A DNA stretch of 64,000 nt from Rothia mucilaginosa (GTDB taxonomy: Bacteria > Actinomycetota > Actinomycetes > Actinomycetales > Micrococcaceae): positions 454,739 through 518,738 of the forward strand of contig NZ_CABFLY010000001.1 in assembly GCF_901875305.1 (NCBI RefSeq), written 5' to 3'. A program made the position numbers and the translations under genes. The notes under the pieces are model-generated. The model was not told the origin of the DNA, did no database searches, and saw nothing but the letters and a program-made list of their open reading frames with translations. Positions 1 to 64,000 of the stretch are shown here, piece after piece; the stretch's first letter is position 1, and the number at the start of each line of letters is the position of its first letter.

Positions 1-2
1 GA

Positions 3-287
3 TGGGCACTCCTGCGCGTCGTACTCGTGAGCCTCTACAGCGCTGGTGTGCTCGCACTTGCCCGCTGGGCGCACGATACGGCGGGCGTACACTTTGACCA
101 GCTGCTCGCCCACCCTCAGGTCATCTTTCTTTTAGGGGCTCTGCCGCCAGCCGCCAATATCGTGATTCTGGAGACCCACTACCGGCATGAGGGTACTGCC
201 GCCCCGGTTATTGCTGCCGGGGCAGTCGTCAGCCTAGGAATGATAGCGCTCGCCGTGCCGATCCTGCAGCTCGTCTTCGCCAGCTAA
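3..287 (+). CDS. C-terminal part of an AEC-family (auxin efflux carrier-like) permease, cut by the window edge
   Basis: The reading frame is open to the first base of the window, so only the last 94 or so residues are visible. They hold two hydrophobic segments (around the FLLGALPPAANIVIL stretch and the C-terminal AAGAVVSLGMIALAVPILQL stretch). The PPAANIVIL motif followed by a polar HYRHEG segment resembles the next-to-last segment of AEC permeases, which carry organic or amino acids across the membrane. A GTG or ATG inside the fragment could be mistaken for a start, but the open frame upstream argues for a truncated gene. Family assignment rests on one motif. A strong hairpin terminator follows. 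Confidence 0.5.
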   Translation, partial: WALLRVVLVSLYSAGVLALARWAHDTAGVHFDQLLAHPQVIFLLGALPPAANIVILETHYRHEGTAAPVIAAGAVVSLGMIALAVPILQLVFAS

Positions 288-321
288 CTTTTGAGCTGAC
301 AGCACCAAAAAATACACGGGT

Positions 322-363
322 ACAGCAAGGAGGGCGGGGCATACGCCTCACCCTCCTTGCTGT
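322..363. terminator. Bidirectional hairpin terminator between convergent genes
   Basis: A perfect 13-bp stem (ACAGCAAGGAGGG with CCCTCCTTGCTGT) closes a loop that itself has a GGC/GCC pair. It lies between the permease tail (+) and the first glucosidase (-), so it can serve both. Confidence 0.75.
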
Positions 364-430
364 CTATAACACTATCGACGAGCGGGAACACTCAAAGCAA
401 CTCCCACACAGACACCCACAGACACCGCGT

Positions 431-2227
431 TTAGCGTACGATGTGGTACACCTTCGCCTCGTAGGGGCGCAGGGTCGAACCCGCGTCGTCCTTGTAGTTG
501 GAGCTCACCAGCTCAACACGAGCACCAGCCTCAGCAAGCACAGCGAAGTCACGCTCCTGCTCCTCGGCGGTGAAGTTCGAAACAACCAGCAGAGACTCGT
601 TCGCGGGGCTACCGTCGGCACCACCGGTACGGGTGTACGCATACACAGCCTCGTCCTCATCGTGGGGAACCTGAACCGAATCCACCGGAGCGAAGGACGC
701 GTACACCATCAGGTCCTTCAGCTCGCCGCGGCGCAGGTTGACCAAGTGCTGGTAGTGGTAGAACACCGAATCGGGATCGGCCAGAACTGCCTCGGCGTTG
801 ATTTCGGGGTAGTTCGGGTTCACGTTAATCCAGGTGGTCACACCCTCGGGGCTGAAGCCGGCGTTTGCCGAAGCATCCCACTGAACCGGGGTACGAGCGT
901 TGTCGCGGCCCTTAATGTAGATAGCCTGCATCGCCTCTTCGTGGCTCAGACGCTTGTGGTCCACGTGCATGTCCTCGTAGAAGCGGATCGAGTCACCATC
1001 GCGGTAATCCTCAATCGAATCGAACTTCACGTTGGTCATGCCCAGCTCTTCACCCTGGTAAATGTACGGAGTGCCCTGCATGAAGTGCAGGGTGGTTGCC
1101 AGCTGCTTAGCGGACAGGGTTCGGAACTCATCCGAATCGTTACCGAAACGGGAAACCACGCGCGGCTGGTCGTGGTTGTTCCAGTACAGCGAACCCCAAG
1201 CGTTACCCTCCAGGGTGGTCTGCCAGTCGTTCAGGATGCGCTTAAGCTCGGTCAGCTTGTACGGCGCGTAGGACCACTTGCCGCCCAGCTTGCCGTTCGG
1301 GTCGTTATCCACGCCCATGTGATCGAAGTGGAAGATCATGTTCAGCTCACCGGTGTGGTAGCCGGCCCACAGCTTAGCGTCCTCGGGGCTGGTTGCGCTG
1401 GTCTCACCCACGGTCATCACGTCGTAGCGGCTGAAGGTCTCGCGGGTGAGCTCCTTCATCCACGGGTGCACCATGGTGCCGTTCGTAATGACGAACGGAA
1501 TCGAGGAAGTGTGCTTCTCGTAGTCGGTGGAGGGGTCATCCGGGTAGCCCTCGGGCTTAGAGATGATGTTGATAGCGTCCAGGCGGAAGCCGTCAACGCC
1601 CTTGTCCAGCCACCAGCGGACCATGGAGTACAGGTCCTCGCGAACCTTCTCGTTCTCCCAGTTCAGGTCGGGCTGTTCCTTGAAGAAGATGTGCAGGTAG
1701 AACTGGCCGGTTGCCTCGTCCCACTCCCATGCCGGGCCGCCGAACTCGGACGCCCAGTTGTTCGGAGGAATCGGGTTGCCGTCCTCGTCGAAGCCCTTCG
1801 GGTCCTTCCAAATGTAGTAGTCGCGGTAGGGGTTGTCCTTAGAGGAGCGGGATTCCTTGAACCAGGGGTGCTCATCGGAGGTGTGGTTTGCGACCAGGTC
1901 CATGAGGATTTTGATGCCGTGCTTGTGAGCGGTCTCAAGCATCTCGTCGAAGTCTTCCATGGTGCCGAAGTCACTCATGATGGCGAAGTAGTCGGAGATG
2001 TCGTAGCCGTTGTCCACGTTCGGCGAGTCGAACACGGGGGAGAGCCAGATGACGTTGATGCCCAGCTTAGCCAGGTACGGCAGCTTCTCGGTGATGCCCT
2101 TCAGGTCACCGATGCCGTCGCCGTTCGCGTCGTTGAAGGAGCGGGGGTACACCTGGTACACCACGGCTTCCTTCCACCACTGGCGACCTTCGTAGGAGGG
2201 AACCTCGTATGCCTCGGAGTTGCTCAT
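431..2227 (-). CDS. GH13 alpha-glucosidase, probably alpha-1,4-preferring (oligo-glucosidase subfamily)
   Basis: 598 residues, usual for GH13 oligo-1,6-glucosidase/alpha-glucosidase relatives; no signal peptide, so cytoplasmic. The (beta/alpha)8 core carries DLVANH, the QPDLN motif of this subfamily (near residue 185), the nucleophile Asp217 in GFRLDAIN, the acid/base Glu275 in TVGET and Asp353 in NNHDQPR. The residue after the nucleophile is Ala218. In characterised relatives Ala or Thr here goes with alpha-1,4 activity and Val with alpha-1,6 activity, so I infer a maltose or maltodextrin-type substrate. It is the distal gene of a leftward group behind a paralogue and an EEP-family gene, divergent from a PTS alpha-glucoside transporter. 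Trehalose-6-phosphate or another phospho-alpha-glucoside is an alternative substrate. Confidence 0.9.
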   Translation of the reverse strand: MSNSEAYEVPSYEGRQWWKEAVVYQVYPRSFNDANGDGIGDLKGITEKLPYLAKLGINVIWLSPVFDSPNVDNGYDISDYFAIMSDFGTMEDFDEMLETAHKHGIKILMDLVANHTSDEHPWFKESRSSKDNPYRDYYIWKDPKGFDEDGNPIPPNNWASEFGGPAWEWDEATGQFYLHIFFKEQPDLNWENEKVREDLYSMVRWWLDKGVDGFRLDAINIISKPEGYPDDPSTDYEKHTSSIPFVITNGTMVHPWMKELTRETFSRYDVMTVGETSATSPEDAKLWAGYHTGELNMIFHFDHMGVDNDPNGKLGGKWSYAPYKLTELKRILNDWQTTLEGNAWGSLYWNNHDQPRVVSRFGNDSDEFRTLSAKQLATTLHFMQGTPYIYQGEELGMTNVKFDSIEDYRDGDSIRFYEDMHVDHKRLSHEEAMQAIYIKGRDNARTPVQWDASANAGFSPEGVTTWINVNPNYPEINAEAVLADPDSVFYHYQHLVNLRRGELKDLMVYASFAPVDSVQVPHDEDEAVYAYTRTGGADGSPANESLLVVSNFTAEEQERDFAVLAEAGARVELVSSNYKDDAGSTLRPYEAKVYHIVR

Positions 2228-2296
2228 AATTGCCTTTCTGTACCGGCGGGTTACGCCGAAGAGGAAAAAGGTGTCTGTGATTGAAGTATAGGGCGA

Positions 2297-2329
2297 AGGG
2301 GGACCGGAATGTCCGTTTCTGGTCCCCCT
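2297..2329. terminator. Hairpin between the two glucosidase genes
   Basis: A 9-bp stem (AGGGGGACC with GGTCCCCCT) lies just downstream of the upstream glucosidase gene and 70 bases before the ATG of the next one. No clear T-run on the minus strand, so it may attenuate rather than fully stop transcription. Confidence 0.5.
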
Positions 2330-2351
2330 CCGCGCAGGATATGGGGCGTGC

Positions 2352-4166
2352 TTACTCAGCGTTACCGAAGAGGTAGACCTTCGCTTCGTAGGGACGCAGC
2401 AGGGTGCCCTCGTCAGTGAACTCGCGGTTCTCGTCGCGGTAGTTCGAGCTAATCAGCTTCGGAGCGTTCTCGATAGCCTTCAGCTCAGTCGGGGAGAGCG
2501 CCTGCGAGTTGGTCAGCACCACCGAATCCAGGTTGCCGCCCGCGTAGTTCAGCTGAACGGTGTCATCGGTGAAGTTCGCGACGACCAGCAGGGCGCGCTC
2601 GCCGGATGCGGCAGCATCCTCGTCGGAGTTCACGCGCAGGTAGGCGTAGACCTGATCATCTTCCTCATCCAGCAGGCGGTACTCGCCGGTCAGAACAATC
2701 GGGTGCTCATGACGTAGCTTAATCAGGTCGCGGTAGTGGTAGAACACCGAATCCTGGTCTGCCAGCTCTGCCTCTGCGTTGATCTCGGTGTACCGCGGGT
2801 TCAGCTTCAGCCACGGGGTGCCGGAGGTGAAGCCCGCGTTCTCGCCGGCGGTCCACTGCATGGGGGTGCGTGCGTTGTCGCGGCCGGAGGCGCTGATGTA
2901 GCGTAGCATGTCCTCAGCGGAGACTCGGCCTGACTCTTCAACATACTTGCGCCAGGAGTCGTGAATCTCCAGGTCGTTGTAGTCCTTCACATCGTCGAAG
3001 AAGACGTTGGTCATGCCCAGCTCTTCACCCTGGTAGATGTAGGGGGTGCCCTGCATCAGGTGCAGCACGGTGCCCAGCATCTTGGCGCTGACGGTGCGGT
3101 ACTCGGGGGAGTCGTTACCGAAACGGGAGACGGTGCGCGGCTGGTCGTGGTTGTTCCAGTACAGGGAGTTCCAGCCGCGGCCGTGCAGGCCCTCCTGCCA
3201 GTGGGTGAGGACCTTCTTGAGGTCAACCAGGTTGAAGCGGCGGTCGGACCACTTGCCGGTCACGCCGCCCTCGGAGGCGTCCACATCCATGTGCTCGAAC
3301 TGGAAGACCATCTGCAGCTCGTTGCGGTCGAAACCGGTGTAGAGTGCGGCGTCGTCCACGGTTACGCAGGGAGTTTCACCCACGGTCATGACCGGGTACT
3401 TGCTGAGGACCTCGCGGTTCATTTCCTGCAGGAATTCGTGCACGCGCGGGCCGTTAGCTGCGACAGCCAGGGAGTTGTCGAGGCCACCGGCCAGTACTGC
3501 CGGGTCCTCGGGGAAAGAAAGGTCCTTGGAAATCAGGTTGATGACGTCCATGCGGAAGCCGTCCACACCCTTGTCGAGCCAGAAGCGCATGATGTCGTAG
3601 ACCTCTTCGCGGACCTTCGGGTTCTCCCAGTTCAAGTCGGGCTGCTTGATAGAGAAGTAGTGCAGGTAAAACTGGCCGGTCGCCTCGTCCCATTCCCATA
3701 CGGAGGGGCTGAAGCAGGAAATCCAGTTGTTCGGCGGAATCGGGTTGCCGTCCTCATCGAAACCTTTGGGGTCGCGCCAGATGTAGTAGTCGCGGTAGGG
3801 GTTGTCCTTGGAAGAACGCGCCTGCTTGAACCATTCGTGCTCGTCGGAGCTGTGGTTGACGACCAGGTCCATCATGAGCTTGATGCCATGCTCGTGCGCG
3901 GTGGCGAGCAGCTCGTCGAAGTCTTCCATGGTGCCGAACTCCGTCATGATGGCGCGGTAGTCGGAGATGTCGTAGCCGTTGTCGTCGTTCGGGGAGGCGT
4001 AGATGGGGGAGAGCCACAGCACCTCGATGCCGAGGTCTGCCAGGTACGGGATCTTCTCGGTGATGCCGGGCAGGTCACCGATGCCGTCGCCGTTGGAGTC
4101 GTTGAAAGAGCGGGGGTAAATCTGGTAGACCACCGGTTCCTGCCACCACTGGGTCTGGGTCGTCAT
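2352..4166 (-). CDS. GH13 oligo-1,6-glucosidase-like alpha-glucosidase, probably alpha-1,6-preferring
   Basis: 604 residues, a close paralogue of the next gene downstream (shared segments such as the NPIPPNNW and ATGQFYLH stretches). Catalytic residues by motif: Asp207 in GFRMDVIN, Glu264 in TVGET, Asp341 in NNHDQPR; QPDLN lies near residue 175. Position 208 is Val, the residue tied to alpha-1,6 (isomaltose/panose) activity in oligo-1,6-glucosidases, whereas the paralogue has Ala. No signal peptide. A GGGAGG-like ribosome site (reverse of 4172-4177) precedes the ATG. I infer that the pair splits the work between alpha-1,6 and alpha-1,4 linkages of starch-derived sugars. Confidence 0.9.
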   Translation of the reverse strand: MTTQTQWWQEPVVYQIYPRSFNDSNGDGIGDLPGITEKIPYLADLGIEVLWLSPIYASPNDDNGYDISDYRAIMTEFGTMEDFDELLATAHEHGIKLMMDLVVNHSSDEHEWFKQARSSKDNPYRDYYIWRDPKGFDEDGNPIPPNNWISCFSPSVWEWDEATGQFYLHYFSIKQPDLNWENPKVREEVYDIMRFWLDKGVDGFRMDVINLISKDLSFPEDPAVLAGGLDNSLAVAANGPRVHEFLQEMNREVLSKYPVMTVGETPCVTVDDAALYTGFDRNELQMVFQFEHMDVDASEGGVTGKWSDRRFNLVDLKKVLTHWQEGLHGRGWNSLYWNNHDQPRTVSRFGNDSPEYRTVSAKMLGTVLHLMQGTPYIYQGEELGMTNVFFDDVKDYNDLEIHDSWRKYVEESGRVSAEDMLRYISASGRDNARTPMQWTAGENAGFTSGTPWLKLNPRYTEINAEAELADQDSVFYHYRDLIKLRHEHPIVLTGEYRLLDEEDDQVYAYLRVNSDEDAAASGERALLVVANFTDDTVQLNYAGGNLDSVVLTNSQALSPTELKAIENAPKLISSNYRDENREFTDEGTLLRPYEAKVYLFGNAE

Positions 4167-4244
4167 GGGGGTTCCCTCCTTTGGGGTAGATGAGTGTTGT
4201 GTGGTTTGCCCTGCTGGGGTGAGGGCTGTTAAGGCTTGGGGTCT

Positions 4245-5123
4245 TTAAGACAGCTGGTCGAGGGGCTTCAGGACGCTCTCCGGTGCCCAGCTTGCGGGGT
4301 CAATCTCCAGGAGCAGACCGCTGTGGTCGGAGATCGCCTCGGGGGAGTTATCTCGGAAGACAACCGCGTGGGATGCCACGTCGACCATGCGATCAGCGAA
4401 GACGAAGTCGATGCGCTTGGCGTCCGAAGAGCCTTCCCAACCGGCAATTTCGCGGTGGACGGTGTTCTCGCCTTCGGCGTGCTTAGCGATGGTGCGGGTG
4501 TCGATCAGGCCGGTGGAGGTTACGAAAGCGTAGCCCTCGTCAGGCAGGTGGGCGGCGGAGTTGAAGTCGCCGCCGAGCAATACGGGCGCGGTGAGGGCGC
4601 ATTCTGCCAGAGCGTGCGAGAGTCGGATGAACTCCTGAGCGAAGAGGGGCTCGCCGTCGAAGTCCCACCAGGACATGTGGGTGGTGGCGCACCAGAAAGG
4701 ACCGGAGGGGGTCTCGATGAGGGCGGCCTGTGCGGCTCGACGCTGCACCTGGAAGTAGGTGTAGTCGGGAGACATCTCGATGGGCCTGATGCCGCGAATC
4801 GGTAGGCGCGAGAGGATGGCCACGCACTCGTCGTAGCGCTCCCAACCGAGGTGAGTTTCGGTGAGGGTCCACTCGTAGCGGGCGCCGAGTGCCTCCAGTG
4901 CGCGTACGAGGAGTAGAGCGTAGTTATCTTCGCGGACTGGGATGCCCGCACCGCCGCGGAAGTTGAGGGGCTCCTTCACCACGGGGGTCGAGGTGAGCTG
5001 GTTGACTTCCTGCAGGGCGATAACGTCCACCTGCTGATCAACGATGAACTGCGCGAGGGTGCGAATCTTGTCAATCTGATGGATTTCGCACCAGCTGTGG
5101 GTGTTGAGGGTGAGGAAACGCAT
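4245..5123 (-). CDS. Endonuclease/exonuclease/phosphatase (EEP) family hydrolase
   Basis: 292 residues with the EEP fold signature: N-terminal RFLTLNTHSW, the metal-binding Glu in ALQEVN (near residue 39), GGDFNS (near 180) and the C-terminal SDHSGLLLE. The family includes nucleases, sphingomyelinases and sugar or inositol phosphate phosphatases. No signal peptide, so cytoplasmic. It is the first gene of the leftward glucosidase group, 78 bases before the second glucosidase. I infer a phosphatase acting on a sugar phosphate from the PTS pathway because of this context; a nuclease role is possible. The sequence shows the fold but not the substrate. Confidence 0.75.
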   Translation of the reverse strand: MRFLTLNTHSWCEIHQIDKIRTLAQFIVDQQVDVIALQEVNQLTSTPVVKEPLNFRGGAGIPVREDNYALLLVRALEALGARYEWTLTETHLGWERYDECVAILSRLPIRGIRPIEMSPDYTYFQVQRRAAQAALIETPSGPFWCATTHMSWWDFDGEPLFAQEFIRLSHALAECALTAPVLLGGDFNSAAHLPDEGYAFVTSTGLIDTRTIAKHAEGENTVHREIAGWEGSSDAKRIDFVFADRMVDVASHAVVFRDNSPEAISDHSGLLLEIDPASWAPESVLKPLDQLS

Positions 5124-5313
5124 ATATATAAGTTTCGATTGAGTTTCGGGTAGGGATACGGGGGCGCGCCGGATGATTCTCTCGGTGGATACTCTGAATG
5201 GTGGAGGACGGTCTCCGATTGCGCGAGTATGTTTATGCTATCGACTCTGTGCCTTGGCAGATAGGCGAAAATTCCGATTATTCCCCAGTATTTTTACCCG
5301 GTGCCGGGATATG

Positions 5314-5338
5314 TTTCAGGTTGTGAAAAACTCTTTCA
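5314..5338. promoter_or_regulatory. Candidate operator: three alternating TTTCA/TGAAA half-sites with 10-bp period
   Basis: TTTCA (5314-5318), TGAAA (5324-5328) and TTTCA (5334-5338) are spaced exactly 10 bases apart, making two overlapping inverted repeats with 5-base spacers. One-helical-turn spacing suits cooperative protein binding. The RpiR regulator encoded at 7430 is the obvious candidate, by inference. Confidence 0.4.
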
Positions 5339-5432
5339 GAACTGCTCTTCGGGTGCCTACCACTCGGAGTGAAGTGGCATTATTATTTCTGTCCAAAACA
5401 CATTCGGCATTTAGCGCGCGCAGTCGTGTGGT

Positions 5433-5447
5433 GTGTATCTCATACAC
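5433..5447. promoter_or_regulatory. Perfect dyad GTGTAT-CTC-ATACAC, candidate operator
   Basis: A 6-bp perfect inverted repeat with a 3-base spacer sits where the -35 region of the TATAAA box at 5461 would be. Its position suggests a repressor or co-activator site for the PTS gene. Confidence 0.4.
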
Positions 5448-5545
5448 TTTCAATGGTGTTTATAAAGATGCGATAGCCCTGGCGGGCAAAGACCGCCCGC
5501 CCCATGCGCCCGCTCACTCGACAACCCGAAAGGGCATATAGCCTC

Positions 5546-7186
5546 ATGATGGAAAAAGTACAGAGGTTCGGCTCTGCCATGCTGGCACCCGTGCTTCTCT
5601 TCGCATTTGCTGGCCTCGCGGTTGGTATTGCGATCATTGCACAGAACGGCGAATTGATTCCCCTCGCCGCAGATAAGAACAGCCCCTGGAACCACTTCTG
5701 GTCTGTTTGGGAGTCCGGCGCATGGACCGTCTTCAACCAGATGGAACTGCTCTTCGTAATTGGTCTGCCTATTGCACTGGCAAAGACCGCTAACGCACGT
5801 GCAGTGATGGAAGCTGCCATGGTCTACCTGACCTTCAACTACTTCGTTGGCACCATGCTCAAGGTATGGGGCAAGGGCGGCACCGGTTTCTTCGACCTGG
5901 ACTACACCACCGACATCTCTAAGAGCGCGGCAGGTACCGGTCTGAAGATGATTGCCGGTATCAAGACCATGGACACCGGTATCTTCGGTGCCATCATCAT
6001 CTCCGCAATCGTGGTGTGGGCTCACAACCGCTGGTTCGACAAGAAGCTACCCGACTTCCTCGGCATTTTCCAGGGTTCCCAGTTCGTGTACGGTGCATGC
6101 TTCTTCTTGATGATGCCCGTGGCATTCCTGTTCTCCTGGCTGTGGCCCTACGCTCAGCACGGCATCTCCTCCCTGCAGGGCTTCTTCATCGCATCCGGCG
6201 CTATCGGTGTGTGGGTTTACACCTTCCTCGAGCGCTTCCTGATTCCGACCGGTCTGCACCACTTCATCTACTCCCCGTTCGTCTTCGGTAACGTTGTCAC
6301 CCCGAACGGTATTGCTAAGGACTGGCCGACTCACCTGACCGAGTTTGCTAAGAGCAACAAGCCCCTGAAGGAACTGTTCCCCGGTGGTGGCTTCGCACTG
6401 CACGGTAACTCCAAGGTCTTCGCACCCATCGGTATTGCAGCAGCGTTCTACACCACTGCTCGTCCCGAGAAGCGCAAGGAAGTTCTCGCTCTGATGATTC
6501 CCGTCTGCCTCACCGCGATTCTGATCGGTATCACGGAGCCTCTCGAGTTCACCTTCCTGTTCCTGGCACCCCCGCTGTTCCTGGTCCACGCTTTCCTGGC
6601 AGCATCCATGGCAGCAATCATGTACCAGCTGGGTCTGGTCGGTTACATGGGTGGCGGTCTGTTGGACTTCCTGTTCCAGAACTGGATTCCGCTGTGGTCC
6701 AACCACTCCGGCACCTACCTCATGCAGATTGGTGTGGGCCTGTGCTTCACCGTCCTGTACTTCCTGATCTTCCGCTTCATGATTCTGAAGTTCGACTTCA
6801 AGACCCCCGGTCGTGAAGAGGACGGCGGCGAGACCAAGCTCTACAGTAAGGCAGAGTACAAGGCAGCTAAGGCCGCTGAGAAGAACGGCGGCGCAGCAGC
6901 TGTCGCCGCCGAAGACGCCGACCTGTACGCACCCCGCGCGGCTGGCTTCCTTGAGCTGCTCGGTGGCGCAGACAACATCACCACCGTGAACAACTGCGCA
7001 ACCCGCCTGCGTGTCTCCGTGGCTGATGAGTCTCTGGTCAACACCTCGGATGCAGAGTTCAAGAGCGCTGGCGCCCTGGGTATTGTTCGTAAGGGTAAGG
7101 CATTCCAGGTGATTGTTGGTATGGATGTTCCTCAGGTCCGCGAGCGTTTCGAGACCATGGTGAACAGCTCCAAGACCAACGTCTAG
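5546..7186 (+). CDS. PTS alpha-glucoside-specific EIICB permease (GlvC/MalP/AglA type)
   Basis: 546 residues from the ATG at 5546, chosen because the protein then begins MMEKVQRFGSAM as in alpha-glucoside EIICB proteins and a GAAAGGG ribosome site lies upstream; the frame stays open 42 bases further. The N-terminal EIIC part has about ten membrane segments with the FAGLAVGI and GITEPLEF motifs. The C-terminal EIIB domain has the phosphorylated Cys in NNCATRLR. There is no EIIA domain, so EIIA must come from elsewhere. It would import maltose-like sugars as 6-phosphates. A GlvC-RpiR pairing is known from the Bacillus maltose system, and here an RpiR gene follows. Confidence 0.92.
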   Translation: MMEKVQRFGSAMLAPVLLFAFAGLAVGIAIIAQNGELIPLAADKNSPWNHFWSVWESGAWTVFNQMELLFVIGLPIALAKTANARAVMEAAMVYLTFNYFVGTMLKVWGKGGTGFFDLDYTTDISKSAAGTGLKMIAGIKTMDTGIFGAIIISAIVVWAHNRWFDKKLPDFLGIFQGSQFVYGACFFLMMPVAFLFSWLWPYAQHGISSLQGFFIASGAIGVWVYTFLERFLIPTGLHHFIYSPFVFGNVVTPNGIAKDWPTHLTEFAKSNKPLKELFPGGGFALHGNSKVFAPIGIAAAFYTTARPEKRKEVLALMIPVCLTAILIGITEPLEFTFLFLAPPLFLVHAFLAASMAAIMYQLGLVGYMGGGLLDFLFQNWIPLWSNHSGTYLMQIGVGLCFTVLYFLIFRFMILKFDFKTPGREEDGGETKLYSKAEYKAAKAAEKNGGAAAVAAEDADLYAPRAAGFLELLGGADNITTVNNCATRLRVSVADESLVNTSDAEFKSAGALGIVRKGKAFQVIVGMDVPQVRERFETMVNSSKTNV

Positions 7187-7241
7187 AGCCTCTCATAGAT
7201 ACTCGTCGCGTAGGTTTACGCATCGGGTAATGAAATAATCC

Positions 7242-7285
7242 GCTTCGCCGGCGGTACCGGATACACCCGGTACCGCCGGCGAAGC
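7242..7285 (+). terminator. Strong hairpin after the PTS gene
   Basis: A perfect 19-bp stem (7242-7260 with 7267-7285) around the 6-base loop ATACAC. There is no T-run, but the stability suggests termination or mRNA 3'-end protection, uncoupling the PTS gene from the regulator. Confidence 0.7.
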
Positions 7286-7429
7286 TGTGTATATCCATCC
7301 CGTCAGGCTCTTACGCGGGTCTCTCGTGGAGGGCTTCGCGTGAGCGGGAACATCACGGCAGAACCGGGCTGCGGAATCTGAAGCGTGTACTATTTATATA
7401 TTGCTCACCATCGGATTCAGGAGCTCTGA

Positions 7430-8248
7430 GTGGACCTACAAGACGTCGTGAATGCGAATCAGCACCGGTTCAGTGAAACTGAACGGGAAATTTTGGCCTT
7501 CATGCTGGAGAACGAAGAATTTGTCGCGGAGTCGACGATCAATTCTTTGGCTCACAAAACTTACACCTCGACCAGCTCAATTATTCGATTGACGAAGAAG
7601 CTGAACTTTTCGGGATTTGCTGAGCTGAAGTACTTCATTAAGTCTTCCCTTAGCCGTAGTGAGCCCTTCAACCCCCGCTTCATTGAGAGTGGCCGTGAGG
7701 ATATTCAGCGTACCTACGACTACCTCGACCACATGGAGCTGAGCGGCCTGCTTAAACGCATCTATGAGGCACGCACCGTCTACTGCTTCGGCACCGGTTA
7801 CGCCCAGCGTAACGCTGTGCAGGAGTTCGCTAAGTCCATGCAGGCTTGTGGCAAATTCTGCCATGTGATTCCGGCGCGCAACGAGTTCGAGAGCGCTATG
7901 AACACCATGACTCAGGACGACGTGGTGATTATTGTGTCGTTCTCAGGGCAGACCGAGAACATGCGCGAGCACATCAAGATGCTGTCGCTGCGGCGCATTC
8001 CGATGGTCGCGGTCACCGCAATTGGCGTGAACTATATGTCCTCGCACGCCGAATACTCTTTGCATTATCAGGCGACCCCCACCCACATCAGCACTCAGCG
8101 TAAGCCTTACCACTCGTTTGTGGCCCTCTGGGTGGTGCTGGATTATGTGGTGCGTCGCTACATTGAGTACTCCGAAACTGCGCGCCGTGAATCTCTCACG
8201 CAGCAGGCTGAGGATGTCCTCGACGGAGGCTCTGGGGCCACCCCGTAA
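7430..8248 (+). CDS. RpiR/MurR-family transcriptional regulator (HTH plus SIS domain)
   Basis: 272 residues with a GTG start at 7430 behind AGGAG. The N-terminal ~77 residues form an RpiR HTH (FSETEREILAFM, then TSTSSIIRLTKKLNFSGF). The SIS domain (about 105-240) binds phosphosugars: YCFGTGYAQRNA and VSFSGQTEN are the expected phosphate-contact segments. It likely senses a sugar phosphate from the neighbouring EIICB transporter and controls the PTS and glucosidase genes; a GlvR-like role is inferred from position. GlvR of Bacillus is an activator, so activation is as likely as repression. Candidate binding sites are listed at 5314-5338 and 5433-5447. Confidence 0.88.
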   Translation: MDLQDVVNANQHRFSETEREILAFMLENEEFVAESTINSLAHKTYTSTSSIIRLTKKLNFSGFAELKYFIKSSLSRSEPFNPRFIESGREDIQRTYDYLDHMELSGLLKRIYEARTVYCFGTGYAQRNAVQEFAKSMQACGKFCHVIPARNEFESAMNTMTQDDVVIIVSFSGQTENMREHIKMLSLRRIPMVAVTAIGVNYMSSHAEYSLHYQATPTHISTQRKPYHSFVALWVVLDYVVRRYIEYSETARRESLTQQAEDVLDGGSGATP

Positions 8249-8351
8249 CCGTGCCACTCTGTAACTGTGGGCGCACATTGCCTGGAGTCACCGCTTTTAC
8301 TTCCGTTGGCCTGAATCTACTTCCTGAATCAACCCTGAAAGAGACACCTTC

Positions 8352-8810
8352 GTGACCGCAATCCTGGCGCTGATTGATAACTCCGAGAAGATGCGTAAGT
8401 ACCTTTTCTGGTACCTCATGATCATTCCCGCTCTCCTCTTTGTGTGGATTGCCGTGGGTGCGGCAAACTCCCAGATGAGCTTTCAAGATGCGATGAAGAT
8501 TCCCTTCTTCACGGTTGCCTTCATGAATGGGTGCCTGAGCCTGCTGCTGGGCGGTACCCTTAAGTTTGCGGGAATCGAGAATGAGCGCACTGAGCGAGCC
8601 TATTCGCTGTACCTGGCCATTCTGCTGGCTGTTATTGGTAACCTGCCCGGTGCGCTCCTCTCTTTCTTCCTCTACCGTTCCCTGCGCCTGGGTAACCTGG
8701 AAGGCGAGCTTGCTCCCAGGTACCGTTGGGCCCTGCTGGCGGCCATGATTTTTTATGTCATGGTGGCTCTGGTACTCACCGTGGCTAATCTCTCTATGAC
8801 GCTGGGCTAG
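8352..8810 (+). CDS. Small four-helix membrane protein of unknown function
   Basis: 152 residues from the GTG at 8352 with GAAAGAG upstream. Four hydrophobic segments (about residues 15-36, 48-70, 83-107, 125-148). I recognise no family motif; the short polar loops and lack of conserved charged residues in the helices give no clue to substrate. It stands 103 bases after the RpiR gene and could be cotranscribed with it. Function unknown. Confidence 0.65.
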   Translation: MTAILALIDNSEKMRKYLFWYLMIIPALLFVWIAVGAANSQMSFQDAMKIPFFTVAFMNGCLSLLLGGTLKFAGIENERTERAYSLYLAILLAVIGNLPGALLSFFLYRSLRLGNLEGELAPRYRWALLAAMIFYVMVALVLTVANLSMTLG

Positions 8811-8918
8811 GCCGTCGTCGTAGGTTGAAGAATTTTTGAGCGCGAGGACCGCTCACGAAGCACCCCTGGATTGCGCGCACAGCCGTGCGTCACACTGACA
8901 TACAAGGATAGTCGAGAC

Positions 8919-11900
8919 GTGAATCACACTCCTGATTCTGTTCACATGCAGAACACCGACGGAACCCCGAGCGATACCGCCGAGGCGCCCGTCGCATCGG
9001 CGAACCCCGAAGAACAGGCGCAACCCGCCGAAGCGACCGAACCCGAGCCGAACATCACCGAGCTGCCCCCGCACCTGAACCCCGCCCACGAGGACTTTGA
9101 CCCCTCGACGGGGCTTGAACGCTGGGCCGAACAGATGGACGTCTACACCGGCCCCGACGCGATGCTCGACTTCAACCAGGTCGACTACGTGCACATCGAC
9201 CTGTCGGATGCGAATCCCTCCGGCCTGGCGCAGCTACTCGCCGGACGTAAAACCCGCCTCTCCACGATTCTGCGCGACAAGTCGCAGCTGGAGGCCGGCA
9301 TGCGCTCCGCACGCACCCTGCGCACCAAGATTTACGAGCTTGCCACCGACCACGGACTGGACTCCGGTTACTTCGTGGCGGGTACCGCCTCCTGGCTTTC
9401 GCACGACACCCGCGAGGCCGCCGCAGCCTACGAGAAGCGCTTTATCGCGCCGATTCTCATGGCGCCGCTGAGCATCACCCCGCACCCGAAGGACGACGAT
9501 TTCGAGCTGCGCCTAGCCGGTTCTGCGCGTCTGAACCCCGCTATGGTCCGCCAGATCAAGCAGGAATACGGCATCGACCTGGGCACCATGGATGTGGCCC
9601 AGCTGGCGAACTCCATGTCTCGATTGGATCCCGAGCCGGTCATCGAGCGTATGCGCGCCTCCGCCGGCCGTATTCCGGGCATGACCATTGAGTCGAAGTA
9701 TTTCATCTCCACCTTTGCCGACCTGAAGGAAAGCCTCGGTGAGCTACCCCATACCGCCATCACCCCGCTGGTTCGTGACCTGGCGGCGCTGAAGGTGCCC
9801 GGTGTGAAGCCGCGCGAGCTGAACGCCCACAACCTGCAGCAGCCTCTGGATCAGCGCGACCCGGCAGAGGAAATGCTCCTGCTCGATGCGGACGCAAACG
9901 CTCAGGACATTATCGATACCGCGGTGAGCGGCTTCTCTTTCACGGTGACTGCGGCCCCCGGCACCGAGCCGCTGCGTACCGCCGTGAATATTGCCTCCGC
10001 CCTGATTGGGCGCGGTAAGTCCGTACTCGTCGTGGGCGAGAAGCGCTCCACCCTTGCCGAGTTCTCAGCCCTGCTCAACCGCACCGGTATCGATAGCTTG
10101 CGCTACGACCTGCTGGCCGAACACGACTCTGAGGGTCAGCGCGCCGAATTTATCCGCGCCATCGTCCGTAACGAAAGCGCCGAGGAACCAAACTCCGAGG
10201 ACCTCAACGACGAACTGCGCACCACCCGCCAGACTCTTATCGACCACACCCACGCCCTGCTCACGAAGGACCCGCAGTGGCAGGTTTCGGTGTACGCCGC
10301 CCTGCAGCGTCTGGCCGAGCTGACCGCATCCGAGGACGGACCGGCTACCCGCGTGCGCTTTGACCGCCCCATGCTGGACTCTCTCCTGGAGCGTGACCAG
10401 GTGCGTGCCGAGCTGGTGCGCCTGGGTGAGATTGACGGGTTTGCGGCGACCTCGCGCACTTCGCCGTGGTATCGCGCTCGCCTGGTCAATGACGACGAGG
10501 CCGCCGATGCCTACGCCCTGGTCATTACCCTGAAGTCCTCCCTGCTGAACCTGCGCGAGGCCATGAACCGCATGAGCGCCATGTTGGGTCTGCGCCCGGG
10601 CCGTACGATTGCAGAGTGGGAGTCGCAGCTGGCGATTCTGATGCGCATCCGTGAGACGCTTAAGCGTTTCCGCGCCGATGTGTACGACCGTCCCGTGACC
10701 GATTTGATTGCCGCAACCGCTTCGGGCGCGTGGCGTCGTGAGAACGGCATCGAGATGAGCAGTATGCAGCGTTCCCGCCTGCGCCGCGCCGCGAAGGAAT
10801 ACATCCTGCCCGGTGTGAACATCGGGGATCTGCACGAACAGCTCAAGATTGTGCAGACCGAACGGGCCGAGTGGATTCGCCACATCGAGGCGCCCCGTAC
10901 CCCGCAGATTCCGCAGAACCTGGAGCAGCTGGCTGACGCCCTGAACTCCCTGGTGTCCGAGTTGGCGGGCCTAGGCATCGTGCTTGCCGATACGGTCGAA
11001 GGTACCGACTTTGTGCGTACCGACCTGGACGCCCTAGACGCCCGCCTGGATGCCCTCATGGCTGACCGCGTCTTGCTCATGACGCTGCCTGAGCGTGATG
11101 CTCTCCAGCAGAAGCTGCACGAGCGCGGCCTGTCCGAGTTACTGGATGACCTGTACGCTCGTCAGGTACCCACCGAGACGGTAGCCGCTGAGCTGGAGCT
11201 TGCCTGGTGGCAGTCTGCTTTGGAGTTCCTGCTGGAACGCCACGAGGGTAAGCTGCTGGACGGCGACCGTCTGCGAGACACCGAGTCCCGCTTCCGCCGC
11301 GCCGACTACGCCCACATGACCAGCGCCCCTGCGCGTCTGCTGGCGAAGATGGCCCGCGTGTGGACTGACCGCATCGAATCCGAGCACGATCAGGCGGCGT
11401 ACCTGAAGAGCCAGCTGCGCGGCTACGAGTTCGTGCTCGAGGAGTTGCTGACGCACGCTCCCGTCATGGCACGCACTTTGCTGCCCTTGTGGACTGCCAG
11501 CCCCTTCGCCCTGGCCCGTAAGGTACCGGCCTCGATGCGCTTTGACGCGGCCATCCTACTGGATTCTGAATCCACCCCGTTGGCAGCCAACCTGCCGGCC
11601 ATTACCCGCGCTGACCAGGTGATTGCCCTGGGAGACCCGCACTCGGGGTACCCCTCGCCGTTTATCGTGTCCGCCCCAACTTTTGGTGCGCCGGACCCCG
11701 CCGATGAGCAGCTGGACAGTACCTTCGACGTGCTTGCTACGGTACTGCCGAACCGCACCTTGGCCATGTTGCACCGCAGCGTGGACCCGGTGATTCTTGA
11801 TTACCTGAACCGTGAATTCTATGGTTCGCAGCTGCACGCTGCCCCGGTGAGCCGCGCCTCCGCGCAGCCGGCTGCAACCCTGACCGTGGAATACATCGAC

Positions 11901-12881
11901 ACCCGCGGCAAGGTGAGTGATAACGCGAACCTCGATTCGCCCGGTGTGGAGGTCGAGCGCGTCACGAACCTGGTTCTGGAGCATGCCTACCGCACCCCGG
12001 ACCGTTCCCTTGCGGTCGTGACGGCCAGCCCCAAGCACGCTCAGCGCGTGGCCGAATCGGTACGTCACGCCCTGAGCCTGTACCCGCAACTCGCCCCGTT
12101 CTTTGCCGCCGGCGAGGAGTCTTTCCGTGTGGTCGATCTGACTCGTGCCGAGACCCTTGAACGCGATACCGTGATCTTCTCGCTAGGCGTGGGACGCGCC
12201 CGCCTGGGTCAGGCCTCCTATGACCTGGGTCAGCTCTCTGCCGAGCACGGCCGTCAGGGCTTCGTTGTGGCGCTGACTCGCGCTCGCCGCGCCCTGCGCA
12301 TCGTCTCGTGCATCGACCCGACCGAGCTGGACCCGCAGAAGCTACACCACGGCGCGGTCGACTTCTACCATCTGCTGCGCGAGCACGCGGAACGACAGGC
12401 TCGAGAAGAGGCCGAGGCGAAGGCCCAGCGCGTGCCCGAAACTCTGCCGCGCAACGCCTTCCTGGCTACTGACGAGCAGGAAACCCCCGATTTGGGCGAT
12501 TGGTTGCTCAACGACTTGGTGATGCGTCTGCAGGCCCGCGGCATACGCGTGACGCAGGGCGAGGGTGACATCGCGTTGATTGCGCACGCCCCTGAAAAGC
12601 TTGTGGCTGAGCCGGTGCCTGCCCTGGGTGTGGCTCCCATGGTTTCCTCCAGCCCGAGTGCCCCCGCCGCGATGCCTCTGGTGGCTTGTTCCGACGGTGA
12701 GCAGAACTATGCGCGGGCCTCGGTGCGTGAGCGTACGCGTTTGTTGCCTGAGCGCCTGAGCCGCACCGGCTGGAACTACATCACGCTAGGCACTTTGGAG
12801 GTCTTCTCCGATCCGGACGGCGTGGTGGCGCGCATCCTGCACTACCTGGACATGGATGAGGATGCTGAGGTCCGTGGCTAG
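8919..12881 (+). CDS. Large DUF4011/superfamily-1 helicase-like protein with degenerate P-loop
   Basis: 1320 residues from the GTG at 8919, chosen for the AAGGAT ribosome site at 8904-8909; the frame is open 48 bases further up. An acidic disordered N-terminus (about 1-60) is followed by a DUF4011-like region (APILMAPLSI and FELRLAGSARLN stretches), then a SF1 helicase-like core and a C-terminal segment resembling the MTES_1575/Vsr-type nuclease fold. Motif VI is recognisable (VALTRARRAL, from residue 1117). The Walker A position reads AAPGTEPLRT at 345-354, where active relatives have G-P-P-G-T-G-K-S, so the Lys and Ser/Thr are missing. ATP hydrolysis is therefore doubtful. Role in DNA metabolism or defence is inference only. 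Confidence 0.75.
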   Translation: MNHTPDSVHMQNTDGTPSDTAEAPVASANPEEQAQPAEATEPEPNITELPPHLNPAHEDFDPSTGLERWAEQMDVYTGPDAMLDFNQVDYVHIDLSDANPSGLAQLLAGRKTRLSTILRDKSQLEAGMRSARTLRTKIYELATDHGLDSGYFVAGTASWLSHDTREAAAAYEKRFIAPILMAPLSITPHPKDDDFELRLAGSARLNPAMVRQIKQEYGIDLGTMDVAQLANSMSRLDPEPVIERMRASAGRIPGMTIESKYFISTFADLKESLGELPHTAITPLVRDLAALKVPGVKPRELNAHNLQQPLDQRDPAEEMLLLDADANAQDIIDTAVSGFSFTVTAAPGTEPLRTAVNIASALIGRGKSVLVVGEKRSTLAEFSALLNRTGIDSLRYDLLAEHDSEGQRAEFIRAIVRNESAEEPNSEDLNDELRTTRQTLIDHTHALLTKDPQWQVSVYAALQRLAELTASEDGPATRVRFDRPMLDSLLERDQVRAELVRLGEIDGFAATSRTSPWYRARLVNDDEAADAYALVITLKSSLLNLREAMNRMSAMLGLRPGRTIAEWESQLAILMRIRETLKRFRADVYDRPVTDLIAATASGAWRRENGIEMSSMQRSRLRRAAKEYILPGVNIGDLHEQLKIVQTERAEWIRHIEAPRTPQIPQNLEQLADALNSLVSELAGLGIVLADTVEGTDFVRTDLDALDARLDALMADRVLLMTLPERDALQQKLHERGLSELLDDLYARQVPTETVAAELELAWWQSALEFLLERHEGKLLDGDRLRDTESRFRRADYAHMTSAPARLLAKMARVWTDRIESEHDQAAYLKSQLRGYEFVLEELLTHAPVMARTLLPLWTASPFALARKVPASMRFDAAILLDSESTPLAANLPAITRADQVIALGDPHSGYPSPFIVSAPTFGAPDPADEQLDSTFDVLATVLPNRTLAMLHRSVDPVILDYLNREFYGSQLHAAPVSRASAQPAATLTVEYIDTRGKVSDNANLDSPGVEVERVTNLVLEHAYRTPDRSLAVVTASPKHAQRVAESVRHALSLYPQLAPFFAAGEESFRVVDLTRAETLERDTVIFSLGVGRARLGQASYDLGQLSAEHGRQGFVVALTRARRALRIVSCIDPTELDPQKLHHGAVDFYHLLREHAERQAREEAEAKAQRVPETLPRNAFLATDEQETPDLGDWLLNDLVMRLQARGIRVTQGEGDIALIAHAPEKLVAEPVPALGVAPMVSSSPSAPAAMPLVACSDGEQNYARASVRERTRLLPERLSRTGWNYITLGTLEVFSDPDGVVARILHYLDMDEDAEVRG

Positions 12882-13170
12882 CTATTCGCCGGTACCTAAA
12901 CCCCGACGCGGTAACCGCCGCGTGAGCGGGGGCGGAACTGTGGGAGGAGCCGAACCCCGTATTGCGGGTCTGGACCCGTTGTCGGAGGCGTCCACCGCCG
13001 CGGCCCCTGGCGACCGGTCGGCCGCGCCAAAAACTGCCGGCTCCGGTGGCGGATTGCAGAAGAAGCGTGCCGCGCGTCGTGCCGCGCAGCCCCTTACTCC
13101 CGAGGAGAAAGAGCGGCTGGAGTGGATGCGCCAGCAGCGTCCCCCGCATTGGGGTAATAACATTGTCTAG
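12856..13170 (+). CDS. Small basic, disordered hypothetical protein
   Basis: Up to 104 residues, overlapping the last 26 bases of the helicase-like gene, which suggests translational coupling. Start options are ATG 12856, ATG 12862 and GTG 12874; none has an ideal ribosome site. The protein is rich in Arg, Ala, Gly and Pro with a more ordered C-terminus (LTPEEKERLEWMRQQRPPHWG). The PPHWG ending looks like a short actinobacterial conserved family, but I cannot name a function. Confidence 0.5.
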   Translation: MRMLRSVASYSPVPKPRRGNRRVSGGGTVGGAEPRIAGLDPLSEASTAAAPGDRSAAPKTAGSGGGLQKKRAARRAAQPLTPEEKERLEWMRQQRPPHWGNNIV

Positions 13171-13208
13171 GCTTCGTCGGCCCCCAGGTCGTGAATTGTA
13201 GCTTGATA

Positions 13209-13256
13209 CACGCTAGGGCGGCGGGTACTCATTTGAGTGCCCGCCGCCCTAGCGTG
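13209..13256. terminator. Bidirectional terminator, 22-bp stem
   Basis: CACGCTAGGGCGGCGGG pairs with CCCGCCGCCCTAGCGTG, extended by ACTC/GAGT across a T-G wobble, loop ATT. It lies between convergent genes ending at 13170 and 13284. Confidence 0.8.
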
Positions 13257-13283
13257 TTGCTGATTTATCGCGTTCTGCGATAG

Positions 13284-13469
13284 CTATTTTGAGTTCTTAT
13301 CGGTGCTGTAGAAGCCGGAGCCCTTGAAGGTAATGCCCACGGTGTTGTAGCGCTTGCGCAGGGTTTCCTGACCACATTTGGGGCAGACTCGCAGGGCGTC
13401 GTCGCTAAAGGACTGGCGCTGTTCAAATACGTGATTGCAATTCTTACACTGGTAAACGTAAACCGGCAT
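13284..13469 (-). CDS. FmdB-family zinc-ribbon protein
   Basis: 61 residues starting MPVYVYQCKNC, the hallmark of FmdB-type regulatory zinc ribbons. Four zinc ligands are visible: Cys8 and Cys11 (CKNC) and Cys29 and Cys32 (CPKC). The remainder (RKRYNTVGITFKGSGFYSTD) also fits the family. Function is poorly defined; FmdB was linked to formamidase/amidase regulation. It lies next to the 5-formyl-THF cyclo-ligase gene, 131 bases away on the same strand, an arrangement common in Actinobacteria. Confidence 0.9.
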   Translation of the reverse strand: MPVYVYQCKNCNHVFEQRQSFSDDALRVCPKCGQETLRKRYNTVGITFKGSGFYSTDKNSK

Positions 13470-13600
13470 AACTTCCTTCGCCCATTGATATTTCGTTGAT
13501 TACGGTTAATCGCGTGGTTTGAGTGTACCGCTTTTATATCGTGAGGGGGTATTTTGTTGTCTTCTCAGGAGAAAATACTCTTCTATGGGCGATGCTTCCA

Positions 13601-14284
13601 TTATGAGGGGTTCTGTGGGGTGTGTTCTGCCGGCTGGTAGGTGCCTTCTTCGGTCAGGATGACGGGCAGGACGCTGTCCCAGCGGTCGTAGGGAATGGTT
13701 TCGTAGATTTCCTCGGCGAAGACGATGCCGAGGGTTCTCTCGCGTAGTTGTTCTTCGCTCAGTAGAGGGATAATCCGGTCGTAGTAGCCGCCTCCTTGGC
13801 CGAGACGACGCCCGGTCGCATCGTAGGCGAGGGCGGGGATGAGGTGCATATCGGCTTCGATGAATGCCTGCACGTCGTGTTCCTCGCCCTCAGGTTCGGG
13901 GATTCCCATGGGGCTGCGGGGGTGTTCAATGGTGGGATCCCACTCAACCCAAGCGAGGGTGCGGCGGGGACGGACGACCGGCACGATGATGCGGTGTCCG
14001 GCCTCGTGCAGGCGGGTGAGAGCTTCGGTGATGGGTGGTTCCGAGGGGGTGGGGAGGTATGCGGCGACTGTGCCGGGGGAGTGCAGACGGTTTTGTGTTT
14101 CGCGCAGTATGTTTTCGGTGAAAAGGTTCTGCATTTGCTGTTGGCCAGCGGGGCCGCGCTCGCTACGGGCGATGAGGCGACGCGGGCGGATCTGTGAACG
14201 GAGGATGTTCTTATCGAGGGAGATGTCCTCAGCGCTGGCTCCTGAGTCGGAGGTGCTGGTGGCTATGGCGGTGTTGAAATGCAT
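13601..14284 (-). CDS. 5-formyltetrahydrofolate cyclo-ligase
   Basis: 227 residues. The enzyme converts 5-formyl-THF plus ATP to 5,10-methenyl-THF. Visible signatures: the basic LRSQIRPRRLIARS nucleotide-binding segment near the N-terminus, MGIPEPEG, and the C-terminal GRRLGQGGGYYDR motif that closes the active site. The first 25 residues (MHFNTAIATSTSDSGASAEDI) are Ser/Thr-rich and not typical, so the start may be further in. A run of ten G bases (C on the coding strand) lies about 20 bases upstream of this ATG. Confidence 0.9.
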   Translation of the reverse strand: MHFNTAIATSTSDSGASAEDISLDKNILRSQIRPRRLIARSERGPAGQQQMQNLFTENILRETQNRLHSPGTVAAYLPTPSEPPITEALTRLHEAGHRIIVPVVRPRRTLAWVEWDPTIEHPRSPMGIPEPEGEEHDVQAFIEADMHLIPALAYDATGRRLGQGGGYYDRIIPLLSEEQLRERTLGIVFAEEIYETIPYDRWDSVLPVILTEEGTYQPAEHTPQNPS

Positions 14285-14304
14285 GGGGGTCCCATCGTCG
14301 TTGC

Positions 14305-14314
14305 GGGGGGGGGG
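14305..14314. repeat. Homopolymeric tract, 10 G on the plus strand
   Basis: Ten consecutive G bases, 20 bases upstream of the ATG at 14284 of the leftward cyclo-ligase gene. Tracts of this length are slippage-prone and could change promoter or leader spacing. Confidence 0.85.
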
Positions 14315-14362
14315 CAGGAGATGCCTTGGGGTGAGTCATAATCCTGGTGGGTGAGCCTCACA

Positions 14363-14379
14363 CTTCACATGTAGTGAAG
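14363..14379. promoter_or_regulatory. Dyad CTTCAC-ATGTA-GTGAAG, candidate operator
   Basis: A perfect 6-bp inverted repeat with 5-base spacer in the divergent gap between the cyclo-ligase gene and galU. No regulator can be named. Confidence 0.3.
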
Positions 14380-14549
14380 ATTTGTGAAGGGGCGCACAGC
14401 TTTTAGTATAGGACGGTTTAAAGCATAGAACGGTGTGCTAATCTTTTGATATTTTCGGCATACGCACAAGCTTATATGTAGTTAATCACGTTAAGGATTT
14501 TTCATGTCATAGTTTCATAGATTCGGCCTAAGTACTTTACAACTTAGGG

Positions 14550-14561
14550 TATTCTTGTGGC
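14550..14561 (+). promoter_or_regulatory. -10 box giving a leaderless galU transcript
   Basis: TATTCT at 14550-14555 ends 6 bases before the galU ATG, so transcription should start at or next to the A of the ATG. Confidence 0.55.
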
Positions 14562-15470
14562 ATGGCTACTGAAATTAAGTCTGTTACTAAGGCGGTTATT
14601 CCTGCCGCCGGTCTGGGCACTCGATTCCTGCCCGCCACGAAGGCCACCCCGAAGGAAATGCTCCCCGTTGTTGATCGCCCCGCGATTCAGTATGTCGTGG
14701 AGGAAGCTGTTCGTGCCGGCCTGCACGATGTTCTGATGATTACCGGTCGCAACAAGCGCGCTCTGGAGGACCACTTCGATCGTGTTCCCGTTCTGGAACG
14801 CCAGCTCGCTGAGCAGGGTAAGGACGCTCTGTTGGCATCGGTTGTTGAGACTAACGAGCTTGGTAGCGACCTGCACTATGTGCGCCAGGGCGACCCGAAG
14901 GGTCTGGGCCACGCTGTGTTGCGTGCGAAGCGTCACGTGGGTGACGAGGCTTTTGCTGTTCTGCTCGGTGACGACCTGATTGATGAAAAGGAAGATTTGC
15001 TCTCTCGCATGGTGGAGGTCCAGGAGCGTACCGGCGGTTCCGTTGTTGCTCTGATGGAGGTTCCCCGTGAGGCAATTTCGGCTTATGGTGCTGCCGCTAT
15101 TGAGGCAGTCGAGGGCGAAGACGGCTTCGTCAAGGTCACCGGTCTGGTAGAGAAGCCTGCAGCTGATGAGGCTCCCTCGAACTACGCTGTGATTGGCCGT
15201 TATGTTCTGAGCCCGAAGGTGTTTGAGGTTCTGGAGAATACCGCTCCGGGTCGTGGCAACGAGATTCAGTTGACCGACGCTCTGCAGACCCTGGCTCAGG
15301 GCGATGGCGAAGGTGAAGGTGTCTACGGTGTGGTCTTCTCTGGCCGTCGTTTCGACACTGGCGATAAGCTCTCTTACCTGAAGGCTAACGTGATTCTTGC
15401 TTCTGAGCGTCCCGAGTTTGGCGATGACCTGCGCGCTTGGCTGAAGGATTTCGTGGCCGAGAACTGCTAA
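14562..15470 (+). CDS. galU: UTP-glucose-1-phosphate uridylyltransferase
   Basis: 302 residues, normal for GalU. It makes UDP-glucose from glucose-1-phosphate and UTP. The nucleotide-binding start AVIPAAGLGTRFLPATKATPK is complete; KEMLPVVDRPAIQY follows, and VEKPAADEAPSNYAVIGRY is the sugar-binding region. UDP-glucose feeds galE (58317 in this window), cell-wall polymers and glycogen or trehalose. Monocistronic by appearance: a leaderless-type promoter in front and a terminator at 15531-15578. Confidence 0.96.
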   Translation: MATEIKSVTKAVIPAAGLGTRFLPATKATPKEMLPVVDRPAIQYVVEEAVRAGLHDVLMITGRNKRALEDHFDRVPVLERQLAEQGKDALLASVVETNELGSDLHYVRQGDPKGLGHAVLRAKRHVGDEAFAVLLGDDLIDEKEDLLSRMVEVQERTGGSVVALMEVPREAISAYGAAAIEAVEGEDGFVKVTGLVEKPAADEAPSNYAVIGRYVLSPKVFEVLENTAPGRGNEIQLTDALQTLAQGDGEGEGVYGVVFSGRRFDTGDKLSYLKANVILASERPEFGDDLRAWLKDFVAENC

Positions 15471-15530
15471 GGCTGTTCTTCCATAACACCTGATGCACCC
15501 CGGTTGGGGGGTATCAATCACCAAATACGC

Positions 15531-15578
15531 TGAGGGAGGCGTTCCTTGTCGGCTTGCCGAGTAGGGGCGCCTTCCTCA
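15531..15578 (+). terminator. galU terminator
   Basis: TGAGGGAGGCG (15531-15541) pairs with CGCCTTCCTCA (15568-15578) with one G-T wobble; followed by AATTTATTT. Confidence 0.65.
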
Positions 15579-15769
15579 ATTTATTTGGTTGCTCTGTCTG
15601 ATGGGGAGATGGAGTGACTAATACGTGCGCAATATTGCGCATAACGTTGTGTATGCCGTCCGGGGTATATGCGCTCATCCATCCCGTTTTTACCCTGTAT
15701 GGAAAGAAACGGGAATATAAGGGTATGATTTAAATCTAGGGATTTAGGGACGATAGAGGGCGACCTGAC

Positions 15770-17410
15770 ATGACGTTGTTGAACGCCTCGGGTGTATTGG
15801 TAATTCTGACCGTGATTTTGCTGCTGTGGTTTGTGCCCAGGAGCCTGCGTCGCGCACCCGTCGGCCACACGGTTGAGCCCGAACGACCTCTGATTAGCGC
15901 CGAACGCACCCCCGAAGATATTCTCGCCTCTGCCGGCGTGCTACTGAACGAATCTGAGGCGTACCAGTCCTCTGACCACGCCGTAGCGCCGGGTACTTCC
16001 CTGCCTTCTTCTGCTCTTCCGCGTTCCTCTTCTTCCTCGCACGCCGTGGGGGATAGTGCGGCGCCCCAAACGGCGTCCATCTCGCAGATTCGGGATTCTT
16101 CTCCTGTGGCCCCGTACACGGGTGAGATTCCCATGGTAGAAGAGCCCAAGCAATCCCTGCTTTCCTCTCTTGATACGTCGACCCCTTCGGGTGTGGCCTA
16201 CTTGGTGGCTGCTGGAGCCGGTGTGGCCGCCGTGCTGTGCCTGCTTTTGGCTCTTTTTGGTCTGATGCCTTGGGCATGGTTCGTGATTTTTGCCGTACTG
16301 GGTGGTGTGGCCTGGGGGGCGGGTCGTTTTGGTCTGGCCGATGCCCTGCGTCAGCGTCTTGATCGTCGCGAATCTGAAGATGATAACGATGACGAGCAAT
16401 CTGGCATCGACGGTGATGATGAGCGGCATAACCGCGAAACCCTTGAACGTGAAACCGAAGAGTCTGCCCCGGTTGATGGCGAGCGTCCCGCGCAGGCCTC
16501 CGCGCCCAAGGCTTCCGGTGCGCAGTCTACCCGCCGTGCCGGTTCTTCTGAGGAGTCGTTCCCGAAGCCCCCGGCTCCTGTCGCCGAGTCCCGTACGCAG
16601 GAGCCCCGAGTGCAGGAATCCCGAACCGCTGAGAACGCTGATTCTACGCAGGATGCACCGGCCCACCGCCAGGTGGAGGCGCGCCCTGCCGCTGCGGTTA
16701 CGCGCCACGCACAGCATCCGGGGCGACGCCCCCAACGTTCGAGCCGATTCCAGCCCATTCGCCGCGGTAGTGTGCTCTTCGATCAGGAGAGCGGTAGTGG
16801 CTCTGCCTCTCAGGCGGCACCCCGTGCTACTGAGCCCAAGCCTTCGGGTGAACAGGTAGTGGCAGCTCAGCCCGTCCCGCCCGTGCAACCCACTCAGCAG
16901 GTAGCACTTCAGCAGGCCCCGCGTGTTGCTCCTCGGGTCGAATCCGCGGAGCAGGTGGCTGTGCATCGGGCGGCCCCCGCTCGAGAATCTGAGCCGCATG
17001 TGCCGACCGAGTTCTCCGCTCCTCGTTCTGCTGCCGCTTCGCAGGAGCGCCTGGCGGTTCAGCCGGCTCCGCAGGCAGTGCGTTCGGATCAGCCGGCGGC
17101 CCGTCCGGCTCTGCGTGATGGTTCCCCGGTGCGCCCTGCGGCTCAGCAGGCTCCCGCCCCGGTTCCGGAGGAGATTCCGTTGCCGGACGTTCTGGATGAT
17201 TCTGAGTTCGACGCCCTGGATATCGCCTCGTTGAGCAACCCCGCAACCCAGCAGGGCTCGTCGCTTGGTGCATCCGGCCGTGCGGGAAGCCGCCATCCCG
17301 GTGGTGGGTCTTCGTTTGAGGCGGTCAGCAACACCTGGAACCCTGTGCAGCTGCCGAAGCCTCTGAGTGCCCTGCACCGCGAGAATGACGAAAAGAACTC
17401 CAAGAAGTAG
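15770..17410 (+). CDS. Membrane-anchored protein with long disordered C-terminal region
   Basis: 546 residues. An N-terminal membrane helix (about 8-24, VLVILTVILLLWFVP) is followed by a polar stretch, then two hydrophobic segments near 140-185. From about 195 to the end it is rich in Pro, Ala, Gln, Arg and Ser with acidic blocks (EDDNDDEQ), so probably disordered. A similar single-helix protein ending VPR downstream of galU is common in Micrococcales, where moeA and rimJ usually stand between; both are absent here (inference from memory of that order). Function unknown; an envelope or division-linked scaffold is possible. Confidence 0.7.
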   Translation: MTLLNASGVLVILTVILLLWFVPRSLRRAPVGHTVEPERPLISAERTPEDILASAGVLLNESEAYQSSDHAVAPGTSLPSSALPRSSSSSHAVGDSAAPQTASISQIRDSSPVAPYTGEIPMVEEPKQSLLSSLDTSTPSGVAYLVAAGAGVAAVLCLLLALFGLMPWAWFVIFAVLGGVAWGAGRFGLADALRQRLDRRESEDDNDDEQSGIDGDDERHNRETLERETEESAPVDGERPAQASAPKASGAQSTRRAGSSEESFPKPPAPVAESRTQEPRVQESRTAENADSTQDAPAHRQVEARPAAAVTRHAQHPGRRPQRSSRFQPIRRGSVLFDQESGSGSASQAAPRATEPKPSGEQVVAAQPVPPVQPTQQVALQQAPRVAPRVESAEQVAVHRAAPARESEPHVPTEFSAPRSAAASQERLAVQPAPQAVRSDQPAARPALRDGSPVRPAAQQAPAPVPEEIPLPDVLDDSEFDALDIASLSNPATQQGSSLGASGRAGSRHPGGGSSFEAVSNTWNPVQLPKPLSALHRENDEKNSKK

Positions 17411-17481
17411 TGAGATAGACTCCGGTGGCGTGCGATGTGGATGTGGGCATTGCCGAGAAGCCTCTGAGAATCTCCGAAAAT

Positions 17482-17516
17482 GAATGTCCCGAAGGATAGA
17501 GTCCTTCGGGACATTC
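17482..17516 (+). terminator. Hairpin terminator after the membrane protein gene
   Basis: A perfect 15-bp stem, GAATGTCCCGAAGGA with TCCTTCGGGACATTC, loop TAGAG, 72 bases after the stop codon. Confidence 0.75.
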
Positions 17517-17568
17517 GTTGTATTCGGGGGTGTGTCGCCGTGACTATTCGGGGGATGTGGGCAAAAAG

Positions 17569-17598
17569 AAAGGGAGCCCCGTCCGTGGGGCTCCCTTT
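17569..17598. terminator. Second hairpin, AAAGGGAGCCCC stem
   Basis: A perfect 12-bp stem (17569-17580 with 17587-17598) around GTCCGT, preceded by AAAAAG, which gives a T-run on the minus strand. It looks like a leftward terminator although no leftward gene is annotated to its right. Confidence 0.55.
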
Positions 17599-17631
17599 CC
17601 AGCATCACACACAGGAAGAAAGTCTTCTAGA

Positions 17632-17671
17632 CCGATCGGGGAGGCCTTCCCACAAGGCCAACCCCATTCGG
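17632..17671. other. Structured element with stacked stems
   Basis: CCGA/TCGG, GGGG/CCCC and GGCCTT/AAGGCC nest around CCCAC with small internal loops, followed by an A/T-rich run. It could be a third terminator or part of a small RNA. Confidence 0.4.
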
Positions 17672-18079
17672 TAATAAAAATATAACCTAATTCGAGAGTG
17701 TACACAAACCGAAAATGGCGACAGCCCGTCACTAAACCAAGGTTGCCCTAAATAAAATCCGGGCCGTTGTTGGGAAGAGCGGGGTATTGTAGGGTAGTAA
17801 AAATCTTTAAAAAATTTTTGAGAAACATGCCGAAACCCTTCGATATCTCTCGAGACCCCTCGAGACTCGTTGTGTGTAGGTATTGGACCCCGGCAGAAAA
17901 GGGGGCTTCGCTATGGGCTTTGTCTTATGGGCTTTGCTAGAAAGCAATAATTGCCGAATCGCTATGGGACATCTGCTCACGCTTCATGTGTGACCCTCTG
18001 CCGAGGCAATGCATGTCATGAAATAGCCCCGTTTACTCTCTGGGAGAATTGGTGACGCCGTTCATGAGAGAATAACCGG

Positions 18080-18574
18080 ATGAAAGAATGGATTAACTCT
18101 CTACCGATTGAGGTTGCCCTACTCTTCATGTGGATTGTGGGAATTGTTCGCACCTGCCTGGTCTATTGGGCTGCAGCCCTGACCGCGAAGGGGAGCGCAC
18201 GCCTCCACCGTATCCGCGAGGCAATGGAACGTCCCCTGTACCGCAAGGCTCGCGCCTTCATTAACCGTTGGGGCGTTATCGCCGTGCCTCTGTGCTTTCT
18301 GACCGTGGGTTTTCAGACGGCTGTCATCATCACCACCGGTTTTACCCGTATGCCCCTACGCCGCTGGATCCCCGCGATGCTGATCGGCACCCTCATGTGG
18401 GCCGCCATCTACACCACGATTGGCTTCGCCATTCTCGCCGCCCTCGGCCTGGAGCCCTGGATGTTCCCTGTAGCCCTGGCCTTCGTGGTGGCTTGTGCGG
18501 TCATCATCTCTGTGGTGCGTGAGAAGCGCATCGACCGCAAGGGTACAGCTGAAGACCTCACCCAGCGCGACTAA
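18080..18574 (+). CDS. DedA/VTT-like small membrane protein
   Basis: 164 residues with about four hydrophobic segments (ALLFMWIVGIVRTCLVYWAAA, WGVIAVPLCFLTVGFQTAVII, WIPAMLIGTLMWAAIYTTIGF, PVALAFVVACAVIISVV). The region F-RWGVIAVPLCFLTVGFQTAV followed by a Gly, Arg and MPLRRW resembles the DedA core, shortened relative to the usual ~200 residues. DedA proteins are linked to lipid flipping and proton-dependent homeostasis. It lies 31 bases upstream of the LysR-domain gene on the same strand. Confidence 0.65.
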   Translation: MKEWINSLPIEVALLFMWIVGIVRTCLVYWAAALTAKGSARLHRIREAMERPLYRKARAFINRWGVIAVPLCFLTVGFQTAVIITTGFTRMPLRRWIPAMLIGTLMWAAIYTTIGFAILAALGLEPWMFPVALAFVVACAVIISVVREKRIDRKGTAEDLTQRD

Positions 18575-18593
18575 CCTCGCTGGGCGAATGTGC

Positions 18594-18605
18594 TAGCGTG
18601 GAGGG
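18594..18605 (+). promoter_or_regulatory. -10 box 6 bases before the LysR-domain gene ATG
   Basis: TAGCGT at 18594-18599, then GGAGGG and ATG. Either a leaderless promoter or a ribosome site overlapping by chance; both signals are present. Confidence 0.4.
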
Positions 18606-19763
18606 ATGAGTTCAACCGACACCTCCACCGCAGGCACTCCTGAGCAGCCTCCCGTAGCTACCGCAGAGTATCGCGAAGACCGCGCGGAGCAGGCAGTACT
18701 CCTCGATGCGGCCGATACAGAAAAGCCCTCCGAGGCGCCTACCCGCGTGTATCTGCACCCCGAGCAACTGGCCATGATTCAGACCCCGGAGGCTCTGCCC
18801 GTGCCGGTTCTGCAACGCTCGGCCCTGCGCGTGAGCTACGTGCCCGGCATTATGCCCGGCAAGTGGTTCAACCGCTGGCACGAACGCTATGGCGACCGCG
18901 TGCCTCTGGCGGAGGTGCCGGTGCGCGAGGCGCGCGGCCTGGACTCCCTGCACCAGAACCTGCAGCTGATCGAACCCGAGCTCGCGGAGAGCCTCGAATC
19001 GGCGGGCCCCGCAGAGAACGCGGAACCCGCGCCCTTCGAGCGGCTGGACATTCCCGAGAACCCCTTCGCCCACATGAGCATCCTGCGCCCCTATCGTGAA
19101 CCGGCCAGCACCGACGGCGAGAAGTACCACAGCATCCGTCTTTACGAGGAGCTACCCGTGGTTATCCTGCCGACGGATCATGTGCTCACCGTGCTCGATG
19201 AGGTGCCCGTGGCCGAGCTGGCTGAGGAGTTCCTGCTCCAGCCCGCCTCCGATATTCCTGCTTATGAGGAGGTGTCTCGCTCCTGGCGTGAAAGCTCCGG
19301 CCGTATTGTGCCCGAGGGTCTGAACGATCAGGAGACTATCGAGCTGGTGGCCGCCGGTGTGGGTCTGTACATCGTGCCCATGTCTATCGCGCGTTTCTAT
19401 CACCGCAAGGACCTCACTTACCGTCCCGTGCCCGAGCTGGACACCTACCCGGTGCACCTGGTCTGGCCGCGCGCGCCCAAGGGCGAACCACGCCCCGAGG
19501 AACTTGAGGATCTCCTGCAGGACTTTATTGGCATTGTGCGCGGGCGTACCGCCAGCAGTGATCGCGGTACCGAAACCCGCCAGGCCCGCGCTGAACGCGT
19601 GGCCGCGGAGAAGGCCAAGGCTAAAGCGAAGGCTCGAGCCGCTAATGCACGCCGCGAGGCACGCGATAAGAAGCGAGCCAATGCTAAGAAGAACGGTAAT
19701 GCCCGACAGCACGCCCGTCAGACTTCCCAGGCCGCTTCGGCGCGCCGGGGTAAGAAGCGCTAG
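18606..19763 (+). CDS. LysR-type substrate-binding domain protein lacking an HTH, with basic C-terminal tail
   Basis: 385 residues. The first ~75 are acidic and disordered. Residues ~76-320 look like a LysR-type effector-binding domain: ALRVSYVPGIMPGKWFNRW at its start and ELVAAGVGLYIVPMS later, the loop that lines the effector pocket in LysR regulators. No N-terminal HTH precedes it. The last ~65 residues are almost only Lys, Ala, Arg (repeats of KAKAKA and ARREARDKKRAN), which could bind DNA or RNA. Similar HTH-less proteins occur in Actinobacteria annotated as LysR substrate-binding. The role is unknown; a regulator using the basic tail is inference. Confidence 0.65.
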   Translation: MSSTDTSTAGTPEQPPVATAEYREDRAEQAVLLDAADTEKPSEAPTRVYLHPEQLAMIQTPEALPVPVLQRSALRVSYVPGIMPGKWFNRWHERYGDRVPLAEVPVREARGLDSLHQNLQLIEPELAESLESAGPAENAEPAPFERLDIPENPFAHMSILRPYREPASTDGEKYHSIRLYEELPVVILPTDHVLTVLDEVPVAELAEEFLLQPASDIPAYEEVSRSWRESSGRIVPEGLNDQETIELVAAGVGLYIVPMSIARFYHRKDLTYRPVPELDTYPVHLVWPRAPKGEPRPEELEDLLQDFIGIVRGRTASSDRGTETRQARAERVAAEKAKAKAKARAANARREARDKKRANAKKNGNARQHARQTSQAASARRGKKR

Positions 19764-19767
19764 GCGG

Positions 19768-19779
19768 TAAAATCGAACC
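19768..19779 (+). promoter_or_regulatory. -10 box giving a leaderless NUDIX transcript
   Basis: TAAAAT at 19768-19773, six bases (CGAACC) before the ATG at 19780, with no Shine-Dalgarno sequence. Confidence 0.6.
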
Positions 19780-20292
19780 ATGGCATTATCAATGGAAACC
19801 CGACCAGCTGCCTACGCGGTCATCATCGAGCAGGGTAAGTTGCTCATGACCCACTGGGTGCCCGAAGACCGGAATCTCAGCCCCCTCTGGTCCCTGCCCG
19901 GCGGCGGTATGGAACCGGGCGAGCAGGCCGATGAGACGGCGCTGCGCGAGACCCTTGAAGAGACCGGATACAGCGTCGCTATCGAGGATATCTTGGGTGT
20001 GCACGCCGGCCATTTTCCGGTGCGTTCGCCCCAAAAAGACCCGGATGCGTTGCCCTTCTGCGCTCTGCGGGTGGTTTTCCGCGCCCACGTTGTCACCGGT
20101 GAACTGCGCCACGAGGTGAACGGGTCCTCCGACACCGCGCGCTGGGTGCCCATCGCCGAACTCGATACGATTCGCTACGGCACGCTCATCGACGAGGTTG
20201 CTTCCATGATGGGGTACACCAACGCCGCGAGCTGGGCCCGAGAATACCGCGAATTTCTCGCTGATGAGAACGCCAGGAAGCTCACCTCATGA
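19780..20292 (+). CDS. NUDIX hydrolase
   Basis: 170 residues. A full NUDIX box (G-x5-E-x7-REUxEExGU) lies at about 42-64: GGMEPGEQADETALRETLEE. The N-terminus starts the beta-strand AAYAVIIEQGKLLMTHW. Such enzymes hydrolyse nucleoside diphosphates linked to another group; the substrate cannot be read from the sequence. The stop codon overlaps the next start (ATGA), so the lipoprotein gene is translationally coupled. Promoter is leaderless in type. Confidence 0.88.
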   Translation: MALSMETRPAAYAVIIEQGKLLMTHWVPEDRNLSPLWSLPGGGMEPGEQADETALRETLEETGYSVAIEDILGVHAGHFPVRSPQKDPDALPFCALRVVFRAHVVTGELRHEVNGSSDTARWVPIAELDTIRYGTLIDEVASMMGYTNAASWAREYREFLADENARKLTS

Positions 20293-21575
20293 CCCGCCCC
20301 GCCCTAACCCGCCGCGCCTTGCTGGGCTCTGTGGCGCTTGCCCCGTTGCTAGCCACCTGCTCCACCCATGACGCAACGCCGCAGGTGGACCCCTCCGCGC
20401 CCGCCTACGGTACTTTGCGTATTGGCTATGGCGTATTGCGCGAGATGCACGCCGTAGCTCACGTGTACGCTCAGGCTCTGCGGAGGGTCGGCTACACTGT
20501 CGAACTGGTTGAAACGGACCATAGCCGTCGCCAGGCCTTGCGCGCCCTCCTCGCGCCCTCGGGACGCCCGGAAAACACCGGAACCGAATCGACTGCCCCC
20601 GAAGTGAACAAGGTTGAAGCCACCGCCGCCTACGAGGCGCTACCCGCAGACCGCGGCACCGCTTCTGGCCAGGCTCAGAACATCAAACCGCTGGATATCG
20701 TCATCGACTACAGCGGTGACCTGCTACTCTACCTGACCGATGATGGTAAGCTCAGCCCTGCCGCCGTGCAGAATGAGCGTGTGGCAGCCTCGGTAACCGC
20801 CTCCGCTGCCGCTGCCGGGGTGACCCTACCCCCGGCCCCCACGCAGAACCCCAGCGTTACCCCCAGCGACGCGGATTCTGGCAGCGGAACGAACGGCGGG
20901 GCTTCCGGTACCGCAAGCCCCTCCGCGGGTTCTTCGACCGACTCAACGGCCACCGCATCGGCAACCCGCTCGACGGACCCCATCAATTTGCGCGCCATGA
21001 CCACCACCGACATGACCAATGCCATCTCGCGCATCCTGCCTGAGGGGCTGAACCTGCTGAACGGTGCCGGCGCCACCAACCGTGACGTGCTGGTCACCAC
21101 CCGCGCTGTCAGCGCCCGCCACAAGCTCACCTCACTGGCTGGCCTGCGCGATGTGCACGCCGCCCTGGGCTTTTCCATTCCTGATAGTTATTCGACGGGG
21201 ACCTACGGCATCGAGTCGTTGCGTAGCCTTTATCGCTACACGGCCCGCACCGTCAAACAGCAGAATGACCCTGCCGAGCGTGTACGTTCCCTCACCGATG
21301 ACAGTGTGCAGGTGAGCCTGCTACATAGCGTGAACCCTGCTATTGACGATAATCGTCTGGTCGTGCTGGAGGACCCTTCCAGCGCCATGTTGCAGCAGCA
21401 ATTGGTGCCGATTATTCGTCGTACCTTGCCAGATAGCGCTCGTAACGCGATTAACCGCGTATCATCTACACTAGACACGGGTAACCTCTCGTTCCTGCTG
21501 CAGCTCACCAGCGGATCCAACCCCATCGCCGATGACGACGCAGCGCAATTCATTTTGGATCACCCTAGAAAGTAA
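20289..21575 (+). CDS. OpuAC/ProX-like substrate-binding lipoprotein with long Ser/Thr linker
   Basis: 428 residues. Signal: twin-Arg-like TRRALLGSVALAPLLATCS with a lipobox-type Cys, so a membrane-anchored lipoprotein. The first lobe (LRIGYGVLREM, then DIVIDYSGDLLLYL near 137) and the C-terminal lobe (LTSLAGLRDV, LGFSIPDSYSTGTYGIESL, and a LEDPSSAMLQQQLVPIIRR to LDTGNLSFLLQL ending) match glycine betaine/choline binding proteins. A Ser/Thr/Ala/Gly-rich insert (about 185-235) separates them. The usual ABC permease and ATPase genes are absent next door, so it is an orphan receptor. It may be a sensor or serve a distant transporter. Confidence 0.75.
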   Translation: MTRPALTRRALLGSVALAPLLATCSTHDATPQVDPSAPAYGTLRIGYGVLREMHAVAHVYAQALRRVGYTVELVETDHSRRQALRALLAPSGRPENTGTESTAPEVNKVEATAAYEALPADRGTASGQAQNIKPLDIVIDYSGDLLLYLTDDGKLSPAAVQNERVAASVTASAAAAGVTLPPAPTQNPSVTPSDADSGSGTNGGASGTASPSAGSSTDSTATASATRSTDPINLRAMTTTDMTNAISRILPEGLNLLNGAGATNRDVLVTTRAVSARHKLTSLAGLRDVHAALGFSIPDSYSTGTYGIESLRSLYRYTARTVKQQNDPAERVRSLTDDSVQVSLLHSVNPAIDDNRLVVLEDPSSAMLQQQLVPIIRRTLPDSARNAINRVSSTLDTGNLSFLLQLTSGSNPIADDDAAQFILDHPRK

Positions 21576-21581
21576 AACATC

Positions 21582-22805
21582 ATGACGAAGTACCGTCAGT
21601 CCTCCCGACTGAACAACGTCCTCTACGATATTCGCGGACCGATTCTGGACGAGGCGAACCGCATGGAAGCGATGGGCCACCGCATCCTGAAGCTGAACAT
21701 CGGCAACCCCGCCCCCTTCGGGTTTGAGGCGCCGGACGCGATCATGATGGATATTATTCGTCACCTGCCCGAAACCCAGGGTTACTCCGATTCTCGCGGC
21801 CTGTACTCCGCACGTACCGCCATCGTGCAGCACTACCAGAACCGCGGCATCATGAACCTGGATACCGACTCCGTCTACCTGGGTAACGGTGTGTCGGAGC
21901 TGATTCCGATGACCCTGCAGGCGCTCTGCGAGCCCGGCGACGAGATTCTGATTCCGATGCCTGACTACCCGCTGTGGACCGCCTCCACCGCGCTGGTGGG
22001 CGGCAAGCCCGTGCACTACCTCTGCGACGAGGAAAACAACTGGTACCCCGACATCGAAGACATCAAGTCGAAGATTACCGAGCGCACTAAGGGCATCGTG
22101 GTGATTAACCCGAATAACCCGACCGGTGCCGTCTACCCGCGCTCGATTCTGAAGCAGATTGTTGATGTGGCTCGCGAACACGGCTTGGTCGTGTTCTCCG
22201 ACGAAATCTACGAGAAGATTGTTTACGATGGCGCAGAAGCCATCAACATGGCCTCCCTGACCGGCGATGACGTGCTCTGCCTGACCTTCTCTGGCCTGTC
22301 TAAGGCCTACCGCGTGTGCGGTTACCGTGCGGGTTGGGTGGCCATCACCGGCCCGAAGAAGGACGCCTCCAGCTATCTGGAAGGTATCCACCTGCTCGCC
22401 TCGATGCGTCTGTGTGCTAACGTGCCGGCACAGCACGCGGTGCAGACCGCGCTGGGCGGCTACCAGTCCATCAACGAGCTGATTGCTCCCGGTGGCCGTC
22501 TGTATGAGCAGCGCACCCTGGCCCACAAGATGCTCAACGAGATTGACGGCATCAGCTGCACTCCCGCCGATGGCGCGCTGTACCTGTTCCCGAAGATTGA
22601 CATTGAGCGCTTCGATATTACTGACGACGAGCAGTTCGTGCTCGATCTGCTCAAGAGCCAGAAGATTCTCTTCAGCCACGGCCGAGCCTTCAACTGGAAG
22701 GATCCCGACCACTTCCGCCTGGTGTTCCTGCCCGATACGCAGACCCTCACCAGCGCCCTGGAGCGTCTGGGTAACTTCATGGCCGATTACAAGCAGAAGC
22801 ACTAG
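21582..22805 (+). CDS. alaA: PLP-dependent alanine/aspartate-type aminotransferase (AlaA-like)
   Basis: 407 residues, fold type I class. Catalytic signs: LNIGNPAPFGF, VVINPNNPTGAVYP, VFSDEIYEKIVYD and the Schiff-base Lys in FSGLSKAYRVCGYRAGW. The opening RLNNVLYDIRGPILDEANRMEAMGHRI is typical of AlaA-type transaminases (pyruvate/glutamate to alanine). It begins 6 bases after the lipoprotein gene and may be in the same transcript. Distinct from DapC encoded at 53434. Confidence 0.9.
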   Translation: MTKYRQSSRLNNVLYDIRGPILDEANRMEAMGHRILKLNIGNPAPFGFEAPDAIMMDIIRHLPETQGYSDSRGLYSARTAIVQHYQNRGIMNLDTDSVYLGNGVSELIPMTLQALCEPGDEILIPMPDYPLWTASTALVGGKPVHYLCDEENNWYPDIEDIKSKITERTKGIVVINPNNPTGAVYPRSILKQIVDVAREHGLVVFSDEIYEKIVYDGAEAINMASLTGDDVLCLTFSGLSKAYRVCGYRAGWVAITGPKKDASSYLEGIHLLASMRLCANVPAQHAVQTALGGYQSINELIAPGGRLYEQRTLAHKMLNEIDGISCTPADGALYLFPKIDIERFDITDDEQFVLDLLKSQKILFSHGRAFNWKDPDHFRLVFLPDTQTLTSALERLGNFMADYKQKH

Positions 22806-22863
22806 CGAGGGGTATCTCTCGCTGGCCGTGTAGCTAACCCTGTAGCTAACCCTACTGGCGCAT

Positions 22864-22910
22864 AAATGGTCTGCCCCGCAGTTCAAGATGAGCTGCGGGG
22901 CAGACCATTT
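22864..22910. terminator. Strong bidirectional terminator
   Basis: An 18-bp perfect stem (AAATGGTCTGCCCCGCAG with its complement), followed by TTTTT; lies between alaA (+) and xseB (-). Confidence 0.88.
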
Positions 22911-22942
22911 TTATGGGTGCAAATGTAGCTGGGATAGCGCGC

Positions 22943-23191
22943 TTAGTTGGCTACGGGATTCTGCTCGCCGCGCACCGCGTTCAGGCGCTCCTGCGCGCCC
23001 TTCAGCCAGGCTTCGCATCGGGCGGCCAGGGCTTCGCCGCGCTCCCACAGGGCAATCGAGGTTTCCAGGTCGCTGGTGCCAGACTCCAGCTGGCGCACGA
23101 CCTGCTCCAGCTCGGCACGAGCCTGCTCGTAGCCGAGGGTTTCGACGGGTGCGCCCAGCTCGGCGCTGTTGAAGCTAATGTTCTCGCTCAT
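22943..23191 (-). CDS. xseB: Exodeoxyribonuclease VII small subunit
   Basis: 82 residues, the usual length for XseB. Core: [39 protein letters not shown], a helical hairpin that binds the large subunit. The start M-SENISFN is preceded by AAAGGTTCCTC on the coding strand. xseA lies upstream on the same strand, as expected. Confidence 0.93.
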
Positions 23192-23245
23192 TGAGGAACC
23201 TTTCAGAGATAAAAAACTTGGGGTAAAACTTAGGGGTATCGAGGT

Positions 23246-24541
23246 TTAGGAGATGTTTGAGGGAGCCGTGGAGGTCACGGTCGCCTGCGCCGAACCTGCC
23301 GCCGCACGCACCGTGATCTGCTCGCCCTCACTTAGGGATGAAGCGTCACGCACAATAGCGCCCGCCGAATCCTGCACGATGGAGTAGCCGCGGCTGAGGG
23401 TCTGGGCGGGGGAGAGGGAACGCACGCGCGCAATGGTGTGTTCCAACGTTCCGGACTCTCGCTCGAGGCGGTGCTCGGTGGCCCGCAGGGCGCGTTCGCG
23501 CAGGCGATTCACCTCCTCCACACGCATGAGCAGGGAGGACTCCGGATGGGTGAACACCGGGCGGCTTCGCAGCTGCGCGATGTAGCTCATCTGCATACCC
23601 ACATAGCCGAGCACCGCGCGGTCCAAGCGGGCGCGCGCCTCGGTGATGCGGGCGGTTTCCTCCGAAATATCGGGCACAATACGCTTACCCGCATCGGTGG
23701 GGGTGGAAGCACGTAAATCGGCGACCGCATCGAGGATGGGGGAGTCCGCCTCGTGACCGATTGCCGAGACCACCGGGGTGACGGCGGCCGCGACGGCTCG
23801 GATGAGGGACTCCTCAGAGAAGGGGAGCAGGTCCTCGAAGGAGCCGCCGCCTCGGGCGATAACGATGACGTCCACCTCCGGGTGCGCGTCCAGCTCCGCG
23901 AGGGCCGCAATGACCTCAGCCGCCGCACCTTCACCCTGCACGCGGGTGTTGCGCACCTCGAAGGTCACGCCGGGCCAGCGTAGGGAGGCGTTGCGGATAA
24001 CGTCCTTCTCAGCATCGGAGTCGCGACCGGTAATCAGGCCCACGCGGTTGGGAAGCATAGGCAACGGCTTCTTGCGGGCGTCGGCGAACAGCCCCTCGGC
24101 GGCGAGTTGCTCACGCAGACGCTGCAGCTGCTCGTGCAGGTTGCCGGTGCCGACCGCGTACACCTCCTTACCGATGAGGGAGAGCTTGCCGTTCTTCCAC
24201 AGGCTCGGCTTGGCGCGGGTGACGATGCGCGAGCCCACGGTCACGTCGGCGGCGAGGCCGCTGCCGGCGCGGCCGAAGAGCGCGAGGGTGAAGGAAAAAT
24301 CCTCCTGAACGTCCTTGAGCTCCATGAAGACGTTGCCTCCGCGGCCGTTGAGCGAGGCGACCTGCGCCTCAACCCATAGCTCGGGAACCTTGTCCACATA
24401 GTTTTTGAGGTTCTGCGCGAGCAGCGCAAGGGGCCAGGGGTTGGTGGCGGTGGTTTCCTGCGACTTCGCGGGAAGCTGCCGCTCGTGCACGGGCGGCACC
24501 ACGAGCGCCGGCCGTGCCGCGGAGGGGTTGTAGAAATTCAT
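23246..24541 (-). CDS. xseA: Exodeoxyribonuclease VII large subunit
   Basis: 431 residues from the ATG at 24541 (frame open to 24643); this start gives MNFYNPSAARPAL before the OB-fold, and the alternative would add 34 unusual residues. XseA with XseB degrades single-stranded DNA from both ends. Domains: OB-fold (about 30-130: LAQNLKNYVDKVPELWVEAQV), then the catalytic region with ITGRDSDAEKDV, DVIVIARGGGSFEDLLPFSEE and VVSAIGHEADSPILD, and a coiled C-terminus for XseB contact. Divergent from a membrane-protein gene. Confidence 0.93.
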   Translation of the reverse strand: MNFYNPSAARPALVVPPVHERQLPAKSQETTATNPWPLALLAQNLKNYVDKVPELWVEAQVASLNGRGGNVFMELKDVQEDFSFTLALFGRAGSGLAADVTVGSRIVTRAKPSLWKNGKLSLIGKEVYAVGTGNLHEQLQRLREQLAAEGLFADARKKPLPMLPNRVGLITGRDSDAEKDVIRNASLRWPGVTFEVRNTRVQGEGAAAEVIAALAELDAHPEVDVIVIARGGGSFEDLLPFSEESLIRAVAAAVTPVVSAIGHEADSPILDAVADLRASTPTDAGKRIVPDISEETARITEARARLDRAVLGYVGMQMSYIAQLRSRPVFTHPESSLLMRVEEVNRLRERALRATEHRLERESGTLEHTIARVRSLSPAQTLSRGYSIVQDSAGAIVRDASSLSEGEQITVRAAAGSAQATVTSTAPSNIS

Positions 24542-24681
24542 ATTCCTATTGTTACCGATAAGCCAATTTTCTGCCCGCCGGCCGGTGATGGGCTCCGAGC
24601 AAACGAAACGGGGAGCGGGCGAATCCCTCAGCTTCTGGCGCATTCTTATCCCGTCGCCTCGTGCCCATAATGCTGAGACGG

Positions 24682-24693
24682 TACGCTAGGCTC
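24682..24693 (+). promoter_or_regulatory. -10 box 6 bases before the ATG at 24694
   Basis: TACGCT at 24682-24687 followed by AGGCTC and ATG; leaderless architecture, which is why 24694 is preferred over the in-frame GTG at 24661. Confidence 0.5.
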
Positions 24694-25827
24694 ATGCGTT
24701 CACCAGATCACCACAACGCCACTCGCAACCTGGACGAGGAAGAGACCTCGCTCCTGCAACCCACGCGGGTGATGCCTGCATCGGGCTATCCGTCGACCCC
24801 TAGCGGGTTGCCAAGCCCCGCCCCGCAGCCCGTGGCGGCCCCTCCAGCGCACGCACCCGCTGCGGCGGGTCTGCGTACGGTCCTCGCCCTCCTGCTGAGC
24901 CTACTCGCGGTGCTGTGCGCCCTGGGCGCCACAGGCGGCGCCTGGGTGAAGGCAAATATCGCCTCCGAGATTGGTTTTTCAGAGATTTCAGCGAACCTGG
25001 CCCGCGATCAGCAGCTGGCCACCCGTATCGCTGACGGCGCGGTGGAAGACCTCATGAAGAGTGAAGCTATGACGACCTTCCTCGACGGCACCCGCGCGAG
25101 CGGCCTATACTCCATTCTGGTGAAGCCCACCGAAAACGGGATTCGCTCCACGCTCAACCGCGCCGCCGGTGAGCTCTCAAAAACTGATGAATACCGAAGT
25201 CTCTGGCGCGATATCGCGGAAGAGACTCGACGGTACAACCTGAGTCACGACGGCCCCGCCGTCATTGTGCTTACGCCCTTCTACCGGGCCCTGGACGAGA
25301 AGGTCGGCTCATTCGGCTCCTTCGACCCGGACCTGACGCGCATCGGCCCCGAGACCCTGAACATTGACCGGGTCCGGGACGGCGCGGCCCAGGGGAGTGC
25401 GACGCAGGACAGTGATTGGGTAGTCCACTCGGCAATTAAACGCGTCGCTGCCATCGGGCAGGCCACCGGAACTCTAATTGTTCTGGCGGCCATCCTGCTC
25501 TTCGTAGCCGTCCTGATTGCGCCTCGCCGCCGCGTGCTGGTGCCGGTCGCCTCCGCCCTGCTGTACGCCCTGGCCTGCTGGGGTGCCGCCTCCTGGCTGG
25601 GTGCCCAGACCCCCGCCTCCCTGGGAGTCACTAGCCGTAGTGCTGCTGGAACCGCGCTGATCGACGGGGCGTGGAACGTGACCCAGCCCTCGGTTACATC
25701 CCATCTGGGGGCTGCGGCGAGCTACGGTCTCGCTGCGACGGTTATCCTGCTACTGGTGGGGATTCTCATGCGTCTGGTCCACCTGGGCCGCACCGCTGCG
25801 AGCGATGCCACAGTCATCACACACTAA
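24694..25827 (+). CDS. Conserved actinobacterial membrane protein of unknown function
   Basis: 377 residues. Cytoplasmic Pro-rich N-terminus (about 1-55), a first membrane helix (TVLALLLSLLAVLCALGATGG), a ~190-residue extracytoplasmic domain (ANIASEIGFSEISANLARDQQLATRIADG... to IKRVAAIG), then three more hydrophobic segments (about 260-285, 290-310, 350-370). The layout suggests an envelope protein with one external domain. No known motif. Conserved position beside xseA/ispH is usual for Micrococcales. Confidence 0.7.
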   Translation: MRSPDHHNATRNLDEEETSLLQPTRVMPASGYPSTPSGLPSPAPQPVAAPPAHAPAAAGLRTVLALLLSLLAVLCALGATGGAWVKANIASEIGFSEISANLARDQQLATRIADGAVEDLMKSEAMTTFLDGTRASGLYSILVKPTENGIRSTLNRAAGELSKTDEYRSLWRDIAEETRRYNLSHDGPAVIVLTPFYRALDEKVGSFGSFDPDLTRIGPETLNIDRVRDGAAQGSATQDSDWVVHSAIKRVAAIGQATGTLIVLAAILLFVAVLIAPRRRVLVPVASALLYALACWGAASWLGAQTPASLGVTSRSAAGTALIDGAWNVTQPSVTSHLGAAASYGLAATVILLLVGILMRLVHLGRTAASDATVITH

Positions 25828-25841
25828 AAGTCCGAACAACG

Positions 25842-25854
25842 TAGGATAGTAACC
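25842..25854 (+). promoter_or_regulatory. -10 box giving a leaderless ispH transcript
   Basis: TAGGAT at 25842-25847, then seven bases (AGTAACC) and the ATG; no ribosome site. Confidence 0.55.
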
Positions 25855-26940
25855 ATGTCCACTGAAACTATTGCCCTGGGCCTGCCGCCCGTTCCTCGCG
25901 AACGTCGCAGCCGCGCCGACATCGAAGCCGCCGCGCCCGTAAACGGCGAGAAGAAAGTCCTGCTGGCCACTCCTCGTGGTTACTGCGCCGGCGTTGACCG
26001 CGCCGTGATTGCCGTTGAGAAGGCCCTGGAGCACTACGGTGCGCCCGTCTACGTGCGTAAGCAGATTGTTCACAACCGCCACGTGGTGGAGACCCTCGAG
26101 AAGCAGGGTGCCATCTTCGTGGATGAGGTGGACGAGGTCCCGGAAGGCTCCGTGACAGTGTTCTCGGCTCACGGCGTGTCCCCCGCGGTGGTGGCTGCGG
26201 CCGGCAAGCGCTCGCTGAACACGATTGACGCGACCTGCCCGCTGGTGAACAAGGTGCACCGCGAGGCTGTGCGTTTTGCGAAGCAGGACTACGACATTCT
26301 GCTGATCGGCCACACCGGCCATGAAGAGGTCGAGGGTACCGCCGGCGAGGCGCCCGAGCACATCCAGATTGTGAACTCGCCCGATGAGGTGGACCAGGTG
26401 ACCGTCCGCGATCCCGAGAAGGTCGTGTGGATTTCTCAGACCACCCTGTCGGTGGATGAGACCCTGGAAACCGTGGCGCGTCTGCGTGAGCGTTTCCCCT
26501 CCCTGCAGGATCCGCCCTCGGACGACATCTGCTACGCAACCTCCAACCGCCAGGGCGCTATCAAGGAGATTGCTCCGCGCGCCGACCTGGTGATTGTGGT
26601 GGGTTCGGCGAACTCCTCAAACTCCGTGCGCCTGAAGGAAGTTGCACTCGAATACGGCGCCAAGCGCGCCGAGCGTGTGGACTTCGCACACCAGGTGGAC
26701 GAGTCCTGGTTCGAGGGTGTGGCAACCGTGGGCCTGACCTCCGGCGCGTCCGTGCCCGAGGTTCTGGTTCAGGAAGTGCTGGCACTGCTGGCCGAGTACG
26801 GCTACAGCACCATCGAAGAGGTGGAGACCGCGAAGGAAGACATCCTCTTCTCCCTGCCGAAGGAACTGCGCTCCGCCCTGAAGAATGACGAGAACGTGGG
26901 CCGCCAGCTCGGTGGCCGCGGCGCTAAGCCGACTCGCTAA
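25855..26940 (+). CDS. ispH: 4-hydroxy-3-methylbut-2-enyl diphosphate reductase
   Basis: 361 residues. Last step of the MEP pathway to isopentenyl and dimethylallyl diphosphate, using a [4Fe-4S] cluster. The three cluster Cys are visible in [25 protein letters not shown] and [22 protein letters not shown] carries the substrate His. Starts leaderless. It ends at a good terminator, so monocistronic. Confidence 0.97.
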
Positions 26941-26959
26941 AGGTTCGCTCAAGAGCTTT

Positions 26960-27005
26960 AAGATCCCCGTATCTTCTCCCGTTTGGGAGCGGATACGGGG
27001 ATCTT
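26960..27005 (+). terminator. ispH terminator
   Basis: AAGATCCCCGTATC (26960-26973) pairs with GATACGGGGATCTT (26992-27005), enclosing a CTCCC/GGGAG inner stem; T-run after. Confidence 0.85.
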
Positions 27006-27058
27006 TGTATCTGCTGTGCAGGATGCGCGGGTAGAGGGGACGCATAGCTTCGCGCTCA

Positions 27059-27131
27059 CGCTACGCGGGGGAGTGCCCCCTCTGCGGCGCTGGGGGTGCT
27101 TCGAGGACGGAGCCCCCGCTTCGCATGACCG
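27059..27131 (+). repeat. Intergenic repeat copy 1
   Basis: 73 bases from CGCTACGCGGGGG to GCATGACCG. It contains GGGGG-AGT-GCCCCC and a GGGGG/CCCCC pairing across the second half, so it can fold. Near-identical to copy 2. Confidence 0.85.
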
Positions 27132-27216
27132 CCTCCGCCGCTACGTGGTCTCGCTACGCGGGGTTTTTCGTGCCTGAGGATGCATGAATAGAGATGCTTG
27201 CGCAGCTTTACGGTCT

Positions 27217-27288
27217 CGCTACGCGGGGGAGTGCCCCCTCTGCGGCGCTGGGGCGCCTTGAGGACGGAGCCCCCGCTTCGCATGACCG
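27217..27288 (+). repeat. Intergenic repeat copy 2
   Basis: 72 bases, same as copy 1 except in the middle (CGCCTTG here against GTGCTTCG in copy 1). Both copies are in the same orientation, about 158 bases apart. Confidence 0.85.
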
Positions 27289-27387
27289 ACCGCGACGCTC
27301 GCATGTCCTCAACTCATGACATTTGTCATGGGCAGGTCATGACACTCTGTACCGCATCGGCGCGAGAACCGGCGGTGTAATAGAACC

Positions 27388-28341
27388 ATGAACACCGCAG
27401 CACTTCAGAACAGCAAGCACAACACCGCAGAAACCGTTGTTTCTGCCCGCTCCTTCCGCCAGGTTTTCTCCACCCGTGCGGCAGGCACCGTGGTCGCCGT
27501 CGACTCGATTGACCTGACCGTCAAGCGCGGCGAAATCATCGCTCTGCTCGGCCCCAACGGTGCAGGTAAGACCACCCTCATCGACATGATTCTTGGTCTG
27601 ACCCAGCCCAGCGGCGGCGAGTTGAGCGTCTTCGGTCGTAGCGCCTCCGAGGCGGCACGCGCCGGTCTACTCGGCGCGGTGCAGCAGACCGGTGGCCTGC
27701 TCAAGGACCTGACGATTCGCGCCACGGTCGAGATGATTGCGGCGCTGTACCCCAAGCCCATTGACGTGGATGAGGTACTCGCTTGCGCCGACCTGACCGA
27801 TATCGCTAAGCGTAAGGTTGGCAAGTGCTCGGGTGGTCAGCAGCAGCGTCTGCGTTACGCCCTAGCGACTATGCACTCGCCGGAACTGCTGATCCTGGAC
27901 GAGCCGACCGCCGGCATGGACGTGAATGCGCGCCGCACCTTCTGGGAGCGTATGGAAACCATCGCCGAGCGTGGAACAACCATTCTTTTTGCGACGCACT
28001 ACCTGGAAGAAGCACAGAACTTCGCCCAGCGCATCGTGCTCATGGCCTCCGGCTCCATCATCGCTGACGGCTCCTCCGACGAGATTCGCGCCCTGACCGG
28101 TCACCGCCACCTTTCCTTCCTCGCACCCGCACCCATCACCGACCTGGATGTGCCGGTCGAGGTGACTGAAGAGTCCGGCGGGTACCGCCACCGCATCTCC
28201 GTACTGGAGATTGAGCAGGTACTGCGCACTCTGCTGAACAACTACAGCATCACCGACCTGGAGGTCACCAAGCCCTCCCTGGACGAGTCCTTCACCCTGC
28301 TGACCGAACAGGCCGCCGCCTCCAAGGCATCCGAAGCCTAA
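27388..28341 (+). CDS. ABC-2 type exporter ATP-binding protein
   Basis: 317 residues. Walker A GPNGAGKTT near residue 53, ABC signature CSGGQQQR (Cys in place of the usual Leu) and Walker B LLILDEPTAGMD near 170. The C-terminal ~80 residues (after the ALTGH stretch) form the regulatory extension common to drug/lantibiotic exporters. With the permease 58 bases downstream it makes an ABC-2 exporter; a two-component system follows, so resistance to a cell-wall or membrane-active compound is a likely role (inference). Confidence 0.9.
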   Translation: MNTAALQNSKHNTAETVVSARSFRQVFSTRAAGTVVAVDSIDLTVKRGEIIALLGPNGAGKTTLIDMILGLTQPSGGELSVFGRSASEAARAGLLGAVQQTGGLLKDLTIRATVEMIAALYPKPIDVDEVLACADLTDIAKRKVGKCSGGQQQRLRYALATMHSPELLILDEPTAGMDVNARRTFWERMETIAERGTTILFATHYLEEAQNFAQRIVLMASGSIIADGSSDEIRALTGHRHLSFLAPAPITDLDVPVEVTEESGGYRHRISVLEIEQVLRTLLNNYSITDLEVTKPSLDESFTLLTEQAAASKASEA

Positions 28342-28398
28342 ACACTATAGACCGCCTTAACACCACACGCCGCCGCTACACACCTCAAGGAAAACATC

Positions 28399-29157
28399 AT
28401 GCTCCGCTACGCACTCTACGACATCCGCGCTTCTATCCTCTCGACCGACCGTTTCTTCTTCGGCGTGGCACTGCCCATCGTCTTCTTCTTGCTCTTTGGC
28501 GCGATGCAGGACTACTCCTCCCAGCAGATGGGTGACGGCAACGTAGCGGCCTACGTCATGATTGGCATGGCGCTGTACGGTGCCGTGCAGAACACCGTGG
28601 CGATTAGTGGCAGCACCGTCACCGAGCTCTCCAGCGGCTGGAATCGCCAGCTGGCGCTGACCCCGCTGACCACCGGCAAGTACTTGGGCGCGAAGGCGCT
28701 GACCGCCCTGGTGATTTCTGCGGTGCCGGTGATTGCGGTGAACATTGTGGGTATGTTCACCGGTGTTGAGATCCCTGTGAACCAGCAGCTTGCCGCCGGC
28801 GCGCTGACGGTGCTGTGCGGTCTGGTGTTCGCCTTCTACGGCATCATGATGGGTCTGCTGATTCGTAACGAGAACGCCGTGTCCATTGCGAACGGTCTGC
28901 TGGTGATTATGAGTTTCTTTGGTACCGTGTTCTCCCCACTGAGCACCGACCTGCTGAAGTATGCCCGCTTCACCCCGCTGTACGGTGCCGCAGAGATTGC
29001 CCGCTACCCCTTCAGCGCAGGTCAGACCATTATTCTGGGCGGCGAGGACTGGTTCGTGACCGAGCCGCTCTGGTACGCAGTGGTGAGCCTGGTCGTCTGG
29101 GCGGCTATCTTCCTGGGTGTTTCTGCCCTGCTGATGCGCCGCGCAACCCGCCGCTAA
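28399..29157 (+). CDS. ABC-2 type transporter permease
   Basis: 252 residues, six hydrophobic segments; begins RYALYDIRASILSTDRFFFGVALPIVFFLLFGAM, typical of ABC-2 permeases. RBS AAGGAAAAC precedes the ATG. Partner of the ATPase upstream. The substrate is not evident. Confidence 0.88.
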   Translation: MLRYALYDIRASILSTDRFFFGVALPIVFFLLFGAMQDYSSQQMGDGNVAAYVMIGMALYGAVQNTVAISGSTVTELSSGWNRQLALTPLTTGKYLGAKALTALVISAVPVIAVNIVGMFTGVEIPVNQQLAAGALTVLCGLVFAFYGIMMGLLIRNENAVSIANGLLVIMSFFGTVFSPLSTDLLKYARFTPLYGAAEIARYPFSAGQTIILGGEDWFVTEPLWYAVVSLVVWAAIFLGVSALLMRRATRR

Positions 29158-29304
29158 ATGCTTCTTCCTGCCGCAGCCTTGAATCCTGAGGCTGCGGCGG
29201 AAGCCGTATCCACTCACACTGCTCCTGCTAACACTGCCGCTACTGACACCGCCGCACCGGTGGTATCTGCACCCGTGGCACCTGGACCCCTGGCACCTGC
29301 ACGT

Positions 29305-29316
29305 TAGGCTAGAACC
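29305..29316 (+). promoter_or_regulatory. -10 box 6 bases before the histidine kinase ATG
   Basis: TAGGCT at 29305-29310, AGAACC, then ATG at 29317: leaderless, giving the kinase/regulator pair its own promoter besides any readthrough from the ABC genes. Confidence 0.5.
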
Positions 29317-30600
29317 ATGACCGAAACCCACCCGCACAACACTGACCAGGCCCGCGCCGTGAACGGACTGACCAGCGCAGAGAACGAGGCGGCACCCTCC
29401 GCCGCGAAGCGAACCCTGGGCAAGCACCGCTTCCGCTTCCTCCACCGCGAACGCCGCGGCAGCGTGAACTGGCTGGCACTGGGCTTTAGCGCCCCGTGGC
29501 TGGTGTTTCTGCTCATGCCGCTGGACAGCTTCCTCACCACCCCGGAGCTGGCGCCGGTGCGCTGGGCCGGTGTGGCCCTGGTGGCACTGTTCGCGGTGGT
29601 GAACTGCTCGGCGTACGCGGTGCCGTGGCTGGTGCCGGTCGCCTCCACGGTGCGCCGAAGCGTCATCTGGACGCTACTGATGGCTCTGCCTGTGGCTGGC
29701 CTGACGGCGCTGCGGCTGGAGTCGGCGTATGTGGTGTTCTTGTCGTTCAGCATGTACTTTGTTGCGTTCTGGATTTTTGGCACGATCGCCCCGTACCCCC
29801 TGCGCTTGGGTGTAGCGGCGACGATTGCCCTGGTCTGCTGGCTAATTTTTATGGTGGGCACCGGTTTTGACGTCACCGCGCACGGCGGCATTTCCCTCTT
29901 TATTGGTGCACCCATGGTGGGCATACTGGGCTTCTCCTACCTGATCGAGCTGGGCGAACGTGCGGATGTAGCTCGTGCCTCCCTGGCGCTCTCCGAGGAA
30001 CGTGAAGAGATCGCCCGCGACGTGCACGACGTGCTCGGCCACTCCCTGACCGTCATCACCCTCAAAGCTGAGCTGGCGCAGCGCCTGCTGGAGATTGACC
30101 CCGCCCGCGCCGGCGCCGAGATGGAAGCAATCGCGCAGCTGTCCCGCGCATCCCTGGCGGAGGTTCGTTCAACCGTGACGCGCCTGCGTGTGCCCGACTT
30201 CTCGGGTGAGATTGAGGGTGCGGGTCGTGCCCTGCAGACCGCCGGTATCCGCGCCGAGCTACCGGAGGCTCAGAGCGCGCTCGCGGTGGCTGGTGTGAAC
30301 GCGAAGCTGTTCTCATGGGTTCTGCGTGAGGCGGTCACGAACATGGTGCGCCACTCGGACGCGAATGCGGCGCGGGTGCGTCTGAGCGCAACCGGCCTGG
30401 ATATCCTCGATAATGGCGTGGGTGTGGGCGATGCGCGCGGTAACGGCCTGACGGGTATGGCTCAGCGTGTGGCGGCCTCCGGCGGTAGCGTGGTGATTGA
30501 GGCGGCGCCCGAGCAGTGGCTGGCAGAGAATCCGAACCCGGCCTGTGGGGTGGGTACGCGCATCCGTGTGAGCATGGACGGTGACACCTCACTGCTGTAA
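29317..30600 (+). CDS. DesK-type sensor histidine kinase
   Basis: 427 residues. An Ala/Arg-rich N-terminus, then about five or six membrane helices (45-215). The HisKA_3 dimerisation domain carries the phospho-acceptor His in ARDVHDVLGHSLTVI (around residue 236). The HATPase part has REAVTNMVRHSDAN (N box) and LDNGVGVGDARGNGLTGMAQR (G box). Few extracellular residues suggest that it senses the membrane itself. Pairs with the LuxR-type regulator downstream and the ABC-2 exporter upstream, as in LiaS/DesK-like systems. Confidence 0.92.
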   Translation: MTETHPHNTDQARAVNGLTSAENEAAPSAAKRTLGKHRFRFLHRERRGSVNWLALGFSAPWLVFLLMPLDSFLTTPELAPVRWAGVALVALFAVVNCSAYAVPWLVPVASTVRRSVIWTLLMALPVAGLTALRLESAYVVFLSFSMYFVAFWIFGTIAPYPLRLGVAATIALVCWLIFMVGTGFDVTAHGGISLFIGAPMVGILGFSYLIELGERADVARASLALSEEREEIARDVHDVLGHSLTVITLKAELAQRLLEIDPARAGAEMEAIAQLSRASLAEVRSTVTRLRVPDFSGEIEGAGRALQTAGIRAELPEAQSALAVAGVNAKLFSWVLREAVTNMVRHSDANAARVRLSATGLDILDNGVGVGDARGNGLTGMAQRVAASGGSVVIEAAPEQWLAENPNPACGVGTRIRVSMDGDTSLL

Positions 30601-30739
30601 ATAGGTGCTGTAGATTGTGGAACTTGGCGCCGCGCCCTGGGCGGGGGAGCTACCCGCCCCTGTATGGTGGTGGTAGACAACCTCATGCGGTTGTTCTGCC
30701 CGCCGTTATCATCCCGTCTTCGCCCCTTGGGAGGCTCCT

Positions 30740-31372
30740 ATGATTCGTGTTCTGCTTGCTGACGATCAGCAGCTCATCCGTGAGGCTCTTGCCGCTCTGC
30801 TGGGTCTGGAGGTTGACCTGCAGATTGTGGGTCAGGTCGGTAACGGTGATGAGGTGTTGGGTGCTGTCGCCTTGTTGAAGCCGGATGTGGTGTTGCTGGA
30901 TGTGCAGATGCCCGGTACTTTGCTGGCTGATGGTATTGAAGCGGCTGCGGCGCTGCGTGATGCGGGTGCGGTGAGTGAGTCGGGTGAGCCGGTGCGTACG
31001 CTGATTGTGACGACGTTTGGCCGCCCGGGCTATGTGCGCCGTGCTTTGGAGGCTGGTGCGAGTGGTTTCGTGGTGAAGGATACGGGTGCTCGCCAGTTGG
31101 CGGAGGCGATTCGTCGTGTGCATGCGGGGTTGCGTGTGGTGGATCCGTCGTTGGCGGCGGATTCTTTGGTGACGGGTGCTTCTCCGTTGACGGAGCGTGA
31201 GGCGCAGGTGCTGCGTGAGGCGGCGTCGGGTGGTACGGCTCAGCAGATTGCCTCGGAGCTTTTTCTCTCCTCGGGTACGGTGCGCAACTACCTGTCGGCG
31301 GCGATGGCGAAGACGGGTGCGTCGACTCGTCAGGATGCGGTGCGTATCGCCACGGAGAACGGCTGGCTCTAG
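30740..31372 (+). CDS. NarL/DesR-type response regulator
   Basis: 210 residues. Receiver domain with the acidic pocket (LLADDQQ), the phospho-acceptor Asp in VVLLDVQMPG (near residue 54) and the Lys in FVVKDTGARQLA. The C-terminal LuxR HTH starts PLTEREAQVLREAASG with QQIASELFLSSGTVRNYLSAAMAKTG. A GGGAGG ribosome site lies 6 bases before the ATG. Probably controls the ABC-2 exporter operon. Confidence 0.93.
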   Translation: MIRVLLADDQQLIREALAALLGLEVDLQIVGQVGNGDEVLGAVALLKPDVVLLDVQMPGTLLADGIEAAAALRDAGAVSESGEPVRTLIVTTFGRPGYVRRALEAGASGFVVKDTGARQLAEAIRRVHAGLRVVDPSLAADSLVTGASPLTEREAQVLREAASGGTAQQIASELFLSSGTVRNYLSAAMAKTGASTRQDAVRIATENGWL

Positions 31373-31431
31373 CCCGCTGCTCTCATCAACCCGGGCGACT
31401 CCTGCGCGAACACGGTAGAATGGTAGTGTCT

Positions 31432-31596
31432 ATGCCCGCAGGCGCCCCGCACCCGTTTCTTCTTGAGACCGACGGTGCCGCGCTTGGAAACGGGCACCAT
31501 TTTCGCCCTGTGCCCGCCCGCACCCGCCGCACCACGTACGCGGCGCATCCTGATCGTATGGCGGCACATGATTCGAAGGAAAACTTGTGGCTCTAA
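31432..31596 (+). CDS. Candidate 54-codon upstream reading frame overlapping the ychF start
   Basis: ATG at 31432 lies 10 bases after a TAGAAT box (31416-31421). The frame runs 54 codons (MPAGAPHPFLLETDGAALG...) and stops at TAA 31594-31596, overlapping the ychF GTG (31587) by 10 bases. No protein family recognised. If translated it could couple to ychF translation; otherwise this is a ~150-base leader. Low confidence. Confidence 0.28.
   Translation: MPAGAPHPFLLETDGAALGNGHHFRPVPARTRRTTYAAHPDRMAAHDSKENLWL
31452..31498 (+). promoter_or_regulatory. Possible alternative-stem leader of ychF
   Basis: CCCGTTTC (31452-31459) can pair with GAAACGGG (31487-31494), while GGTGCC (31474-31479) can pair with GGCACC (31493-31498); the two stems overlap and exclude each other. 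Attenuation is possible but unproven. Confidence 0.25.
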
Positions 31597-32672
31597 CTAT
31601 CGGCATTGTTGGCCTGCCTAACGTGGGCAAGTCCACCCTGTTCAACGCTCTGACCGGCAACACTGTGCTGGCGGCTAACTACCCGTTCGCGACTATTGAT
31701 CCGAACGTGGGCGTGGTGAACCTGCCGGATGCGCGTCTGAACCGTCTGGCTGAGATTTTTGGTTCGGAGCGTATTCTGCCTGCGACTGTTTCGTTCGTTG
31801 ATATTGCGGGTATTGTGAAGGGCGCTTCCGAGGGTGAGGGCCTGGGTAACAAATTCCTCGCGAATATTCGTGAGGCGCACGCTATTGCACAGGTTGTGCG
31901 TGCGTTTGATGACCCGGACGTCATTCACGTGGACGGCAAGGTTGACCCCGCCTCCGATATGGAGACCATTAACACTGAGCTGATTCTGGCTGACCTGCAG
32001 ACTTTGGAGAACGCTATTCCGCGTCTGGAGAAGGCTGTGAAGATTAAGAAGGGTGACGCCGCTCAGCTGGAGACTTATAAGACCGCGCAGAATATCCTGG
32101 AGGATGGTGAAACCATCATTTCTCGTGCGAAGGACGCGAAGCTGGAGCTGGCTCATTTGAAGGAGCTGAACCTGCTGACTGCTAAGCCGTTCATTTACGT
32201 GTTCAACGCGGATGAGGGCATTCTGGCGTCTGAGGAGAAGCAGCAGGAGCTGCGTGACATGGTGGCGCCGGCTGAGGCTGTGTTCTTGGATGCGAAGCTG
32301 GAGGCTGATCTGGTGGAGCTGTCTGAGGAGGAGGCTCGCGAGATGCTGGAGATGAACGGTCAGGATGAGTCTGGCCTTGACCAGCTGGCTCGTGTGGGCT
32401 TCTCGACTCTGGGTTTGCAGACTTATCTGACTGCTGGCCCGAAGGAGGCTCGCGCCTGGACTATTTACAAGGGTGATACTGCGCCGCAGGCTGCTGGCGT
32501 GATTCACTCTGATTTTGAGCGCGGCTTCATTAAGGCTGAGGTTGTGTCGTTCAAGGACCTGGATGAGGCTGGCTCCATGGCGGAGGCGAAGGCTCGCGGT
32601 AGGGTCCGTATGGAGGGCAAGGACTACATCATGCAGGACGGCGACGTGGTGGAGTTCCGCTTCAACGTCTAA
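31587..32672 (+). CDS. ychF: Ribosome-binding ATPase YchF (Obg-family)
   Basis: 361 residues with a GTG start behind GAAGGA. G1 GLPNVGKSTLFN, then PFATIDPN and VDIAGIVKGASEGEGLGNKFL; NKxD is altered as in YchF, which prefers ATP. The C-terminal TGS domain ends GDVVEFRFNV. The last 30 bases of the gene are repeated exactly at 34341-34370, flanking an AT-rich insertion. Confidence 0.96.
   Translation: MALTIGIVGLPNVGKSTLFNALTGNTVLAANYPFATIDPNVGVVNLPDARLNRLAEIFGSERILPATVSFVDIAGIVKGASEGEGLGNKFLANIREAHAIAQVVRAFDDPDVIHVDGKVDPASDMETINTELILADLQTLENAIPRLEKAVKIKKGDAAQLETYKTAQNILEDGETIISRAKDAKLELAHLKELNLLTAKPFIYVFNADEGILASEEKQQELRDMVAPAEAVFLDAKLEADLVELSEEEAREMLEMNGQDESGLDQLARVGFSTLGLQTYLTAGPKEARAWTIYKGDTAPQAAGVIHSDFERGFIKAEVVSFKDLDEAGSMAEAKARGRVRMEGKDYIMQDGDVVEFRFNV
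32643..32672 (+). repeat. 30-bp direct repeat, left copy (3' end of ychF, att-like)
   Basis: The last 30 bases of ychF including its stop codon. An identical 30 bases occur at 34341-34370 on the other side of an AT-rich insertion. Confidence 0.95.
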
Positions 32673-32698
32673 AGCTGGCGGGTCGATAGGACTTTGAG

Positions 32699-32750
32699 AA
32701 TCCGGTGACGGAGGGATGACGAAATTCATCTCACTGTCACCGGATTTTTT
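32699..32750 (+). terminator. Terminator just downstream of ychF, inside the insertion
   Basis: AATCCGGTGAC (32699-32709) pairs with GTCACCGGATT (32736-32746), followed by a T-run. It would stop ychF transcription before the inserted gene. Confidence 0.8.
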
Positions 32751-32962
32751 GTACCCTTAGATTGTAATGTAAACCGCTAATTGAATAAGGTGATTTGTCT
32801 GAGGTGGTTCTAGGGGAAGCGGGGTATATTATTTTCGAATGAAATAAATGGGTGAAAATGAGTTAACCCGTTGTCGTCAATTTTGACTTATAGTTGAAAG
32901 ATTTATAGGTAACGCATTGGATTGTTTCATTGTAGAATTTTGAGAGTATTTATTTGGAGGAT
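32751..32962 (+). promoter_or_regulatory. AT-rich promoter region of the ApeA-like gene
   Basis: Holds TTGACT at 32883-32888 with TATAGG-like boxes 15-17 bases downstream, and a palindrome GTCAA-TT-TTGAC at 32876-32887 overlapping the -35. This suggests the gene has its own repressible promoter. A GGAGG ribosome site lies at 32956-32960. Confidence 0.45.
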
Positions 32963-34339
32963 ATGTTGTTGGATAAACCTTTGAATCTCGCGGAGAAAAA
33001 TGAGTGGTTAGGCGAATGGAGTATACCAGATGCTTTTGAAGGAAAGGTTTTGGGGAGCCTGAAACATGATGGATCTGGCGGTATAACTCTTGAGCTGTAT
33101 ATTGATTCTCGGAATAGTGAATTTGTAGCCAGAAACTATGAAGTTATACATGGAACTTCTGGAGCGCAAGAGATTACTCTTTTGGGTGTAAGGGCTGGCC
33201 TTAATCTTAAATCTATTCCTGCAAGGTTTCCTCATCGTGTCTCATATAAAGTTGATTCTGTAATTATTGGAGCTCATGTGGAAAATCGGGACTATGAAGC
33301 ATTTAGTAAGTTACGTGTTTCGATTGAAGATACTAACTGCTGGAATGGAGCTTCTGAGATTTCATCTAGAATCCCAACGCATAGTGTCGATGATTCGGAA
33401 GAGTACGGTGTTTTCGTCGTAAAAAATAATCCTGTCCCTGTAGAAGTTGATGGAAAAATATATCAAATCGTATCGGGGGACGTGAGTACTTCTGTTGACT
33501 TTAAAAAAGGTGAAAGCTCTGGAAATTTGCGCGTGCAAGATTTCTGGGAAGTTAGCTCGCCTTCGCTATTTTCTCTCGACAAAGCTTTGGGAGAAGTGAA
33601 GATACTTCAGGACTTATTGTCTTTTGCAACTTGTCGTGCTGCGGGAGTTATCTGGATTCAGCTTGAGGTTGCTGGGACAGAAAGCGAACTTCCTAACGGT
33701 ACGCCTTTACCCCCTCGTCGGGTTGACGTGATTTCCTCACTAATGGGAATTGGGAAATATGATTTAGAATGTATTGACCCTCGCCGTTTTCTGTTTACGT
33801 GCGAATCAATCCCTTTTGAACTTATAGTACCTAGATGGATTGGTCTTTATAGGGATATGCGAGTTTCAATTAATATGATTATGGCTCAGATTTTTGCACC
33901 TATGCCATTTGTTGAAAATAGTCTTCTGATGGTTACTGGAACCGCTGAAGTGTTGCATAAAAACCTCAATATTTCTGATACGATGTATCTGAAAGGGCGT
34001 CTTGTTGAGCTTGCATCGACGTTTATTAAGGATGCTTCACCGCTGTTGATTCCTGATATTCCGTATTGGGCGAGTAGAACTGTGAAAGCTCGGAATAAAC
34101 TTACTCATGAGGGAACAACTGATGAACATTCGGTTGATGAGCTACTTGCGATAATCAAAGTAACAAGAGCAGTTATAACTCTTGCTGTCCTGGAGAAGCT
34201 TGAAATCTCTGGCGAGCATCAGAAATGTGTAGTAGATAGGCATCCTCAATTTATCGAAACAGCTAGGGATGCTAGAGATTGGCTTACCCCTCCACCGGAA
34301 GAAATAACTGAGGAAAAACAAAACAATACTGATGCATGA
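32963..34339 (+). CDS. ApeA-like HEPN-domain protein, putative anti-phage (abortive infection) factor
   Basis: 458 residues from ATG 32963 (two TTG codons follow at 32966 and 32969 with better spacing to GGAGG; start not settled). The N-terminal region matches the ApeA N-terminal domain pattern: LGEWSIPDAFEGKVLGSLKHDGSGG-type start followed by beta-strands and LLGVRAG. The C-terminal helical region (about 280-420) carries the HEPN nuclease motif R-x4-H as RNKLTH (Arg377, His382). HEPN proteins of this sort are RNases; ApeA is a single-gene anti-phage system in Enterobacteria. Base composition and position within a duplicated ychF end point to transfer. No antitoxin gene nearby. Function is inferred, not shown. 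Confidence 0.7.
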   Translation: MLLDKPLNLAEKNEWLGEWSIPDAFEGKVLGSLKHDGSGGITLELYIDSRNSEFVARNYEVIHGTSGAQEITLLGVRAGLNLKSIPARFPHRVSYKVDSVIIGAHVENRDYEAFSKLRVSIEDTNCWNGASEISSRIPTHSVDDSEEYGVFVVKNNPVPVEVDGKIYQIVSGDVSTSVDFKKGESSGNLRVQDFWEVSSPSLFSLDKALGEVKILQDLLSFATCRAAGVIWIQLEVAGTESELPNGTPLPPRRVDVISSLMGIGKYDLECIDPRRFLFTCESIPFELIVPRWIGLYRDMRVSINMIMAQIFAPMPFVENSLLMVTGTAEVLHKNLNISDTMYLKGRLVELASTFIKDASPLLIPDIPYWASRTVKARNKLTHEGTTDEHSVDELLAIIKVTRAVITLAVLEKLEISGEHQKCVVDRHPQFIETARDARDWLTPPPEEITEEKQNNTDA

Positions 34340-34340
34340 T

Positions 34341-34370
34341 GACGTGGTGGAGTTCCGCTTCAACGTCTAA
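34341..34370 (+). repeat. 30-bp direct repeat, right copy
   Basis: Identical to 32643-32672. Starts one base after the stop codon of the ApeA-like gene and is followed at once by the terminator at 34388. Confidence 0.95.
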
Positions 34371-34387
34371 GCGGTAAAAACATAAAA

Positions 34388-34426
34388 GCGGAGCCCCGCA
34401 CTACAGTTTGTAGTGCGGGGCTCCGC
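34388..34426. terminator. Very strong 18-bp terminator
   Basis: GCGGAGCCCCGCACTACA (34388-34405) with its complement (34409-34426), loop GTT. Probably the original ychF terminator; it also stops transcription from the ApeA-like gene and the leftward molbindin gene. Confidence 0.88.
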
Positions 34427-34487
34427 CCTATTAATCCTCGCGCGCCACAACAGGCAGCCGCCCGAGTTTAAGCCTTATCGACCGGGA

Positions 34488-34700
34488 TTAGTCGTCAGCA
34501 CCAACCATCACGTTAGACGCCTTAATCACTGCGTACGCGGTCTCGCCAACCTTCAGACCCAGTTCCTTAATGGACTCGTTGGTGATCGAAGCGGAGATAA
34601 CAACCTCCGGAGCGATCTCAATCTTAACGATGCCGTTAGTCGCACCCTCAGTAATTTCAACAACCTTGCCAGCGAACTGGTTACGTGCAGAAAGCTTCAT
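34488..34700 (-). CDS. Molbindin-like TOBE-domain protein
   Basis: 70 residues from the ATG at 34700, chosen because MKLSARNQFAGKVVEI is the standard Mop start and GAAAGGC precedes it; the frame stays open upstream to 34808. Single TOBE (Mop) domain: SARNQ-x-G-V-x-I, then a second half EVVISASITNESIKELGLKVGETAYAVIKASNVMVG. Binds molybdate or tungstate as a multimer. No mod transporter genes are in the window, so storage or regulation remains open. Confidence 0.9.
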   Translation of the reverse strand: MKLSARNQFAGKVVEITEGATNGIVKIEIAPEVVISASITNESIKELGLKVGETAYAVIKASNVMVGADD

Positions 34701-35045
34701 GAAGTCGTGCCTTTCACTACTCAAAACGTACAAATACTCTAAGCACTCTACACACCGCCGCCACTCAGAAGCACCTTCCAACCGAAATATTACGCATAAA
34801 CCATGCAAATTTTATTTTCGGCTTCACCCACACCCTAAACCCACCCCAAAAGACCGGCAAAAACCAGCCCCACACATGCGGATCACACCCGCCAAATGGT
34901 ATAGTCAGCACGAACGCGAGAACCCTCGCACCCTCCACCCTCGCACCCCCTGCCTGGCTGACGCGCGCCCACACGCCGCAGCCACCCACCGTAGGGGAGC
35001 GGCGCATCCGCACAGACAGAATCAGCACAGATCGAAGAAGGAACC
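34701..35045. promoter_or_regulatory. Divergent region between the molbindin and PhnA-like genes
   Basis: 345 bases. TATAGT at 34900-34905 is a -10 for the rightward gene, giving a ~135-base leader. The leader has two 15-base tandem copies of ACCCTCGCACCC plus spacer (34922-34948). No gene seen. Confidence 0.5.
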
Positions 35046-35414
35046 ATGAGCGAAAACCTCAACGAAATTGAAGCACCCGCCTGCCCCGAATGCAACGAAA
35101 ACTACACCTACGAAATGGGTGAACTCTGGGCATGCCCCATGTGCGGCCACGAATGGGAACGCACCGCAGCAGACGAAACCGAAGAAGAAGCAGGCACCAA
35201 GGTTCTCGACTCCGTCGGTAACGAGCTCGTCGACGGCGACTCCGTCACCATCGTCAAGGGCCTGAAAGTCAAGGGCGGCGCAGACATCAAGGCAGGCACC
35301 AAGGTGCGCGGCATCCGCCTGCTCGAATCCCCCGTCAACGGCCACGATATTGAGGCGAAGGTCCCCGGCGCAGGCCAGATGTACCTGAAGTCCTCCGTCG
35401 TCAAGAAGGCATAA
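35046..35414 (+). CDS. PhnA/YjdM-family zinc-ribbon protein
   Basis: 122 residues, RBS GAAGGA. N-terminal zinc ribbon CPECN and CPMCGHEW (four Cys: residues about 14, 17, 32, 35), then an acidic linker and the PhnA core SVGNELVDGDSVTIVKGLKVKG. Historically annotated as alkylphosphonate utilisation protein; the real function is unclear. No phosphonate genes near. Confidence 0.92.
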   Translation: MSENLNEIEAPACPECNENYTYEMGELWACPMCGHEWERTAADETEEEAGTKVLDSVGNELVDGDSVTIVKGLKVKGGADIKAGTKVRGIRLLESPVNGHDIEAKVPGAGQMYLKSSVVKKA

Positions 35415-35464
35415 GCGAAGGCGATAGAAGCTAAAAACATAAAACGCCTCCTGTGAGGTGCAGA

Positions 35465-35513
35465 AAAGGCGGCACCTCCCGCACTAGCTCACGCTAGGGG
35501 AGGTGCCGCCTTT
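35465..35513. terminator. Strong terminator
   Basis: AAAGGCGGCACCTCCC (35465-35480) with GGGAGGTGCCGCCTTT (35498-35513), serves the genes ending at 35414 and 35554. Confidence 0.88.
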
Positions 35514-35553
35514 GTATATGAGGGACTCCGCGAGCCCTCAATATGTCGAATCG

Positions 35554-35811
35554 TTACTTCCTGCCGGTCATGCCCAGGTACAGGGAAATGGTCAGCATCG
35601 CCGCGAAGACCGAAAGAATCCAGCGCATCCAGTCGATGCCTGCGGTCGCGGCAACGCCCAGCTGAACTGCCGCCCAGTTACCGACAGCCGCACCGATAGC
35701 GCCGCAGACAATGGTCCAAAGAATCGAAATGTTCTGGCGGCCTCGCATGAAGAATCGTGCAATCACGCCGATAATCGCGCCGGTAATAATGGTGCCGATA
35801 AGAGCGTCCAT
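35554..35811 (-). CDS. GlsB/YeaQ/YmgE-family stress membrane protein
   Basis: 85 residues from ATG 35811, chosen because GGAG lies 7 bases upstream; a four-codon longer start exists. Three hydrophobic, Gly-rich segments (LIGTIITGAIIGVIARFF, ILWTIVCGAIGAAVGNWAAV, RWILSVFAAMLTISLYL) fit the transglycosylase-associated/GlsB family. Induced by stress in other bacteria; the mechanism is unknown. Confidence 0.88.
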   Translation of the reverse strand: MDALIGTIITGAIIGVIARFFMRGRQNISILWTIVCGAIGAAVGNWAAVQLGVAATAGIDWMRWILSVFAAMLTISLYLGMTGRK

Positions 35812-35916
35812 TGTTGTCTCCAAAGGTTGTACACCTGCCGCGGTGACAGGTGATGTGTTAGTTCCAGTGTAGGCAATGGTCGTTACGGAAAGCTTAATAG
35901 TAGGTATGTTAAAGTA

Positions 35917-35960
35917 AACGGCACCTCAATGTTTTACGTGTAAAACACTGAGGTGCCGTT
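35917..35960. terminator. Terminator between the GlsB and DoxX genes
   Basis: AACGGCACCTCA/TGAGGTGCCGTT outer stem and GTTTTA/TAAAAC inner stem. Lies downstream of the leftward DoxX gene. Confidence 0.8.
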
Positions 35961-35977
35961 CCCAACGAAGGAAGCGA

Positions 35978-36370
35978 CTACTTCGACTTACGCCAAATCT
36001 TCAGAGCGCTACAAATCATCGGCAGTTGCAGGGGCAGACGGCCGTACGCAATAGCCTTACGCTGAGTGGACTGCTTACGCGCATCCACAGCCATCTGAAT
36101 GTTTGCGGGGAACACTGCAACAAACAGCAGAGCAGCCACCAAGCCACCGAGGCGGCGGGTCTTCTCGTTGGCCAGCAGAGCGGCGGTACCCAGCTCAGCT
36201 ACACCAGAACCGTGGGTGTATGCGTGAGGCGGGCCGGGCAGGTACTTCGGAATGATCGAGTCGAAGGGCTGAGGGGCTGCAAAGTGTAGCGCACCCATGA
36301 ATGCGAGGGCGCGAGCCATACGAGTTGCCGAGCGCTCAACATTATATTCTTTCTTCTTAAAAATACTCAT
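35978..36370 (-). CDS. DoxX-family membrane protein
   Basis: 130 residues with DoxX signs: RMARALAFMGALHFAAP, a FDSIIPKYLP periplasmic segment, HGSGVAELGTAALL and LGGLVAALLFVAVFPANIQMA. DoxX-type proteins are small quinone- or redox-linked membrane proteins. The KKKEY-rich N-terminus faces the cytoplasm. Confidence 0.85.
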   Translation of the reverse strand: MSIFKKKEYNVERSATRMARALAFMGALHFAAPQPFDSIIPKYLPGPPHAYTHGSGVAELGTAALLANEKTRRLGGLVAALLFVAVFPANIQMAVDARKQSTQRKAIAYGRLPLQLPMICSALKIWRKSK

Positions 36371-36609
36371 GCCCCCATTATGCGCCCGTCACGGGCATAT
36401 TCTTGCCTGCAAAGCTACTTTAGCGATGCGCGTTTGGCAGTCTAAAATGCGGACAATATCAACAAAACAGGCATGTAATGTTCAAAAGACAGTACAATCG
36501 GAACTAACAACACCGCGCGCGGACAATACTCTGCTCGCCTTTCCCCTCGGGAAAACAGGCGAAATGAGTAGAGCACCGGGTGTTTTCAGAACAATCAGAG
36601 GAGTACACC

Positions 36610-36681
36610 ATGAAGAAGATTCTGTTCATCGCTATCCTGGCAGGCGCTGCATACTTCGGCTACAAGAAGTTCGCTGCCTAA
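36610..36681 (+). CDS. 23-residue single-helix microprotein
   Basis: MKKILFIAILAGAAYFGYKKFAA then TAA. GAGGAG lies 7 bases before the ATG, the Lys-flanked helix is a membrane-segment type, and a strong terminator follows at 36722. It looks like a shortened relative of the actinobacterial DLW-39-type small proteins (inference). A -10 TACAAT is present at 36493-36498. Size is below the usual annotation cutoff. Confidence 0.6.
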   Translation: MKKILFIAILAGAAYFGYKKFAA

Positions 36682-36721
36682 ACAGTTAGCCCTCGGGCAC
36701 TCTACATATCCTTAAGCAACG

Positions 36722-36770
36722 AAAACCCGCCGTCTCACATATGTCACCATATGCGAGACGGCGGGTTTTT
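36722..36770 (+). terminator. Strong terminator after the microprotein gene
   Basis: AAAACCCGCCGTCTC and GAGACGGCGGGTTTT form a 15-bp stem with an internal CATATG/CATATG dyad, then T-run. Confidence 0.88.
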
Positions 36771-36838
36771 CGTATACCCAGCTTGTGCGCCTCAAGCGCG
36801 TAAACCTATGGACGCGCGCAACCTATGAGGTGAACAGG

Positions 36839-37600
36839 CTACTCGCTCGGCGGAACCTCACCAGTCATCACAACCTTGTTTTGCGAAGAGCTCCAGCTGA
36901 ACTCTGCCGTCGTGCGGCCGCTCGCGTTGGCCGGGTTCTCGTCATCCTTCATGTAGCGGTAGGTCACGCTAATCGAGCTGTCAGAAACACGGGTAATGGA
37001 AGGCGAGAACGAGTACGGCTCATAGGTTGCCGTACCAATAAACTTGCCGTAGTGGAAGAGCAGAATATGGTGGGCCATCGAAGAGATGCAACAATCAGAC
37101 GGGGATGAGCCCGGAATCGCATCAATCCACGACAGCTCGGCGCAGGGATCGAAGCCTTCATACGTGCGGGAAACGTTCGTCCACTGGTCCCACTTGCTCT
37201 TGTTCTTCATCTCGCTCAGAGCCTTCGAGACCGTGGAAGAAGCCGACACGGTGGAGCAGCTGGAGCTCTTCTTATCGCCCGCGGAATCAGACTTCGCGGG
37301 AACGGTCGTAACGCTCGGCTCGGGGTTCACCGTAATCGTCACCACCGACGGAGCCGGAGCGGGCGAAGAAGCAGAAGCAGAAGCGCTCGGCGAGGGTGAA
37401 GCCGAAGCCGTGGGGAAAAGAGCCGAGGAGGAGCTCGGCGAAGCCGAAGCGGATGCGCTGCCAGAAGAAGACACCACAGTGCCCGAAACAGCAGAGTCAG
37501 TACTTGCCGAGCAGGACGTCACCACAAGAGCTAGAGCGGCACCCAACGCGGGTAGAGTCAAAGCGGTACGGCCGGTGAAGCGGCGGCGAGTAGAAGACAT
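36839..37600 (-). CDS. LppP/LprE-type lipoprotein with Ser/Ala/Pro linker
   Basis: 253 residues from ATG 37600, chosen because AGGAG lies 5 bases upstream; frame open to 37645. Signal peptide RRRFTGRTALTLPALGAALALVVTSC, lipobox VTSC. A low-complexity linker of Ser, Ala and Pro follows (about 30-85), then a folded C-terminal half (DPCAELSWIDA, SSMAHHILLFHYGKFIGTAT, VTYRYMKDDENPANASG) that resembles LppP/LprE lipoproteins. Surface-exposed; role unknown. Confidence 0.75.
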   Translation of the reverse strand: MSSTRRRFTGRTALTLPALGAALALVVTSCSASTDSAVSGTVVSSSGSASASASPSSSSALFPTASASPSPSASASASSPAPAPSVVTITVNPEPSVTTVPAKSDSAGDKKSSSCSTVSASSTVSKALSEMKNKSKWDQWTNVSRTYEGFDPCAELSWIDAIPGSSPSDCCISSMAHHILLFHYGKFIGTATYEPYSFSPSITRVSDSSISVTYRYMKDDENPANASGRTTAEFSWSSSQNKVVMTGEVPPSE

Positions 37601-37864
37601 GGGTACTCCTGAAGATACGCGGCAACGCGCATCGGTGCTGGTCATGAAGCGAATAGTGAACTTGTCCAGTATAGGGAAAAAGAGGCAAACACGTGGTGCG
37701 CGCGGTCAGTGCCGTCCGTTACCGTGGAGCTACCGACCGGGCTCCCCGCTAGACAGCTGCTACAGCAGAGCCAGAGGAAGCGAAGCATCGTAGCGGGAAA
37801 TCAGCTATGCGGAAACTCCACCCGCTAGATCCTGTATCCCCTTGCACACCCGCCGCATCCAAGG

Positions 37865-37876
37865 GACAATGAAGGC
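37865..37876 (+). promoter_or_regulatory. Promoter giving a leaderless tpx transcript
   Basis: TTGCAC at 37842-37847, 17 bases, GACAAT at 37865-37870, then six bases and the ATG at 37877. The best-formed promoter of this type in the window. Confidence 0.65.
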
Positions 37877-38377
37877 ATGGCTGAAGTAACTCTACAGAAT
37901 GAACTCGTAATCCACACCAACGGTGACCTGCCCGCAGTCGGCGCAAAGCTACCCGAATTCTCGGTTCTCGCGGCTGATCTCTCCGAGATTTCCTCCGCAG
38001 ATTTCGCAGGTAAGAACCTGGTGCTGAACATCTTCCCCTCCGTCGACACCGGTGTTTGCGCAACCAGCGTCCGCACCTTCAACAAGCAGGCTGCAGGCCT
38101 GGAGAACACCGTCGTGCTGTGCGTCTCCAACGACCTGCCCTTCGCAATCGGCCGTTTCTGCGCAGCCGAGGGTATTGAAAACGTTCAGACCTCCTCCGCT
38201 TTCCGCTCCTCCTTCGGTGAGGACTTCGGCGTGAAGCTCGTGGACGGCCCCCTGGCTGGTCTGCTGGCACGCTCCGTGGTTGTTGTGAACCCCGCCGGTG
38301 AGGTTGTCTACACCGAGCTGGTTCCCGAAACTACCAACGAGCCTAACTACGAGGCAGCACTCGCCGCCATCAAGTAG
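37877..38377 (+). CDS. tpx: Thiol peroxidase
   Basis: 166 residues, AhpC/TSA superfamily, Tpx subgroup. The peroxidatic Cys61 is in [12 protein letters not shown] and the resolving Cys95 in FCAAEG, matching Tpx spacing. Thr58 and Arg66 complete the active site. Reduces hydroperoxides with thioredoxin or the mycothiol system. Monocistronic. Confidence 0.96.
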
Positions 38378-38421
38378 CCTCCATTTCGTTCGCCTCGCGA
38401 ATGAGCAATTGAATCCCAACG

Positions 38422-38455
38422 CCCCGGCGCGCATACCCCTGGTTTGCGCCCGGGG
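38422..38455 (+). terminator. tpx terminator
   Basis: CCCCGG...CCGGGG stem with GCGC/GCGC extension (one bulge) followed by TGCTTT. Confidence 0.6.
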
Positions 38456-38577
38456 TGCTTTAAAATGGTGATGACCGCCGCGCGGTTATTTCTCTCGCGC
38501 GGTGCACGACACAACAGATACGAACGCTACACCGTACGAATACGGTCTCACCTCACACATGCGGCTGGCGACAGCGT

Positions 38578-38620
38578 AACGCCCCACCTACCCGAAGTTA
38601 CCGGGTGGGTGGGGCGTTTT
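38578..38620. terminator. Terminator downstream of azlC
   Basis: AACGCCCCACC and GGTGGGGCGTT with inner CCCG/CGGG, T-run. Downstream of the leftward azlC. Confidence 0.8.
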
Positions 38621-38632
38621 CTATGGCCGAGC

Positions 38633-39556
38633 TTAGGATGAAGGAGACTCTGACGCCTCTTCATCAGCTACGAGCATATGATCCGGGAGGGTGCCCCGGC
38701 GCTTCGCCACCACAAAACGAGAGACAAGTAGTAGCAGGTACACCACCATAGAAATCAGTAGCATCGACTGAGGCGCCAACACCAAACCAACGGCCGCAGA
38801 CACACCTGCAATAGCCGCGGTGGTATGGTCTTTTGAGCTCTGATAAGCATCGATGGCGAGCACCGCAAAGAGCGCCGTCATCACAAAATCGACGCCCTTG
38901 AGCTCGCTCAAGAAGCTTGCACCCAGCACATAGCCGAGCGTTGCACTCGTCAACACGCTTAGATGCAGGCCCACATGAATCCATAAAATACGGGAGGCGC
39001 GCAACTGGTGACGATCCGGGCCTGTATTGAGCGCATACGCCTCATCGATGAGCGTGTACACGGTGTAGAACTTCGCCAAACCGCCACGCACCCGCTCAAT
39101 CGGATACGAGAGACCATACATGAGGTGGCGTGAATTAATGAGCAGAGTCATCACGGCGATAGAGAACAGTGAAGCATGATTCGACACCATATCGATCAGC
39201 ACGAACTCTACTGAGCCAGCAAAAACAACGGCAGGTAGCAGAGGCGCTACCCAGAACGGCAGATGGTAACTGTGGACAAGCACTCCCAAACCAATACCGA
39301 CAAAGAACAAACCCAGCATAATGACGCCGGCTACGCGCATCGCCTCAGCGAAGCCACTCCCACGCTGCTGTTGCGAGTCCGAAGAGTCCCTGGGCGCCTC
39401 AACCACGGGAATCATGCCGGTCAGCGGAAGCGCAGAAGCAATCACCTGATCCACCTGTTGTTGAGTTGCCTGCTGAGGTGTTGCCTGGCTCGCCTGCTGC
39501 GGTGCGGGCTGAGAAGAAACGTCGGGGGAAGAAGCAGAATTCTTAGAGATGCTCAT
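38633..39556 (-). CDS. azlC: AzlC-family branched-chain amino acid exporter, large subunit (copy 1)
   Basis: 307 residues. About 70 N-terminal residues are Gln/Ala/Ser-rich and absent from typical AzlC, then the AzlC core of seven helices: HLPFWVAPLLPAVVFAGSVEF, LLINSRHLMYGLSYP, TLIDEAYALN, GASFLSELKGVDFVMTALFAV. AzlC with AzlD exports branched-chain amino acids. Starts 9 bases after the azlD stop, so cotranscribed. Ribosome site AGGGG. Paralogue at 40404. Confidence 0.9.
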   Translation of the reverse strand: MSISKNSASSPDVSSQPAPQQASQATPQQATQQQVDQVIASALPLTGMIPVVEAPRDSSDSQQQRGSGFAEAMRVAGVIMLGLFFVGIGLGVLVHSYHLPFWVAPLLPAVVFAGSVEFVLIDMVSNHASLFSIAVMTLLINSRHLMYGLSYPIERVRGGLAKFYTVYTLIDEAYALNTGPDRHQLRASRILWIHVGLHLSVLTSATLGYVLGASFLSELKGVDFVMTALFAVLAIDAYQSSKDHTTAAIAGVSAAVGLVLAPQSMLLISMVVYLLLLVSRFVVAKRRGTLPDHMLVADEEASESPSS

Positions 39557-39565
39557 CGTGTGCCC

Positions 39566-39901
39566 CTAAAAAACCCAGTTAGCGAGCACAACGCAGGTGA
39601 CGGTGCCGGCCACCATGCTCAGCACCATGTTCTTACGCCACAGGTGCACGCCCACGGTCACCACCAGGCCCGCCAGGTACGGTGCCGCCGTAGCGAACGA
39701 CGAATAATTGATCTTTGCCACCGCATAGATGGCCAGTAGCGCCACCGCGCCGAGCGGAATCCAGTGGCTGAGCGCATCCAACAGTTCGGAGCCAGCCAGA
39801 GCCTTCTTCAGACCGAAGGGGAGCAGACGCAACAGAAAAGTAATGCCAGCAGCAACGAACACCGCAGCAAGAATATATTCGGTGGTTACTTCACTGTTCA
39901 T
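39566..39901 (-). CDS. azlD: AzlD-family small subunit
   Basis: 111 residues from ATG 39901; frame open to 39931. Three to four hydrophobic segments (TEYILAAVFVAAGITFLLRLLPFGL, LSHWIPLGAVALLAIYAVAKI, AAPYLAGLVVTVGVHLW, MVAGTVTCVVLANWVF). R-LPF-L near the start is typical. Partner of AzlC. Confidence 0.88.
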   Translation of the reverse strand: MNSEVTTEYILAAVFVAAGITFLLRLLPFGLKKALAGSELLDALSHWIPLGAVALLAIYAVAKINYSSFATAAPYLAGLVVTVGVHLWRKNMVLSMVAGTVTCVVLANWVF

Positions 39902-40403
39902 GAAGATTTTCTCTTTCTGCACTACCCCCAAGGAGTCGCGAGTGGCAGGACGCGAACGGCGGGAATTGCACGGTTGCCGTTCTGCCAGAGCCGTTCTGCC
40001 GGTGCCGCGAAAACATCCGCGAAAGAAAAGGGTAGGGAGAGCCCACTCATAGAGAAGGCGTTAAGTAGTGCGGTAGGTACGTGAGTTGATGAAAGCCGCG
40101 AATAGTGAGGCGGAGGGGCGTTCCTCCTGTGCGAGAGCAGGCATTTTAGTTGTGCGCGTCGCTAGTTCTCGCATGACCTCGGGTGATGCCGCTCCCGGTG
40201 CGGTGTTACTCCGGGGCGGCACAGCGTTCTGCGTCGCTAGTTTCCTTAGCGGTGTCTTTCATCTGAGTCATGGGTACCTCAACCTCTGGGGGCCTCCGTG
40301 CAGGTTCGCACGTGGAGGCGTCTTTCGAATCCTAGAAATAGAAAGAGGGGAGAGCTGTGCTCTTCATCTATCCTAACGGGTTTTAAGCACATATGTAACG
40401 TTC
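39902..40403. other. Long gap between the second azlC and azlD; leader with short frames
   Basis: 502 bases on the minus-strand path. On the coding (minus) strand it holds a 21-codon frame (MTQMKDTAKETSDAERCAAPE) with GAGG upstream and a 37-codon frame (MRELATRTTKMPALAQ...). The decamer CTAGCGACGC occurs in each. I see no T-box consensus. A leader controlling azlD-azlC is possible; none of the short frames has runs of Leu, Ile or Val. Confidence 0.4.
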
Positions 40404-41198
40404 TTACTGCTGTGTGGAAGTGGGCGCATCAGCGGTAGTGGTGGTGTCGCTGCTCTCGGCTGCTTCTCCATACACAGTACGATGCGGCAGGGTGCCGCGG
40501 CGCTTCGCTACCGGGAAGCGCGCCAACAGCAACACCACATACGAACCCAATGCCACCACCAGGAATGAGGACGGCACAAAAATTAGGGCTACCGTGGCAG
40601 AAATTGCCACAAATAGTGCTGCCACACGATCCGGGTTGGTACGGTAGCCGTCCATGGCAAGCACCGTGAAGAGCGCTGCCATCACAAAATCAACGCCCTT
40701 CAAATCGCTCAAGAAGCTTGCACCGAGCACATACCCGAGGATTACGCTCAGAATCCATGAGACGTAAATCAGCGCGTTCACCCCCAGGATGCGTGCACCG
40801 GAACGCTCATTGCGGTCAGGGCCGGAGTTGAGAGCAAACGCCTCATCACAGAGAGTGTGAATGGCGAAAAGCTTCGCCCAGAAACCCTTAATCCTGTGCA
40901 GAGGATAGGAGATGCCGTACACCAGGTGGCGGGCATTCACGAGGAACACCGTCAACGCGATTGAGGCAATAGAAGCACCACCAGAAATCATGCCCACCAT
41001 CAAAAACTCCACCGACCCTGCATAGACCAGTGAAGAAATCAGCGGTGCCGTCCAAAAAGGCATATGGTGCGCGCTCAAAACAACACCCAAACCCAAACCC
41101 AGCACCGCGATACCGAGCATCACCACGGAAGAATCCGCCATAGCCAGACGGATATCATTCTGCGTGTTCGTACGCTCAGCGCCGGGGGTCTGTGCCAT
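40404..41198 (-). CDS. azlC: AzlC-family branched-chain amino acid exporter, large subunit (copy 2)
   Basis: 264 residues from ATG 41198 behind AAGGAA; frame open to 41231. AzlC signatures: HHMPFWTAPLISSLVYAGSVEF, FLVNARHLVYGISYP, LCDEAFALN, GASFLSDLKGVDFVMAALFTV. Closely related to copy 1 but lacks its Gln-rich N-terminus. No azlD follows directly. A duplication is likely; the two copies may share the one AzlD. Confidence 0.9.
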   Translation of the reverse strand: MAQTPGAERTNTQNDIRLAMADSSVVMLGIAVLGLGLGVVLSAHHMPFWTAPLISSLVYAGSVEFLMVGMISGGASIASIALTVFLVNARHLVYGISYPLHRIKGFWAKLFAIHTLCDEAFALNSGPDRNERSGARILGVNALIYVSWILSVILGYVLGASFLSDLKGVDFVMAALFTVLAMDGYRTNPDRVAALFVAISATVALIFVPSSFLVVALGSYVVLLLARFPVAKRRGTLPHRTVYGEAAESSDTTTTADAPTSTQQ

Positions 41199-41420
41199 AA
41201 AAGAGTTCCTTGTGTGCGTTGTGCTCTTCAAAAAATCTGCTGTGTGCGCGAGAGGCCTCGAAGCTCCGCCGCGGTTTTCCAGTGTATAGGAGCGCTTGGC
41301 TGACCGTCGAGAAAAAGAGTCTGGGAATAAAATATGAGAAATACGCTTATAGTCAGTGACACTAAACAGCGCGGCGCTGAATAACCTAGCGACCGTGCAG
41401 ACAACCCGAAAGGATCCTCA

Positions 41421-41918
41421 ATGGCTGAGCAGAACAACGCCTCCCAGAACACCGAAGAGAAGAAGAAGGTGTACGAGCGCCAGCAGGAACGCCGCGAACT
41501 CGACAACTACCGTCAGACCAAGATCGAGCGCATCGACCGCCTGCGCTACCGTGCCTACGGCGCCAACGGCGCAACCCTCGAATTCGGTGTGGGTGAGGGG
41601 CTGCTAACCCCCGTCGAGCTGCTACTCGCCGCGATTGCCGGCTGCTCCTCCGTGGATGTGGACGCGGGCACCTCCCGTCGCTCCACCCCCGAGGTGTTCG
41701 AGGTGCTCGCCTCGGCACTGAAGCAGACCGAGGACGGTGCGGTGCGCCTCGACGACGTTGAGGTGGACTTTGACGTGCGCTTCCCTGAGGATGAGCAGGG
41801 TGCCAAGGCGCAGAAGATGGTGGACCGTCTGATTCAGCTCAGCGAGCAGAAGGACTGCACCGTCTCCCGCACCGTGGAGCACCCCACGAACGTTTCCTTC
41901 CATAACCTGGCAGACTAA
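41421..41918 (+). CDS. OsmC-family peroxiredoxin-like protein
   Basis: 165 residues. The two redox Cys are Cys75 (AIAGCSSVDV) and Cys146 (KDCTVSRTV), as in OsmC. The first 35 residues are charged. Reduces organic hydroperoxides. Promoter region contains TATAGT at 41348-41353. Confidence 0.92.
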   Translation: MAEQNNASQNTEEKKKVYERQQERRELDNYRQTKIERIDRLRYRAYGANGATLEFGVGEGLLTPVELLLAAIAGCSSVDVDAGTSRRSTPEVFEVLASALKQTEDGAVRLDDVEVDFDVRFPEDEQGAKAQKMVDRLIQLSEQKDCTVSRTVEHPTNVSFHNLAD

Positions 41919-41949
41919 ATAAGCTGGGTGAGCTAAAAGCCTGATGTGC

Positions 41950-41994
41950 AACCCTCCGGCGCTGTTTGTGATGAAGCAGCGCGGGAGGGTTTTT
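41950..41994 (+). terminator. Terminator after the OsmC gene
   Basis: AACCCTCC and GGAGGGTT arms with an inner CGCTG/CAGCG pair, followed by TTTT. Confidence 0.85.
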
Positions 41995-42065
41995 CTGTGT
42001 TCTTGTGGTTTTGGGGTGGAAAAGGGCGGGGAAAGCGGGTAGCATTGAGCCTCAGATTAGGAAAA

Positions 42066-42105
42066 CTTACGATACGTAAGAAATCCTTAAGATTGAAGAT
42101 TTCTT
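42066..42105. promoter_or_regulatory. Stacked dyads upstream of the amino-acid permease
   Basis: CTTACG-ATA-CGTAAG (42066-42080) is a perfect dyad, and AAGAAATC (42078-42085) pairs with GATTTCTT (42098-42105). Together they look like a regulator-binding region about 115-150 bases before the ATG. Confidence 0.45.
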
Positions 42106-42218
42106 AACTCCGGGCACAACCTTCAGCAGCCGCACCAGCGGCAAAGCTAGGCTGACTAGTCGGCAGATAAGCCACCTAGCGAACGCACGAAGCAATAGCC
42201 TCAGAAAGAAGACTTGAT

Positions 42219-43712
42219 ATGGCACAGCCTACAGAGACTTCCGGCGCTGCATCGGAAGCCATCCCCGCGGAGGGTGAGCTCAAACGAGGCCTCTCCGCCC
42301 GACACATGCAGATGATCGCAATCGGTGGCGCAATCGGCACCGGCCTCTTCGTTGCCTCCGGTAAGACTATCTCCACCGCCGGCCCCGGCGGCGCAATCCT
42401 CGCCTACGCTCTCATCGGCGTCATGGTGCTCTTCCTCATGCAGTCCCTCGGTGAAATGGCCGCACACCTGCCCGTGCCCGGCGCCTTCCAGACCTACGCG
42501 GCACGCTACGTGTCCCCGTCCTTTGGATTCGCCATGGGCTGGAACTACTGGTTCAACTGGGCAATTACCGTGGCCGCCGAGCTCGTCGCCGTCGGTGAAG
42601 TGATGAGGTACTGGTTGCCGGATGTGCCCTCCTGGGTTTGGGCGGCAGGATTCCTCGTGCTGCTGACCGGCATCAACGCCCTCTCGGCACGCTCCTATGG
42701 TGAGAGCGAGTTCTGGCTGGCTACCATCAAGGTCGTGACCGTGGTCGTCTTCCTGATTGCCGGTATCGCCATGATTTTTGGTGTCCTGGGTGGTAACTCC
42801 CCGGGCGTCTCCAACTGGACCGTGGGTGAGGCACCCTTCGTGGGAGGCGCCCCCGCCGTGCTGGCCATCTTCATGGTTGCTGGCTTCTCCTTCCAAGGCA
42901 CCGAAATGATTGGTGTGGCAGCGGGTGAATCCAAGAACCCCCGCCGCGATGTGCCCCGCGCGCTTACCAGCGTGTTCTGGCGCATTATGCTCTTCTACAT
43001 CGGTGCGATGGTCGTCATCGGCTTCCTGATTCCCTACACTGACCCGAACCTGCTCACCGCAGCGGATGGCAACGTGAACATCTCCCCGTTCACCCTCATC
43101 TTTGAGCGCGCAGGCATCGCCTTCGCGGCGGCCGTCATGAACGCCGTGATTCTTTCTGCCGTGCTTTCGGCGGGTAACTCCGGCCTGTACGTCTCGGCTC
43201 GTATGCTCTTCTCCCTGGCGCAGGAGGGTAAGGCACCGAAGATGTTCACCCGCATCAATTCCGGTGGCGTGCCCATGAACGCGCTGCTGGCTACTGCCGC
43301 TGTGGGCGCCATCGGCTTCATCGCCGCGCTACTCTCGCCCGATGGTGCGTACCTGTGGCTCGTGAACGTGTCGGGTCTGGCAGGCTTCATCACCTGGGTG
43401 GGTATTGCTGTGGCGCACTATCGTTTCCGCCGCGCTTACCTGAAGCAGGGGCACAGCCTCAAGGACTTGCCGTACGTGGCGCCGTTCTTCCCGGTTGGCC
43501 CGGTTATCGCGTTCCTTATGTGCCTGGTCGTTATTGGTGGCCAGAACTACGAGGCCATCATCAGCGGTGACTGGTTTGGCGTTCTGAGCTCCTACATTGG
43601 TCTGCCCGTCGTGGTGGCCGTGTGGCTGGGCCACCGCATCGTGACCCGTGACCGCCTGGTTCCGCTAGAGGAAATGGACGTGAGCGGAATTGAGGTTAAG
43701 CCCTCTAAGTAA
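42219..43712 (+). CDS. Amino-acid permease (APC superfamily, AAT/LysP-GabP type)
   Basis: 497 residues with 12 predicted helices. Begins GELKRGLSARHMQMIAIGGAIGTGLFVASG, the hallmark AAT-family start. SLGEMAAHLPVPGAFQTYAARYVSPSFGF, FQGTEMIGVAAGESKNPRRDVPRA and NSGLYVSARMLFSLAQEGKAPKMF are also typical. Imports a cationic or gamma-amino acid; the exact substrate cannot be read. Monocistronic. Confidence 0.93.
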   Translation: MAQPTETSGAASEAIPAEGELKRGLSARHMQMIAIGGAIGTGLFVASGKTISTAGPGGAILAYALIGVMVLFLMQSLGEMAAHLPVPGAFQTYAARYVSPSFGFAMGWNYWFNWAITVAAELVAVGEVMRYWLPDVPSWVWAAGFLVLLTGINALSARSYGESEFWLATIKVVTVVVFLIAGIAMIFGVLGGNSPGVSNWTVGEAPFVGGAPAVLAIFMVAGFSFQGTEMIGVAAGESKNPRRDVPRALTSVFWRIMLFYIGAMVVIGFLIPYTDPNLLTAADGNVNISPFTLIFERAGIAFAAAVMNAVILSAVLSAGNSGLYVSARMLFSLAQEGKAPKMFTRINSGGVPMNALLATAAVGAIGFIAALLSPDGAYLWLVNVSGLAGFITWVGIAVAHYRFRRAYLKQGHSLKDLPYVAPFFPVGPVIAFLMCLVVIGGQNYEAIISGDWFGVLSSYIGLPVVVAVWLGHRIVTRDRLVPLEEMDVSGIEVKPSK

Positions 43713-43767
43713 TACGCGCTTGAGCTGGTTGATAGACTCTGCCAGCTGAAATAGCTGATACGTAAAA

Positions 43768-43804
43768 AGCCGCCGGTTCCCCCTAAACGGGGGAGTCGGC
43801 GGCT
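43768..43804 (+). terminator. Permease terminator
   Basis: AGCCGCCG/CGGCGGCT outer stem and TCCCCC/GGGGGA inner stem. Confidence 0.82.
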
Positions 43805-43887
43805 CATCTTATGCAGAAATTTCCTCATCTAGGATGTGAGTATTTTCAGCTAAGGGGTAGGTTAAGAATTTGATAGCGTTCAGGTGC

Positions 43888-43900
43888 TAGGGTGGAGAAT
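43888..43900 (+). promoter_or_regulatory. -10 box 7 bases before the second NUDIX gene
   Basis: TAGGGT at 43888-43893 followed by GGAGAAT and ATG. This supports ATG 43901 over the GTG at 43892, which overlaps the -10. Confidence 0.5.
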
Positions 43901-44431
43901 ATGCAGATACCCCCGAATACTCCCGCCCGGCATACTGCCCAGCAAACCGGGCGACCGGCCGTTACCGAACACACCGCCATTGATAGCGTGCACCGCGTCG
44001 TCAACGTGTGTGCTGTAGCCATCCGTGACGAGCGGGGGTATGTGCTGACCGTACGCAAGAAGAGCAGTGACGGGTTCATGATGCCCGGAGGCAAGCCCGA
44101 GCTGGGGGAGAGCCCCGTGCAGACCGCCTGCCGCGAGGTAAGTGAAGAGATCGGCCTGACCCCCGACCCTACCCGGATGCACTACCTCGGCACGCTGGAG
44201 GCCGCCGCGCTCAACGAGTCCGGTTTCACGGTGCGGGCTGAAACCTTCGAATACGCCCCCACCGAGGAGCAGCGCGCTCACCTGGCCTCCCTGAGCCCCC
44301 ACGCGGAGATTGCTGAGCTACGCTGGGTAGACCCCGCCATGACTCGTCCCTCGGACGTTGCCGCGCAGGCGCCGCTGAATACCGAGCAGATTTTCCCGCT
44401 GCTGGCGGCCACGCCGGCTCCGCGGGATTAG
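43901..44431 (+). CDS. NUDIX hydrolase
   Basis: 176 residues. NUDIX box at about 64-86: GGKPELGESPVQTACREVSEEIGL. The core begins VVNVCAVAIRDERGYVLTVRKK; GFMMPGGK precedes the box. The substrate is not known. Distinct from the paralogue at 19780. A TAGGGT box lies 7 bases before the ATG. Confidence 0.9.
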   Translation: MQIPPNTPARHTAQQTGRPAVTEHTAIDSVHRVVNVCAVAIRDERGYVLTVRKKSSDGFMMPGGKPELGESPVQTACREVSEEIGLTPDPTRMHYLGTLEAAALNESGFTVRAETFEYAPTEEQRAHLASLSPHAEIAELRWVDPAMTRPSDVAAQAPLNTEQIFPLLAATPAPRD

Positions 44432-44592
44432 CTTATTTGGCGGCGGACCCGGTAGTTCAAATTATCGGCCCTATCCACAGGACTAACCGGTACACATGCG
44501 GTACACAGGTGCATCCGGTACCCTCAACAACAGACAACCCGTAGAAGGCGGGGCGCAACGCCGCGCACCCGCTACACGACTCAAGGAGAAGC

Positions 44593-45183
44593 ATGAAAGA
44601 GACTGTGTACAATCTCGCCGTCTATTGCGGCGCCCGTTCCGGTAATGATCCGCTCTTTACTAAGCGTGCCCGTGAGCTGGGTACCCTCTGCGCTCAGAAC
44701 AATATCGGCGTGGTCTACGGTGGCGGCCGTACCGGCCTGATGGGTACCGTCGCCGGTGCTACCCTCGACGCTGGCGGTTTTGTGTACGGCGTGGTCACCC
44801 ACAAGCTGGTCGGCCTGGAGGGCGTCTACCCCGGCCAGACCACCCTCGACATCGTGGATACCATGCACCAGCGCAAGATCGCCATGATTGAGAAGGCTGA
44901 CGCGTTCGTCGCCATGCCGGGCGGTCCCGGTACCCTCGAGGAGTTCTTCGAGGTGTTCAGCTGGCAGTTCCTCGGCATCCATTCCAAGCCCGTTGCGCTG
45001 TTGAATGTCAACGGCTACTGGGATAAGCTCATCGACGCAATGCATTACATGGCCTCCACCGGTCTGCTCAATGAGGGTTACCTGAACGAGCTCATCATTG
45101 CCACCACCCCCGAAGAGCTTCTGGATGCGCTCGCCAAGGATCTGGAGCGTCGCGCCGCTCAGAAGACCAACGCAGAAAGCTAA
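44593..45183 (+). CDS. LOG-family (TIGR00730) Rossmann-fold protein, probable cytokinin riboside phosphoribohydrolase
   Basis: 196 residues, RBS AAGGAG. VYGGGRTGLMGTVAGA and MPGGPGTLEEFFEVFSW give the PGGxGTxxE active-site motif with the catalytic Arg/Glu. Hydrolyses nucleoside 5'-monophosphates to base plus ribose-5-phosphate. pcp starts 4 bases after its stop, so probably cotranscribed. Confidence 0.9.
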   Translation: MKETVYNLAVYCGARSGNDPLFTKRARELGTLCAQNNIGVVYGGGRTGLMGTVAGATLDAGGFVYGVVTHKLVGLEGVYPGQTTLDIVDTMHQRKIAMIEKADAFVAMPGGPGTLEEFFEVFSWQFLGIHSKPVALLNVNGYWDKLIDAMHYMASTGLLNEGYLNELIIATTPEELLDALAKDLERRAAQKTNAES

Positions 45184-45187
45184 ACAG

Positions 45188-45874
45188 ATGGCCCGCACCC
45201 TGCTACTGACCTTCTTCGGGCCGTTCCCCGGCGTGCCCGTGAACCCTACTGTGGCGCTTGCCGCCGGTGTGCAGCGCCTATTGGCTCAGATGCGCCCGGA
45301 CCTGCGCGTCGTGGCCCGCGAACTGCCCGTCAGCTACAATGGCTCCAGCACCGCCCTACGCGCCGCCCTGCAAGAGGTGCGTCCTGACGCGCTCATCAGC
45401 CTGGGCGTGGCGGTCGGCCGCGACGCTGTGAGCCTCGAACAGGTCGCCATTAACCTGGATTCCGCAGGTATCAAAGATAACGACGGCGATCGACGTTGCG
45501 ATGAGCCGATTGCGCAGGGCGGCCGGGAAGCCTACTTTTCCTCCCTGCCGGTGCGCGCCAGCTTTGAGCGTCTGCGTGCGGCGGGGGAGCCCGTCGAAAT
45601 CTCGTACACTGCAGGAACCTACGTGTGCAACCACGTGTTCTACGAGGGCCAGCGCATCAGCCGCGAGCTGGGGCTGAGCATCCCCGCCGGGTTCGTGCAC
45701 GTGCCCGCAACCCGCGCCGACGGTGAAGATGCGACCGATGGTGTTGAGATAACCGCCCACCGCGACGCCGGAGGCGTGGTCCGCGACGAGCAGGGCATCC
45801 CGCAGCTGCCCGAATCCACCGTGGTGCGCATTATCGCCGAGATCGCCTCGGATACCCTGCCTGTAGCGGAGTAG
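45188..45874 (+). CDS. pcp: Pyroglutamyl-peptidase I
   Basis: 228 residues from ATG 45188; the frame is open upstream to 45098 inside the LOG gene but this ATG gives the standard start ARTLLLTFFGPFPGVPVNPT. The catalytic triad is intact: Glu84, Cys147 (TYVCNHVFYE) and His171 (GFVHVPA), with the spacing of known Pcp enzymes. Removes N-terminal pyroglutamate. Confidence 0.95.
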   Translation: MARTLLLTFFGPFPGVPVNPTVALAAGVQRLLAQMRPDLRVVARELPVSYNGSSTALRAALQEVRPDALISLGVAVGRDAVSLEQVAINLDSAGIKDNDGDRRCDEPIAQGGREAYFSSLPVRASFERLRAAGEPVEISYTAGTYVCNHVFYEGQRISRELGLSIPAGFVHVPATRADGEDATDGVEITAHRDAGGVVRDEQGIPQLPESTVVRIIAEIASDTLPVAE

Positions 45875-45911
45875 CGGCACGGGGCGTAGCCAGAACTCAG
45901 AAGATATAACG

Positions 45912-45956
45912 AAACCGCCGGATAGCCTCCCGAAGTGGGAGCCTATCCGGCGGTTT
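45912..45956. terminator. Convergent terminator between pcp and pgi
   Basis: AAACCGCCGGATAG/CTATCCGGCGGTTT stem with inner CTCCC/GGGAG. Confidence 0.88.
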
Positions 45957-46031
45957 ATGCATTTGCGCTGAGTTATTGGCGCTGGGCCTACACAGCCGGG
46001 CTATACAACCGGCGCCTGTAGGCTCAAGCTA

Positions 46032-47708
46032 CTACTTGGTGCGGTTCTTCAGGTAGTAGTCAATCAGCGAAGCGGTCGAAGAATCCTGACGAGCCAGAAC
46101 CTCGCGGTCACCCTCAATAGCGGGAACCAGGTCCAGGGCCAGCTTCTTGCCCAGCTCAACGCCCCACTGGTCGAAGGAGTCGATACCCCAGACAACACCC
46201 TGAACGAAGGTGATGTGCTCGTACAGGGCAATCAGGGAGCCCAGGACGCGCGGGGTCAGGCGCGGTGCCATGATGGAGGTGGAGGGGCGGTTACCACTGA
46301 AGATGCGGGCGTTGACCACGTGCTCTGCGGTGCCCTCTGCACGGACCTCTTCCTCGGTCTTACCGAAGGCCAGGGCCTGGGTCTGAGCGAAGAAGTTAGC
46401 CAGGAACAGCTCGTGAACGTCCTGCTCGCCGTCCTTGGTCGGGTGGACCGGGTTGGCGAAGGCCAGGAAGTCCGCGGGAATCAGGCGGGTGCCCTGGTGG
46501 ATCAGCTGATAGAAGGCGTGCTGGCCGTTGGTGCCGGGCTCGCCCCAGAACACTTCACCGGTTGCGTAGTTGACGAAGGAGCCGTCGGCGCGTACGGACT
46601 TGCCGTTAGACTCCATGGTCAGCTGCTGCAGGTATGCGGGGAAGCGGTGCAGGTACTGGTCGTAGGGCAGAACCGCGTGGGTTTCAGCACCCAGGAAGTT
46701 CACGTTCCACACGTTCAGCAGACCCATCAGAACGGGCACGTTCTGAGCCAGGGGAGCGGTGCGGAAGTGCTCATCCATTGCGTGGAAACCAGCGAGGAAG
46801 TCAGCGAAAACCTTCGGGCCGAAAACGATAGCCAGGGAGGTGCCGATAGCGGAGTCTACGGAGTAGCGGCCGCCAACCCAGTCCCAGAAGCCGAAAGCGT
46901 TCTCGGGGTCAATACCGAATGCGGCAACCTTGTCGAGTGCGGTGGAGACAGCCACGAAGTGCTTAGCCACAGCCTCGGATGCTTCCTTACCTTCCAGCGC
47001 GCCAGCCTTAGCCAGTGCGGAAAGCAGCCACTCGCGTGCCACGCGTGCATTGGTTAGGGTCTCGAGGGTACCGAAGGTCTTGGATGCGACGATGAACAGG
47101 GTGGTCTCGGGGTCCAGGTCGGAGACCTTCTCGGCCACGTCGGTCGGGTCAATGTTGGAGATGAAGCGTGCGGTGATGCCTGCATCAGCGTAGGGCTTGA
47201 GAGCCTCGTACACCATGACCGGGCCCAGGTCGGAGCCGCCGATACCGATGTTCACGACGGTCTCGATGCGCTTGCCGGTCACGCCGGTCCACTCGCCGTT
47301 GCGCACGCGCTCAGCGAATGCGTAAATCTTCTTCAGTACGGCGTGAACGTCTGCGTCTACGTCCTGGCCGTCAACGGTCAGCGCGGGGGTGTAGCCTTCG
47401 GGGCGGCGCAGCGCGGTGTGCAGTACGGCGCGATCCTCGGTGACGTTAATGTGCTTACCGGAGAACATTGCCTCGCGAGCCTGCTCCAGCTTGACCTCTT
47501 CGGCGAGCTTGAGTAGCAGCTCAACGGTCTCGGAGGTAATCAGGTTCTTGGAGAGGTCGACATGCAGTTCGTCAGCGGTGAAGCTGAACTTCTCTGCACG
47601 GGCAGAATCGGCGGCAAACCACTCGCGCAGATTGGGAGTGAGAGCCTTGTGGTGAGCGGACAGAGCCGACCAAGCAGAGGTGGTCGTGGGGTCAATAGAA
47701 GTAGTCAT
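46032..47708 (-). CDS. pgi: Glucose-6-phosphate isomerase
   Basis: 558 residues, full-length. [61 protein letters not shown] and the catalytic Glu in [19 protein letters not shown] are all present. Interconverts glucose-6-phosphate and fructose-6-phosphate; it processes the sugar phosphate from the EIICB transporter in this window. Confidence 0.97.
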
Positions 47709-47824
47709 GGTTCCATTCTCTTATTTTCGGGTGCCTCTGTCACCTCTTTTGAGAGTGATATGGGACGATACGGCGAAAAAATTGAAACCTGGCACGCTAT
47801 TGTGGGCCTTGCAGTATCAAGATG

Positions 47825-47837
47825 TAGAGTGAAACCT
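47825..47837 (+). promoter_or_regulatory. -10 box 7 bases before nudC-like ATG
   Basis: TAGAGT at 47825-47830, then GAAACCT and ATG 47838: leaderless type. Confidence 0.5.
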
Positions 47838-48791
47838 ATGATTTCTTCACCTGAACACACGCCCGCTGACACTCACGCACCGCGCTACCTGCTCATCTCC
47901 CGCGAAGGGGAAACCCTCCTCAACGATGCCGGAACCCTGCACTACCTGACCGGTAGCGATACTGCCGAGCCGCTGGCTGAGGACGCTATCTTGGCGCGCA
48001 GCGTGATTCGCCCTGCTGCTTACAGCACTGACGCGGAGAAGAATAGCGGGGCAGAGGTGCACGCCCTCTACTGCGAGGACGACACCCTTCAGACCATCGC
48101 CGAGGAGCTCAATGCCGCCGAACCGAACCGTCCGGAGGGACCCGTGCAGGCCTCCACCAGCGGATTCCGCTACTACCCGGTGCACCGCGACCCGCTCGGC
48201 CGCGCCCGCTACGCCGCAGCTCTGGCCCGCCGCGACTACCTCATCGAAATGCGGTACTCCGCCTACACTGGTGAAGAAGCCCCCATCGGTCGCCGGGGAA
48301 TCCGCCGCACCGCATCCGGCGAAATGGTGTTCCCCCGCATTGAACCCGCCGTCATGGGCCTGGTCATGAGCCGCGACGGCGAACGCGTACTGCTGGCCAA
48401 TAACCGCCAGTGGCACCCCAATCGTTTCGCCCTCATCGCCGGGTTCGTCGATCCGGGCGAAAACCTTGAGGAGGCAATCGCTCGTGAAGTCTACGAAGAG
48501 ACCGGCCTGCACACTCTCAGCACCGAGTACCGCATGAGTGACGTATGGCCTTTCCCGCGCTCGCTCATGATCGGCTACCGAGTGACCGTGGATGAGAACG
48601 AGCCCATTGTCCATCACGACGGTGAAATTCGCATCGCCCGCTGGTTCACCGCCGAGCAGCTGCGCGAGGCGATAGCCATCTCGGAGGAACACGGCAACAG
48701 TGGGCAGGACGAACCCGCCAAGCTGGAGTTACCCGGCACGAATGCGGTCGCCCGCCGCATGCTCGATGAGTGGCTCGCAGAAAAGCCCTAG
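47838..48791 (+). CDS. NADH pyrophosphatase-like (NudC) NUDIX protein without its zinc ribbon
   Basis: 317 residues from ATG 47838 (frame open upstream to 47562, but the TAGAGT box supports this start). NUDIX box at 202-224 (GFVDPGENLEEAIAREVYEETGL) and WPFP at 237-240, part of the NudC SQPWPFP motif. In NudC a four-Cys zinc ribbon lies before FPR-xEP-V; here residues 138-165 (RYSAYTGEEAP... TASGEMVFPRIEP) contain no Cys. The enzyme may still act on NAD(H) or NAD-capped RNA. The Cys at residue 79 is elsewhere. Confidence 0.85.
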   Translation: MISSPEHTPADTHAPRYLLISREGETLLNDAGTLHYLTGSDTAEPLAEDAILARSVIRPAAYSTDAEKNSGAEVHALYCEDDTLQTIAEELNAAEPNRPEGPVQASTSGFRYYPVHRDPLGRARYAAALARRDYLIEMRYSAYTGEEAPIGRRGIRRTASGEMVFPRIEPAVMGLVMSRDGERVLLANNRQWHPNRFALIAGFVDPGENLEEAIAREVYEETGLHTLSTEYRMSDVWPFPRSLMIGYRVTVDENEPIVHHDGEIRIARWFTAEQLREAIAISEEHGNSGQDEPAKLELPGTNAVARRMLDEWLAEKP

Positions 48792-48994
48792 TGCTACACT
48801 GGTAGCTAAGCCCAACGGAGGGGGTCCCTTTTGCCGTGCCCGCATACAGCGGGGGTTTCACACCTGAAGGTACAGTCGGCAGAAGCGAACAGGGTAGATT
48901 TTTCCAGCTGAAGATTGTCCCAAGCACCCTCGCGCTCCGAGCGCATCAGCCGTTGGCAGGACTATCCCCTAGATTTAAGCGAGAAACTTTACGC

Positions 48995-50905
48995 ATGTCT
49001 GAAAACACCGCTTCGCGCCCCGACCTCCGCAATGTGGCTATCGTGGCACACGTTGACCACGGTAAGACCACCATCGTCGACGCGATGCTGCAGCAGACCC
49101 ACGCCTTCTCTGACCACGCAGATGTTGAAGACCGAGTCATGGACTCCGGCGACCTCGAAAAGGAAAAGGGCATCACCATTCTGGCGAAGAACACCACCGT
49201 GTTCTACAACGGCCCCTCCGCGAACGGTCACACCATCACCATCAACGTGGTCGACACCCCCGGCCACGCCGACTTCGGTGGCGAGGTGGAGCGCGGCCTG
49301 TCCATGGTTGACGGTGTTGTGCTGCTCGTGGACGCATCCGAAGGCCCGCTGCCCCAGACCCGCTTCGTGCTGCGTAAGGCACTGGCCGCTAAGCTTCCCG
49401 TGATCCTCGTGGTCAACAAGGTTGACCGCCCCGACTCCCGCATCGACGAGGTTGTCAGCGAGTCCATGGATCTGCTGCTCGGCCTGGCCTCCGACCTGGC
49501 CGAGGAGGTCCCCGACCTGGACCTCGACGCCGTGTTGGACGTTCCGGTGGTGTACGCATCCGGTAAGGCCGGCGCCGCCTCCCTGAACCAGCCCGTAGAC
49601 GGCCAGCTGCCCGACAACGACGACCTCGAGCCGCTGTTCAAGACCATCATCGAGCACGTGCCCGCCCCCACCTACGACCCCAACGAGGTCCTGCAGGCGC
49701 ACGTGACCAACCTGGACTCCTCCCCGTTCCTGGGCCGTCTGGCACTGGTCCGTATCTTCAACGGCACCCTGAAGAAGGGCCAGACCGTCGCCTGGGCACG
49801 TCACGACGGCGAGATTAAGAACGTTCGCATCTCTGAGCTACTGGCCACCAAGGCACTGGACCGCGTGCCCGCAGAGTCTGCCGGCCCCGGTGAAATTGTG
49901 GCGGTGGCCGGTATCGAGGACATCACCATCGGTGAGACCCTGACCGACGCCGAGAACCCCAAGCCCCTGCCGCTGATCAAGGTGGACGATCCCGCAATCT
50001 CCATGACCATCGGTATTAACACCTCCCCGCTGGCTGGCCGCGTCAAGGGCGCAAAGGTCACCGCACGTCAGGTGAAGGACCGCCTGGACCGCGAGCTCAT
50101 CGGTAACGTGTCCATCAAGGTTCTGCCCACCCAGCGTCCGGACGCCTGGGAAGTTCAGGGCCGTGGCGAGCTCGCCCTGGCCATCCTCGTGGAGCAGATG
50201 CGCCGCGAAGGCTTCGAACTGACCGTGGGTAAGCCCCAGGTGGTCACCAAGACCATCAACGGCAAGGTTTACGAGCCCATGGAGCACATGATTATTGACG
50301 TGCCCGAGGAGTACCTGGGTGCCGTCACCCAGCTGATGGCCTCCCGTAAGGGCCGCATGGAGAACATGGCAAACCACGGTACCGGTTGGGTCCGCATGGA
50401 GTTCGCCGTTCCCGCCCGTGGTCTGATTGGTTTCCGCACTCAGTTCCTGACTGAGACCCGCGGTGCCGGCATTTCTTCCTCCTACTCGATTGATCCCGAG
50501 CCCTGGGCTGGCGACATCGAGTACCGCACCAACGGCTCGCTGATTGCGGACCGCGCCGGCGTTGTCACCCCCTACGCAATGATCAACCTGCAGGAGCGCG
50601 GCACCTTCTTCGTGGAGCCCACCTCCGAGGTGTACGAGGGCATGATCGTTGGTATGAACTCCCGTGCCGACGACATGGAAGTGAATATCACCAAGGAAAA
50701 GAAGCTGACCAACATGCGTTCTTCGACCGCAGACAACTTCGAAAACCTGACCCCGCCGAAGAAGCTGACCCTGGAAGAGTCACTCGAGTTCGCTCGTGAA
50801 GACGAGTGCGTTGAGGTGACCCCTGAGGCCATCCGCATCCGTAAGGTCATCCTTGACTCCAACGAGCGTGTGCGCGAGTTCCGCCGCCGCGCCCGCGCCA
50901 ACTAA
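48995..50905 (+). CDS. typA: Translational GTPase TypA/BipA
   Basis: 636 residues from ATG 48995; frame open upstream to 48836, but this gives the usual [20 protein letters not shown] start. Switch regions and [25 protein letters not shown] are complete; [22 protein letters not shown] lies in the C-terminal half, which ends FRRRARAN. Binds ribosomes under stress and helps 50S assembly. Promoter candidate TACACT at 48795-48800. Confidence 0.96.
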
Positions 50906-50946
50906 TTGCGCTGACGATACAGCCTACGGGCTGTAGCGTTTCGGAG

Positions 50947-50985
50947 AGCCGCCGCCACCTTCTGGAAGGAAGAGGGCGGCGGCTT
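50947..50985 (+). terminator. typA terminator
   Basis: AGCCGCCGCC/GGCGGCGGCT stem with inner CTTC/GAAG, followed by TGG; preceded by a small ACAGCC/GGCTGT hairpin at 50919-50934. Confidence 0.75.
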
Positions 50986-51176
50986 GGCGTATTCGGGCAG
51001 GTCGGAGTGCGAAGAAGAGACCGTTCAAGGCTGAAGCAAGCCTTCCTCAACCCCCACCGCCATGTAAGATAAAACCGTGTGCTGAGACAGCGCACACCCC
51101 AGTAGGCGCCCTTCGCGCGGGGTGAGGCGTGAATCCTAGACACATCCCAGTCCGTGCGTTATGAGAGGGAATTCCC

Positions 51177-52541
51177 GTGTCCGCATCCGACAACAGCCCG
51201 CAGGAAGCCGCGACCCCCAGCTACCCCACGCAGGGTGAGCGCATCGCATCCGGCGCCAAGCGCGACCTACTGCCCAAGAACTATGCCCCGGAGCAGGCGC
51301 GCATCCTCTTTGTGCACGCGCACCCCGACGACGAAACCTCCTCAACCGGCGCGACGATGGCCCACTACGCCCAGAAGGGCGCTGAGGTGTACCTCATCAC
51401 CGCGACCCGCGGTGAGCTGGGCGAGGTTATCCCGCCGCAGCTGCAGCACCTGGAGGTTGGCAAACCCGGATGCACCGACAACGGCGAGGCACTGGGGGAG
51501 TACCGCGTGGGCGAGTTGAACGGCGCCCTTGAGGCCCTGGGCGTGCACCATCACCTCTTCCTCGGTCAGGAACCGGCCACCGCTGAGGGTGTGCCGGCCC
51601 TCTACCGCGACTCCGGCATGGCCTGGGGACCGAACGGCAAACCCATCGCTAACCCTGTTTCGAGCGATTCTTCGCTGACTGCGCAGCCTCTCGAGCCGCA
51701 GGCTCGGGCCCTGGTTGCCGCGATTCACGAGATTCAGCCGGATGCGCTGGTCACCTACGACGCCGATGGCGGCTACGGCCACCCCGATCACGTGCGCGTG
51801 TACGAGATCGTGAAGCGCGCTCTGGAGATTCTGGGTGATGACGAGGACCGGCCGTTGCTCACCTGGGGCATCGAGGGTGAGTATGACCCCAAGGATACCC
51901 GTGTGCAGGCCGCCATCTTCGGCGACGGCACCGCCAAACGAAAGGCCATGGAGGCGCACCGCACTCAGATTACGGTGCTGGATGATAAGACCTTCGAGTA
52001 TTCGAATAAAGTGCCGCAGAAGATTTCTGCCGTCGAGACCTACCGCGTGCTCGACGGCGACCCCACCCGCACCGTCAACCCGAAGCCGCAGGAGGCGGGG
52101 CTTGTCTCCACGGTGCTGACCGGCGTAATTCTGGGTGCCGTGGCGGCTGTGGCCGGTTCTATTTACCACGCATGGGTCGTGTACGCGGGTGATGTTGCCC
52201 TGCCTGTGGGTTTGTTCATCGCGTACCTGACGATTTTCTTTGCATCTCTGTGGAGTGCGCTTGCACTGCGCCGCGGTATGACGGCGGCTATCGTGGGTTC
52301 CGTGGCCTTCGTGACCGTGTACTGGCTGGCCTACGGCCGCCCGGATTCGCCCTTCGTGCTCGTGAATCCGGGGCACTCGGCCATCGGCCTGTATGGTGCG
52401 CTGTGGTGGTTTGGTGCGCCGGTTGCGGCGATGCTGGGCATGTTTGCGTACACGCGTAACCGGGTGAAGGATGCGCGCTACTTCTCGGCCCGTTCGGCGC
52501 ATCAGCGTGCGCGTGCTAAGGCTGAGAGCCGGGATAAATAG
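51177..52541 (+). CDS. mshB: MshB-like N-acetyl-GlcN-inositol deacetylase fused to a four-helix membrane domain
   Basis: 454 residues, GTG start. The PIG-L zinc deacetylase domain (about 40-300) has the metal motif AHPDDE near residue 45 and HPDHVRVYEIV near 200. It would remove acetyl from GlcNAc-inositol in mycothiol synthesis. Unlike the ~300-residue enzyme alone, it continues with about four membrane helices (305-330, 338-362, 366-385, 402-425) and a basic tail. typA-mshB-fdxA-dapC is the same order as in mycobacteria. The related amidase Mca is an alternative, but context and GELGEV favour MshB. Confidence 0.85.
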   Translation: MSASDNSPQEAATPSYPTQGERIASGAKRDLLPKNYAPEQARILFVHAHPDDETSSTGATMAHYAQKGAEVYLITATRGELGEVIPPQLQHLEVGKPGCTDNGEALGEYRVGELNGALEALGVHHHLFLGQEPATAEGVPALYRDSGMAWGPNGKPIANPVSSDSSLTAQPLEPQARALVAAIHEIQPDALVTYDADGGYGHPDHVRVYEIVKRALEILGDDEDRPLLTWGIEGEYDPKDTRVQAAIFGDGTAKRKAMEAHRTQITVLDDKTFEYSNKVPQKISAVETYRVLDGDPTRTVNPKPQEAGLVSTVLTGVILGAVAAVAGSIYHAWVVYAGDVALPVGLFIAYLTIFFASLWSALALRRGMTAAIVGSVAFVTVYWLAYGRPDSPFVLVNPGHSAIGLYGALWWFGAPVAAMLGMFAYTRNRVKDARYFSARSAHQRARAKAESRDK

Positions 52542-52905
52542 CGAAGAAAAAGTATGCGTTATTGCGTGTTTCTCCTCAGGTGGAAAAAGGGATGTACCCA
52601 CCCGTATATTAATGTGACGAAGATTTCATTTTTATGAGTTGGGTATTTTTATATCTTGCTGACTAGGGGAAATAATGAATGGCGGCAGGCCAGGCTTGCC
52701 TAAAAAATAGGCTCCTGCCTGCCGTCATTCACTGTCTAATGCGCCACGAAAATACGATAAAACACCGAGCGCGCGATAGACTATACAAAGACTTCCCCGC
52801 CGGGTACCACACGCTCGGCGGTTTACTCTGCAGACCCTGCCCTGGAGAAGGCGACCCGCAGACCGGCGGGCACAGGGCGCACAGCATCGAGAAAGGCACC
52901 GACCC
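52542..52905. other. Gap between mshB and fdxA
   Basis: 364 bases. An AT-rich first half, then a hairpin at 52676-52733 (GAATG-CGGCAGGC/GCCTGCCG-CATTC), in whose loop side an IdeR-like AGGCTTGCCTAA occurs. A TAGACT box at 52777-52782 may promote fdxA. No gene seen. Confidence 0.5.
52676..52733. terminator. Hairpin after mshB
   Basis: A 14-bp stem with one G-T wobble and a 30-base loop containing an A6 run. Terminator without T-run, or a regulatory RNA element. Confidence 0.5.
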
Positions 52906-53226
52906 ATGACCTACGTTATCGCGCTTCCCTGCGTGGACGTCAAAGACCGCGCCTGCGTTGAAGAATGCCCCGTGGACTGCATCTACGAAGGTGACCGTAC
53001 CCTTTACATCCACCCCGACGAGTGCGTGGACTGCGGTGCCTGCGAGCCCGTCTGCCCCGTTGAGGCCATCTACTACGAAGACGACGTTCCCGAAGAGTGG
53101 AGCGAATACGTGAGCGCCAACGCCGACTTCTTCGACGACCTGGGTTCCCCCGGCGGTGCCGCAAAGCTCGGCCCCACCGGCAAGGACGTGCCCTTCATCG
53201 CGGCACTGCCCCCGCAGGGCAACTAA
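52906..53226 (+). CDS. fdxA: 7Fe ferredoxin
   Basis: 106 residues. Cys at 9, 17, 21, 25 and 40, 43, 46, 50, in the C-x7-C-x3-C and CxxCxxCxxxCP arrangement of [3Fe-4S][4Fe-4S] ferredoxins (YVIALPC...ACVEECPVDCI and DECVDCGACEPVCPVEAI). Electron carrier. Sits directly before dapC, as in other Actinobacteria. Confidence 0.95.
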   Translation: MTYVIALPCVDVKDRACVEECPVDCIYEGDRTLYIHPDECVDCGACEPVCPVEAIYYEDDVPEEWSEYVSANADFFDDLGSPGGAAKLGPTGKDVPFIAALPPQGN

Positions 53227-53283
53227 ACCCCCACACTTGAAGTATCCGCCGTCCGCATCGTAACCGGGCGTCACCGGATGCGC

Positions 53284-53359
53284 GAGCCCCCACCCAGCCA
53301 ACGCCCACCGTACACGGTGAGCCCCTGGACGAACTGTCTAGGCGCTGGGATGGGGGCTC
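53284..53359 (+). other. Long RNA hairpin between fdxA and dapC
   Basis: GAGCCCCCACCCAGC (53284-53298) pairs with GCTGGG-A-TGGGGGCTC (53344-53359) with one bulged A, and encloses CACCGT-AC-ACGGTG (53306-53319). Terminator or dapC leader. Confidence 0.55.
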
Positions 53360-53433
53360 TTCCTCTAGTCAGCCCGAAGCCCCGGGCGATAGACTGAAAT
53401 GACGAAAAAATCCCCAAATAACCAGGTGACACA

Positions 53434-54570
53434 ATGACTTACGGCCTGAACCTGCCCGAATACCCCTGGGAGGCGCTCGCCCCCTACCGCGCTACCGCCG
53501 CGGCCCACCCCGACGGCCCGGTGGACCTGTCCATCGGCACCCCTGTGGACCCCACCCCCGAGCTTATCCGTAACGCGCTCGCCGAGGCCTCTGACGCCCA
53601 CGGCTACCCGGCCACCCACGGCACCCCCGCCCTGCGCGAGGCCATTGCCGAATGGTTTGAGCGCCGTCGCGGCGTGAAGGGCCTGGACCCGCAGGCCATC
53701 ATGCCCACCATTGGTTCGAAGGAACTCGTGGCCTGGCTGCCCTTCCTGCTGGGTCTGGGGCCCGGCGACGTGGTCGTGTACCCGCGCATCGCTTACCCCA
53801 CCTACGATATGGGTGCCCGCTTCGCCCGCGCCGAGTCCGTGCCCGCCGACAGCCTGGATGAGCTGGATGCAGACACCCGTAGCCGCGTGAAGCTGATTTG
53901 GGTGAATTCTCCGGCCAACCCGAACGGCACGGTCCGCACCGTGGAGCAGCTACGTGACATCGTGGCGCAGGCCCGCGAAATCGGCGCCGTGGTGGCCTCT
54001 GACGAATGCTACGCAGAGCTTGGCTGGGGTGCCTGGGATGAGGCCCGCGGCGGTGCGTCCGTGCCTTCCATCCTGGATCCGCGCGTATGCGACGGCGACT
54101 TCACCGGCCTGTTTGCCGTGTACTCGCTGTCCAAGCAGTCGAACCTGGCCGGTTATCGCGCCGCGTTCATTGCTGGTGCCCCCGAACTGATGCCGAACCT
54201 GATTAATAGCCGCAAGCATGCCGGCATGATCGTTCCCGCACCCGTGCAGGCCGCTATGATTGCCGCTCTGGGTGATGAGGGGCACGTTGCGGCGCAGAAG
54301 GACCTGTACCGTGCCCGCCGCGAGGTACTTGAAGAGGCGATTATTGCCGCCGGCGGACGCATCGAGGGTTCCGAGGCTGGCCTGTACCTGTGGACCACCT
54401 TCGGCGAGTCCACCTGGGACTCCATCGGCCGCCTGGCCGAGCTGGGCATCATTGCGGGCCCCGGTGTATTCTACGGCGAGGACGGTGAGGGCTACGTGCG
54501 CATCGCCCTGACCGCCTCTGACGAGGCCGTGGCGAAGGCCGCCGAGCGCCTCAAGGCCGCCGCTAAGTAA
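53434..54570 (+). CDS. dapC: Succinyldiaminopimelate aminotransferase
   Basis: 378 residues, fold type I PLP enzyme. VDLSIGTPVDPTPELIRNAL, IGSKELVAWLPFLLGL, WVNSPANPNGTV and the Schiff-base Lys in YSLSKQSNLAGYRAAF are visible. Converts succinyl-amino-oxopimelate plus glutamate to succinyl-DAP. RBS AGGTGA. The dapD and dapE partners lie 5 kb further on. Confidence 0.93.
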   Translation: MTYGLNLPEYPWEALAPYRATAAAHPDGPVDLSIGTPVDPTPELIRNALAEASDAHGYPATHGTPALREAIAEWFERRRGVKGLDPQAIMPTIGSKELVAWLPFLLGLGPGDVVVYPRIAYPTYDMGARFARAESVPADSLDELDADTRSRVKLIWVNSPANPNGTVRTVEQLRDIVAQAREIGAVVASDECYAELGWGAWDEARGGASVPSILDPRVCDGDFTGLFAVYSLSKQSNLAGYRAAFIAGAPELMPNLINSRKHAGMIVPAPVQAAMIAALGDEGHVAAQKDLYRARREVLEEAIIAAGGRIEGSEAGLYLWTTFGESTWDSIGRLAELGIIAGPGVFYGEDGEGYVRIALTASDEAVAKAAERLKAAAK

Positions 54571-54600
54571 GCCCGGTAAACAACTCAATCCGGGTAGCAA

Positions 54601-54642
54601 AAGCCCCCGCGCCCTCCCACTAGGGAGGAAACGCGGGGGCCT
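54601..54642. terminator. Bidirectional terminator between dapC and gluD
   Basis: GCCCCCGCG/CGCGGGGGC outer stem and CTCCC/GGGAG inner stem. Confidence 0.85.
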
Positions 54643-54696
54643 TGCTGTATCTGCTTGTCGCAATGGCAGGAGTGCCTGAACGACAAAGGGGAGTGG

Positions 54697-55635
54697 CTAC
54701 TTGCGGCCGCCGGGCAGAACGAACATCTGAACGGTCGGCGGGTTCGGATTGTCCAACTCGCCGGGGATCAGCTCGCGGGTCACCTTCGCAGAGGTGCGCG
54801 ATGCCAGGCGGTCAGTGATGCCGGTTGCCACAGCCGTCAGGATGAAGTTCACAATCACGAACAGTGCAGCCGCCAGAAGCAGGGTCTGCAGCACGTTGCC
54901 ATCACCGGAACCGATACGGCGTGCTGAAGCGAGCAGCTCCGGGTAGGAGATGATGTAACCGAGTGCGGTGTCCTTCAGAATCACCACGAACTGGCTCAGC
55001 ATGGAGGGCATCATCGCGGTGAATGCCTGCGGAATCAGAATCTGAATCAGCGTCTGGCTGGGGGTCAGACCAATTGCCAGACCCGCCTCACCCTGGCCAC
55101 GGGGAAGCTGCTTCACACCCGAACGCAGCAGCTCGGCAATCACCGAACCGTTGTACAGAGTCAGACCCACCACCACAGCGATAAAGGGCAACTGAGCCGG
55201 CGGAAGGCCGCTGTACTTTCCCAAAAACAGCCAGAAGAAAATCATCATAATCAGCACGGGCACGGCACGGAAGAACTCCACGACTACTGTGCCAATCCAG
55301 CGGAACACGCGGTACTGCGACAGACGTGCGACGCCGAAGACCAGGCCGAATGCGATGGAGGTGACCACCGAAATCGCTGCCGCCGACAGGGTCGAAACCA
55401 GGCCCGGTAGGTAGTAGGAGGTCCAGGCGCGAGCGGTGAACAAATCGGTCCACTTCTCTGCCTCCAGCTGGCCCTTCTCACCCATCACGATCAGCACATA
55501 CACCGCAAAAATAGCGAAGACGACCAGAGCCGCAATATTGAAGATGCGGGTGCGACGCTGAGCAATGGGGCCCGGCTCATCGAAAAGCACCGAAGAAGCG
55601 GCACGGGTTTCATTACTGATAAAAGGGTTTTTCAT
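54697..55635 (-). CDS. gluD: Glutamate ABC transporter permease GluD
   Basis: 312 residues from ATG 55635, which overlaps the gluC stop by 4 bases; frame open to 55665. Six hydrophobic segments and the EAA-type loop GEAGLAIGLTPSQTLIQILIPQAF. The N-terminus is long and charged (NPFISNETRAASSVL). C-terminus is Lys/Pro-rich. Forms the translocator with GluC. Confidence 0.92.
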   Translation of the reverse strand: MKNPFISNETRAASSVLFDEPGPIAQRRTRIFNIAALVVFAIFAVYVLIVMGEKGQLEAEKWTDLFTARAWTSYYLPGLVSTLSAAAISVVTSIAFGLVFGVARLSQYRVFRWIGTVVVEFFRAVPVLIMMIFFWLFLGKYSGLPPAQLPFIAVVVGLTLYNGSVIAELLRSGVKQLPRGQGEAGLAIGLTPSQTLIQILIPQAFTAMMPSMLSQFVVILKDTALGYIISYPELLASARRIGSGDGNVLQTLLLAAALFVIVNFILTAVATGITDRLASRTSAKVTRELIPGELDNPNPPTVQMFVLPGGRK

Positions 55636-56315
55636 CGCTTCACCGCCAGCTTTCGGGATGACCAAGTGGTCAGCAGACCAATGGGGACAACAATAATGAC
55701 GAAGCCGAGAGCAAACATGATGAAGATAGCAAGCACCATATTTGCGTCGAATTCAATCATGGATTTCATCAAACCGGAGGCTTCAGCCACCGACGCCACA
55801 GAAGCCACGGTCGTGTTCTTCGCCAGAGCAATCAGAGTGTTACCGAGCGGGGTGATGGAACCGCGCAGAGCCTGCGGGAAAATCACCAAGCGGGCGGTGT
55901 CGAAGAATCCCAGGCCGATAGCGCGGGCTGCTTCTGCCTGGCCCTTCGGCACGGTGTTCACACCCGAACGGATTGCCTCACAGACGAATGCTGCGTGGTA
56001 AATCGACAGCACAATCACCGCGTACACGAAGAAGTTCGTGTCGAAATCGTGCGAGAAGGACAGCTGGAACTGCGTCCACACGCCCAGAATTGCCAGGGTC
56101 ATCAGAATGGTCAGCGGAGTGTTACGCACCAGGTGCACGTAGGCGGTACCTACCCACCGTAGGGACGGGACGGGGCTGATACGCATGAGCGCCAGCACGC
56201 TACCGATGACGAAGGAACCGATAGCCGCCCAGAAGGTCAGCTCAATATTGGTCATGAAGGCGCCGAGCACATCGTACTTGGCCAGGAGGGCGCCGAGTTG
56301 GTCAAAGAATGACAT
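55632..56315 (-). CDS. gluC: Glutamate ABC transporter permease GluC
   Basis: 227 residues, five to six helices, EAA loop GQAEAARAIGLGFFDTARLVIFPQAL. Starts 18 bases after gluB. Partner of GluD. Confidence 0.93.
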   Translation of the reverse strand: MSFFDQLGALLAKYDVLGAFMTNIELTFWAAIGSFVIGSVLALMRISPVPSLRWVGTAYVHLVRNTPLTILMTLAILGVWTQFQLSFSHDFDTNFFVYAVIVLSIYHAAFVCEAIRSGVNTVPKGQAEAARAIGLGFFDTARLVIFPQALRGSITPLGNTLIALAKNTTVASVASVAEASGLMKSMIEFDANMVLAIFIMFALGFVIIVVPIGLLTTWSSRKLAVKR

Positions 56316-56333
56316 TCGTATACCTCTCTCAAC

Positions 56334-57164
56334 CTAGGCGCAGGAGGCGCTTGGGGACGGCGGGTTGGTCTTAGTGTTGTAGTGGTAGCCCGTACCCTCG
56401 GTGTACTTGGTGACGAGCTTCTCCCAGGTGCCATCGGCGACCATCTCGTTGATGGCCTTGTTCACGGCTTCGCACTTGTCAGTGCCCTTGGGCAGGCCCA
56501 CACCGTAGCGTTCGGTGGTGAAGGGGGCACCGACCACCTTCAGCTTGCCCTTGTTGGCCTTGGTGGCCGCCAGGCCGGCGAGGATAATGTCGTCGGTCGT
56601 GACGGCATCCACCACGCCGCCGTTGAGGGCGACCACGCAGTCGGAGTAGCTGTTCTGCTTGACGAGGTTCACGTTTTTAGCGAACTTGTCCTGAACCTTC
56701 TTGGCGCTGGTGGAGCCGGTTACGGAGCAGAGGTTTTTGCCGTTGAGGTCGTCCGGGCCCTTGATGTCGGTGTTATCGGCGCGCACGAGCAAATCCTGCC
56801 CGGCGGTGTAGTAGGGGCCAGCGAAGTCCACGCTCTTCTTGCGGCTGTCGGTGATGGAGTAGGTCGCAAAAATCATGTCGACCTGGCCGTTATTGAGCAT
56901 GTTCTCACGGTTGGCACTGGGGGATTCGACGAACTCAATCTGGTTCTCGGAATAGCCGAGCTTGCCGGCGACGTAGCGGGCTACCTCCACGTCGAAGCCG
57001 GTGTACTGGCTACCGTCCTGGTAACCGAGGCCGGGCTGGTCGAACTTGATGCCGATGCGAATCTTGTGGTCGCTACCGCTGCTGGAGCAGCCGGCGAGTG
57101 TGCCGGTCAGCGCGAGGGAGGCGGCTGCCGCCAATGCGGCGAGCTTGCGTGAATATTTTTTCAT
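56334..57164 (-). CDS. gluB: Glutamate-binding lipoprotein GluB
   Basis: 276 residues. Signal peptide with lipobox LAGC (Cys26), so membrane-anchored. SBP_bac_3 fold: IRIGIKFDQPGLGYQDG, TGFDVEVARYVAGKLG, NGQVDMIFATYSITDSRKKSVDFAGPYY, GVGLPKGTDKCEAVNKAINEM. The ending NPPSPSASCA is short and Ser-rich. Delivers glutamate to GluCD. Confidence 0.94.
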   Translation of the reverse strand: MKKYSRKLAALAAAASLALTGTLAGCSSSGSDHKIRIGIKFDQPGLGYQDGSQYTGFDVEVARYVAGKLGYSENQIEFVESPSANRENMLNNGQVDMIFATYSITDSRKKSVDFAGPYYTAGQDLLVRADNTDIKGPDDLNGKNLCSVTGSTSAKKVQDKFAKNVNLVKQNSYSDCVVALNGGVVDAVTTDDIILAGLAATKANKGKLKVVGAPFTTERYGVGLPKGTDKCEAVNKAINEMVADGTWEKLVTKYTEGTGYHYNTKTNPPSPSASCA

Positions 57165-57177
57165 GTCAGCCTCCGGA

Positions 57178-57942
57178 CTAGTGGTCGATGATCTTGGACA
57201 GGAAGTCCTTGGCGCGCTCGCTCTTCGGGTTGGTGAAGAACTCGTCCGGGTGGGCTTCTTCGACGATTTCGCCGTCGGCCAGGAATACGATGCGGTCGGC
57301 GGCCTTGCGGGCGAAGCCCATCTCGTGGGTCACCACGATCATGGTCATGCCTTCCTTTGCGAGGGAGACCATGGTGTCGAGCACCTCGTTGACCATTTCG
57401 GGGTCGAGGGCGCTGGTGGGCTCGTCGAAGAGCATGACCTTGGGCTTCATGGCGAGGGCGCGGGCGATGGCGACACGCTGCTGCTGGCCGCCCGAAAGCT
57501 GAGCCGGCATCTTGTGGGCCTGCGAGTCAACGCCCACCTTTGCGAGTAGCTTCATGGCCTCTGCTTCTGCCTCTGACTTGGAGATTTTGCGGATTCGGCG
57601 GGGGCCGAGGGTCACATTGTCCAGGATGGTCTTGTGGGCGAAGAGGTTGTACGACTGGAATACCATGCCGACCTCGGCACGGAGCTTGGCGAGGGCGCGA
57701 CCCTCCTTGGGCAGTTCTTGCCCGTCAATCTTGATAGAACCGCTGGAGGTGGTTTCGAGGCGGTTGATGGTTCGGCAGAGGGTTGACTTGCCGGAACCCG
57801 ACGGGCCGAGGAGGATGATGACCTCGCCCTTACCCACGGAAAGGTTAATGTTCTTCAGAACGTGGTTCGTGCCGTAGTACTTGTTGACATCATGAATTTC
57901 AACGAGGTTTTTCGGCGATGCGGGGGTTGCCTGTGCGGACAT
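57178..57942 (-). CDS. gluA: Glutamate ABC transporter ATP-binding protein GluA
   Basis: 254 residues from ATG 57942, chosen because AAAGGG lies 6 bases upstream; a start five codons earlier is possible. Walker [10 protein letters not shown], signature LSGGQQQR, Walker [15 protein letters not shown]. First gene of the leftward gluABCD operon, same order as in Corynebacterium. Confidence 0.95.
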
Positions 57943-58249
57943 CACTAACCCTTTCATGTGAGATGTATCTATGATGCGGGTTGCAAAAATGGTGAGTTTT
58001 CAGCTTACGTGCTCCATGTAACACCCGTGTAAATTATTCGTTTCCCTCGTGAAACACTGTGAATTTTTGAGCTTTAATGCATAGTTATAGTATTTTTGAC
58101 GTAAAAATACGGTTGGGGCACACTTTATTCCCTCAGAACGTTCTGACTAGGGGAAACGTTCTGAGCGTATCGTACACATCCACGAGGCATCACCCTTCTT
58201 CGGGCGGCCAAACGTAGGCCACTAAAAAATTTGAAAAAGCACATAAAAA
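57943..58249. promoter_or_regulatory. AT-rich promoter region of gluABCD
   Basis: About 300 bases between gluA and the galE terminator. Contains the inverted repeat at 58133-58166 and several AT-rich -10 candidates on the minus strand (for example TATAAC as reverse of 58085-58090). Confidence 0.45.
58133..58166. promoter_or_regulatory. Inverted repeat with embedded palindrome upstream of gluA
   Basis: CTCAGAACGTT (58133-58143) and AACGTTCTGAG (58156-58166) are perfect complements. The left arm extends into the 14-base palindrome TCAGAACGTTCTGA (58134-58147). Candidate operator or attenuator for gluABCD. Confidence 0.45.
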
Positions 58250-58281
58250 TGCCCGATAGGTGAGACGACACCTATCGGGCA
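58250..58281 (-). terminator. galE terminator
   Basis: TGCCCGATAGGTG pairs perfectly with CACCTATCGGGCA, loop AGACGA; T-run on the minus strand follows. Confidence 0.9.
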
Positions 58282-58316
58282 CTCATCAACACCCCGCTGG
58301 GCGGGGCTACAACAGA

Positions 58317-59330
58317 TTAAGCTTCGTAACCGTTGGGGTTATTCTTCTGCCAGTTCCAGTGGTCGCGAACCATGGTCTTAATGTCGCGGGTAGCGCTCCA
58401 ACCCAGGTCAGCCAAGGCGGAGGAAGGATCAGCGTAAGAGACCGCAACGTCACCGGGGCGGCGATCCACAATCTTGTACGGCAGCTCCTTGCCACATGCT
58501 TCCTCGAACGCGTGCAGAACCTGCAGAACCGAGTAGCCGTTACCGGTACCCAGGTTCCAGGTGTGCAGGCCGCCGTGTTCGACAATGTAGTTCAGTGCCT
58601 TCAGGTGACCGTCAGCCAGGTCAACCACGTGGATGTAGTCGCGCACGCCGGTACCGTCAACGGTCGGGTAGTCGTTGCCGAACACGTTCAGGTGGTCGCG
58701 GCGACCCACAGCAACCTGTGCGATGAAGGGCACCAGGTTGTTCGGGATGCCCGCCGGGTCCTCACCGATACGGCCGGACTCGTGCGCACCCACCGGGTTG
58801 AAGTAGCGCAGCAGAGCAATGTTCCACTTGGAATCGGAAGCAGCCAGGTCAACCAGCATATCCTCGATGTGTTCCTTGGTGCGGCCATAGCAGGACTGCG
58901 CATCCATGTTCATCTTTTCGATGAGCGGCATGGACTCGGGCTCGCCGTAGACGGTAGCGGAGGAAGAGAACACGATGGAGTGGCAGTCAGTCTCATCCAT
59001 GGCGTACAGCAGGTTCAGGGTGCCAGCCACGTTGGTCTGGTAGTACCACAGCGGCTTCTCAGCGGACTCGCCCACAGCCTTCAGGCCCGCAAAGTGAATC
59101 ACAGCGTCGGGGCGAACCTGCTTGAAGAGAGCCTTCATGCCCTCAAGGTCGAGCAGGTCAACCTTGTGGAACTCGGGGGCACGACCAGCGAGTTCAGCGA
59201 CGCGCTTGAGGGACTCCTCGGAAGAGTTTGCGAGGTTATCCATGACGACAACGTCGTGGCCTGCCTTGAGCAGTTCAAGTACGGTGTGCGAGCCGATGTA
59301 ACCGGCACCGCCGGTAACGAGTACCTTCAT
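58317..59330 (-). CDS. galE: UDP-glucose 4-epimerase
   Basis: 337 residues, short-chain dehydrogenase fold. NAD motif TGGAGYIGSHT near the N-terminus, SSSATVYGE and the catalytic Tyr/Lys in SCYGRTKEHIED. DIHVVDLADGH-type region reads RDYIHVVDLADGHLKAL. Interconverts UDP-glucose and UDP-galactose, linked to GalU in this window. Confidence 0.96.
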   Translation of the reverse strand: MKVLVTGGAGYIGSHTVLELLKAGHDVVVMDNLANSSEESLKRVAELAGRAPEFHKVDLLDLEGMKALFKQVRPDAVIHFAGLKAVGESAEKPLWYYQTNVAGTLNLLYAMDETDCHSIVFSSSATVYGEPESMPLIEKMNMDAQSCYGRTKEHIEDMLVDLAASDSKWNIALLRYFNPVGAHESGRIGEDPAGIPNNLVPFIAQVAVGRRDHLNVFGNDYPTVDGTGVRDYIHVVDLADGHLKALNYIVEHGGLHTWNLGTGNGYSVLQVLHAFEEACGKELPYKIVDRRPGDVAVSYADPSSALADLGWSATRDIKTMVRDHWNWQKNNPNGYEA

Positions 59331-59530
59331 GATGTCCTTTCGAGCAAAAGTTCCGGAGGACTCCGGACAGGGCTAGTGCTGTTGAGCTGTATCTAATGGT
59401 ACAGGGGCCGAAGCAACAGAGGGGCCTTACGCGCTGTGCGTTTGTGCACTCCGATGTTCCCACGTGACGGCATATCAAGGGTTTCAGGCCGTGCCCCCCC
59501 CCAGAGGCAGAGCGTAAGCCCTGACGGAAA

Positions 59531-59563
59531 AGGGGCCGGGATGCTTCACACATCCCGGCCCCT
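59531..59563 (-). terminator. dapD terminator
   Basis: AGGGGCCGGGATG pairs perfectly with CATCCCGGCCCCT, loop CTTCACA; T-run on the minus strand. Confidence 0.9.
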
Positions 59564-59603
59564 AAAAGTTCGCTAGGGCAACCAGTACTAGTCCAGGTAC
59601 AGG

Positions 59604-60560
59604 CTAGTTCAGGTGTAGCGCCTCGTTCAGCTCCACACTATTCGTGGCACGCGGCAAAACCTCAATCGCGCCGCTCAGCGAATTACGGCGGAACAGCAAG
59701 TTCGACACACCGGACAGCTCCGCAGCCTTCACCACATGAGGCTCCTGACCGGGTAGCAGAACGCTCACACGCGAACCGGCCGTCACATACAGGCCCGCCT
59801 CAACCACGCAGTCATCGCCCAGAGCAATACCGATGCCGGACTCCGCACCCAGCAGGGAACGCTCACCAATGGACACGCGCTTCTTGCCACCGCCCGAGAG
59901 GGTGCCCATCGTGGAGGCGCCGCCGCCCACATCCGAGCCGTCGCCCACCACAACGCCCTGCGAGATACGGCCCTCAACCATGGAGGTGCCCAGGGTGCCG
60001 GCGTTGAAGTTCACGAAGCCCTCGTGCATCACGGTCGTGCCGGACGCCAGGTGCGCGCCCAGACGCAGACGGTCGCCGTCACCAATACGCACACCAGCAG
60101 GAACAACATAGTCCACCATGCGCGGGAACTTATCAATGTGGCTCACGCTCAGGTGGCCCAGCTTGCGCAGGCCAATCGCGAGTTTCTGGAACTCGGCAGC
60201 CAGCACCGGGCCGTGATTAGTCCACGCCACGTTTGCGAGGGCACCGAACAGACCGTCCAGGTTCAGCTCGTTCGGGCGGACCAGAGTGTGGGAGAGCAGA
60301 TGCAGACGCAGGTAGGCGTCCACGGCATCCTCGGGAGCCTCATCCAGGTTGATGGATGCGGTGCGCACCTCAGTGCGGGCATTACGCGCCGGATGCTCGG
60401 CGGCCAGCTCCTCCAGCTCGTCCGCGATGGACAGGTCGGGGGTCTGGGTGAGGGAAGGGGCGGGGAACCAGGCATCCAGGACGGTGCCGGCGTGCTCGCC
60501 AGAGACAACAACATTAACCAGTGCGACGCCGGAGGCGTAACGGGGAGTGTTTTCAGACAT
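59604..60560 (-). CDS. dapD: Tetrahydrodipicolinate N-succinyltransferase
   Basis: 318 residues from ATG 60560, chosen because a perfect TATAAT (60568-60573, reverse) lies 7 bases upstream; the frame is open much further. Left-handed beta-helix type: [34 protein letters not shown] and [21 protein letters not shown]. Actinobacterial long-form DapD. First dedicated step of the succinylase lysine branch. Confidence 0.95.
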
Positions 60561-60573
60561 GCACACCATTATA
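60561..60573 (-). promoter_or_regulatory. Perfect TATAAT box giving a leaderless dapD transcript
   Basis: TATAAT on the minus strand (60573-60568), seven bases, then ATG at 60560. Confidence 0.65.
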
Positions 60574-60662
60574 TGGGCCGTAGCACACCGGGCGTCAGAA
60601 CCGCAGGCGTTCGTCTCACGAACAGAAGGGCGGCGTCGGGGATGCGGGGCGCCCCCAACCTG

Positions 60663-60674
60663 TATCGTGGAAGG
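60663..60674 (+). promoter_or_regulatory. -10 box 6 bases before the dapE ATG
   Basis: TATCGT at 60663-60668, GGAAGG, then ATG 60675. GGAAGG could also act as a ribosome site in a longer transcript. Confidence 0.45.
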
Positions 60675-61835
60675 ATGACTGTTTCCCCGAATCACCACGC
60701 ACCCCTGGACCTGAACGTATCCACGCCCGAGCTGACCCGTACCCTGCTCGACTATGAATCGGTATCCGATCACGAGAAGGACCTGGCCGACGCCGTATAC
60801 ACGGCGCTCGAGGCCTACCCGCATCTGCACCTGACCCGTGATGGGGACGCCATCATCGCCCGCACCGAATTCCCGCCGCTGCCCGGCGAAGAGGGGGAGC
60901 GCACCCGCATTATCCTGGCCGGTCACCTGGACACCGTGCCCCTGCCCACCGTCGAGGGGTCCCTCGGCACCGTGCCGGCCACCGTCCGCGAGGAAGACGG
61001 CGAGTACGTGCTCTACGGCCGCGGCGCGACCGACATGAAGGGCGGCGTGGCCGTCCAGCTGAAGCTGGCCGCCGAGCTGACCGCGCGGGACACCGACTAC
61101 AACCTGACCTACATCTTCTACGACCACGAGGAAGTCGCGAGTGAACTTTCCGGGCTGGCACGCCTGATTCGCAATCATGGCGAGCTCATCACCGACGCAG
61201 ACTTCGGCGTGCTACTCGAGCCGACCAACGGCACCATTGAGGGCGGCTGCAACGGCACCATGCGTTTCTTCGTGCGCACCCGCGGCCTGGCTGCCCACTC
61301 GGGCCGGGCCTGGCGCGGCAAGAACGCGATTCACGCCCTGGCGCCCGCGCTGGCGGCGCTCGCCTCCTACGAGCCGAAAACTATCGCCGTGGAGGGCCTG
61401 GATTACCGTGAGGGTCTGAACGCTGTGCAGATTTCTGGTGGCGTGGCCGGTAACGTGATTCCCGACGCGGCGGCAATGCACGTGAACTACCGCTTCGCCC
61501 CCGATAAGACCCTGGACGAGGCGGTCGCCCACGTGCATGAGGTGTTCGCCGGGTACGAGCTGGACTTCGTGGATCTCTCCCCGGCGGCCCGCCCCGGCCT
61601 GGACACTCCGCTGGCCGCCTCCCTAATCGAGGCCGTGGGACAGGAACCCCAGCCGAAGTACGGATGGACGGACGTGGCGCGCCTGAGCGAAATCGGAATC
61701 CCCGCCGTGAACTTCGGCCCCGGCGACGCCCTGCTGGCCCACACCGATAATGAGCATGTGAGCTTTAGTCAGCTGACCCGCTGCCACGCTGATTTGCGTG
61801 CCTGGCTACTGAGCGATCAGGACGACGAGGACTAA
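60675..61835 (+). CDS. dapE: Succinyl-diaminopimelate desuccinylase
   Basis: 386 residues from ATG 60675; frame open far upstream antisense to dapD, but the promoter box decides. Metal ligands: LAGHLDTVP (His, Asp), [10 protein letters not shown] (Asp), YDHEEV (Glu). [22 protein letters not shown] is the dimerisation lid region. Divergent from dapD. Confidence 0.94.
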
Positions 61836-61957
61836 TCGGCGCATCCCCGCTACGTGCCGAACCCGGCGCGTCATAGTCACTGCGTCATAGAAGGGGAGAG
61901 GACGCATCTCTCTTCTAAGATGGAGAGTACCCATACACGTTATTCGAGAGGACAGAG

Positions 61958-62341
61958 TTGAATATTCTTCTGATTCTGCTCGCCCTGATTCTGCTGGTTA
62001 TCGCCTCGCTCACGGTAATTGCGCTCGGCGGTCACCGCGCCGTACCAGGCGCCGCGTTCTTCAACGCCGTGGGCCGTGACGGCCTGGGAGTCTTCGACAC
62101 TGTCGACGACCTGGGTGTTATTGCCAAGCCCTTCATGGCCCCCGCGCCGCAGGCCGTACCCGCCGAGGGCCCCCGCCCCGTGCAGGAAGAGCCGGAGCCT
62201 CTCCCGCTGGCCGTGCCGCACACCGGTAAGGTTGAGCGGACCCTGAGCGCCCACGACTTCGTGGAACACCACGTGGAGAAGCCCACGGGCGCTTCTGTAG
62301 TCTCCTCCGCCGAGAAGTTGCAGAGCGGGGAGGCCCGATGA
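61958..62341 (+). CDS. Small single-helix membrane protein
   Basis: 127 residues with a TTG start at 61958 behind GAGAGGA. One N-terminal membrane helix (ILLILLALILLVIASLTVIAL), then a Pro/Glu-rich cytoplasmic or external stretch. Often found downstream of dapE in relatives (inference). Overlaps the next gene by ATGA. Function unknown. Confidence 0.65.
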   Translation: MNILLILLALILLVIASLTVIALGGHRAVPGAAFFNAVGRDGLGVFDTVDDLGVIAKPFMAPAPQAVPAEGPRPVQEEPEPLPLAVPHTGKVERTLSAHDFVEHHVEKPTGASVVSSAEKLQSGEAR

Positions 62342-63705
62342 GCGCACGCGCCGAGCTCACTGAGCCGAGCGAGCCGGCGGAGCATACCGCATCCCGCGCC
62401 GAGCAGAACCGGTCCGAATCCTTCGACGAAGCCCTGACATGGATGTACACCTCCTCTGCCGAGCGTCTGCGCCGAGCGGGGGAGCGCCTGAGCGCCCTGC
62501 CCGCCTGGCTTTCGGTGCTGCTCATCTACGGGATTTCGCGTGTGTGGGGCTACGTAGTGTTCGCCGTGGTCGGACAGCAGCAGCTGCGCGGCCCCTGGGG
62601 CGAGCACCTGAGCTACCTCTCCTTCATCAGCACCTGGGATGCCGGCTGGTACGAGCAGATTGCGCTCAACGGCTACCCGAGCGAGCTGCCGATCAACGCG
62701 ATGGGGGCTGTTCAACAGAATCAGTGGGCGTTTTATCCCATCTTTCCGCTGCTCTCTCAAGGGATCAGCCGCTTGACGGGCATCGCCTACTACCCGGTGG
62801 CCGCCGCTGTCGCTCTGCTGGCCGGTTTTGCGGCAGCCTGGATTATCTACCTGCTTTTTGATGCTTCGGTGAAGGCGGTTCGCCTCGCGCGTTCCGGGTC
62901 TGACTCCGCTGATGCGGAGCTCGCCTCCACGCTGGCTTTGTGGGGTGTGGCCCTGGTGTCGTTCCTGCCGGTGGCTCCCGTGCTTCAGGCGCCTTACGCC
63001 GAGTCGCTGAACCTGGTGTTCCTGGCCGGTGCGCTACTGTGCCTTGTGAAGGGGCGTTACGGCTGGCTGGTGCCGGTTGCGGCCCTGGCGTGTCTTTCCC
63101 GCCCGGTGGGTGTTCCGCTGGGTGCGGTTGCGGGCCTGTGGTGGTTTGCGTGTTGGGCTCGGTCGAGCCGCGTTATGGGTATCGGTACGGCCTTTGTGCG
63201 CCACGCGGGGCAGCTGGTGAGCGCCTTGCTGGTGTGTGCGTGCGCGCTGGTATGGCCCGCGATTGCGTGGTGGGCTACCGGCCGTGTGGATGCTTACACG
63301 GCCACCGAGACGGCTTGGCGAGGCACGCATCTGGCGCCGATTGAGCCGTGGCTGACGCAGGGGTACATCTACTTTGGGTACGCGGCCCCGATTCTGCTGG
63401 TTTTGCTGATTCTGGGCTTTGTTGCGCTGTGCTTGAGCCCGGTGGCTCGGGGTGTTTTGGCCGCTCCGCTGAATCTGTGGTGCGCATGCTACTTTGCCTA
63501 CTTGATTCTGTTTTTGAACCCGCAGTCGTCGACGTTCCGTCTGCTGTTGCCGCTGTTCCCGCTGGTTGTGGTGGTTGCGGCGCTGAGTCGTTCGCGGGCT
63601 TATCGCTGGGCGTTGCTGGTGGCGGGTGCGTGCGCGCAGTGGGGCTGGGTTGGCTGGCTGTGGCATTGGAAGCAACTCCCCGGCGGTGGAGACTATCCGC
63701 CGTAA
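62338..63705 (+). CDS. PIG-V-like mannosyltransferase family membrane protein
   Basis: 455 residues. A polar N-terminus (~55 residues), then about nine membrane helices. TWDAGWYEQIALNGYP and FYPIFPLLSQGISR match the conserved first loop and the FYPxFPLL motif of PIG-V/GPI mannosyltransferase-like proteins; the Asp of WDAGWY is the likely catalytic residue. May add mannose from a polyprenyl donor to cell-envelope glycans. The last codons (GGGDYPP) lie inside the first unit of the 122-bp tandem repeat. Confidence 0.8.
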   Translation: MSARAELTEPSEPAEHTASRAEQNRSESFDEALTWMYTSSAERLRRAGERLSALPAWLSVLLIYGISRVWGYVVFAVVGQQQLRGPWGEHLSYLSFISTWDAGWYEQIALNGYPSELPINAMGAVQQNQWAFYPIFPLLSQGISRLTGIAYYPVAAAVALLAGFAAAWIIYLLFDASVKAVRLARSGSDSADAELASTLALWGVALVSFLPVAPVLQAPYAESLNLVFLAGALLCLVKGRYGWLVPVAALACLSRPVGVPLGAVAGLWWFACWARSSRVMGIGTAFVRHAGQLVSALLVCACALVWPAIAWWATGRVDAYTATETAWRGTHLAPIEPWLTQGYIYFGYAAPILLVLLILGFVALCLSPVARGVLAAPLNLWCACYFAYLILFLNPQSSTFRLLLPLFPLVVVVAALSRSRAYRWALLVAGACAQWGWVGWLWHWKQLPGGGDYPP

Positions 63706-64000
63706 ACCGAATACTGTTTTGCGAGACCGCCGGGGTGCTGCCGGCGGTCTTTTGCGTTCGGGAGGCGGGCGTGTCTGCGGTAGGAGCCGTAGCGTTTTAA
63801 CCCGGCGGTGGGGATTATCCGCCGTAAACCGAATACTGTTTTGTGAGACCGCCGGGGTGCTGCCGGCGGTCTTTTGCGTTCGGGAGGCGGGCGTGTCTGC
63901 GGTAGGAGCCGCAGCGTTTTAACCCGGCGGTGGGGATTATCCGCCGTAAACCGAATACTGTTTTGTGAGACCGCCGGGGTGCTGCCGGCGGTCTTTTGCG
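63681..64000 (+). repeat. 122-bp tandem repeat, each unit with an intrinsic terminator
   Basis: Units at 63681-63802, 63803-63924 and 63925-64000 (cut by the window end), near-identical with a few single-base changes. Each has CGGCGG...CCGCCG and the terminator stem AGACCGCCGG/CCGGCGGTCT followed by TTTTGCG (63724-63753, 63846-63875, 63968-63997). The first unit overlaps the end of the preceding gene. Confidence 0.93.

Follow-up and report, generated by a model that had tools for sequence, protein, structure and literature searches.

Integrase-less cassettes at the 3′ end of ychF in Rothia and a probable attachment site for large serine recombinases

Recombinases of staphylococcal cassette chromosome (SCC) elements target the 3′ end of the housekeeping gene rlmH, which stays intact, with direct repeats of the gene end partitioning the SCC region and with an element that lacks ccr genes (psiSCC) and a type I restriction system found within such arrays (PMC4723332). 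In phage serine integrase systems, the outer motif of the attP arm sits 5 bp away from its place in the attB arm, and attB × attB recombination is inefficient for the enzymes studied (PMC3783163). The ychF neighbourhood is known as an integration site from Streptococcus pneumoniae, in which a prophage attB lies beside ychF (PMC8637289 and PMC10383233), and the ApeA family is described in PMC3710099.

The locus considered here, within a window of 64 kb of Rothia mucilaginosa DNA (the whole stretch analysed), resembles SCC in that copies of a housekeeping-gene end separate stacked cassettes, some without a recombinase, and the housekeeping gene is kept; it differs in its target (ychF rather than rlmH), its phylum, its small cassettes (~0.5–2.6 kb in Rothia) and a YchF tail that is sometimes rewritten; the likeness is one of function, not of membership. 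One large serine recombinase (LSR) gene stands where SCC has Ccr pairs. With the A118, Bxb1 and phiC31 systems the ychF sites as a whole share the 5-bp outer-motif shift about a central dinucleotide and, in Micrococcaceae genomes other than the window's and its nearest relatives, an LSR gene near the site, but most Rothia cassettes have no integrase and the site mimics a gene end almost wholly. Like integron cassettes, those at ychF are small, exchangeable and arrayed behind a fixed site, again a functional likeness only; unlike them, they insert at a gene end, and no integron integrase was seen beside the array (in the 12 Rothia genomes that carry additional ychF-end copies, the 40 kb around ychF, as far as contigs extend, are free of PF00589 matches). 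The S. pneumoniae prophage site, which shares the ychF neighbourhood, lies upstream of the gene and has another sequence (PMC8637289 and PMC10383233). Among the papers searched, none described the 3′ end of ychF as an attachment site of this kind, in line with an earlier note on this DNA, made from its letters, which had not regarded ychF as an established hot spot for single-gene defence cassettes.

A single-gene insert at the end of ychF

The features of the locus, all on the forward (+) strand, are as follows.

31587–32672, +: ychF, encoding an OLA1-type GTPase (Pfam YchF-GTPase_C, 1.4e-38); its 3′ end is the probable attachment site
32643–32672, +: left-hand 30-bp copy of the ychF end, with an attB-type right arm, AACGTCT, at +13
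32649–32650, +: predicted central dinucleotide GT of the left copy
32699–32746, +: inverted repeat with a T run, forming the terminator at the cassette's left end
32963–34339, +: apeA-like gene with ApeA_NTD1 and HEPN_Apea domains; PADLOC candidate PDC-S58
34091–34108, +: HEPN R-x4-H motif, RNKLTH (R376 and H381 invariant)
34341–34370, +: right copy of the 30-bp repeat, closing the cassette at its far end; the sequence to its left makes a weak attP arm
34388–34426, +: probable original ychF terminator, with 18-bp arms; a similar stretch directly follows the ychF stop in genome G028

As the earlier note had described, the last 30 bases of ychF (stop codon included) recur exactly (30/30) at 34341–34370, and the two copies, both on the forward strand with none on the reverse, enclose a lone AT-rich gene (GC 0.408 in the insert versus 0.602 in the window) that stops at 34339, one base short of the right copy. 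Further exact repeats of at least 22 bp occur in the window, at positions that suggest paralogous or tandem stretches. Removal of 32673–34370 was predicted to return ychF to its likely original terminator, and G028 has such an arrangement: an empty site in which a terminator like the one behind the window's right copy directly follows a ychF 96.2% identical to the window's (last 30 bp left out), with other DNA further on and the mop gene at +4395. The repeats and this empty relative together bear out the proposal that the insert entered at an attachment site in a protein gene and gave that gene its end back. Because the insert holds a single gene, there is no integrase inside it, also as proposed, and a ychF-linked LSR gave no match to the window. 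The terminator ahead of the apeA-like gene probably ends ychF transcription.

The likely apeA-like frame begins with ATG and encodes 458 aa; protein searches used 32966–34336 (457 aa, first Met left out). Both domains proposed from the letters were recovered by Pfam, namely an ApeA-like N-terminal region (ApeA_NTD1, E = 2.4e-32, 112.9 bits, curated cut-off 25.5) and a HEPN domain (HEPN_Apea, E = 4.2e-9, 37.4 bits, curated cut-off 24.4), and R376, N377 and H381 of the R-x4-H motif were invariant among 31 aligned sequences (query included). PADLOC matched the protein to PDC-S58, which we take, from its PADLOC name, to be a candidate defence family. A structure model (mean pLDDT 83.9) had no PDB match with E ≤ 0.001, and a profile search returned no solved relative, so that structure raised confidence in the fold and added no new kinship; searches in NCBIfam and, for ApeA, in phages gave no match, and peptide patterns found no ApeA in genome contigs or viral contigs. 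The protein has the same ApeA_NTD1 and HEPN_Apea domains with R-x4-H as ApeA/PDC-S58 HEPN proteins and, unlike the known ones, is encoded by a solo cassette at ychF. It would most likely act as an RNase in abortive anti-phage defence, and we infer a defence activity for the cassette.

Cassettes at ychF ends in Rothia and other genera

Across 35 Rothia genomes, the ychF-end pattern had 45 matches in 30 genomes (reversed control, 0). Of these, 17 were extra copies, spread over 12 genomes, and all but one of the 17 lay downstream of ychF on the same contig and strand. The genes between copies included further ApeA genes, a methyltransferase gene and MNT/HepT and PrrC-like genes, among others, several without a Pfam match; the cassettes form arrays, the largest with three. 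The comparison that the earlier note had proposed thus yielded both a relative without the insert (G028) and different genes at the same place elsewhere; its reading is borne out in part, for the ApeA/HEPN gene, the attachment site and the empty site, but it had missed the LSR clade and the arrays, and the insertion is not a lone event. The left end of the window's cassette, with its terminator, also opens cassettes in G013, G014 and G006, with a remnant in G015. Some copies depart from the predicted GT core, which speaks against the LSR reading: G006 at +1753 and the copy in G013 have AT, and G012 at +1567 has GC. A C at repeat position 9 occurs in G013, G014 and the empty G028. Exchange also extends between genera: two site-bounded cassettes are common to genomes of different genera at 96–97% DNA identity, versus only 73–74% for the ychF genes of those genomes.

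Serine recombinases beside ychF and the geometry of the site

A candidate recombinase for such sites, which the earlier note had suggested seeking beyond the window, was found in other Micrococcaceae as an LSR clade downstream of ychF. Relatives were present in 30 of the 395 family genomes searched (E ≤ 1e-40), and LSRs of at least 40% identity on an informative contig lay downstream of ychF in 24 of 24 Micrococcaceae genomes, at distances of 0.05 to ~36 kb, some being remnants or carrying a stop; 2 more relatives sit at contig edges, and 4 with at most 36% identity are not beside ychF. In three viral contigs (L144, L146 and L148, picked by the ychF-end pattern alone), the LSR starts within ~80 bp of the ychF-end site. 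A more distant LSR relative, L150, was set aside, with no ychF-end mimic in 200 bp around its start. Viral contigs contained neither the exact 30-mer nor the attP-arm motif, a ychF search in plasmids gave no match, and PF07508 detected no LSR in the four genomes nearest to the window's (G013, G014, G015 and G028). In R. aeria, the LSR frame at ychF lacks the N-terminal part present in relatives, and a far site was sought there with none recognisable.

Arm positions were compared among 39 unselected downstream sites from 23 of 78 non-Rothia loci. The left-arm motif AGAGGTT peaked at exactly 18 bp from the central GT (4.33 of 7 matches; other offsets at most 2.26), and at least 5 matches to a form of it were present at 23 of the 39 sites versus 1 of 14 control sites. 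In 89 YchF tails of FRFNV type, the mirrored right-arm motif lay at +13 (5.47 of 7). Its place was +18 in 24 tails of other sequence (4.29 of 7; L023 and G209 are one genome in this comparison). The difference corresponds to the 5-bp attP/attB shift reported in PMC3783163. The +13 motif also codes Asn-Val-stop, such that coding constraint alone would yield it. A motif search of 394 Actinomycetia genomes returned 9 sites in 7 genomes (reversed control, 0), 8 of them 0.5–4.7 kb downstream of ychF, in a test partly dependent on the loci that supplied the motif (G046 is the L040 genome, 100% over 1810 bp). For the system as a whole, arms with a 5-bp shift about a central dinucleotide, as expected of an LSR attachment site, were thus found.

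At the window's far copy, no attP-type left arm was found: AACAATA at N18 scored −9.2 (P ~0.02 versus random) with a position weight matrix built from 27 sites chosen by eye from 57 matches, for which the picked canonical sites scored 7.9 to 31.3. Far copies of other ApeA cassettes scored −19.8 (G013) and −20.8 (G014), others of the group were also poor, and both window copies carry attB-type right arms. Since the right copy has no clean attP-type arm, mobilisation of this cassette is read from its neighbours, which suggest that an LSR acting in trans would have moved it. Exchange within GAG (repeat positions 10–12) was considered and dropped, because GT at positions 7–8 is the likely crossover when judged by the symmetry of the arms. 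From the copies alone, the exchange must lie left of position 13 and appears to lie right of position 6.

Alternative explanations and proposed mechanism

We put at roughly 0.75 the probability that the ychF 3′ end is an LSR attB followed by arrays of integrase-less cassettes, of which the window holds one of ApeA type; this assignment of the site rests on the repeats, the empty site, the varied cargo, the LSR link (including the viral contigs), the arm geometry and the shared site-bounded cassettes. Against it weigh the poor attP scores of far copies in this group, the attB-type right arms of both window copies, the departures from the GT core, the lack of a PF07508 match in the four nearest genomes, the shortened LSR frame and missing far site in R. 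aeria, the longer ychF fragments in G015 and G004, and the coding constraint on the +13 motif. Cassettes of the R. mucilaginosa group might instead have spread by homologous recombination, through uptake or transduction of ychF-end DNA, with the repeat as mere shared homology. We consider this rather unlikely, although ychF 3′ fragments in G015 (200 bp) and G004 (~400 bp) look more like products of that process, most far copies of the group are without a canonical attP arm and the window copies are identical at 30/30, because ychF likeness in most Rothia cassettes ends within a few bases of one place upstream of the 30-mer, beyond which lie unrelated genes (exceptions are G015 at +2506 and copies in G017, G019 and G020). 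Also, a single-base difference at repeat position 13 goes with one cassette's left end in G006, G014 and G015, which confines the exchange to a short stretch left of that position; 30 bp is short for RecA, and the non-Rothia arms show serine-integrase geometry.

Action of a tyrosine recombinase, or of XerC/XerD, on the ychF end appears improbable. Gene-end attachment sites with a restored frame are typical of tyrosine integrases, and PF00589 matches number one in G032 and at least two in each of the other 34 Rothia genomes, with one in G010 (C11:203077) inside the 54-kb stretch from ychF to the far copies; however, among the matches listed for the other 11 extra-copy genomes, each was either placed on a different contig or separated from ychF by over 290 kb, no ychF-adjacent tyrosine integrase was present in the small cassettes read, the 18/13-bp arm geometry suits serine integrases and, to our knowledge, the ychF-end site is unlike dif. 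A fixed gene passed down vertically, with the repeat duplicated by chance, would fit the presence of extra DNA between ychF and mop in the window and all four nearest genomes, but is refuted, to the point of being scarcely credible, by the differing contents of that DNA, the low identity of the G013 and G014 ApeA proteins to the window's (30 and 32%) and the absence of an insert at ychF in G028.

For the LSR attachment site, sequence comparison shows the repeats, the empty site, cargo exchange, site-bounded cassettes common to distant genomes, the LSR–ychF link and arms of attP/attB-like geometry. In the mechanism that we propose, an LSR clade on phage-like elements of Actinomycetia would use the attB at the ychF 3′ end, crossing over at a GT that is followed, 22 bp on, by the end of the ychF frame (stop counted), such that the incoming element would bring a new YchF C-terminal tail, often FRFNV and sometimes another (for example, FRSGLTSGGKK); repeated insertion beside ychF, with loss of recombinase genes, would then leave arrays of integrase-less cassettes split by ychF-end copies. 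Sites of the same design appear to occur elsewhere in Actinomycetia, beyond the Micrococcaceae LSR clade. More tentatively, and at slightly under even odds, ychF ends of Actinomycetia may host an SCC-like system in which LSRs of phages or satellites move integrase-less, often single-gene cassettes in trans, mostly for defence in Rothia, giving exchangeable immune arrays and picking the YchF tail with each insertion.

Together, these results suggest that actinobacterial defence genes could be harvested from a delimited hot spot marked by a motif, the genes between ychF-end copies being candidate new anti-phage systems. They also point to a family of serine integrases, with attP and attB both predicted, that could serve as tools in Actinobacteria. 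The locus would be a second natural case, beside SCC, of recombinase-less cassettes stacked at the end of a housekeeping gene, which makes mobilisation in trans directly testable; and, if true, each insertion would choose the tail of YchF, a translation-linked GTPase.

The ApeA gene between two ychF ends

Repeat analysis and domain searches bore out two proposals that the earlier note had made from sequence alone: that the final 30 bp of ychF (which include the stop codon) recur exactly further downstream, and that the gene between the copies encodes an ApeA/HEPN protein. The repeat has no further copies anywhere else in the 64-kb window, and the arrangement comprises a single gene (GC fraction of 0.41 versus 0.60 for the window) and its borders:

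32643-32672: end of ychF, first copy of the repeat
32963..34339, forward strand: apeA-like gene
34341-34370: second copy of the repeat

The protein matched ApeA_NTD1 and HEPN_Apea above the curated Pfam cut-offs, as well as PADLOC family PDC-S58, and its HEPN motif R-x4-H was invariant across 31 aligned sequences. The AlphaFold model was confident (mean pLDDT 83.9) and two-part, β-rich and then helical; structure comparison and profile search found no close solved structure. Among the best 14 of 71 relatives, 13 showed 79–95% identity over their full length and the remaining one was a fragment, 99% identical; one of these 14 carries the name Rothia. Other repeats in the window were a tandem repeat reaching the window end (63694-64000, period ~122 bp), a tandem duplicated stretch (27059-27285, spacing ~158 bp) and repeated stretches that are perhaps two paralogous genes (751-4104, spacing ~1970 bp).

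Variation at the ychF end among Rothia genomes

Of 35 genomes searched from the genus to which R. aeria belongs, 34 contained a full-length YchF match (the exception being G032). The four genomes nearest the window (98–99% protein identity) all differed in the interval that separates ychF from the next conserved genes, and the ApeA proteins at ychF in G013 and G014 shared just 30% and 32% identity with that of the window. An empty site and other cargo between the same repeats, both of which the earlier note had suggested seeking, were found: in G028, the ychF stop leads directly to a terminator like the one 3′ of the window's right copy (with other DNA further downstream), and cargo differs among genomes (for example, a type II methyltransferase cassette in G015).

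A coding-frame pattern of the ychF end gave 45 matches in 30 of the 35 genomes (reversed control, 0), with 17 extra copies in 12 genomes, 16 of them downstream of ychF on the same contig and strand and the 17th forming the end of a G004 ychF fragment located on a different contig; three of the 16 (two in G010, one in G009) lay some 48–56 kb from ychF. A looser count (at least 22 of 30 bases matching, 8.7 kb downstream of ychF) gave, beyond that of the window, 18 far copies, at the distal ends of cassettes, spread over 10 genomes that included G023. Arrays reached a maximum of three cassettes, in G006, G007 and G015 (with a remnant among the three of G015). Longer pieces of ychF were also seen: a 200-bp 3′ fragment with a few differences from ychF, far exceeding the usual 30 bp, ends the methyltransferase cassette of G015 (locus L113, ychF +2306 to +2506), and ~400 bp of the 3′ end, split over two frames, lie on contig C67 of G004 (L143, about 2742-3148), with phnA ~750 bp beyond (C67:7906) and the full ychF on a different contig.

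Cargo of Rothia cassettes, between ychF-end copies
ApeA/PDC-S58: window, G013, G014
Type II methyltransferase: G015
MNT/HepT toxin–antitoxin pair: G020 (Pfam); near-identical frames in G017; left gene also in G019
Protein with a weak, sub-cut-off CAP12/Pycsar TIR domain match (E 2.3e-4): G007
PDC-S06/PrrC-like ATPase: G007
Mrr-type nuclease: G007
PDC-S46: G012
Plain acetyltransferase (cassette gene): G012

In G017 (L123) and G020 (L121), at ychF +445 to +817, the HepT frame end coincides exactly with that of the far copy; because the HepT-like gene terminates inside this copy, its last residues are repeat-encoded. Three cassette genes lacked matches: a 374-aa gene of G014 and a 393-aa gene of G006 in Pfam, PADLOC or PHROGs, and a 282-aa gene of G006 in Pfam. 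Frames resembling the 374-aa gene (362 and 407 aa) occurred in G006 and G015 cassettes, and this 362–407-aa protein, common to cassettes of G006 (L115), G014 (L112) and G015 (L113), is a candidate new defence gene. Downstream of ychF with no repeat found nearby were ApeA (G021), an Eco57I-type methylase (G024) and type III and IIG restriction genes (G009, G011).

A large serine recombinase and its probable attachment sites

In R. aeria, a large serine recombinase (LSR), its frame without the N-terminal part present in relatives, lies 52 bp 3′ of ychF. PF07508 matches occurred in 8 of the 35 Rothia genomes, with an LSR within a few kb downstream of ychF in G001, G009, G010 and G022. Family-wide (G010 protein as query, 395 genomes, E ≤ 1e-40), 30 genomes had matches: at 40% identity or more (24 genomes), the LSR, of which G007 and G074 retain a remnant, was on the ychF contig, 0.05 to about 36 kb downstream; in G199 and G268 its context was cut off by contig ends; and at 36% or less (4 genomes), it was 2.6 Mb from ychF in G180 and on other contigs in G038, G166 (matches near contig ends) and G343. 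G205 (L199) and G254 (L197) carry at ychF apparently complete elements of about 8 and 9 kb, with a new ychF tail and an LSR start ~30–45 bp from the far copy; because each has one phage capsid protein and an LSR at ychF, and that of G205 a replication initiator, they look like capsid-forming phage satellites. In three viral contigs (L144, L146 and L148) recovered with no query other than the ychF-end pattern, an LSR likewise adjoins the site; within this contig set, L147 carries ychF itself and L145 had no LSR match.

In 1.03 Mb of sequence downstream of ychF, the core GTNGARTTYMGN occurred 57 times on the ychF strand versus 9 on the opposite strand; the corresponding counts for 0.62 Mb upstream were 3 and 5, in a locus set representing a few genomes twice. 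The motif AGAGGTT peaked exactly 18 bp left of the inferred crossover dinucleotide GT (39 core sites, 23 of 78 non-Rothia loci). Most ychF ends (89 of 113) read FRFNV (or FKFNV after VD), with the mirrored motif at +13; the 24 with other tails had it at +18. The mean match for these 24 retains six that are not clearly element tails (for example, FRFAV, FKFNV), and two of the 24 come from one genome. The arrangement AGAGGTT-N18-GT-N18-AACCTCT versus the +13 arm is the 5-bp shift by which attP and attB of serine integrases differ, as described in PMC3783163, and odd YchF tails (for example, FRSGLTSGGKK) can therefore be read as a translated attP arm. Searching 394 Actinomycetia genomes for the left-arm motif gave 9 sites in 7 genomes (reversed control, none), 8 of them (6 genomes) 0.5–4.7 kb downstream of ychF on the same strand, including three in tandem in G577; the G750 site was on a contig other than that of ychF. 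Leaving out G046, the genome of L040 and an earlier source of a motif site, the tally downstream of ychF becomes 7 of 8 sites (5 of 6 genomes).

The window cassette has the same borders as other ychF-end cassettes, and its right copy is without the AGAGGTT arm (attP left-arm score −9.2). Across 19 Rothia far copies, including this one, the five of G007 and G012 scored 16.6 to 30.6, that of the second G014 cassette 10.4 and the remaining 13 scored 3.3 or less; in 3 of the 19, the inferred core was not GT. Such weak arms could reflect gene ends that overgrew the arm, a diverged recombinase in the group or spread through DNA uptake. In G006, G014 and G015, the left end of one cassette is distinguished by a difference at position 13, which supports exchange within a short stretch.

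Cassettes shared between genomes

Outside Rothia, cargo was frequently non-defence, and two cassettes were shared between genomes with divergent ychF. In G518 and Arthrobacter castelli (L034), a 600-bp stretch encoding a DUF1801 protein is 95.7% identical, compared with 74% for their ychF genes; further cargo of L034, which has five core sites, includes an oxidoreductase, multicopper oxidase, acetyltransferase and regulator. The second stretch, of 2783 bp and encoding a P-type ATPase domain, is 97.3% identical in a Nesterenkonia MAG (L040) and in [Zimmermannella] faecalis (L051), compared with 73% for ychF.

Positions of the shared stretches relative to ychF
600 bp, G518: -27 to +572, site core at +553
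600 bp, L034: +7367 to +7964, between site cores 7376 and 7945
2783 bp, L040: -29 to +2753, core at 2740
2783 bp, L051: +4774 to +7556, core at 4783, no core detected at the +7556 end

In addition, the flank directly 3′ of ychF in Arthrobacter L004 corresponds to the L008 flank beyond the site at +692 (91%, 1527 bp; ychF 87% identical). One cassette or flank was present twice in L010, where ychF +3380 to +3967 matches the initial 586 bp 3′ of L057 ychF at 84% identity and a second, closer copy (94%) lies directly 3′ of ychF.

A literature search combining the ychF (EngD) 3′ end with serine integrases or islands, in which subscription papers were mostly uncovered, found no linking paper; pneumococcal prophages have an integration site upstream of ychF (PMC8637289, PMC10383233). 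Staphylococcal SCC (PMC4723332) is the nearest analogue of the ychF-end cassettes. Because the shared cassettes and flanks of L034/G518, L040/L051 and L004/L008 start or end at ychF-end sites, these comparisons show the mobile unit to be bounded by such sites.
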